The notes below the pieces were generated by a model, which was not told where the DNA came from, searched no databases, and saw only the letters and a list, made by a program, of their open reading frames with translations. The position numbers were made by a program, and so were the translations under genes. A stretch of DNA of 32,321 nucleotides, taken from positions 1-32,321 of the forward strand of contig DRDE01000289.1 in the NCBI GenBank assembly GCA_011040095.1, in the 5' to 3' direction. Below, one piece after another: positions 1 to 32,321 of this stretch (positions are counted from its first letter, which is position 1; each line of letters begins with the position of its first letter). The stretch is from Nitrospirota bacterium (GTDB taxonomy: Bacteria; Nitrospirota; Thermodesulfovibrionia; UBA6902).

Positions 1-1
1 A

Positions 2-358
2 AACACAAAAAAAGAAGAAATCAAAGAGATCGAAAAACAGCGTAAAAAGATTATTAACCTCATATTAGACCAATCCGAGCTAATTGAGGGAAGTCTTAGA
101 GAATCTCTAATGAAATGTGGGAAAAAAGGCTGTCGCTGTGAACAAGAACCCATACATCCTGTTACAAGACTTTCAAGATGGGAAAATGGTAAATTGATAA
201 ATAAGCTCATCAGAGTCGCTGATAGAGAAGGGGCCAGAAAACTCTTCAATAACTATAGAAAACACAAACAGGCTATAAATGAGTTTGTTGAAATTAACAA
301 CAAAGAGAAGGAATTACTGAAAAATATGATAAAATTAAAAACTGTTAAATATGAGTGA
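2..358 (+). CDS. DUF6788-like small Cys-containing protein, 5'-truncated by the window edge (open frame from nt 2)
   Basis: Frame 2 is open from the window edge (NTKKEEIKEIEKQRKKIINLILDQSELIEGSLRESLMKCGKKGCRCEQEPIHP...). A coiled-coil-like N-terminus is followed by the MKCGKxxCRC motif I associate with DUF6788-type proteins. Confidence 0.5.
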   Translation, partial: NTKKEEIKEIEKQRKKIINLILDQSELIEGSLRESLMKCGKKGCRCEQEPIHPVTRLSRWENGKLINKLIRVADREGARKLFNNYRKHKQAINEFVEINNKEKELLKNMIKLKTVKYE

Positions 359-445
359 TTAAGATAGCTTGCCCAAAAAGATAACTTATTGAAATATAAA
401 GAGAATAAATTCTGAACTAACTATGCTGAACTATCGGAATGCAGG

Positions 446-505
446 ATGAATCTATATAAATTTTCAGTGGTGATTGAAAAAGATAGAGATGGCTATTTTG
501 CAGCA
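446..505 (+). pseudogene. hicB-like antitoxin remnant (first ~20 codons only)
   Basis: MNLYKFSVVIEKDRDGYFAA matches the canonical HicB N-terminus (xxYxxVIEKDEDGYFAxxPELxG). Similarity stops abruptly at ~505 and the frame runs antisense into fliW. Confidence 0.6.
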
Positions 506-930
506 GGTGCAATCAGGGATTTAAGCGGCGTTTTACAGGAAAAAGGGGTATCCTCATTTACAATCTGTATGCCCTTTTTGTTGATGGAGTTTATTACCAG
601 GGGGCCCTGCAGGTTTGCAGTAACGCTGTCCCCTTCAACCCTCAATATGGCAAGAGTTACCATATCTTCTTCTTTTTCTACTTCCAGGAAATTCCTTATC
701 GAATTTTCAATCTTCAGTGAATAGTCAGGAAAAAGTTCAAAAGGCTGTGTTACGATGAAGGCTATATCCGGGTCATCTACTGCCTGGAGCCATTTGAGTG
801 AAGTGTCTTTATAGTCCATCAGAATGAATCTTTTAATATCGGGAAAGCCCATTAGTCCGCCCGGGAAATGGATAATCCTGTCTTTTGCTACTTCAAGCCT
901 TCCGAATCTCGATGTGTCAAAAGATATCAT
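493..930 (-). CDS. fliW: flagellar assembly factor FliW
   Basis: 145 aa with FliW motifs (FPGGLMGFPDIKRFIL, WLQAVDDPDIAFIV, NLQGPLVIN); overlaps csrA by 4 nt. Confidence 0.95.
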   Translation of the reverse strand: MISFDTSRFGRLEVAKDRIIHFPGGLMGFPDIKRFILMDYKDTSLKWLQAVDDPDIAFIVTQPFELFPDYSLKIENSIRNFLEVEKEEDMVTLAILRVEGDSVTANLQGPLVINSINKKGIQIVNEDTPFSCKTPLKSLIAPAAK

Positions 931-1157
931 TTACTTTTAAATGCCTCCTTTATTTTCCCGAACTCGTCCACTGATGATATTGATGAAAGACGGTTTTCCG
1001 TCTGTATCTTTTCATATATCTCCTCCCTGTATATAAGGAGTTCAGGCGGAGCTTCTATCCCTACCTTGACATGCCTGCCTTTTATGTCGACTATCCTGAC
1101 CGTTATCCCCTGGCCTATTCTTAAAACTTCTCCCAACTTCCTTGTCAAGACAAGCAT
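927..1157 (-). CDS. csrA: carbon storage regulator CsrA
   Basis: MLVLTRKLGEVLRIGQGITVRIVDIKGRHVKVGIEAPPELLIYREEIYEKI is classic CsrA. Confidence 0.97.
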   Translation of the reverse strand: MLVLTRKLGEVLRIGQGITVRIVDIKGRHVKVGIEAPPELLIYREEIYEKIQTENRLSSISSVDEFGKIKEAFKSK

Positions 1158-1190
1158 TTTGCGGTTATCTCTTTCTTATGAAATTTTTTT

Positions 1191-2717
1191 CTACGCTAAA
1201 AAATCAAAAAGCGACTGCGACAAGCTTCTCAGCGAAGAAATTCTCATTGCCTCAAGAGTAGACTGAATTTTTGTTATTTCTAAAGCAACTTCTGCTATAT
1301 CCGCATCCTCAAGTATGGAAAGGCTTTGCCTGTAAGAAAGTTCATTGTCCTCCAGCCTGTCTTTCTGATCATCAAGGTATTTGAGCCGGGAGCCTGCATC
1401 AGCGGTCGTATTAATATTACTGTCGAGCGCGCCGTCAAGGAGAAATATGCTTCCCTGGATGCCGGCTGTGTCATTGCTTGCCAGGGAGTTCTTCATGTGG
1501 TCGATTATCATGAAAAAACTGATGGAACCGGTCAGGTTGGTTGAAGCAATGCGTGAAAGCCCGGAAGTATCCGTATCATTTCCATCTGAATCACTCACTG
1601 TAATACTATAGCTTGTGTTCGGTGTCGTGGGAGCAAAGAGGAGCCGTTTGCCCGCGGTATCATTTATTACGAATGCCTCTACACCAAGGGCCGTAGCCGT
1701 GAGGTTTGATTGCAGGTCGGTATGAAGCAGCGCGGACAATCCGTTGGAATCCGTGTCTTCTCCGTCACCATCGTTTGATACCTCAATGGTAAAAGCCTCC
1801 CCGGCTGTTGTTGGCCTGAAAAACAGCCGCTCATTACCCGCTGCATCTGTAAAAATTCCAGCCTCTATCCCCATATTGAGAGCATTGATCGCATTTCTGA
1901 GCAGAGCCGGTGTATTATTGGTGCCATCCACTGTCAAAGTTACAGGGCTGCCTGTCCCTGCCTTTAAAGTCAAAGTACCTGTGCCTATAGTTTCCGAAAC
2001 CGAAGAGTCATAAAACCCTGTCATTGGTGCATTTATAGTATCTCTTATCTCTTCAGGCGAGGCATTGGTGAAAGCATCGCCGGTGTCAAGATATAAAGGG
2101 GTGCCGGAGCCTTCAGTAATTCTGATATTTCCCGACAATATTTCACCGGTCAAATCCGCTGAAATGTATTTAGTATTATCACTGAATGCAGTGTCTCCGG
2201 TTATATTTATCCCGGTTTTTATCCCGTCACTTATGTAAACTTCTAAATTATTCGTATCTCCCTGATATACCCCCGAGGTATCAAATGCCTGTGTGCTGCT
2301 CAGATAACCGGAAAATATGTGTCTATTTTTCAGCTTGGTGTTACCAATACTAATCAGTTCATTAAACAGATTCTGTATCTCATACGATGTCATCTCCCTT
2401 GTATCGCCGGTAGACGTATCATTGCTTTCGGCAACAGCAAGCTCCCTTGCCCTGTTAAGGATGTTCCGTGATGCGCTCAACTGGATCTCTGTAAGACCGA
2501 GCATACTCATTCCTTCGTCTATGTTCCGGTTAAACTGATCTATTTTATTAATAGAAACCTTGTAAGCCATGGCTCCGCGCGCTGCAATTACGTCGTCCGA
2601 CGGTTTGGTAAGCCTCTTGCCCGAGCTTAATTGCACCTGCGACTTGCCTAATTTACTGAGGTTTTTGCTCAGTGAATTCGTAAACTGGTTAAAGAGCATG
2701 AAAGCGGTAATTCTCAT
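1191..2717 (-). CDS. flgL: flagellar hook-associated protein 3 FlgL with internal flagellin_IN-like repeats
   Basis: 508 aa with flagellin-type N- and C-terminal helices (SGKRLTKPSDD..., YLDDQKDRLEDNELSYRQSLSILEDADIAEVALEITKIQSTLEAM); downstream of flgK with a 4-nt overlap. Confidence 0.93.
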   Translation of the reverse strand: MRITAFMLFNQFTNSLSKNLSKLGKSQVQLSSGKRLTKPSDDVIAARGAMAYKVSINKIDQFNRNIDEGMSMLGLTEIQLSASRNILNRARELAVAESNDTSTGDTREMTSYEIQNLFNELISIGNTKLKNRHIFSGYLSSTQAFDTSGVYQGDTNNLEVYISDGIKTGINITGDTAFSDNTKYISADLTGEILSGNIRITEGSGTPLYLDTGDAFTNASPEEIRDTINAPMTGFYDSSVSETIGTGTLTLKAGTGSPVTLTVDGTNNTPALLRNAINALNMGIEAGIFTDAAGNERLFFRPTTAGEAFTIEVSNDGDGEDTDSNGLSALLHTDLQSNLTATALGVEAFVINDTAGKRLLFAPTTPNTSYSITVSDSDGNDTDTSGLSRIASTNLTGSISFFMIIDHMKNSLASNDTAGIQGSIFLLDGALDSNINTTADAGSRLKYLDDQKDRLEDNELSYRQSLSILEDADIAEVALEITKIQSTLEAMRISSLRSLSQSLFDFLA

Positions 2718-4381
2718 AGGTTTATAATTATCTCCAGCAGTTCGTCGGTTAATTTAATAATCCGTGCCCCTGCTTCAAAGGCGCGCTGATATCTTATAAG
2801 GTTGGCAGCCTCTTCATCAAGAGAGACCCCTGATACCGATTCCCGCCTGTTATTCAGCTCAAACAGCAAATTCTCCTCAAAACTAAGGCTGTCTGATGCT
2901 GCCTGGCTTAATGATCCCACGGTTGAAACAATTCCCGCATAGTAATCGTTGAATGTACTACTGTTAAGGTTGGAAATTTTTGATCCGTTCTTATCGATGA
3001 TATCAAGTGCATTTGTATTATCACCGGGCAGTGTTGTCGCTGATTTCGCTGCTGCAACCTGCCGCCCGTCTGTTATGGCTACATTAAAATTCTGGATTGC
3101 GGTTTCAAGAGGACTGATAAAAAAGCTGTCATTTACAGTTGGAGCAGACGTACCATCGGTAATCACTATCCGAATCCCGTTAAAATCAATATTGCCACCT
3201 GAAACATATGCATTTTGTACGACAAGCGCACCTGTCTGGCGGTTAAGCACCTGATAATTTAATGTACCCGCAACATCAACAAATTTTATATCATATTCAT
3301 CAAGAGCAAGTGCAGCGGGACTGGGGTCCGTAATACTTTTTAATGTTATACTCGCTCCTGAACCGCCTGTTGTATCGTCCCGGGTATATAACTGTAAATT
3401 ATTAAAAAAGTTCGCTCCCTGATTGCCATCAAGATCATATGTGGGATTTGCGACAGAATATGTATGCAGATAATTTGTTTCTTGTGTTATGGATGCAATC
3501 ATTTTCCTCAAACTGAATAGCGAATTTGTTTTTATATCATCTCTGAGCGATATGAATCCCCCAAGCTGGCCGCTCTGAAAGAAAGAGGTCGCTTTTACTC
3601 CCCCGTTATAGATATCCCTGTCCCCTTCCAGGTTAAGAGATGTAGTCAGGTCATATGACCTTATGCCGGCAACAATGCTTCTTCTGCCGGCAACGATTGT
3701 AACAGAGCCGTCAGAGGCCTCATTCCAGTCATAGCCAACCAGTTCGGCAAGCTCTTTCATTAACTCTTCCCTTTCATCCCTGAACACGTTTGCTGTTTCA
3801 GCACCTCCTGCTTCTATCCCTATTATTTTTCCATTGATCGTGGCAATGTTCTTTGTTATCACATTTACCTGGTCAGCAATATCTCCTATTTCATCATTTA
3901 CGAACTTCACATTCTGCAGAAGATCTCTTTCTATCTGTTGCGCCGCATTGATAAACGCCTGGGCCTTTATCAGCAGTATCGACCTTTGAGCCGATTCCTC
4001 GGGATTTGCTGCAACCTCCTGCCATGCATTAAAATATTCTTCCATGAAATTTGAAAGCCCGAAACCCTGCACCTCATTAAATATCTGCTCTACCTGGCTT
4101 AAGCCGCGTTCAAGTGAATACGAACTCCCGTAGCTGGTGCGCTGTCCGAGTATCTGAAGAAAAATAAAAGAATCAAAACTCCTCCTTATTTCGACATCTC
4201 CGACCCCCCTGCCTAAATGTTTGCCCTGCAATTCAACAGGGCTGGCTATCTTCATAATTACATCCTGGCGGCTGTACCCTGGAGTATTGACATTGGCTAT
4301 ATTATTGCTTGTTACGCGGAGCGCCAGTTGATTTGCAAAGATTCCCGACCTGCCTATGTCGAAAAGCCCCATAATGGACAT
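2714..4381 (-). CDS. flgK: flagellar hook-associated protein 1 FlgK
   Basis: 555 aa; MGLFDIGRSGIFANQLALRVTSNNIANVNTPGYSRQ... and C-terminal GVSLDEEAANLIRYQRAFEAGARIIK. Confidence 0.96.
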   Translation of the reverse strand: MSIMGLFDIGRSGIFANQLALRVTSNNIANVNTPGYSRQDVIMKIASPVELQGKHLGRGVGDVEIRRSFDSFIFLQILGQRTSYGSSYSLERGLSQVEQIFNEVQGFGLSNFMEEYFNAWQEVAANPEESAQRSILLIKAQAFINAAQQIERDLLQNVKFVNDEIGDIADQVNVITKNIATINGKIIGIEAGGAETANVFRDEREELMKELAELVGYDWNEASDGSVTIVAGRRSIVAGIRSYDLTTSLNLEGDRDIYNGGVKATSFFQSGQLGGFISLRDDIKTNSLFSLRKMIASITQETNYLHTYSVANPTYDLDGNQGANFFNNLQLYTRDDTTGGSGASITLKSITDPSPAALALDEYDIKFVDVAGTLNYQVLNRQTGALVVQNAYVSGGNIDFNGIRIVITDGTSAPTVNDSFFISPLETAIQNFNVAITDGRQVAAAKSATTLPGDNTNALDIIDKNGSKISNLNSSTFNDYYAGIVSTVGSLSQAASDSLSFEENLLFELNNRRESVSGVSLDEEAANLIRYQRAFEAGARIIKLTDELLEIIINL

Positions 4382-4837
4382 TTATGTCTCCTTTGATAAA
4401 AGAACACCCGTGGTCCTCGAAATATTCCCGTCTGTAAATGTATTGATAAAATTTGCCGTTGTCCTGATGTAATTGATCGAGCGGTCTATCAGGATGGAAT
4501 TAAATTTATTCATCTCCTCTATATTCTGCAGGAGTGACAGCAACCGGGAACGCAAAATCGTAAACATATTGTTACCCGTAATTTCCCCCAGGTCATTAAG
4601 GTTAATGTCGCCGTTAATTTCATTGTCCACGCTGAATTTTGTTATCAGCCTTATTCTTTCCTCTTCAAGAAGTCTGAGTCTCATTATAACCGTATCTTTC
4701 TCCTTTGATATGTCTGCTATCTTTTCCGCATTAATATCGACAAGACATATCCTTTCCTCCTTAAGAAGATCATGAAGTATCTTATAAGTATTGATCTGCT
4801 CTTTCAATATGTTGATAATAGCTTGTTCCGGTGTCAT
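4382..4837 (-). CDS. flgN: FlgN-like flagellar export chaperone
   Basis: 151 aa helical protein directly upstream of flgK and downstream of flgM; FlgN-like length and composition. Confidence 0.75.
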   Translation of the reverse strand: MTPEQAIINILKEQINTYKILHDLLKEERICLVDINAEKIADISKEKDTVIMRLRLLEEERIRLITKFSVDNEINGDINLNDLGEITGNNMFTILRSRLLSLLQNIEEMNKFNSILIDRSINYIRTTANFINTFTDGNISRTTGVLLSKET

Positions 4838-4881
4838 ATTTCCTCTCTTTATTCAGCCGTCAATAAATAGAAATTGATTTA

Positions 4882-5049
4882 AACCTAAATTGAGCGATTC
4901 TCTGTTTTGTCATTCCGGCTTGTCCGGAATCTTCCCCTGTTTTCAGAAGGATCCCCGACAAGCGGGAATGACACTTGTTAGGTGATTACTTTCTTTCGTA
5001 AAAGCTTTGCCTATCAATGTCCTCATTAAAGAATCGCTCAATTTAGGTT
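4882..5049. repeat. 168-bp nested inverted repeat between flgM and flgN
   Basis: 20-bp perfect outer arms AACCTAAATTGAGCGATTCT (4882-4901) and its reverse complement (5030-5049). They enclose the inner palindrome GTCATTCCGGCTTGTCCGGAATC...GATCCCCGACAAGCGGGAATGAC (about 4909-4972). Confidence 0.85.
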
Positions 5050-5344
5050 AAAATTCTTCTTCTAATATTTTCTGTGCCGTCTTTACCGGATCAAAGTTAT
5101 ATGTGCCGGCATCAATTGCCTTTTTGAGAGCATCAACCTTATCTCTTCTTATGTCGGGAAGTCCGTCTATCAGGCCCTTGAGTTCACTTATCTCCTTTGC
5201 CTTCCCGGACAGGCTTATTTTGTCCCTGTCGCTTTCCGTCTTTTGAGCATCTTCTTTCTTTTCAACATCCTGATTTTTATTCAGATCCTGAACTTTGCTG
5301 AAAAGTTTTTTTCCGTCAAGCGGATTATTTCCATCTATTATCAT
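5048..5344 (-). CDS. flgM: anti-sigma-28 factor FlgM
   Basis: 98 aa; DRDKISLSGKAKEISELKGLIDGLPDIRRDKVDALKKAIDAGTYNFDPVKTAQKIL is a typical FlgM C-domain. Confidence 0.93.
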   Translation of the reverse strand: MIIDGNNPLDGKKLFSKVQDLNKNQDVEKKEDAQKTESDRDKISLSGKAKEISELKGLIDGLPDIRRDKVDALKKAIDAGTYNFDPVKTAQKILEEEF

Positions 5345-5424
5345 TTTTACACCCCCTTTTGCATGAGCCGCTCATGCTGATCGCTGAAGTATACTGTAAA
5401 ATTATTTTACACTCCCTGACTATG

Positions 5425-5451
5425 TTATCGGCGCTTTTTAAAATATCTTTA
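5425..5451 (-). promoter_or_regulatory. sigma-28 (FliA) promoter upstream of flgM
   Basis: Minus strand reads TAAAGATA-TTTTAAAAAGC(11)-GCCGATAA, an exact match to TAAA-N15-GCCGATAA. Confidence 0.85.
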
Positions 5452-5787
5452 GTCCTGTTTATTATTAACGGCATTATTATTGTTACTGCCGTTGTAATTA
5501 TTTGCATCCGGCATTCTTTCCAGCCACTTCATGATAGTATCCTGCAGGCCAAGCCCTCTGTCAGCCAAAAGCCTGGAGACCTCCATATCAAAAAGGCTCA
5601 TATACGTATTATAACCATTCCCTTTTTTATCGGTTGACATACTGTTTGAGGTTTCTCTCATGATTTTCAGTAACTGGTAAGCAAAAAGAGACTCCATCTC
5701 CTTTGCAACTTTCTCAAACTCAGCATGCTTTTTGTCCGTTCCTTCGGCCGGCTCCTGACCGCTGATTGCTGAAAGCTGATTTATCAT
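5449..5787 (-). CDS. flgJ: rod-binding protein (FlgJ N-terminal type, no muramidase domain)
   Basis: 112 aa; FEKVAKEMESLFAYQLLKIMRETS...YMSLFDMEVSRLLADRGLGLQDTIMKWL. Confidence 0.88.
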   Translation of the reverse strand: MINQLSAISGQEPAEGTDKKHAEFEKVAKEMESLFAYQLLKIMRETSNSMSTDKKGNGYNTYMSLFDMEVSRLLADRGLGLQDTIMKWLERMPDANNYNGSNNNNAVNNKQD

Positions 5788-6890
5788 ATTATCTCCAGCT
5801 CCGCGCTCAGAGCGCCGGATGCCTTTAATGCCTGAAGAATGGATATTAAATCACGCGGTGTCACACCCAGCGCATTCAATGCCCTGACAACCTCGCCTAA
5901 AGTTATTCCGGATATCCTGACAAGAGATGCCTTCTGTTCTGTAACCGAGATATTTGTCCGTGGAACAACAGTTGTCTCTGCATTTTCAGGGGCAAAGGGA
6001 GGCGGCTGGGAAACCTGCGGCCGCTCCGTGATTTCAATAGCCAATGATCCGTGGGCAATAGCAACAGGGGAGATCGTTACATTCTTTCCGATAATAATTG
6101 TCCCTGTTCTTTCATTTATAACTACTTTTGCCGCCATATCAACCTGCACGTTCAGGACTTCGACTCTTGTTATCAATCCGACAAGATTACCCTTGTATGC
6201 ATCAGGCACTACAACCTTCACTGCCGACGGATCGATAGGGAACGCATACCTGCCTTCAAATGCCTCATTTATTTTTTTCGAGATTCTGTCTATGGTGGCA
6301 AAGTCGGCTTTATGAAGGAACAGTCTCAGTTCATTTCCATTCCCCAGGGTAAAAAGGGGCTCCTTTTCTATTGTTATGCCGTCAGGGATCTTGCCTGCAG
6401 TAGGATGATTTTTTTGTACTGAAGCGCCCTCCCCTCCTGCTGCAAAACCTCCTATGGAAACAGGTCCCTGGGCAAGGCCGTATACCTTGCCGTCAGGGCC
6501 TCTTAAGGGGGTAAGAAGCAGCGTGCCGCCCTGGATGCTTGTTGCATCGCCTATTGTCGAAACAAGCGCATCAATTTTCATCCCGGGTTTTGCAAACGGC
6601 GGAAGCGTTGCAGTAATTACAACCGCTGCTATACTTTTTGTTTTAATATCATCCGCATTTACCGTCACTCCCATTCTCTTCAACATGCTCGACATACTCT
6701 GTACTGCCGTCTTTCCTTTATCGCCCGTTCCGTCAAGTCCGGCTATCAGTCCGTATCCTATCAATTGATTGTCCCTTACCCCTTCAAAGCTCGCTATATC
6801 CTTGATACGCTCGGCATATGAATAAGTGAAAAGTGAAAAGTGAAAAGTGAAAAGCAATAAGGATGTTATAAATAATATGATTTTTTTCAT
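5784..6890 (-). CDS. flgI: flagellar P-ring protein FlgI (start likely MKKIILF at 6890 rather than 6947)
   Basis: ERIKDIASFEGVRDNQLIGYGLIAGLDGTGDKGKTAVQSMSSMLKRMGV. The internal ATG gives a normal signal peptide with GAGGG as a possible SD. Confidence 0.96.
   Translation of the reverse strand: MKKIILFITSLLLFTFHFSLFTYSYAERIKDIASFEGVRDNQLIGYGLIAGLDGTGDKGKTAVQSMSSMLKRMGVTVNADDIKTKSIAAVVITATLPPFAKPGMKIDALVSTIGDATSIQGGTLLLTPLRGPDGKVYGLAQGPVSIGGFAAGGEGASVQKNHPTAGKIPDGITIEKEPLFTLGNGNELRLFLHKADFATIDRISKKINEAFEGRYAFPIDPSAVKVVVPDAYKGNLVGLITRVEVLNVQVDMAAKVVINERTGTIIIGKNVTISPVAIAHGSLAIEITERPQVSQPPPFAPENAETTVVPRTNISVTEQKASLVRISGITLGEVVRALNALGVTPRDLISILQALKASGALSAELEII
6824..6854. repeat. perfect heptanucleotide tandem repeat AAGTGAA x4.4 in the flgI signal-peptide coding region
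   Basis: AAGTGAA AAGTGAA AAGTGAA AAGTGAA AAG read directly. Confidence 0.98.
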
Positions 6891-6891
6891 A

Positions 6892-6912
6892 CCCTGACCC
6901 TCAACTCCTGAC
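6892..6912. repeat. degenerate heptamer array CCCTGAC CCTCAAC TCCTGAC covering the flgI ribosome-binding site
   Basis: Three 7-bp-phased units read directly; the reverse complement contains GGAG and GAGGG just upstream of the flgI ATG. Confidence 0.6.
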
Positions 6913-6924
6913 TCATAAGTTTCA

Positions 6925-7746
6925 TCAGAACGGCCACACATAATCAAGCGCCCTGGCCATCCAGCCCGGGGTCTGCTTTTCCTGGATCACGCCGTCCCCG
7001 ACATAGTATACCTGCGCATCCGCAATCTTACTGCTCAATATCGTATTATCGGATGAAATATCGTCGGGTCTCGCCATGCCGGTAAGCACCAGTATCTGTT
7101 TCTCACTGTTTATTGTCAGTTCTTTTCTCGCCTCTAAAACAAGATTGCCGTTGGGCATAACTTCTACAACCTTTGCCGTTATGGTCGCAACAAGCGTCCC
7201 TTCCCTGTTTGTGTCGCCTTTTCCCTTAAACGCAGATTTCAAAGTGCTTTTTACGGCCGGATCAAAAACATTTGCGCCCTTATATAAATCCTTTACGCCA
7301 AAGGCATTCTGAAGATTAAAGTCATTATTCATACCTAAAAAATTGGCCAGCTCATAATCAATTGACGATTCCCTGCTGGTGTCCGTGTCTGCCTTGCCCG
7401 AGCCGGAGAAGCTTTCATCAATGTTTATTGTTACAAGATCATTAAGCCTTTGCGCCTTTCTGTCTTCAAATAAATTTGCGCTGTCACTCCAGAGGGAGTT
7501 AAGAGAAGAACGCTCCTCCGGATCTTCCGCCTGGTCCACGTACTTCGGCGGGGGCGGAGGCAGTTTTGCCGCAGGCGTAGCGCAACCGATTAAAAACAGA
7601 GCACAGAGCACGGAACACAGACCACAGACCGGGGAAAAAGAATATGCATTCTTTTGTCTCAGCTTCGCGCCCTGTCCTTTATCTGTATTCTGTATTCTGT
7701 GTTCTGTATTCTGCATTTCAAAGCTCCACCCTGACGGTTTTTTCAT
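6925..7746 (-). CDS. flgH: flagellar L-ring lipoprotein FlgH
   Basis: Lipobox LFLIGC; FlgH core (SLWSDSANLFEDRKAQRLNDLVTINIDES, GNLVLEARKELTINSEKQILVLTGMARPDDISSDNTI, ARALDYVWPF). Start could be 7746 or 7716. Confidence 0.95.
   Translation of the reverse strand: MKKPSGWSFEMQNTEHRIQNTDKGQGAKLRQKNAYSFSPVCGLCSVLCALFLIGCATPAAKLPPPPPKYVDQAEDPEERSSLNSLWSDSANLFEDRKAQRLNDLVTINIDESFSGSGKADTDTSRESSIDYELANFLGMNNDFNLQNAFGVKDLYKGANVFDPAVKSTLKSAFKGKGDTNREGTLVATITAKVVEVMPNGNLVLEARKELTINSEKQILVLTGMARPDDISSDNTILSSKIADAQVYYVGDGVIQEKQTPGWMARALDYVWPF
7596..7716. repeat. heptamer-armed inverted repeat inside the flgH 5' coding region
   Basis: Left arm is five 7-mers ACAGAGC ACAGAGC ACGGAAC ACAGACC ACAGACC (7596-7630). 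Right arm is TCTGTAT TCTGTAT TCTGTGT TCTGTAT TCTGCAT (7682-7716). The arms are inverted, with about 25/32 identity by hand alignment. Confidence 0.85.
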
Positions 7747-8413
7747 CTATCAGCACCCCGTTAACTTCTTTTTTAGATGACAGGTTAATTGCCCTCACAG
7801 CCTTGCCCACATATCCTTTCTCTTTGGTCTTACCCGCTGCCCTGATGCTCAGTCCGCTGTAGTTTATTAAAAGGACTACCCTCTTTCCCCGCGCCACTAC
7901 CCGGGACATCTCGATCATGTCCTCTACAACCGGGATGTTCGCGGTTATGGATCTCTTTAAAGATTTTCCTATAATTTTTGACGGATCTTTCACTGAACCG
8001 CCGGGCATTTTCCTGATATCCATCTTTGCAAGATATATATCTTCAGCCCGGATAACATGCCTTTTTCTATAGGGCCGCTTGCTCTTGACAACCATACCGA
8101 AGGCCCTGACATTCGCCTTTACTATAGTCCTCTTATTGTTCCCGGACATGAATGAAAAGACAGCCTTGCCGATCGGGCCTTTTTCTACAAGGATCCTCTG
8201 CGGCGGTTCACTATTGATCTTACCCATGACCTGCACATTGCTTACTTCTATCTCTTCCCATGGATAATTGTTCGTCAAATATGATCTCAACACATCTTCC
8301 GGGCTCCACGAAGCAGCATCAACGGAAGACAGCCAACAGGACAGAGACAACAGGACAGAGACAAAAACCAGTAAATTTATTTCCCTCTTCAGTACCCTTT
8401 TATCTTTCATCAT
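7718..8413 (-). CDS. flgA: flagella basal body P-ring formation protein FlgA
   Basis: 231 aa with SAF-like domain (VVKSKRPYRKRHVIRAEDIYLAKMDIRKMPGG...GKSLKRSITANIPVVEDMIE); located in the flgF-G-A-H-I order. Confidence 0.92.
   Translation of the reverse strand: MMKDKRVLKREINLLVFVSVLLSLSCWLSSVDAASWSPEDVLRSYLTNNYPWEEIEVSNVQVMGKINSEPPQRILVEKGPIGKAVFSFMSGNNKRTIVKANVRAFGMVVKSKRPYRKRHVIRAEDIYLAKMDIRKMPGGSVKDPSKIIGKSLKRSITANIPVVEDMIEMSRVVARGKRVVLLINYSGLSIRAAGKTKEKGYVGKAVRAINLSSKKEVNGVLIDEKTVRVEL
8334..8364. repeat. 14-bp (2x7) tandem repeat CAACAGGACAGAGA x2.2 in the flgA signal-peptide coding region
   Basis: CAACAGGACAGAGA CAACAGGACAGAGA CAA read directly; encodes VSVLLSLSCW. Confidence 0.95.
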
Positions 8414-9201
8414 TACCTCTTCAAGTTGTTGGCTAACTGAAGCATTTCATCAGTTGACTGTATGACCTTTGAATTAAGCTCATAAGCCCTCTGGCTCACG
8501 ATCATGTTTACCATTTCTTCAACAACATTGACATTGCTCATTTCAAGAAATCCCTGGTTGATTGTGCCGAGACCTTCAGACCCGGGGTTGCCGGTCGCTG
8601 CTTCGCCTGATGAGCCTGTAGTGGAAAACAGGTTTTTCCCGAGGGCCTTGAGGCCGCCGGGATTTATAAATTGCGCTGTTTCTATCTGCCCCACCTGTAC
8701 GGAAGTGTTGCTTCCGGGCTGAAGCACCGACACTGTTCCATCCGAAGTTATGGTCATCTCCAATGTATTGGAAGGGATAGTTATTGATGGTTCCATGGCA
8801 TAACCGTCCGAGTTTACGATATTCCCCTCGCTGTCAAGCTTGAAAGCGCCTGCACGAGTGTAAGCAATTTCCCCGTCCGGGGTTGAAACCTGGAAAAACC
8901 CCTTCCCTTCTATCACCAGGTCAAGGCTGTTTCCCGTAGATATAAAATCCCCCTGCTGGAATATTTTTTGCACAGCCGCCGGCTTGACACCAAGGCCGAT
9001 CTGTATGCCTGTGGGAATCTCGGAGCCATCTGCCGATACAGCTCCGGCCGTCTTTATATTCTGGTACAACAATTCCTGGAAGTCGGCCCTGCTCTTTTTG
9101 AATCCCCCTGTGTTTACATTCGCAAGGTTATTGGCTATTACATCTATATTAATCCTCTGTGCCTCCATACCGGTTGCCGCTATAAACAATGACCTGTCCA
9201 T
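8413..9201 (-). CDS. flgG: flagellar distal rod protein FlgG
   Basis: 262 aa; [47 protein letters not shown]. Confidence 0.97.
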
Positions 9202-9252
9202 TCAATATCCTCCTGCGTTTTAATTTTTATTCCCAACTCTTAACTCTATTAA

Positions 9253-9960
9253 TTATCGTCCCATTTCATTAATTGTTTTCGATGCCGCCTCATCAAATGC
9301 CTGGATCATCTTCTGGTAACTTTCGAATTCCCTGTGCGACTTAAGCATCTGCACCATCTCCCGGATTACATTCACATTTGATCCCTCTAAATAGCCCTGG
9401 CTGATATTGGAGTTAACTTCTTCTCCTGACCCTTCTGCGGTAAACATCCCCCCGTTTAATTTCAGAAGAACTCCTTTGTCGGGAAAATCAACTATCTTTA
9501 ACTTAGTCACAGGTATGTCATCAACAATAACTTCTCCTGATGTGCTGATATCTATCCTGCTTCCCTGGACGGCTATTGGACCGCCGTCACCCAGAACCTT
9601 TGCGCCGGTCTGGTTTACCAGGTACCCCTCACTGTTGATCTTGAAATTCCCGTTTCTTGTATATCTGCCGCCTTCAAGCGCAAAGAAACCTTTACCGTTT
9701 ATTGCCATGTCAAGGGGATTGCCGGTTCTTTCGAAACTGCCTTCTGAAAAATCAGTTGCCGTGACCGACAGGTCGGCCATTACCCGTCCATCTGCTGTGA
9801 GACCGGGGTTGTTGTCCACAGGAATTATATAATCCCTGAAAGAAATCCTCTCCTGCTTATAACCCGTTGTGTTTGCATTTGCAATATTCTGGGCAAAGAT
9901 GTCCATATTCCTGCTTTTTAATATTGCCCCTGAGAGCGCTATATAAATTCCCTTATACAT
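9253..9960 (-). CDS. flgF: flagellar proximal rod protein FlgF
   Basis: 235 aa; MYKGIYIALSGAILKSRNMDIFAQNIANANTTGYKQERISFRDY. Confidence 0.94.
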   Translation of the reverse strand: MYKGIYIALSGAILKSRNMDIFAQNIANANTTGYKQERISFRDYIIPVDNNPGLTADGRVMADLSVTATDFSEGSFERTGNPLDMAINGKGFFALEGGRYTRNGNFKINSEGYLVNQTGAKVLGDGGPIAVQGSRIDISTSGEVIVDDIPVTKLKIVDFPDKGVLLKLNGGMFTAEGSGEEVNSNISQGYLEGSNVNVIREMVQMLKSHREFESYQKMIQAFDEAASKTINEMGR

Positions 9961-9966
9961 AATCGG

Positions 9967-10275
9967 TTATAAAGCAAACCCGGTGCCAGACCGGATAAGG
10001 CCTGCCGCCAATCCGTAATCGCGGGCAGAAGTCTTTAAACCCGCGGCCTGTATCTGCTCCGGATCACTGTAATTAAATGGTTTTATCATGTGTTTAAACC
10101 CGTCCCGCATGACACACTGCAGCTTTTTATGACTTGTTAATATCCTCTGAATAATTCTTGATTCGTAATTCTTGATTCGTAATTCAGTATCAGCCGGGAA
10201 ACTTTTTCCTTTAAGGAAAATATCTCCACTATATTCTGATATCAATTTTCCCCTGTTTTGTTTTCTGTTCATCAT
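9967..10275 (-). CDS. hypothetical protein (102 aa), possibly spurious
   Basis: Open frame between flgF and the small Lys-rich ORF. It contains a 14-bp tandem repeat and overlaps the sigma-54 site; no family recognised. Confidence 0.3.
   Translation of the reverse strand: MMNRKQNRGKLISEYSGDIFLKGKSFPADTELRIKNYESRIIQRILTSHKKLQCVMRDGFKHMIKPFNYSDPEQIQAAGLKTSARDYGLAAGLIRSGTGFAL
9973..9988 (-). promoter_or_regulatory. sigma-54 (-24/-12) promoter upstream of flgF
   Basis: Minus strand reads TGGCAC-CGGGT-TTGCT, an exact match to TGGCAC-N5-TTGCW. Confidence 0.75.
10153..10185. repeat. 14-bp (2x7) tandem repeat AATTCTTGATTCGT x2.4
   Basis: AATTCTTGATTCGT AATTCTTGATTCGT AATTC read directly. Confidence 0.95.
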
Positions 10276-10396
10276 ATTTTCTTTTCCCGCCTTTCCCGGA
10301 ACCCTTCTTTTGCTTTTTCCTCTGATTCATCACAGGCTCCTGTTCCTTTTTTACTGCCGGGATGCCGTATATATTTCCCAATCCTTCAATCGCCAT
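10229..10396 (-). CDS. small Lys/Gln-rich ORF (55 aa) not in the supplied ORF list
   Basis: Translated by hand: MAIEGLGNIYGIPAVKKEQEPVMNQRKKQKKGSGKGGKRKYDEQKTKQGKIDIRI*. Confidence 0.45.
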   Translation of the reverse strand: MAIEGLGNIYGIPAVKKEQEPVMNQRKKQKKGSGKGGKRKYDEQKTKQGKIDIRI

Positions 10397-10469
10397 GTTT
10401 AAATAATTACATGCCCCCTCTCCCCCCCATGACCAGGGGAAAGTTAAAAAGGGACTTTTCTCATGCTGT

Positions 10470-10602
10470 GTAACTACTCAGGTGCAAAGTGGCAAAGGCA
10501 CATAGGCACAAAGGGTTACAGAAATACAAGAAAAGTTTTTCATCCTTTTTTTCACTTTGTACCTTTGCCACTATGTGCCTTTGTGCCTGCCTGAATAGTT
10601 AC
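10470..10602. repeat. 133-bp MITE-like palindrome with heptamer-type arms, overlapping the 3' end of fliA
   Basis: Terminal inverted repeats GTAACTACTCAGG (10470-10482) and CCTGAATAGTTAC (10590-10602). Arms are rich in GGCAAAG/GCACATA/GGCACAA units. Confidence 0.8.
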
Positions 10603-11352
10603 CATACTGTTACCATTCAATTCTTCATTTTTTTTAAGCTTCTCTTTAAGTTTTCCAAGGGCCTGGCCGTGAATCTGGCAGACCCGTGATTCCGTAATAT
10701 TCAGCACCCTGCCTATCTCCTGCATTGTAAGCTCCTCATAGTAATAAAGAGCCAGCACCATTTTCTCTTTGTGGGGCAGGGTATCTATTAACCCTCCCAG
10801 ACTTTTCTTTATATCCTTTTCTTCAAGTATACTGAGTGGACTCTTTGCCCCCGGATCGGCTATGCACTCCGTTATATTCAGCTCGCTGTCTGAATATTTG
10901 CTGTTTTTAAAGTCCTCCAGCCTTACAGGATGTGAGCAGGTTGAGTATTGAAGTATTTTGAAATATTCCTTAAGAGGCATTTTCATTGACTTTGCAACCT
11001 CGATATCGTCGGGTTTCCTGCCATGTTTCTTTTCAAGCTTCATGCGGGCATTGTTAATCCCCTCGATTTTTTTTCTCATTGACCTCGGTATCCACGCCGT
11101 TGCCCTCAGTTCATCGATCATTGCGCCTTTTATACGCAATTCAGCATAAGTCTTCAGTTTAACCCTGCCGGGCTGAAAGCGGCTGAGTGCGTCCATCAGC
11201 CCCATAAGGCCGACACTTATAAGATCGTCAATGGTTACATGCCGGGGCAGTTTCCAGGAAAGCCGGTAAGCGGTATATTTGATATAGGGCAAAAATTCCT
11301 TTATCACCTGCTCTTTTCTTTCTTCTTTTATTTCTGTTTTGAACTTTAACAT
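10552..11352 (-). CDS. fliA: flagellar sigma factor FliA (sigma-28)
   Basis: 266 aa; VTIDDLISVGLMGLMDALSRFQPG...KTYAELRIKGAMIDELRATAWIPRSMRKK...LTMQEIGRVLNITESRVCQIHGQALGKL. Confidence 0.96.
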   Translation of the reverse strand: MLKFKTEIKEERKEQVIKEFLPYIKYTAYRLSWKLPRHVTIDDLISVGLMGLMDALSRFQPGRVKLKTYAELRIKGAMIDELRATAWIPRSMRKKIEGINNARMKLEKKHGRKPDDIEVAKSMKMPLKEYFKILQYSTCSHPVRLEDFKNSKYSDSELNITECIADPGAKSPLSILEEKDIKKSLGGLIDTLPHKEKMVLALYYYEELTMQEIGRVLNITESRVCQIHGQALGKLKEKLKKNEELNGNSMVTIQAGTKAHSGKGTK

Positions 11353-12167
11353 TTCGCGTTCAGAAGACCTCCGAGAAAAAATTGCAGCGTCCCTTTGACA
11401 TTGCTGCTGTTGTCATTGATAAGCCTTTCCGAAATCCTCAACAAACTCTTGGCCGCCTCACTGTCGGGATAAACATCCATCAGCGCCTTTTGCCGGCGGA
11501 CCGCCTTCGGTACATGATCGTCATGGGGCACATAACCGGTGTAATCGAGAGAGATGCTCAGGAACCTTTCCGCTGCGGTTGAAAGCCTCCTGTAGACATC
11601 AGCCGCCTCTTTTTCATTTTTTACATCATTAACCAGTACCTTAAAGTTCTTTTCATGGTATTTTGTAAAAAGAACTTTTATCAGCGCATATGCATCGGTC
11701 AGCGCCGTAGGTTCGGGTGAGGCAATGATAATGATCTCCTGTGCAGCTACACAGAAAAATGCAACATTTGAAGATATGCCTGACGATGTATCAATTAAAA
11801 GGTAATCGATTCCGCCGTCATATGACTCAAACTCCTCAACGAGCCTCAACCTCTGGAACTCATCAAGCTCGGTCAGCTCCTGGATACCGGAACTTGCAGG
11901 AAGCACTTTTATCCCCAGTGGCCCGTCAACAATGAGGTCCTTCAATTTTTTTTCTCCGCTGAACAGATGTTTGATGTTATATTTCGTGGCGAGATTCAGA
12001 ATAACATCGATATTGCTGAGACCGAGATCAGCATCAAAGACCAGCACCTTTTTGTTGAGTTTACTTAATCCTATTGCAAGGTTTGCAGTAATATTCGTCT
12101 TTCCGACACCGCCTTTGCCGCTGGCCACGGCTATCGTTCTAACCACCTTTCTCTCTGCAGTATTCAT
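11346..12167 (-). CDS. flhG: MinD-family flagellar number regulator FlhG (FleN)
   Basis: 273 aa; VASGKGGVGKTNITANLAIGLSKLNKKVLVFDADLGLSNIDVIL; downstream of flhF. Confidence 0.94.
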   Translation of the reverse strand: MNTAERKVVRTIAVASGKGGVGKTNITANLAIGLSKLNKKVLVFDADLGLSNIDVILNLATKYNIKHLFSGEKKLKDLIVDGPLGIKVLPASSGIQELTELDEFQRLRLVEEFESYDGGIDYLLIDTSSGISSNVAFFCVAAQEIIIIASPEPTALTDAYALIKVLFTKYHEKNFKVLVNDVKNEKEAADVYRRLSTAAERFLSISLDYTGYVPHDDHVPKAVRRQKALMDVYPDSEAAKSLLRISERLINDNSSNVKGTLQFFLGGLLNAKC

Positions 12168-13243
12168 TATGCGCTCCCTGTTTTTAAAATGAGATTTGTC
12201 AATCTTCCGCTGTCCGCAAACTCAATATTACCCGGCACCCTCTGCCCTGTAGTTATATATGCAACCGGCTTCCGGTAAAGATGGCACAGGTTATATATAG
12301 AGCCTAATTTCACAGCCTCGTCCGTTTTTGTAAAAGCTATGTAATCTATGGGCAGAGACCTGTAATGCTCATGCGTACTCATAAGAAAATCACAGTCACT
12401 TGATGCGCTCAATAACAACTGGGTCTCAATGGGCAATCCCGTATTGTAAATATCTTTAAGCCCTTTGATATATTCCCTGTCTTGAGGGTTCTGCCCGGTT
12501 GTATCTATAAGCACGATATCCCTGTCGTAAAATTTCTTTATACTCTCCTCCAAACTTTCCACATTTGAGACTATATCAAGAGGGATGCCTATCATTCTTG
12601 CATATATCCGTATCTGTTCCGCCGCGCCTATCTTGTATGAATCGATGCTGATTATTCCCACCTTCCGGCCTTCCTTTATTGCCTTTGATGCGAGCTTTGC
12701 AATAGTGGTTGTCTTTCCCACCCCGGTAGGCCCGATAAGCATGGCTATCCTTTTGCCGGCATTAAAAGCTACTTTTTCATTGCCCGGAGATTTACTCCTG
12801 GAAGGAGCCGGAGAACCTATCTCTTTGGAGATAAGCGCTTCAAGATCATCCGTATCATTAGCCTTTGCCACAAGTTTGAGAGCGAACTCATCTTTTATTG
12901 ATCTTTCTCTCAGGAAATTAAACATTTTCCTTCTTTCCTCAGGCATCGTTAACTCAAAACCACTGTTTTGCATTGCCTCAATAGATTCCGTCAGGCTTTT
13001 TATATCTTTTTTCAATTCTGCAAATTCGCTTCTGCCGCTGATATCAACAGATGCCTGCATGGGAGAGTAATTCGCATTATTGTCCGTCTCTAAGTCATAA
13101 TCAATTGCTGCCGTGACCTCTACATACGGTCTCGATCCTTTCCTGTCTTCTGATGAGAGAATTACGGCATCCGCTCCAAGCTCCTTTTTTACGAGTGCAA
13201 GGGCCTGCCTGAAATTTTTCGCCTGTATTTTTTTAATTCTCAT
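12167..13243 (-). CDS. flhF: flagellar SRP-type GTPase FlhF
   Basis: 358 aa; LIGPTGVGKTTTIAKLASKA, DTTGQNPQD, FTKTDEAVKLGSIYNL, YITTGQRVPGNIE. Confidence 0.96.
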   Translation of the reverse strand: MRIKKIQAKNFRQALALVKKELGADAVILSSEDRKGSRPYVEVTAAIDYDLETDNNANYSPMQASVDISGRSEFAELKKDIKSLTESIEAMQNSGFELTMPEERRKMFNFLRERSIKDEFALKLVAKANDTDDLEALISKEIGSPAPSRSKSPGNEKVAFNAGKRIAMLIGPTGVGKTTTIAKLASKAIKEGRKVGIISIDSYKIGAAEQIRIYARMIGIPLDIVSNVESLEESIKKFYDRDIVLIDTTGQNPQDREYIKGLKDIYNTGLPIETQLLLSASSDCDFLMSTHEHYRSLPIDYIAFTKTDEAVKLGSIYNLCHLYRKPVAYITTGQRVPGNIEFADSGRLTNLILKTGSA

Positions 13244-15266
13244 ACTTCACCATTCCCATAATATCCAGGTTTGTGGTGGATATGATCTCTGCGCTTGAAA
13301 GCACCACAATAGCGGATGAGATTCGTTCTACGATCTTCCGGAGGTATCTTCTGATATTGGCAGAGCAGAGGATAACAGGCTGTGAACCTTTAATCCTGCC
13401 CGAAGAAAGAACCCCCTCTATGCTCTTTGCAAGCTTGCTTATGACATCAGGGTTGATATTCCCTCCCTCAGCCTGGGACAGCATTCTCTCGAATACCGGA
13501 TCAAGCGTAAATACGGGCAGCCTGCCGTTATCATTGACATACTGTTTTGTAATCGTCCGGGAGAGGGCCTGGCGGACATACTCGGTAAGCATTTCAGGGT
13601 CTTTTGTCTTCGGAGAGTAATCAAGCAGGGTATCAAAGATTGTCATAATATCTTTGATAGGCACTCTCTCTTTCAGGAGGTTCTGAAGTACACGCTGAAC
13701 AGCGCCGAGTGTGAGATTTGCGGGAATAAGCTCTTCAACTATCTTTGGATAAGTCTTTGAAATATTATCAAGCAGGCTTTGGGTTTCAGTCCTTGTGAGA
13801 AGCTCCCATGAATATTCCCTTATAAGTTCGGTAATGTGTGTGCCGATGATAGTAGCCGGGTCCACCACCATATACCCGGAGAGCTGTGCCTTCTCTACAT
13901 TATTTTCATCAATCCAGTAAGCCGGGAGCCCGAATGCCGGCTCTTTGGTCGGGATACCTTCAATCCTTTCAGCATCGCCGGAGTCAACGGCAAGCCGGTG
14001 TCCCATCATCACTTCGCCCTTTGCAATCTCGATCCCCCGGATCATGAAACTGTATTCATGCGGCCGTAACTGAAGATTATCCTTGATATGAATAGGCGGC
14101 ACAATAAAGCCGAATTCCGACGCAAGCTGTCTCCTCATTGCCTTGATCTTTCCAAGCAGCTCCCCGCTGCTTTCATCAACAAGCGGTATGAGTCCGTAAC
14201 CGATTTCAAGGCTGAGCGGGTCAAGCTCAAGAAAAGATTCTATTGCCGGCTCCCCGGATGCGGGTTCTTCAGTAGCCTCGGATGCCTGTTCTTCAGCAGG
14301 CGGCGTTTTTACCAGGATATATGCCATTCCCCCGGCACCCGCCGATATAAGGAAAAAAGGCAGATGAGGAAGTCCGGGGACAAAACCGAGAGCCATCAGC
14401 ACCCCGGCTACCGTAAAAAGCGCCTTTGGATTTACCAGCACCTGTTCGCTGATATCCTTCCCGATGTCGCTGTTCGAACCTGCACGGCTGACCACTATAC
14501 CCGATGCAGTTGATATTAAAAGCGCCGGGATCTGGGAGACAAGGCCGTCACCGATGGTAAGTATGGTATATGTAGTTGCAGCATCTACGACCGGCATGCC
14601 CATCTGTAATGTACCGATGACAAGTCCGCCGATTATGTTGATTGCCGTTATAATCAGTCCTGCAACCGCATCACCCCTTACAAACTTGCTGGCGCCGTCC
14701 ATGGACCCGTAATAGTCGGCCTCCTTTGCAATGAGTTCCCTGCGTATACGGGCATCCGCCTCATCTATAAGTCCGCTGTTCAGATCAGCGTCTATAGCCA
14801 TCTGCTTGCCCGGCATTGCATCGAGTGTAAATCTTGCCGCAACCTCCGCTATCCTGCCGGACCCTTTTGTTATGACCACAAAATTAACGATAACCAGAAT
14901 CAGGAAGATTATTATCCCGACTGCATAGTTTCCACCGACCACAAAGCTCCCGAAAGACCTGATAACCTGTCCTGCCGCATCCACTCCCTCATTGCCCTTC
15001 AGGAGTATTAATCTTGTAGTCGCAACATTCAGCGAAAGCCTGTAAAGTGTGGCCATAAGAAGCACTGAAGGCAAGACCGAAAATTCAAGGGGTTTTTTAA
15101 TATAAATTGATGTGATAAGAATCATTATCGAGAGCGAAATTGAAAGTGTCAGCAATATATCAAGCAGGAAAGGCGGCACAGGGAGAATCATTACCCCGAT
15201 GACCGACACCATCAATACGGCAACGACTATATCCTGCCTGTCTTTAAGCAATGAAAGGAATTTCAT
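13233..15266 (-). CDS. flhA: flagellar export protein FlhA
   Basis: 677 aa; PSVLLMATLYRLSLNVATTRLIL, RFTLDAMPGKQMAIDADLNSGLID. Confidence 0.98.
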   Translation of the reverse strand: MKFLSLLKDRQDIVVAVLMVSVIGVMILPVPPFLLDILLTLSISLSIMILITSIYIKKPLEFSVLPSVLLMATLYRLSLNVATTRLILLKGNEGVDAAGQVIRSFGSFVVGGNYAVGIIIFLILVIVNFVVITKGSGRIAEVAARFTLDAMPGKQMAIDADLNSGLIDEADARIRRELIAKEADYYGSMDGASKFVRGDAVAGLIITAINIIGGLVIGTLQMGMPVVDAATTYTILTIGDGLVSQIPALLISTASGIVVSRAGSNSDIGKDISEQVLVNPKALFTVAGVLMALGFVPGLPHLPFFLISAGAGGMAYILVKTPPAEEQASEATEEPASGEPAIESFLELDPLSLEIGYGLIPLVDESSGELLGKIKAMRRQLASEFGFIVPPIHIKDNLQLRPHEYSFMIRGIEIAKGEVMMGHRLAVDSGDAERIEGIPTKEPAFGLPAYWIDENNVEKAQLSGYMVVDPATIIGTHITELIREYSWELLTRTETQSLLDNISKTYPKIVEELIPANLTLGAVQRVLQNLLKERVPIKDIMTIFDTLLDYSPKTKDPEMLTEYVRQALSRTITKQYVNDNGRLPVFTLDPVFERMLSQAEGGNINPDVISKLAKSIEGVLSSGRIKGSQPVILCSANIRRYLRKIVERISSAIVVLSSAEIISTTNLDIMGMVKYEN

Positions 15267-16303
15267 ACCTGTCCTTTAAGTTTATAGATAGATGCCAGAA
15301 TCCTGGCGACGGCCACGTAAAGCTCCTGCGGGATAAATGCATTCAGCTCAAGTTTAAACAGCGCCCTTGCTACAGGCCTGTCTTCAACAACCGGCACGCC
15401 GTGTTCTGCTGCGACCTCTTTTATCTTCGCGGCAATAACGCCTGCGCCCTTTGCCACAATCTTCGGTGCGGACATTTCTTTATCCGCGTATTTGATTGCA
15501 ACGGCCAGATGCTGCGGATTCGTAATTACAACCGTTGATTCCGGCACTTCCTGCATCATACGCTTTCTTGCCGCTTCCCTCTGGATGCTCTTTATTTTTG
15601 CCTTTATCAGGGGGTCCCCATCGATCTCTTTGTGCTCCTCTTTGATTTCCTGTTTTGTCATTCTTAAAGATCGTTCAAATTGCCATTTTTCCAGGAAATA
15701 GCTGATGACGGCTACAACCATGAAATAAAAAAAAGCGGTGATAATGGCATCCATGATCAATTTGCCCGACATTTTTATCATGTCATTCAACGCCATGGCC
15801 GAAAGAGACGGCAGCACCTCCAGGTCTCTCTTGATGATGTAATAGGTAATCCATCCTCCGACAGAAAACTTCAACAGGCTTTTTAATAATTCTGTCAGGC
15901 CTTTCATGGAAAACAGGTTCTTAATCCCTTCAACAGGATTAAGCTTTTCTATCTCAATCTTGAGCTCCTTTTTTACGAACCCCCCCTGTGCCACGCTTAT
16001 GAAAATAACCGAAACAACCGAAACGAGGAAAAAAGGAGCAAGTATCCGAATACCCTCTATGACCGCAATCCCCGACACACGCGAGGGATCGTTCCCGTAC
16101 CGGAAACTCAAAACCCCTCCCATCATATCAGCCATACTCCTGAAAAAATATTCTCCGCCGAAATAAAAAAGCATGACTATTCCGCCCATGGCAAACATCG
16201 AGGTAAGGTCACGGCTTCTTGCAACCTGCCCCTTCTCCTTCGCCTTATCCTTCTTTCGCGAAGTAGCCTGCTCCGTTTTTTCCTGAAAACTATCATCCGC
16301 CAT
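15263..16303 (-). CDS. flhB: flagellar export switch protein FlhB (cleavage-loop variant NPQH)
   Basis: 346 aa; EKTEQATSRKKDKAKEKGQVARSRDL, VVITNPQHLAVAIKY, VPVVEDRPVARALFK. Confidence 0.97.
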   Translation of the reverse strand: MADDSFQEKTEQATSRKKDKAKEKGQVARSRDLTSMFAMGGIVMLFYFGGEYFFRSMADMMGGVLSFRYGNDPSRVSGIAVIEGIRILAPFFLVSVVSVIFISVAQGGFVKKELKIEIEKLNPVEGIKNLFSMKGLTELLKSLLKFSVGGWITYYIIKRDLEVLPSLSAMALNDMIKMSGKLIMDAIITAFFYFMVVAVISYFLEKWQFERSLRMTKQEIKEEHKEIDGDPLIKAKIKSIQREAARKRMMQEVPESTVVITNPQHLAVAIKYADKEMSAPKIVAKGAGVIAAKIKEVAAEHGVPVVEDRPVARALFKLELNAFIPQELYVAVARILASIYKLKGQV

Positions 16304-16339
16304 TTTTTATATACCGTTCAAATGATTTTTTCTATATTG

Positions 16340-16374
16340 TCCGTGCTCTGTGTTCTGCGTTCTTTGTTCTTTTA
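16340..16374. repeat. degenerate heptamer array TCCGTGC TCTGTGT TCTGCGT TCTTTGT TCTTTTA between flhB and fliR
   Basis: Five 7-bp-phased units read directly. Confidence 0.75.
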
Positions 16375-16377
16375 TTT

Positions 16378-17154
16378 TCATCCTTTCGCCATGATAATAA
16401 GGCGCATCATTTCTTTCCGTATATTACCGAATTCTATATTAAGGACATATTCAAACACGGGGATGCTCAGTATTATCAGCAGGAACCCCAGGAAAATATT
16501 CAGCGGCATAATCACAAAAAATATGTTCATCTGCGGCGCTGCCTTGTATAAAAATCCCGACAAGAGATAAGTCACTAATATGCCGACCATAACGGGCGCG
16601 CCGATTTTCAGCCCGAGAACAAAGAGGGTGTTGCACAGGGAGAGCACCTGCAATATCATAGGTTTAATATTTAACTGTCCGGCGGGCAGCAACTCAAAGC
16701 TTTTCACAATAACAAAAATCAAATCATGGTGCGCATCCATTACGAGAAAAAAGAGCATGGCCATAATGCCGTAAGCCTCTGAAATCTGTGTCGACTGCCC
16801 TATATCCGGGTTAAAGGCCGTGGCAATCGACATTCCCATGGTATGGCTGATAAATGTCCCCGCCATATTTACCGCTAAAAAAAGAAATCGGACAGTCAGG
16901 CCGAGGGCCAGACCCATAAAAATCTCCCTGACTATCATTATCGGAATATTGTTTTCCGCAATTTCAAAGTTCACAACCGGCGTCAAAAGCATGGCTATAA
17001 AAACCGCCAGACCTATCCTGAACTGAACAGGCAACTGTTTAGCGCCGATAACCGGAAACAGGTTGATAAATATCGATACCCTGAGCAGGATAAACAGAAA
17101 AGCCGGTATGTATCCGGAAAAAGCCTCCATGTCATTCAGCATAAATTCGTTCAT
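16378..17154 (-). CDS. fliR: flagellar export protein FliR
   Basis: 258 aa membrane protein; FPVIGAKQLPVQFRIGLAVFIAMLLTP; order fliP-Q-R-flhB. Confidence 0.94.
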   Translation of the reverse strand: MNEFMLNDMEAFSGYIPAFLFILLRVSIFINLFPVIGAKQLPVQFRIGLAVFIAMLLTPVVNFEIAENNIPIMIVREIFMGLALGLTVRFLFLAVNMAGTFISHTMGMSIATAFNPDIGQSTQISEAYGIMAMLFFLVMDAHHDLIFVIVKSFELLPAGQLNIKPMILQVLSLCNTLFVLGLKIGAPVMVGILVTYLLSGFLYKAAPQMNIFFVIMPLNIFLGFLLIILSIPVFEYVLNIEFGNIRKEMMRLIIMAKG

Positions 17155-17182
17155 TGTTCGTTACCGGTTGTTCCGCTCATTA

Positions 17183-17452
17183 TCATCTTATATAAGACGG
17201 TATATTCGTTATGAGGTTTATGGTGAATGTCATAAGTTTTTCCGACATCCACGGCATAAGGAAAAAAAGACACGCAAAAACCACCAGCATTTTCGGCACA
17301 AATGTCAGCGTCATTTCCTGTATCTGCGTTACGGTCTGAAAAAGGCCGATAAGAAGCCCTATTACCAGGCCCGCGAGGAGCGGGGGCCCGGCCACGTATA
17401 AAACTGTTTTGAACACGTCTGCCGATATCCCTTTAACAAGCTCAAGAGTCAT
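17183..17452 (-). CDS. fliQ: flagellar export protein FliQ (start revised to MTLELVKG)
   Basis: 89 aa, two TM segments; GLVIGLLIGLFQTVTQIQEMTLTFVPKML. The longer ORF to 17491 overlaps fliP. Confidence 0.94.
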   Translation of the reverse strand: MTLELVKGISADVFKTVLYVAGPPLLAGLVIGLLIGLFQTVTQIQEMTLTFVPKMLVVFACLFFLMPWMSEKLMTFTINLITNIPSYIR

Positions 17453-18219
17453 CAGAAACTCCTCATCATTGAGCCTACAATCAGGTTCCACCCGTCAACA
17501 AGCACAAATAAAAGCAGCTTGAAAGGAAGAGAGATCATTACGGGCGGGAGCATCATCATTCCCATACTCAACAGTATGCTTGCTACAACCATATCTACTA
17601 TCAAAAAAGGCAGGAACAGCAAAAAACCTATTTCAAACGCCGTCTTTAATTCACTTATTGCAAAAGCCGGCACGAGAATGCTCATTGACAAATCCATAGG
17701 CGATTGAGGAAGCTTCCTCTTTGAGAGCCCGGCAAACAATGCAATATCCTTTTGCCTCGTCTGTCTCAGCATAAATTCCTTCAGCGGCGGCACGGCCTCA
17801 TCAATTGCATCTCCAAAGCTCACTTCTTCTTCTATATAAGGAGTGATCGCTTTCTCATTAATTACATTTATCGTAGGAGACATAACAAAAAAAGTCAGGA
17901 ATAAGGAAAGCCCTATAATTACAGGGGTCGGCGGTATCTGCTGTCCCCCGAAAGCATGCCGCAAAAACGAGAGCACTACAACAATTCGGGTAAAAGAAGT
18001 AAACATGATAAGCACTGCGGGCAAAAAAGAAAGAAAGCTGATGATAAGGAATATCTCGATCAGGGGGCTGTTTATCTCCTTGAAATCAATTGCATAAGCA
18101 GGAGACGCCATAATAAAAATGAAAGTCAACAGGAAGGCAGCCGTCATAAGCGGTTTTTTAAAATTGGCGACACGCGGTTGAAAAACTGCAATCCGTGTTT
18201 TGAAATTTTCAATTTTCAA
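17452..18219 (-). CDS. fliP: flagellar export protein FliP (TTG start as listed; a start further in is possible)
   Basis: LIMFTSFTRIVVVLSFLRHAFGGQQIPPTPVIIGLSLFLTFFVM...; preceded by signal-like MTAAFLLTFIFIMASPAYA. Confidence 0.96.
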   Translation of the reverse strand: MKIENFKTRIAVFQPRVANFKKPLMTAAFLLTFIFIMASPAYAIDFKEINSPLIEIFLIISFLSFLPAVLIMFTSFTRIVVVLSFLRHAFGGQQIPPTPVIIGLSLFLTFFVMSPTINVINEKAITPYIEEEVSFGDAIDEAVPPLKEFMLRQTRQKDIALFAGLSKRKLPQSPMDLSMSILVPAFAISELKTAFEIGFLLFLPFLIVDMVVASILLSMGMMMLPPVMISLPFKLLLFVLVDGWNLIVGSMMRSF

Positions 18220-18223
18220 TTTC
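18204..18223. repeat. heptamer tandem repeat AATTTTC x2.9 at the fliP start / fliO stop junction
   Basis: AATTTTC AATTTTC AATTTC read directly. Confidence 0.75.
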
Positions 18224-18527
18224 TTTGTGCTCCCGTTTTTTTAAACTTTTCCAGCCCGGCGCGGAAGCCGTTAATTTCTTCAAGATCAAGCTCGCCCTCT
18301 TTAAAAATCTTCAGGAGTCTCATTTCGTTGGGTGTGACTCCCAGTATCAATACCTCTTTCCCGATTTTTAATGCGGCAACGCCCTTTTTGGGTCCGAACG
18401 GCTGATAGCTGACAATACTCATGAGACCAAACCTGTTCTGTCTTTTGCGCATGATAAATCCCGCTCCTAATATCAGGAGGATTACAAAAACAAGCGCCGC
18501 CGCCGTCTGGATATACGTTCCCGTCAT
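18216..18527 (-). CDS. fliO: FliO-like flagellar biosynthesis protein
   Basis: 103 aa, one TM plus SYQPFGPKKGVAALKIGKEVLILGVTPNEMRLL; between fliN and fliP. Confidence 0.85.
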   Translation of the reverse strand: MTGTYIQTAAALVFVILLILGAGFIMRKRQNRFGLMSIVSYQPFGPKKGVAALKIGKEVLILGVTPNEMRLLKIFKEGELDLEEINGFRAGLEKFKKTGAQRN

Positions 18528-18901
18528 TTCAACCGTGTCAACCTTTCCGTGGGGCTGATAATGTCCGTAAGCCTTACACCGAATTTTTCATTTACTACAA
18601 CTACCTCTCCCCTTGCAACAAGCCTGCTGTTGGCCAGTATCTCCATTGGCTCTCCCGCAAGCTTATCCATCTCCACTACGGATCCCTGGCCAAGCTGCAG
18701 GAGGTCTTTTATGAGCATTCTTGTCGTGCCGAGCTGTACGGTGATCTCAACAGGTATATCAAGAAGAAATTCTATATCCTTTGAGACCGTCTCTTTTGCG
18801 TCACCCTTCAGGTCATCAAATTCGTGTTGTTGAACAGCGTTACCCTGAGCGCCGTCCTGCTTTTCCTTAACGGCTTCCTCCTGTACATCCTGTTCTCCCA
18901 T
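18524..18901 (-). CDS. fliN: flagellar motor switch protein FliN
   Basis: 125 aa; LLDIPVEITVQLGTTRMLIKDLLQLGQGSVVEMDKLAGEPMEILANSRLVARGEVVVVNEKFGVRLTDI. Confidence 0.96.
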   Translation of the reverse strand: MGEQDVQEEAVKEKQDGAQGNAVQQHEFDDLKGDAKETVSKDIEFLLDIPVEITVQLGTTRMLIKDLLQLGQGSVVEMDKLAGEPMEILANSRLVARGEVVVVNEKFGVRLTDIISPTERLTRLK

Positions 18902-18932
18902 TAGATACTCCTTTTCATGAAATTGTTATCTG

Positions 18933-18958
18933 TTGAATGAACAAGCCTTGTCATTCAA
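18933..18958. repeat. short inverted repeat across the fliM stop codon (fliM-fliN gap)
   Basis: TTGAATGAACAAG / CTTGTCATTCAA with one bulged base. Confidence 0.6.
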
Positions 18959-19925
18959 TATGTCCTGTTAATTTTACAGCCTGATTTCCCCTGCTGAAAC
19001 CCGGGATGCCCTTAAACTTCTGAACCCCCTCCACTTCAATGACAAGCTCATCCGTTACTGATTTGGCGAGATTGATAACATTCCCGACCTCAAAATCCAT
19101 TAAATCTTCAAACGTGATAACCAGTCTTCCAAGGTCTACCGATAAATTTAAGGGGGCTTCTTTCAATGCCTCTGTCATCACTTTCGTCCATCTGTGGTCT
19201 GTCTCGAATTTATCACCATGTATACCTGAATAAAGCTTTTCCTTTACCGGCTCCACCATAGAATATGGAATGCAGAAGAACATCCTTCCGGCAAAATCTT
19301 CAATTTCTATAAGAACTTCTACATTGATTACAATCTCGACAGGGGTAACAATCGTGACAAACTGCGGGTTAATCTCCGAACTGATATACTCAGGCTTAAT
19401 TAGCGATATTCCATTCCATGCCGCTGCCATATCTTTCAATACAATATTTACTATTTTTTGAATAACCCTCTGTTCAATAAGGGTAAATGCCCTTCCCTCA
19501 GATTTAATATGCTGTGCGCTATCACCTCCGAAGAAAAATTCAATAAATGCAAAAACAAGCGGCGCTTCCAGTGCAAGTAATGCATATCCCTTAAGCGGCT
19601 CCATTGTAAAGATATTTATACTGGACGGCATAGGTATAGTCCTAATAAAATCACCAAACTTTATTATCTCAACTTTTTGGATACTGATATCGACAAACTT
19701 CATTATGAGATTGGAAACGGAAGTTCTGAATAATCTCGCAAATGCCTCATTCGCCATCTCAAGCCCCGGCATCCTGCCACGAATAATGCGTTCCTGGCTC
19801 ATGAAGTCATAAGGCCTTATCCCTGAAAGTATCTTGTCCTTTGCTTCCTCTGTATCTATCTCGCCAGATGCCACACCTTTAAGCAGGGCATCTACTTCAT
19901 CCTGTGAAAGTACTTTTTCTGTCAT
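18951..19925 (-). CDS. fliM: flagellar motor switch protein FliM
   Basis: 324 aa; LSQDEVDALLKGV, RIIRGRMPGLEMANEAFARLFRTSVSNL. Confidence 0.96.
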   Translation of the reverse strand: MTEKVLSQDEVDALLKGVASGEIDTEEAKDKILSGIRPYDFMSQERIIRGRMPGLEMANEAFARLFRTSVSNLIMKFVDISIQKVEIIKFGDFIRTIPMPSSINIFTMEPLKGYALLALEAPLVFAFIEFFFGGDSAQHIKSEGRAFTLIEQRVIQKIVNIVLKDMAAAWNGISLIKPEYISSEINPQFVTIVTPVEIVINVEVLIEIEDFAGRMFFCIPYSMVEPVKEKLYSGIHGDKFETDHRWTKVMTEALKEAPLNLSVDLGRLVITFEDLMDFEVGNVINLAKSVTDELVIEVEGVQKFKGIPGFSRGNQAVKLTGHIE

Positions 19926-20413
19926 TGCATTACAAATTCCGTAAAATAAAGGTTCTTAAATACATCCTTATTAACACCCATTACCTGGTTTGCCCTGAAA
20001 AGCAGCTCATCCTTGAGCTGAAATTTTCCCTCCGGACTTGCTATGGAAGTTAAAGATTTACTGCTTACGAGCGTTATGATCGTATCTCTTAACTGGGGGT
20101 TTTTTGCCTCTACCATATCTAAAAAGGACTCATCGGAGACCTCAAACTGTATAGTTACCTTGAGGTATCTGCCGTGGTCTGAAAGATTTAAAACAAAAGG
20201 GGCAAGCGCAAAAATAGAAGTATTGGCATCAACCTTCTCCTGTTGAACATCCTCACCTCCTTTTTTGCCGGCTAATAACTTGTAACCGGCAAATCCTCCT
20301 GCGCCGAGGACAATGCCGGCGGCAACAATAATTATAAGGAGCTTCTTGCTGCCGCCCTTTTTTGCCGGCTCTTCGGCTGTTTCATCCTGAAGATCATCTT
20401 TTTCATCTGCCAT
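19922..20413 (-). CDS. fliL: flagellar basal body-associated protein FliL
   Basis: 163 aa; one N-terminal TM; YLKVTIQFEVSDESFLDMVEAKNPQLRDTIITLVSSKSLTSIASPEGKFQLKDEL; directly upstream of fliM. Confidence 0.92.
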   Translation of the reverse strand: MADEKDDLQDETAEEPAKKGGSKKLLIIIVAAGIVLGAGGFAGYKLLAGKKGGEDVQQEKVDANTSIFALAPFVLNLSDHGRYLKVTIQFEVSDESFLDMVEAKNPQLRDTIITLVSSKSLTSIASPEGKFQLKDELLFRANQVMGVNKDVFKNLYFTEFVMQ

Positions 20414-20566
20414 TCTTAACGTCCTCCCGTAAAGATCGTTACTGGTTATTTTTCTCTCTTATATTCAAATATCATGCCTGCTGAAACACATTGAAAAATA
20501 TCGATTTGCAATATACCCGCAGTGTCAATAAAATGACTTTCGGGATGAACTATTGGCTCTTCCTTT

Positions 20567-20733
20567 GTTGACTGCAAAGGCACAGAGTGGCATGTCAAGT
20601 GTAAGATGTCATTCCGGCTTGTCCGGAATCTTTCTTCATAAAGGATTCCCGACGCGCTTCGCTTGCGGGAATGACTATTTAAATAACCCGTCAATTTACG
20701 GTTGACGTGACACTATGCACCTGAGCAGTTAAC
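20567..20733. repeat. MITE-like inverted repeat with a nested GTCATTCC palindrome, in the divergent fliL/HEAT region
   Basis: Right end reverse complement GTTAACTGCTCAGGTGCATAGTGTCA resembles the 10470 element (GTAACTACTCAGGTGCAAAGTGGCA). Left arm GTTGACTGCAAAGGCACAGAGTGGCATGTCAA is an imperfect partner. The inner palindrome lies at 20608-20675. Confidence 0.55.
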
Positions 20734-20761
20734 TAAAGTAATGACAGTAAACTTCCGATAC
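20734..20761 (+). promoter_or_regulatory. candidate sigma-28 promoter for the HEAT-che operon (imperfect)
   Basis: TAAA-N16-TCCGATAC; spacing one nt longer than consensus and two mismatches in the -10. Confidence 0.4.
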
Positions 20762-20869
20762 TATGCATAAGCAGAAACACAGGGTTTTTGATTTATTTGC
20801 AAGATTAAACGTGATGTAGCATGATGCCTATTTTGGAGTAAATAAAACGAATATCATTCGAGGTAAATA

Positions 20870-22282
20870 ATGCACACAACAAAACTTAAGAGATTACTGA
20901 GAAATATTAACGATGAAAATGCGTCAAAGAGGCGCTCTGCTGCCGAGGCGCTATCAGAAGGAGATGAAAGGGCTATATATCCGCTGATCAAGGCATTGAG
21001 GGATGATAATTTCGGAGTTCAGGATGCGGCAATGCACTCTCTTATGGAAATAAAGGGAGAGACTACCGCTTATATGATACTTCCGCTTCTCAGGGAAGAT
21101 TCTTTTTTGAGAAACACCGCACTTATTATTTTAAGAGAGATGGGTAAAATCGCTGTTCCCCTTCTTTATATCCTGTTAAATGATAAAGACGATGATGTCA
21201 GAAAATTCGCCCTGGACATAATAAACGATGTCGGATATTGCAATTACCCCGAAAAATTGGTTGAAATGCTCACAGGAGATTCAAATGCAAACGTGAAGGC
21301 TGCTGCTGCAAAGGCATTAGGCACATTACAGTACAAGAAAGCAATCCCTCAGCTCATAAAGGCATTACATGATGATGAATGGGTATGTTTCTCTGCTATC
21401 GAAGCGCTTACCGGCTTAAAAGATGAAAGTTCAGTAAACTCTATTGCCACCCTACTGAACAGCCCTTCTGAGACAATCAGGTTTGCAGCCATTGAAGCGC
21501 TCGGGGGAATAGCCTCTCCCGAAGCTGCTCGACACCTGACCGGGCATTTACCGAAAACCGATGGATTTGAAAAAATATCAACTATAAAAAGCCTTGCCCG
21601 GACAGGATCTCTTCCCCCTGTACCGGGTATGGAAAACGCCTTGATTAATATGTTGAAGGATGAGGATTGGGAAGATAAGTTTATCGCAATTAAAGGATTG
21701 GTTGCCCTCAAATCCGAAAATGCAATTTATCATATGATCGATGCGGCAGGTTCATTAGACCTGTCCGATCCTGAAAACGAAGACAAGCTGTATGTGCTTA
21801 AAGAGGCAATTCAGGGCATTGGCTGTAATAACCTGCTCATAGACCTGCTTAACGACAGTTCCATTAAATACAGGGGGAAGTCTGTAGCTGTAGAAATTGT
21901 CGGGGAGTTAAAGTGTGCGGAGGCAGTTCCCGCTCTCATAAAATTACTGAAGAGCGAATACAGGGATGTCAGAAGATCAAGCATCAAATCACTTGGCGAG
22001 ATAGACGATGATCAGGCCAAAGAATGCCTCATGGAAGCAATTCACGACAATGACGGCCATGTCAGGAGAACAGCGGTCGCCGCACTCGGAAGGATAGGTA
22101 AACCGGCAGCGTTCGAGCCCTTGATGAAATTGCTTCATGATGAAAAATACAACGATGTCATTGATGAATTTATTAATGCACTGCTAAGCATCAATTCCAG
22201 GGTGTTTATATCGCGCCTTAATGAATTCAATGATGATATTCAGGAGATTGCGTCAAGATATGCTTCGGGGGGGTCATGCTGA
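20870..22282 (+). CDS. HEAT-repeat protein
   Basis: 470 aa built of ~30-aa HEAT/PBS-lyase-type repeats (AVPALIKLLKSEYRDVRRSSIKSLGEIDDDQAKECLMEAIHDNDGHVRRTAVAALGRIG). Confidence 0.93.
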   Translation: MHTTKLKRLLRNINDENASKRRSAAEALSEGDERAIYPLIKALRDDNFGVQDAAMHSLMEIKGETTAYMILPLLREDSFLRNTALIILREMGKIAVPLLYILLNDKDDDVRKFALDIINDVGYCNYPEKLVEMLTGDSNANVKAAAAKALGTLQYKKAIPQLIKALHDDEWVCFSAIEALTGLKDESSVNSIATLLNSPSETIRFAAIEALGGIASPEAARHLTGHLPKTDGFEKISTIKSLARTGSLPPVPGMENALINMLKDEDWEDKFIAIKGLVALKSENAIYHMIDAAGSLDLSDPENEDKLYVLKEAIQGIGCNNLLIDLLNDSSIKYRGKSVAVEIVGELKCAEAVPALIKLLKSEYRDVRRSSIKSLGEIDDDQAKECLMEAIHDNDGHVRRTAVAALGRIGKPAAFEPLMKLLHDEKYNDVIDEFINALLSINSRVFISRLNEFNDDIQEIASRYASGGSC

Positions 22283-23100
22283 ATATACCTCTTCCTGAAT
22301 CAACATTTAAAGATATCAGGGACTATATATATGAAAAAAGCGGTATCTATATATCCGACACAAAGAAATATCTCATCGAAAACAGGCTTTCAAGAATAAT
22401 CCGGGAAAATAAGTTAAACAGTTTCGAGGATTACCTCAAGCTTATAAAACAGAGCGGAAACAGGAATGATCTCAACAGGCTTTTTGACGCGGTGACCACT
22501 AATGAGACCTATTTTTACAGGGAGCCCCGGCAGCTCAATGTATGTGTAGAGGGAATAATGCCGAAAATACTGGCACAAAAGAAGGGGGCAAAGAATGTCA
22601 GAATATGGTCCGCTGCATGTTCGACGGGTGAGGAGCCCTATACAATTTCATTGATGCTTATGGAAAAAGGCTATTTACCAGAACAATTCGATATTTACGG
22701 ATCGGACCTGAGTGAAGGGGTGTTGCAGTCCGCAAAACAGGCTGTTTACAATTCCTATTCCATCAGAAACCTGCCCGAACCTCATCTCAAAAAATATTTT
22801 TCAAACAGCGGCCGGTCTTACACGCTCAGTTCTTCCGTCAAAAACACGGTTAAGTTTATGAAGATCAACCTGGTTGAAGATAAAAATATCAAACAACTGG
22901 GTGGCATGGATATTATCTTCTGCCGCAACGTACTGATTTACTTTGACACTAAGGCAAAACAGAGAGCTGTGTCAAACCTCTATGACAGTCTGAACCCCGG
23001 TGGATACCTGTTTATAGGCTCGTCGGAAAGTCTCCATAATATAACGAGGGCTTTCAGGCCGAATGTTGTTAATAAAGTAATTATGTACCAGAAGGTTTGA
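22276..23100 (+). CDS. cheR: chemotaxis methyltransferase CheR
   Basis: 274 aa; VTTNETYFYREPRQL, RIWSAACSTGEEPYTISLML, DIIFCRNVLIYFD. Confidence 0.96.
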   Translation: MLNIPLPESTFKDIRDYIYEKSGIYISDTKKYLIENRLSRIIRENKLNSFEDYLKLIKQSGNRNDLNRLFDAVTTNETYFYREPRQLNVCVEGIMPKILAQKKGAKNVRIWSAACSTGEEPYTISLMLMEKGYLPEQFDIYGSDLSEGVLQSAKQAVYNSYSIRNLPEPHLKKYFSNSGRSYTLSSSVKNTVKFMKINLVEDKNIKQLGGMDIIFCRNVLIYFDTKAKQRAVSNLYDSLNPGGYLFIGSSESLHNITRAFRPNVVNKVIMYQKV

Positions 23101-23170
23101 GGATGAAAACAACCGGATTATTTATATATCTGATAGCCACTAATTTTTGTAGAGAGGTGGGGGTAGCACA

Positions 23171-23551
23171 ATGAAAATAATGATTGTCGACGATTGTCAG
23201 ACAACAAGAAGACTTTTAGGGCATTATCTGAAATCGAGGGGATATTCCGTCGTGTTTGCTGAAAACGGTCTCGATGCCCTTCAAAAACTGGGCACGGATA
23301 CAGTCAACCTCGTAATGACAGACCTTAATATGCCGTATATGGACGGCATGGAACTCATAAAAACCCTGCGTGCAGATCCGGATTTATCGGAAATGCCAAT
23401 CCTGATGGTTACAACCGAAAACGATGAAGAGGAAAGAAAAAAGGCATACAGCAACGGGGCAAACGGGTATATTGTCAAACCGGTAACAGCAGATGCAATT
23501 ACTAAAAACATAAAATCTATCATAAAGCAGATGTTTGCTAAAGGAGGATAA
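23171..23551 (+). CDS. CheY-like single-domain response regulator 1
   Basis: 126 aa REC domain; MIVDDCQTTRRLL, MTDLNMPYMDGMELIK, YIVKPVT. Confidence 0.93.
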   Translation: MKIMIVDDCQTTRRLLGHYLKSRGYSVVFAENGLDALQKLGTDTVNLVMTDLNMPYMDGMELIKTLRADPDLSEMPILMVTTENDEEERKKAYSNGANGYIVKPVTADAITKNIKSIIKQMFAKGG

Positions 23552-23554
23552 GAG

Positions 23555-23944
23555 ATGTCTGATTTAAACATGAAGATACTCGTGGTCGATGATTTTTCCA
23601 CCATGAGAAGAATAATCAAGAACCTCCTCAGGCAAATCGGATATGCAAATATCGAAGAGGCTGAAGACGGCGCCCAGGCCTATTCAAAATTAAAAGGCAA
23701 CGGATTCGGTTTTGTAGTGAGTGACTGGAATATGCCCAACGTGGACGGTCTCGAACTTTTGAAGAAAATAAGAAGCGACGATGAATTAAAAGACATACCT
23801 GTCCTGATGGTTACTGCCGAGGCGGAAAAAGAAAAAGTCGTAACAGCCATCCAGGCAGGCGTCAACAACTATATCGTCAAGCCTTTTACAGGAGAAGTCT
23901 TAAAAGAAAAAATGGACAAGATACTTGAGAAGATCAATTCATAA
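23555..23944 (+). CDS. cheY: chemotaxis response regulator CheY (regulator 2)
   Basis: 129 aa; [63 protein letters not shown] is closely CheY-like. Confidence 0.94.
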
Positions 23945-23974
23945 TCAACGACTAACTCTCCGGGGAGATAAAGC

Positions 23975-25798
23975 ATGACTGATGAAATAGATGAAATGGA
24001 AGAAATAATAATTGAGTTTATTGCGGAAGCCGAGGAATCGCTTGACAAGATCGAACCCCTGTTTGTAGAGCTTGAACAGAAGGGGGAGGACAAGGACCTG
24101 CTTAATGACATATTCAGGTCAATGCACACCATCAAAGGCGCAGCAGGATTCCTCGGTTTTCAGTTAATAGTGAGTGTCGCACATTCATCAGAAAATATTA
24201 TGAAGAAACTCCGGGACAGAGAAATCTCTTTATCAAAAGAGTTAATGGATGTGATTCTCAAGTCTATCGATATGCTCAGATTACTGCTTGAGCATTTAAA
24301 AGCAAAAGACGGTATGGAAGAGGACATTGCTCCCTTAGTCAAGGAACTGGAAGATGCCTTAAATACCGCGATATCCGGGACAGGCATTGCTGAAGAACCC
24401 GGAGAGCCGGTTGAATCCGGAACCGCCGCCACTGTCGCTGAAAACATTGAACCTCGGGAAGAACCTGAAACAGCCGGGATTCCTGAAAGTGCGCAAAACC
24501 CCGATGCGCAAACAGGGTCTTCCCCCGCCGGTCAACAAGAAACCGCAGAAGTTGCACAGGCAGCAAAAGATAATGCTCAGAAGCCGAAAGAAACTCCTCA
24601 GAATCTAAGGGTGGATATTGAAAGAATCGATAAAGTCATGGACCTTGCAGGAGAAGTGGTTCTCGTAAGAAACAGACTTTTAAACATATCAAAGTACTTT
24701 AACCGGAATTACAGCGTTGATTCGCAAACAGAGACCCTGATGGAAACGGTTTCATTCCTGGATCGTGTAACTTCCGATCTGCAGATCGCGGTAATGAAGA
24801 TGCGGATGCAGCCCATTAAAAAGGTTTTAAGTAAATTCCCCCGACTCGTGAGGGATATATCTGCTTCGGTCAATAAAGAAGTTGAACTCATAATTCATGG
24901 AGAAGGCACCGAGGTTGACAAATCGGTGATAGAGCATATAGGCGACCCCATGACCCATATATTAAGAAATTCAATTGACCACGGACTTGAATCAACAGAA
25001 GAAAGGATAGCCAAAGGCAAGCCGCCAAAGGGCACGGTCATCATAAACATCTTCCAGAAAGGCAACCAGATCGTTATTGAAGTTTCAGATGACGGACAAG
25101 GCATAGATATAGAAAAGCTGAAAAAGAAGGCAATTGAAAAGGGACTGTTAACCGAAGAAGATGCCCGGAAAATGTCCGATGACGCTGCCACCGACATTAT
25201 ATTTATGCCCGGTTCTTCCACTAAAGAGTTTGCAACGGAACTCAGCGGACGAGGGGTCGGGATGGATGTCGTAAAAACCAACATATCCCTGCTGAACGGT
25301 TATGTCGAGGTATCAACGGAAAAAGACGCAGGCACAACATTTAAAATCTGCATACCTTTAACACTTGCCATAATTCAGGCATTAATGGTTGAAGTCTCCG
25401 GGGCCAAGTACGCCATACCGCTTTCACCCATAGAAGAAACCCGGAAGGTTTCAAAAGAGGAGATTGAGAATATCACGGGCCAGAATGTAATAGTTATTCG
25501 CGACAAGGTCTGCCCACTGTTTGAGCTTAACATCCTCCTTGGCAATGGATCTAACGGAAACAACGGCAATGAGCCGGACCACAAATATATAGTCGTTATT
25601 GCCATGGGCGACAGGAGATTCTGTATTGCCGTTGACAGCCTCCTGGGCCAGGAGGAAGTCGTTATAAAGACACTTGAGGGCATAGATACAACATCTTCGT
25701 ATGTGCTCGGGGCAACCATAACGGGTGATGGAAAAGTTGTTTTTATTCTTGATGTCGCAGGCATGTCAAGAAAGCTTTTTGAGCTGATAAAGCTATAG
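23975..25798 (+). CDS. cheA: chemotaxis histidine kinase CheA
   Basis: 607 aa; P1 MHTIKGAAGFLGF, HATPase HILRNSIDHGLES, STKEFATELSGRGVGMDVVKTNI, CheW-like P5. Confidence 0.97.
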   Translation: MTDEIDEMEEIIIEFIAEAEESLDKIEPLFVELEQKGEDKDLLNDIFRSMHTIKGAAGFLGFQLIVSVAHSSENIMKKLRDREISLSKELMDVILKSIDMLRLLLEHLKAKDGMEEDIAPLVKELEDALNTAISGTGIAEEPGEPVESGTAATVAENIEPREEPETAGIPESAQNPDAQTGSSPAGQQETAEVAQAAKDNAQKPKETPQNLRVDIERIDKVMDLAGEVVLVRNRLLNISKYFNRNYSVDSQTETLMETVSFLDRVTSDLQIAVMKMRMQPIKKVLSKFPRLVRDISASVNKEVELIIHGEGTEVDKSVIEHIGDPMTHILRNSIDHGLESTEERIAKGKPPKGTVIINIFQKGNQIVIEVSDDGQGIDIEKLKKKAIEKGLLTEEDARKMSDDAATDIIFMPGSSTKEFATELSGRGVGMDVVKTNISLLNGYVEVSTEKDAGTTFKICIPLTLAIIQALMVEVSGAKYAIPLSPIEETRKVSKEEIENITGQNVIVIRDKVCPLFELNILLGNGSNGNNGNEPDHKYIVVIAMGDRRFCIAVDSLLGQEEVVIKTLEGIDTTSSYVLGATITGDGKVVFILDVAGMSRKLFELIKL

Positions 25799-25818
25799 GG
25801 AAAGAAAGGAGGGGATAT

Positions 25819-27057
25819 ATGCAACAATATATAGGATTTAATGTCGGCACGAGTGAATACATGATTCCGATCTTAAACGTGCGTGAAATAATCAGTATGC
25901 CTTCTGTCACTGCACTGCCTGAACTGCCGCCGTATGTGAAAGGCATATCAAACCTTAGAGGGTCCATTATTCCAATAGTAAATCTTAAAAACCTTTTAAA
26001 TTCCACCTTTGATGAAGATATCGGCAATACCGTAATAGTCCTTGCCGCCGGGAAAATAACATTCGGCATCATCGTAGATGAGATCACCGGTGTCATCAAG
26101 GCAGATGAATCACAGATAGAGCCTCCCGAGAATTTTTTTAATACCAATGTAGAAAATATAGAAGGGGTTGCAAAACTCGATAACAAACTTATAGTCCTTC
26201 TCAATATCAGGAAGCTTCTTCCTATCGATGATATGAGCCTGCTTGAAGATGCAATCATTGACGTAAAAGATACAGGCAGCGGGGATACGGTGGAAGTAGT
26301 CAGGGAAGTTGATACCATAGGAGGAAAAGTCACTGTCAGCGAGCTGCATGACGCAAAAGAGTTCTTTAAGGAAAAATACGAAAAAAGCGATCCGAAACAA
26401 AACGTATTTGAGTCAATGCTGACATTCATGGACGCCCTGGCAAACCAGGAATATCAAAAGGTGGAAGGCATTATTGAGCAGCTTGTTAATGAAACAGACG
26501 GCGAGCTTTTCAGGGAAGTCGGAAAAGTAACGAGAAAACTTCATGACTCACTCAAGGCATTCAAGGGGGCCGTTGACAGCGGCCTTCAAAAACTGACCAA
26601 AGATGATGTTCCGAATGCCATTGACAAACTGGAGTTTGTGATCTCAAAAACAGAAGATGCCGCCAACAAGACAATGGGGATCGTTGAGAGATACTTAGAA
26701 AACTCGGATGAGCTTTCAAGGCATATTAACAACATAAAAGGCCATGATGAAGATGTCGAATATCTGAATGCATTTAAAGATTCTCTCGACACTGACCTGA
26801 CAACAATTCTTACCGCGCAGCAGTTTCAGGACATCACAGGGCAAACCATCAAAAAAGTCATTGATCTTGTAAATAGTGTTGAAGCTGAACTGTTGAGACT
26901 AATAACACAATTCGGCATGTCGATGAAGAGTGATGCTGAACAGGCAGGCGCCGGGGACGGTGCAGGCAGGAGAAAAACATTTGAAAATGAGGAAAAAGCT
27001 GTTGAAAAAGTTACTCAATCCGATGTTGAAGCGCTTTTGAATGATTTTGGTTTTTAA
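25819..27057 (+). CDS. CheW-CheZ fusion protein
   Basis: N-terminal CheW domain (FNVGTSEYMIPILNVREIISMP...ISNLRGSIIPIVNL). C-terminal CheZ domain with TAQQFQDITGQTIKKVIDLV (catalytic D-x-x-x-Q) and CheY-binding-like tail SDVEALLNDFGF. Confidence 0.88.
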   Translation: MQQYIGFNVGTSEYMIPILNVREIISMPSVTALPELPPYVKGISNLRGSIIPIVNLKNLLNSTFDEDIGNTVIVLAAGKITFGIIVDEITGVIKADESQIEPPENFFNTNVENIEGVAKLDNKLIVLLNIRKLLPIDDMSLLEDAIIDVKDTGSGDTVEVVREVDTIGGKVTVSELHDAKEFFKEKYEKSDPKQNVFESMLTFMDALANQEYQKVEGIIEQLVNETDGELFREVGKVTRKLHDSLKAFKGAVDSGLQKLTKDDVPNAIDKLEFVISKTEDAANKTMGIVERYLENSDELSRHINNIKGHDEDVEYLNAFKDSLDTDLTTILTAQQFQDITGQTIKKVIDLVNSVEAELLRLITQFGMSMKSDAEQAGAGDGAGRRKTFENEEKAVEKVTQSDVEALLNDFGF

Positions 27058-27081
27058 AGAAATAAAAAGGAGGATAAATAC

Positions 27082-27534
27082 ATGGAAACCTCAACAGTTG
27101 CAGAAAATGTATTACAATTAGTTAGTTTCACCCTCGCCAATGAAGAATATGCGGTTGACATCCTGAATGTTCAGGAAATAAACAGAATAACAGAGATCAC
27201 AAAGGTTCCGAATGCGCCGGACCATGTAGAGGGTGTAGTCAATCTCAGGGGCAAAGTCATACCTGTAATAAACCTCAGAAAGAAATTCGGACTTCCGGAA
27301 AAAGGCGCCGGAGATACAACAAGGATAATAATAATGGATATACAGGGTGTCACAAACGGTCTTGTTGTTGATTCCGTATCAGAAGTGTTGAGGATACCTT
27401 CAGGCATAGTAGAGCCTCCTCCTGTGACGGCAAACATGAGCAGCAAGTTTATCAAAGGTATAGCAAAACTGGAAAACAGGCTCATAATTCTCATTGATAT
27501 CGACAAGATGATGGGAGAGGCTGTACAAGTGTAG
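27082..27534 (+). CDS. cheW: chemotaxis coupling protein CheW
   Basis: 150 aa; FTLANEEYAVDILNVQEINRITEITKVPNAPDHVEGVVNLRGKVIPVINLRKKFGL. Confidence 0.96.
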   Translation: METSTVAENVLQLVSFTLANEEYAVDILNVQEINRITEITKVPNAPDHVEGVVNLRGKVIPVINLRKKFGLPEKGAGDTTRIIIMDIQGVTNGLVVDSVSEVLRIPSGIVEPPPVTANMSSKFIKGIAKLENRLIILIDIDKMMGEAVQV

Positions 27535-27586
27535 GCAAATTAAATTGGCGTCGGATTAATTTCAGTCAATTTTTTATTTGTAAATG

Positions 27587-27638
27587 CCTATGTCTCCCCC
27601 TTTGCTAAAGGGGGGAATAAATATAGGTGAGTAGTTAC
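27587..27638. repeat. palindromic repeat (CCTAT..TCCCCCTTTGCTAAAGGGGGGA..ATAGG) followed by a GAGTAGTTAC repeat end
   Basis: Direct reading. The last 10 nt are the reverse complement of the terminal repeat of the 10470-10602 element. Confidence 0.6.
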
Positions 27639-27660
27639 ATTTTTTAAAAAAGGCAAAAAA

Positions 27661-28698
27661 ATGATTAATGTCCTGATTGTCGATGACTCGGCTTTTATGA
27701 GAAATACCCTCTCCAGCATGATTTCATCCGACCCCGGGCTCCGGGTTATCGGTACTGCGAGGGACGGCATTGAAGCGGTTGAAAAGGTATCTTCACTCAA
27801 GCCGGATGTCGTTACCCTGGATATCGAGATGCCGAGAATGGACGGAATTGAGGCCCTTAAACATATAATGGAAAACCCCGTTCCGGTCTTAATGGTCAGC
27901 TCGCTGACTACTGAAGGCGCAAAAGCAACACTTGACGCCCTTGACATCGGCGCCGTTGACTTTATTCCCAAGAATCTTGCAGACCTCTCTGTTAACATAG
28001 TCAAAATCAGGGAGATTTTAGTAGAGAAAATCAAGGGTATCGGTAGAAAAAGGCCGTTCAGAAGAATTATAAAACTAACACATAAACCTCTTCATATGCC
28101 GAAAGCGTCACAATACGCCTCTAAACGGAGAATAAGTATTGTTGCAATCGGTTCCTCCACAGGAGGGCCCAGGGCATTGCAAAACATAATTACCCAATTC
28201 CCTGAAGATTTCCCTGTCCCTATTCTCATTGCCCAGCATATGCCGCCGGCTTTCACGGGACCTTTTGCGGAAAGATTAAATCAATTGAGCAATATTAAAG
28301 TGAAGGAGGCTGAAGACGGTGAACCCCTGAAAAAAGGAACGGTATTTATAGCTCCCGGCGGAGGACATATGAAGGTAAGGCGAAAAGGAATGGCAGAGAC
28401 GTGCATAGCTATTTCAAAAGACAGCGGAGAATATATATACAGACCGTCCGTTGATGTGCTCATGCTGTCGATTGTTGAAAGTTTTTCCGCCTATGTGCTC
28501 GGTATAATCCTTACAGGCCTTGGCAATGACGGTGAAAAAGGAATGGGCGCAATCAAGGATAAAGGCGGCAAGACCATTGCCGAGAGCGAAGAGACATGTG
28601 TTGTGTACGGAATGCCGAAGGCGGTTGTCAACGCAGGCATTGCAGATAAAATCGTGCCTCTTGACGAAATAGCAGGCGAGATTATTAATTCGGTTTAG
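27661..28698 (+). CDS. cheB: chemotaxis methylesterase CheB (REC + methylesterase)
   Basis: 345 aa; VLIVDDSAFMRNTLSSMI, IGSSTGGPRALQNII, PILIAQHMPPAFTGPFAERL, VVYGMPKAVVNAG. Confidence 0.97.
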   Translation: MINVLIVDDSAFMRNTLSSMISSDPGLRVIGTARDGIEAVEKVSSLKPDVVTLDIEMPRMDGIEALKHIMENPVPVLMVSSLTTEGAKATLDALDIGAVDFIPKNLADLSVNIVKIREILVEKIKGIGRKRPFRRIIKLTHKPLHMPKASQYASKRRISIVAIGSSTGGPRALQNIITQFPEDFPVPILIAQHMPPAFTGPFAERLNQLSNIKVKEAEDGEPLKKGTVFIAPGGGHMKVRRKGMAETCIAISKDSGEYIYRPSVDVLMLSIVESFSAYVLGIILTGLGNDGEKGMGAIKDKGGKTIAESEETCVVYGMPKAVVNAGIADKIVPLDEIAGEIINSV

Positions 28699-28707
28699 GT
28701 TAAGGGC

Positions 28708-28734
28708 TAAAGATTTCATGGAAAAAACCGATAA
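28708..28734 (+). promoter_or_regulatory. sigma-28 promoter upstream of the two-CW gene
   Basis: TAAAGATT-TCATGGAAAAA(11)-ACCGATAA; one mismatch to TAAA-N15-GCCGATAA. Confidence 0.75.
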
Positions 28735-28786
28735 TAATAAAAATCAATTCATAATAAGATAATCAACATGAAAAGGAGGGTACAGA

Positions 28787-29098
28787 GTGCCGAGATCAAA
28801 TTGTTGGGAGATTAAAAAATGCGGGAGGGAGCCGGATGGGAACAAGAACGGTGAACTTGGAATCTGCCCGGCTGCAAAGGATACATCCTGCAACGGGATC
28901 AACAGCGGCAAAAATGCAGGCCGAATATGCTGGGCCACAGCCGGAACATTCTGCGGCGGCAGGGTGCAGGGTGACTTTGCCCGGAAATCCGTATCCTGCA
29001 TGTCCTGTGAAGTTTTCAAGCAGATTAAAGCTGAAGAAGGGGCGGAAAATTTTGTCTTATTGAAACCGGGCCAGGTTTACCAGGCTGTTGCAAAATAA
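28787..29098 (+). CDS. two-CW domain Cys-rich protein (GTG start, AAAGGAGGG SD)
   Basis: 103 aa; NCWEIKKCGREPDGNKNGELGICPAAKDTSCNGIN...GRICWATAGTFCGG...SCMSCEVFKQIK. Confidence 0.8.
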   Translation: MPRSNCWEIKKCGREPDGNKNGELGICPAAKDTSCNGINSGKNAGRICWATAGTFCGGRVQGDFARKSVSCMSCEVFKQIKAEEGAENFVLLKPGQVYQAVAK

Positions 29099-29100
29099 AA

Positions 29101-29207
29101 ACGGTTCACGGTTTTTTACATATTTCCATATCTTCAGAGGAAGCAAACATTATTGCCTCCGGCCTTTATGTTTTCTTTAACCGTGAACTGATAACCGTGA
29201 ACCGTGA
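29101..29207. repeat. heptamer-armed inverted repeat between the convergent two-CW and flgE genes; possible bidirectional terminator
   Basis: ACGGTTC ACGGTTT (29101-29114) versus ACCGTGA ACTGATA ACCGTGA ACCGTGA (29180-29207). Confidence 0.8.
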
Positions 29208-29221
29208 ACCCTTACTTTGTA

Positions 29222-30508
29222 TTACCGTTTCAGATTAACAAGTTCCACCATCAACTCATCCGATGTGGATATCATCCTGGAGTTCGCCTGGAAACCGCGC
29301 TGAAATATAATCATCTTGACAAATTCCGAGGCAAGGTCAACGTTGCTCAGCTCAAGTGTATTTGAGAGTATCTGCCCTGTTCCTGAGTTACCCGGTGCGG
29401 TAACAATGGGCTGGCCGGAATCAAAAGACTCTGCATAAAGGCCGTTGCCCTGCTTTACAAGCCCTTCCTGGGATATGAATTTTGCCAGCACTATCTGCGC
29501 AATATTCTTTGTCTGCCCGTTTGTAAAAATACCGGACATTATACCGTCATCGTTTATGGTCAGGCTCTTCAATGTGCCCGAGGAGTAGCCGTCCTGATTC
29601 AGAAATGATGTTGTAGAATCTCCACTGTACTGTACTGTGCCTCCAAACCCTGTTCCACCGCTTTCTGTAATGGATTCTCCGAAATCAAAGGCAATAGTCT
29701 GGTCCAGTGTAGCGCCGCCTGAAAAATCAAAACCGACGGTAGGATAGGCTATCAAGCTTTCGGCATTCAGTGCGCCGTTGCTGGTAAAAGTCAATGTCCC
29801 TGATGCCTGCACCTGATCGTTGGAGCTGTTGGCATTATCAGAGCCGCTTACAACTGCATTCCACTCCCATGTGTTTCCTGTAGCCGCTTCAGTGGCCTTT
29901 CTGAAATAGATATTAACGACATGGGCAGTCCCCAGTGAATCATAAACAGTGATAGTGCTTGTAAAATTTGATGTGGTTTCAGGTGTAGCGACATCAAATG
30001 CAGCAGGTATAGTTGCTGTTGAGTCAAGGTTCGCATATACAGTCACACTGGAGCTTGCTTTCGGCTGGCTGTTGATGGATGCAACATTGATATCATTGAC
30101 CACTGTTGAAGAAGCGCCTGTAGTCGAGTACTGGTAACCCTGCAGTTTATAGCCGTCCGGATTTGTAGCGTAGCCATGTTTGTCAATGCCGAACTGTCCC
30201 GCCCTCGTGTAAAATGTATTGTTTCCTTTTTTCACAACAAATAAACCGTCTCCGTCCACGGCCAGGTCCAGTACACTTGGGGTATTCTCAAACGCGCCCT
30301 GTGTAAACTCCTGTGAAACTTCATTCAGCAAAACGCCTCTTCCAATGCCTAACGACCCTACTGTCTGGCTTACTATATCACCAAAGACCACCGAATTCGT
30401 CTTAAAGCCGTGGGTGTTCATGTTGGCGATATTATCGCCTACCACGGAGAGCGCCTGGCCGTTTACGTTCATTCCACTGACTGCTGTAAACATGGATGTA
30501 ATACTCAT
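29222..30508 (-). CDS. flgE: flagellar hook protein FlgE
   Basis: 428 aa; MSITSMFTAVSGMNVNGQALSVVGDNIANMNTHGFKTNSVVFGDI...NTLELSNVDLASEFVKMIIFQRGFQANSRMISTSDEL. Confidence 0.95.
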   Translation of the reverse strand: MSITSMFTAVSGMNVNGQALSVVGDNIANMNTHGFKTNSVVFGDIVSQTVGSLGIGRGVLLNEVSQEFTQGAFENTPSVLDLAVDGDGLFVVKKGNNTFYTRAGQFGIDKHGYATNPDGYKLQGYQYSTTGASSTVVNDINVASINSQPKASSSVTVYANLDSTATIPAAFDVATPETTSNFTSTITVYDSLGTAHVVNIYFRKATEAATGNTWEWNAVVSGSDNANSSNDQVQASGTLTFTSNGALNAESLIAYPTVGFDFSGGATLDQTIAFDFGESITESGGTGFGGTVQYSGDSTTSFLNQDGYSSGTLKSLTINDDGIMSGIFTNGQTKNIAQIVLAKFISQEGLVKQGNGLYAESFDSGQPIVTAPGNSGTGQILSNTLELSNVDLASEFVKMIIFQRGFQANSRMISTSDELMVELVNLKR

Positions 30509-30549
30509 AAATATTTCCTCCTTCTTATATGAATTTTAATAATATGCCC

Positions 30550-31203
30550 TCAGAGTCCTACAGACTGAATATCACTCAGATATACATTCCTGGTTCCGTC
30601 TAAAACAAGATAGGTGATATCATTATCATATACAACGCCCGTTACCTCTCCCGAGCTTATTGTTGAAGCCTCAACCGTCTCGCCCGCGCTGTCTATAGCT
30701 TCGATTTCAAAAGTATAAGAACCGTCCGGCAGTTGATTGGCCAGATCGTCTTTTCCGTCCCATGAGTAGAGATTGTCTCCAGCTTCCTGCGCGCCGAGCT
30801 TTTCCGAGCGCACCATCTTTCCTGAAGGGTCATAAATTAATATCTTTACGGAAGTCGCATTTGCCTCCAGGTCATAGCTCATATCAGCGGTTCCGTTGAG
30901 ATAAGAGCTGTTGCCGGCTACTTCAACGGATTTCCCGAGCAGGTTTGTAACCGTTGCATTCTGCATGGACTGTTGAAATGCAAGAACGTCATTTAACGTA
31001 TCGCTGATATCTTTAAGCCTGTCCAGGGAACTGAACTGGGTAAGCTGCACTGTGAATTCCTTGCTGTCCATGGGTTTTAACGGGTCCTGATAGCTTAATT
31101 CCTGGAGAAGGAGATTCATGAAATCCTCCTGTCCGAGAGACTGCATCCCGGATGAGACATTTTTACTACTTTCGTCAATATTAGTTACGCCGGGTATAAC
31201 CAT
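30550..31203 (-). CDS. flgD: flagellar hook capping protein FlgD
   Basis: 217 aa; LGQEDFMNLLLQELSYQDPLKPMDSKEFTVQLTQFSSLDRLKDIS. Confidence 0.95.
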   Translation of the reverse strand: MVIPGVTNIDESSKNVSSGMQSLGQEDFMNLLLQELSYQDPLKPMDSKEFTVQLTQFSSLDRLKDISDTLNDVLAFQQSMQNATVTNLLGKSVEVAGNSSYLNGTADMSYDLEANATSVKILIYDPSGKMVRSEKLGAQEAGDNLYSWDGKDDLANQLPDGSYTFEIEAIDSAGETVEASTISSGEVTGVVYDNDITYLVLDGTRNVYLSDIQSVGL

Positions 31204-31281
31204 GATTCCTCCATTTATAATCCGTTATTTCTATTCCTTTCTCACTGATTTTAATCATCATCTGTGCCATTAAATGAAATC

Positions 31282-32321
31282 TCATGCAAATATACTCACC
31301 AGGCCGTTATTGAGCGAGTTGCTGTTCGCTTCTTTAAAATATCCTTTTTCCTCACTTCCGCCAATGCGGGAATTATTTCCTTTTCCATTCCCGTCAGTGT
31401 TTCCTTCGCTGTTTTTATAGTTCTTTAATCCCACGGAGAACCCCCCTATACTGACACCGCTCTTTGAAAGAGAATCGACTATCTGCTGGATATTGTTTTC
31501 CACAAATTCCCTGGCTGCTTTATCCGCTGTATTGATGTGTACATTTACCATGCCTTTTTCAAGACTGAGACTGATATTGAGTTTACCGAGGTCCTTATGT
31601 TCAATAGTGACACCCAGCCTGTTGTCGCCCTTTGCAACATAAACAATTTTATCTACAACTTCATTGAAGGCAGTCGGCCTTGACGCATTGCCGGTATGCA
31701 GGGTTGCACTGATTTTGCCGCCCTCCGGTGCAGGTCCGGAATTATTCAGCAGGCCGGAATTATTGGTCCCGGGTTCAACACGAACCGGTCCTGCATCATT
31801 ATTTGCAAGATTTTTCAATCCGTTTTCACGGTTTAAATTCCCCATAAATTCAGATACCGCTTTGCTATTCAATTCCTTTAGGCTGCTGCTTCCTTCGCGG
31901 AGATCAGCTTTTACCGCATCTTCAGCGGATTTAATCTCCTTGATATGGTCTTTTTTAAGGTCAATATTTTTGCCGGACTGTTCAGAGGGGTTCCTGAATG
32001 CTGCTTCAAAATCATCCTGATCCGCACTCCCCGGTTTTGCCTGTGCATTAATTAATTTTTCCAGGCCGGCAGAGTCCTTTTTATCTGCGGATTCATCCGC
32101 GGTTTCAGACACTAAAGCGCCTGTCTTTATGTTATTATTATCCAGGGTGTTTAATGCGCGCTTAGCCGCTTGCGTATTTTCACTGTTTGCCGGGTTAATT
32201 TCAGAATCCACGGATTTTGCAGGAATGCCGTTTAATACTGCCCCGGTCTTCGGATCGTTCCCTGTGCCTTCACTGCTTCCGGGTTTCCCCGATGCCTTTT
32301 CATCAGCCTTTGAAACATTAC
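31282..32321 (-). CDS. fliK: flagellar hook-length control protein FliK, N-terminally truncated by the window edge
   Basis: C-terminal Flg_hook domain (LGVTIEHKDLGKLNISLSLEKGMVNVHINTADKAAREFVENNIQQIVDSLSKSGVSIGGFSV). The frame stays open upstream of the listed GTG (32211) to the window edge. Confidence 0.85.
   Translation of the reverse strand, partial: NVSKADEKASGKPGSSEGTGNDPKTGAVLNGIPAKSVDSEINPANSENTQAAKRALNTLDNNNIKTGALVSETADESADKKDSAGLEKLINAQAKPGSADQDDFEAAFRNPSEQSGKNIDLKKDHIKEIKSAEDAVKADLREGSSSLKELNSKAVSEFMGNLNRENGLKNLANNDAGPVRVEPGTNNSGLLNNSGPAPEGGKISATLHTGNASRPTAFNEVVDKIVYVAKGDNRLGVTIEHKDLGKLNISLSLEKGMVNVHINTADKAAREFVENNIQQIVDSLSKSGVSIGGFSVGLKNYKNSEGNTDGNGKGNNSRIGGSEEKGYFKEANSNSLNNGLVSIFA

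Follow-up and report, generated by a model that had tools for sequence, protein, structure and literature searches.

The window examined in this study, a 32,321-nucleotide stretch of DNA (positions 1 to 32,321 of contig DRDE01000289.1), belongs to a 2.76-Mb Nitrospirota assembly (GCA_011040095.1; here G000), whose nearest named record is Bacterium BMS3Abin06, with another named relative labelled Thermodesulfovibrionia. Its minus strand carries the tightly packed flagellar genes flgG-flgA-flgH-flgI, in that order. The P-ring chaperone gene flgA (7718-8413; PF13144, E = 1.1e-25) encodes a signal peptide ending before ASW, the L-ring lipoprotein gene flgH (6925-7746; PF02107, E = 2.4e-55) one that ends with LIGC, and the P-ring protein gene flgI (5784-6890; PF02119, E = 1.6e-133) the signal peptide MKKIILFITSLLLFTFHFSLFTYSYA before ERIKD, with an MKK start that is conserved in G001, a sister species of the same genus.

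All three signal peptides are repeat-derived, as an initial annotation of the sequence had proposed. In flgA, a perfect 14-bp tandem duplication on the minus strand (8334-8364; sense TCTCTGTCCTGTTG, 2.2 copies; 17 of 17 matches at lag 14) encodes the residues VSVLLSLSC, and in flgH the expected degenerate array (ACAGAGC-type on the plus strand, TCTGTGC-type in the sense GGTCTGTGGTCTGTGTTCCGTGCTCTGTGCTCTGT) lies at 7596-7630, with 24 of 28 matches at lag 7, and encodes the h-region VCGLCSVLCALF before the lipobox LIGC. The flgI array (6819-6854, minus strand; also detected by TRF) consists of four to five pyrimidine-rich CTTTTCA units in sense, matches at 25 of 29 positions at lag 7 and encodes the h-region LFTFHFSLFT. 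The claim that all three are built on a period of seven did not hold, since the flgA duplication matches at only 10 of 24 positions at lag 7; heptamer arrays are therefore found in two of the three signal peptides (FlgH and FlgI). A second flgH array, overlooked in that annotation, lies on the same strand at 7682-7717 (purine-rich sense units CAGAATA/CAGAACA; 26 of 29 at lag 7), where it abuts the flgA stop codon (7718-7720), is inverted relative to the first array and encodes the polar n-region MQNTEHRIQNTD. Together the two arms form an inverted element at the flgA/flgH junction (7596-7717, minus strand) that is predicted to fold as a single long mRNA hairpin (MFE -48.8 kcal/mol, z -5.0, with none of 200 shuffles as good).

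Across the window, segments scoring at least 13 numbered three at lag 7 and four at lag 14, with none at lags 5, 8, 10 or 11, while no such segment arose at lag 7 or 14 when the window was simulated 60 times with a first-order Markov model. The FlgI and FlgH arrays are thus tandem 7-bp units above chance (at lag 7 only, against a null of zero). TRF also detects a weaker array at the flhB/fliR junction (16343-16372; score 11) and an array at the fliP/fliO junction (18204-18222; AATTTTC units, score 12), which lies in the stretch coding for the FliP n-region, and an AACCGTG array with a lag of seven lies between two convergent genes (29193-29210). Because of the arrays at the flhB/fliR and fliP/fliO junctions, the further proposal that such repeats are confined to signal sequences was too strong for the window; elsewhere in the genome, arrays are found in gaps and within other genes. 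Three stretches of G000 (L022, 3282-3367; L012, 5627-6005; L066, 6394-6435) contain in-gene heptamer arrays encoding polar QNTEHRTQ or SELRTQ peptides, and all six gene-body arrays in the G000 sample are purine-rich in sense.

Occurrence and orientation of the arrays across the family

The 75 nt preceding the mature start of FlgA, FlgH, FlgI, TolB and LolA were scored at one threshold in 37 genomes of the same family. Period-7 arrays were present in 60 of the 127 signal peptide regions (FlgI 17/26, FlgH 9/25, FlgA 9/29, TolB 11/17, LolA 14/30), a set that was not chosen blind, FlgA, FlgH and FlgI having come from the finding itself and TolB and LolA having been picked after arrays were seen in G000. 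The same five genes yielded no period-7 arrays in 1036 mature tiles, and none were found in 30 RecA N-termini. Codon-shuffled signal peptides gave a mean of 0.095 arrays among 127 (maximum 1), and lags of 4, 5, 8, 10, 11, 13 and 16 gave zero or one array each. The arrays are also restricted to this lineage: FlgI proteins from outside the family (30 other Nitrospirota and 5 other records) had no h-region array in 35 cases (Fisher, 6e-9). BamD (0/30) and SurA (0/26), two families selected when no arrays had yet been seen in them, had none in 56 signal peptides together, and none were found in the FliL coding sequence (0/28) or in the gene neighbouring BamD (30 loci). These counts strongly support the central idea of the initial annotation, that heptamer arrays have been exapted as signal peptides more than once, but not as a general rule for exported proteins.

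Within the family, the period-7 site of FlgI is occupied by the units CTTTTCA, CTTGTCA, CTTCCTA, TGTCTAC, CTGTTCA or CTTGCCC, and in FlgH, FlgA, TolB and LolA the unit at the same site likewise differs by species. A strict signal peptide predictor missed the repeat-coded sequences and was replaced by a relaxed n/h/c rule of measured sensitivity (basic n-region, hydrophobic h-region, and a mature start preceded by AxA or a lipobox), which recovers 90% of the array-bearing signal peptides, 94% of the others and 0 of 30 RecA N-termini. We infer that the repeat-coded segments probably work as signal peptides.

In sense, every one of the 60 h-region arrays is pyrimidine-rich. Arrays lying 60-150 nt before the mature start, some of which may precede the true start codon, are purine-rich in 48 of 53 cases. 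The suggestion that such repeats supply h-regions stands only for arrays that are pyrimidine-rich in sense, and purine-rich arrays encode n-regions; strand and order had not been part of the initial annotation. Among neighbouring arrays within 200 nt of each other in samples of G000 and the relative G029, 23 pairs run from purine to pyrimidine and none from pyrimidine to purine, with 6 and 3 pairs of like with like, and the purine-to-pyrimidine order is identical on both strands. The arms are complementary in 15 of the 23 purine-pyrimidine pairs, mostly 11-35 nt apart, and pairs of signal peptide arms are nearer to complementarity than permuted pairs (p = 0.001). In two signal peptides of genome G028 (FlgH, L030; LolA, L200), the spacer separating the arms includes a C/G-rich sequence (PPRGGGLGGG; CCCCCCCATCCCCCCCTTAGCAAGGGGGGG), another, nested type of repeat.

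Genome samples and gene junctions

Approximately 0.48 Mb of unmasked G000 sequence and 0.6 Mb of G029 were examined for arrays irrespective of gene family. Arrays occurred in 4 of 73 predicted signal peptides in G000 and in 2-3 of 86 in G029, or about 4-5% genome-wide; one of the three G029 calls resembles a cytosolic enzyme, is probably a false start and was excluded from the pooled test. Compared to the mature tiles of the same genes (0/704), the signal peptides of G000 are enriched (p = 7e-5), so that the predicted enrichment over mature sequence holds in the genome sample, if weakly. They also exceed non-secreted N-termini in G000 (1/160, p = 0.03), while the pooled comparison of both genomes (6/159 signal peptides versus 5/373 other N-termini) is not significant (p = 0.09).

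Arrays are denser between genes than within gene bodies, both in G029 (0.57 versus 0.049 per kb) and in G000 (0.072 versus 0.019 per kb). The longest in either sample is an intergenic CTTGACT array of 114 nt in G029 (L147, 398-511). Another region of G029 (L118, 11590-13865) holds a series of genes encoding pilin-like N-termini (GFTL.E), several of them opening with one or two heptamer arrays in front of the pilin motif. In G000, the signal peptide arrays all fall at tight junctions (4 of 35 such junctions, compared to 0 of 33 loose ones), a difference that is not significant (p = 0.11). Some FlgI and FlgA genes with arrays have no tight neighbour detected. Across the family, the five array-prone genes start near the end of an upstream co-directional gene in 99 of 127 cases, compared to 12 of 54 for BamD and SurA, a junction bias that fits capture at operon junctions, with gene identity confounded with junction type.

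Turnover between relatives and the origin of the arrays

Parsimony on the family tree, scoring unit type and absence, requires at least 45 changes over the five genes, with four to seven unit types per gene. Between G000 and G001, the TolB signal peptide has been wholly replaced, from a CTTTTCA to a TCTGTGC type, within flanks that are about 89-93% identical, while LolA and FlgI have kept both their arrays and their lengths. Between G025 and G026, the FlgI and FlgA signal peptides are swapped although the mature sequences are 92-94% and the upstream sequences 92% identical; that of FlgH is unchanged. In each genome, the arms of the G001 TolB signal peptide have matches at about 30 dispersed sites. 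No complete arm-spacer-arm copy was found elsewhere for the two TolB signal peptides searched, in which only the arms recur, a result that does not support transfer of the unit as a whole. The sequence CTTTTCACTTTTCAC occurs in G000 solely in the FlgI (window 6819-6854) and TolB (L107, 15174-15209) signal peptides, both with a CTTTTCA array; this one case hints at a possible transfer from signal peptide to signal peptide. A search of a plasmid database with the FlgI signal peptide gave no match.

The absence of arrays from FlgI outside the family, the many units per site, the parsimony changes and the whole-peptide swaps between sister species, together with the counts above, give good support to the repeated capture of heptamer arrays as signal peptides. 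The complete explanation that we favor, and consider reasonably probable, is that dispersed heptamer arrays land at gene junctions and rebuild signal peptides, with selection retaining those that export. Heptanucleotide arrays of many unrelated sequences are dispersed in the genome, most densely between genes and, in the well-sampled G029, between co-directional ones. If the start of an exported gene touches or overlaps the end of its upstream neighbour, an array landing at the junction falls into signal peptide codons. Since a unit of seven is not a multiple of three, a stop-free array gives the same seven-residue repeat in all frames; its pyrimidine-rich strand encodes Leu/Phe/Val/Ser/Thr/Cys peptides as possible h-regions, and its purine-rich strand Lys/Arg/Gln/Glu/Ser peptides suited to n-regions. 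Because the purine-to-pyrimidine order holds on both strands, an element reads polar-then-hydrophobic in any frame and in either orientation, as signal peptides themselves are laid out. Hairpin pairing probably plays a part. Selection for insertions that still export would then have led to repeated rebuilding of the FlgA, FlgH, FlgI, TolB and LolA signal peptides, and the overwriting of signal peptides by heptamer repeats would account for near-identical genes of relatives carrying entirely different ones. More tentatively, the purine-to-pyrimidine inverted heptamer element may be a distinct kind of dispersed DNA, a source of signal peptides independent of frame and orientation through its strand-symmetric order, with the signal peptides of the family turning over by capture of whole units.

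It is also possible, if rather unlikely, that nothing moves and that 7-bp slippage duplications in pyrimidine-rich h-region codons, followed by point mutation, produced the species-specific units in place. An excess of heptamer simple sequence repeats is known from many bacteria, and slippage involving a 7-nt polymerase contact has been proposed, in work that we take from its citation in PMC4692102 and PMC4679880. The bare 14-bp duplication of FlgA in the window, and the length and unit retained by FlgI in the same-genus pair, are in line with such growth. However, the three swaps between sister species, all within flanks at least about 90% identical, changed either the upstream purine-rich array, spacer and h-region array jointly (TolB, FlgA) or the whole signal peptide (FlgI); the arms match some 30 dispersed arrays; and slippage alone does not predict the strict purine-to-pyrimidine order. 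We infer that the arrays probably arrive as units rather than by growth in place.

An unlikely alternative reading reverses the priority of RNA and protein: heptamer hairpins would be intercistronic elements acting in processing, stability or translation coupling, and signal peptide coding a tolerated side effect. In G029, array density is 1.05 per kb in co-directional gaps, compared to 0.35 in convergent and 0.51 in divergent ones, and four two-armed elements, including the FlgH signal peptide, have predicted folding z-scores of -4 to -7. An Rfam search of five sequences (112 kb) matched only a tRNA. However, many signal peptide arrays are single-armed, as in FlgI, where no hairpin is predicted (z +0.6), and G000 has no co-directional excess (0.12 versus 0.10 and 0.14 per kb).

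Phase variation is an improbable explanation. The gain or loss of one unit between the start codon and the mature protein would shift the frame and turn off the exported protein, a mechanism like that of Neisseria opa, where CTCTT pentamer coding repeats in the leader peptide cause copy-number phase variation (PMC3960869). The two systems share a non-triplet tandem unit inside signal or leader peptide codons, but opa has one unit in one gene family, whereas here many unrelated 7-bp units occur in unrelated export genes, are replaced between species and show little sign of copy-number switching. LolA of G028 (L200) lacks an in-frame start, its best ATG preceded by a Shine-Dalgarno sequence being out of frame, and LolA of G030 (L220) appears similar on inspection; these may be off-phase alleles or assembly errors, and each genome has a second LolA match. 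Both genomes are draft multi-contig assemblies, however, a systematic frame scan flagged 1 of 75 array genes versus 0 of 52 array-free ones, and array lengths in LolA and FlgI are constant between G000 and G001, with one genome per species. Biased amino-acid composition, chance or misassembly is a most improbable source, for although signal peptides are of low complexity and most of the genomes are drafts, composition and chance are ruled out by the lag and codon-shuffle controls (lag 7 only; 0.1 of 127), a 70-nt TolB array lies in the single-contig assembly G004, and the LolA and FlgI arrays are concordant in two same-genus genomes.

Known repeat systems and implications

Rickettsia palindromic elements are hairpin-forming repeats that are read in frame within genes, as sequence families inserted in protein bodies. 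The arrays described here resemble them as in-frame hairpin repeat DNA, but share no sequence, only a period of seven and the strand order, and their site is the signal peptide. Homologous copies with defined ends, as in that group or in MITEs, were not found: only arms recur for the two TolB signal peptides searched. Dyad-symmetric repeat DNA that codes for parts of membrane-targeted proteins is another likeness, although that system involves a conserved 25-residue motif in tandem domains and neither signal peptides nor period-7 DNA. Dispersed, mostly intergenic period-7 tandem arrays, often beside start codons, are known from the G-rich heptamers of Xanthomonas and Nostoc (PMC4692102), the TAACTGA heptamer of Beggiatoaceae (PMC4679880) and the bacterial heptanucleotide repeats of Mrazek (2007), as summarised in those two papers. 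Those reports deal mainly with one unit or related units per lineage, whereas here a single genome holds many different units, and they lie within coding sequence as signal peptides; the term "signal peptide" does not occur in either paper. In the open-access literature, which was the scope of the search, no account was found of heptamer arrays used recurrently as signal peptides.

These findings suggest that dispersed repeat DNA may supply working export signals. Signal peptides evolve fast and the origin of new ones is seldom visible, but in this lineage it can be read from the DNA. A non-triplet repeat unit can yield a usable peptide in every frame, and the lineage offers a case in which simple repeats would have given rise to coding sequence. 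Gene callers and signal peptide predictors should allow for the possibility that repeat-coded N-termini are real rather than junk.
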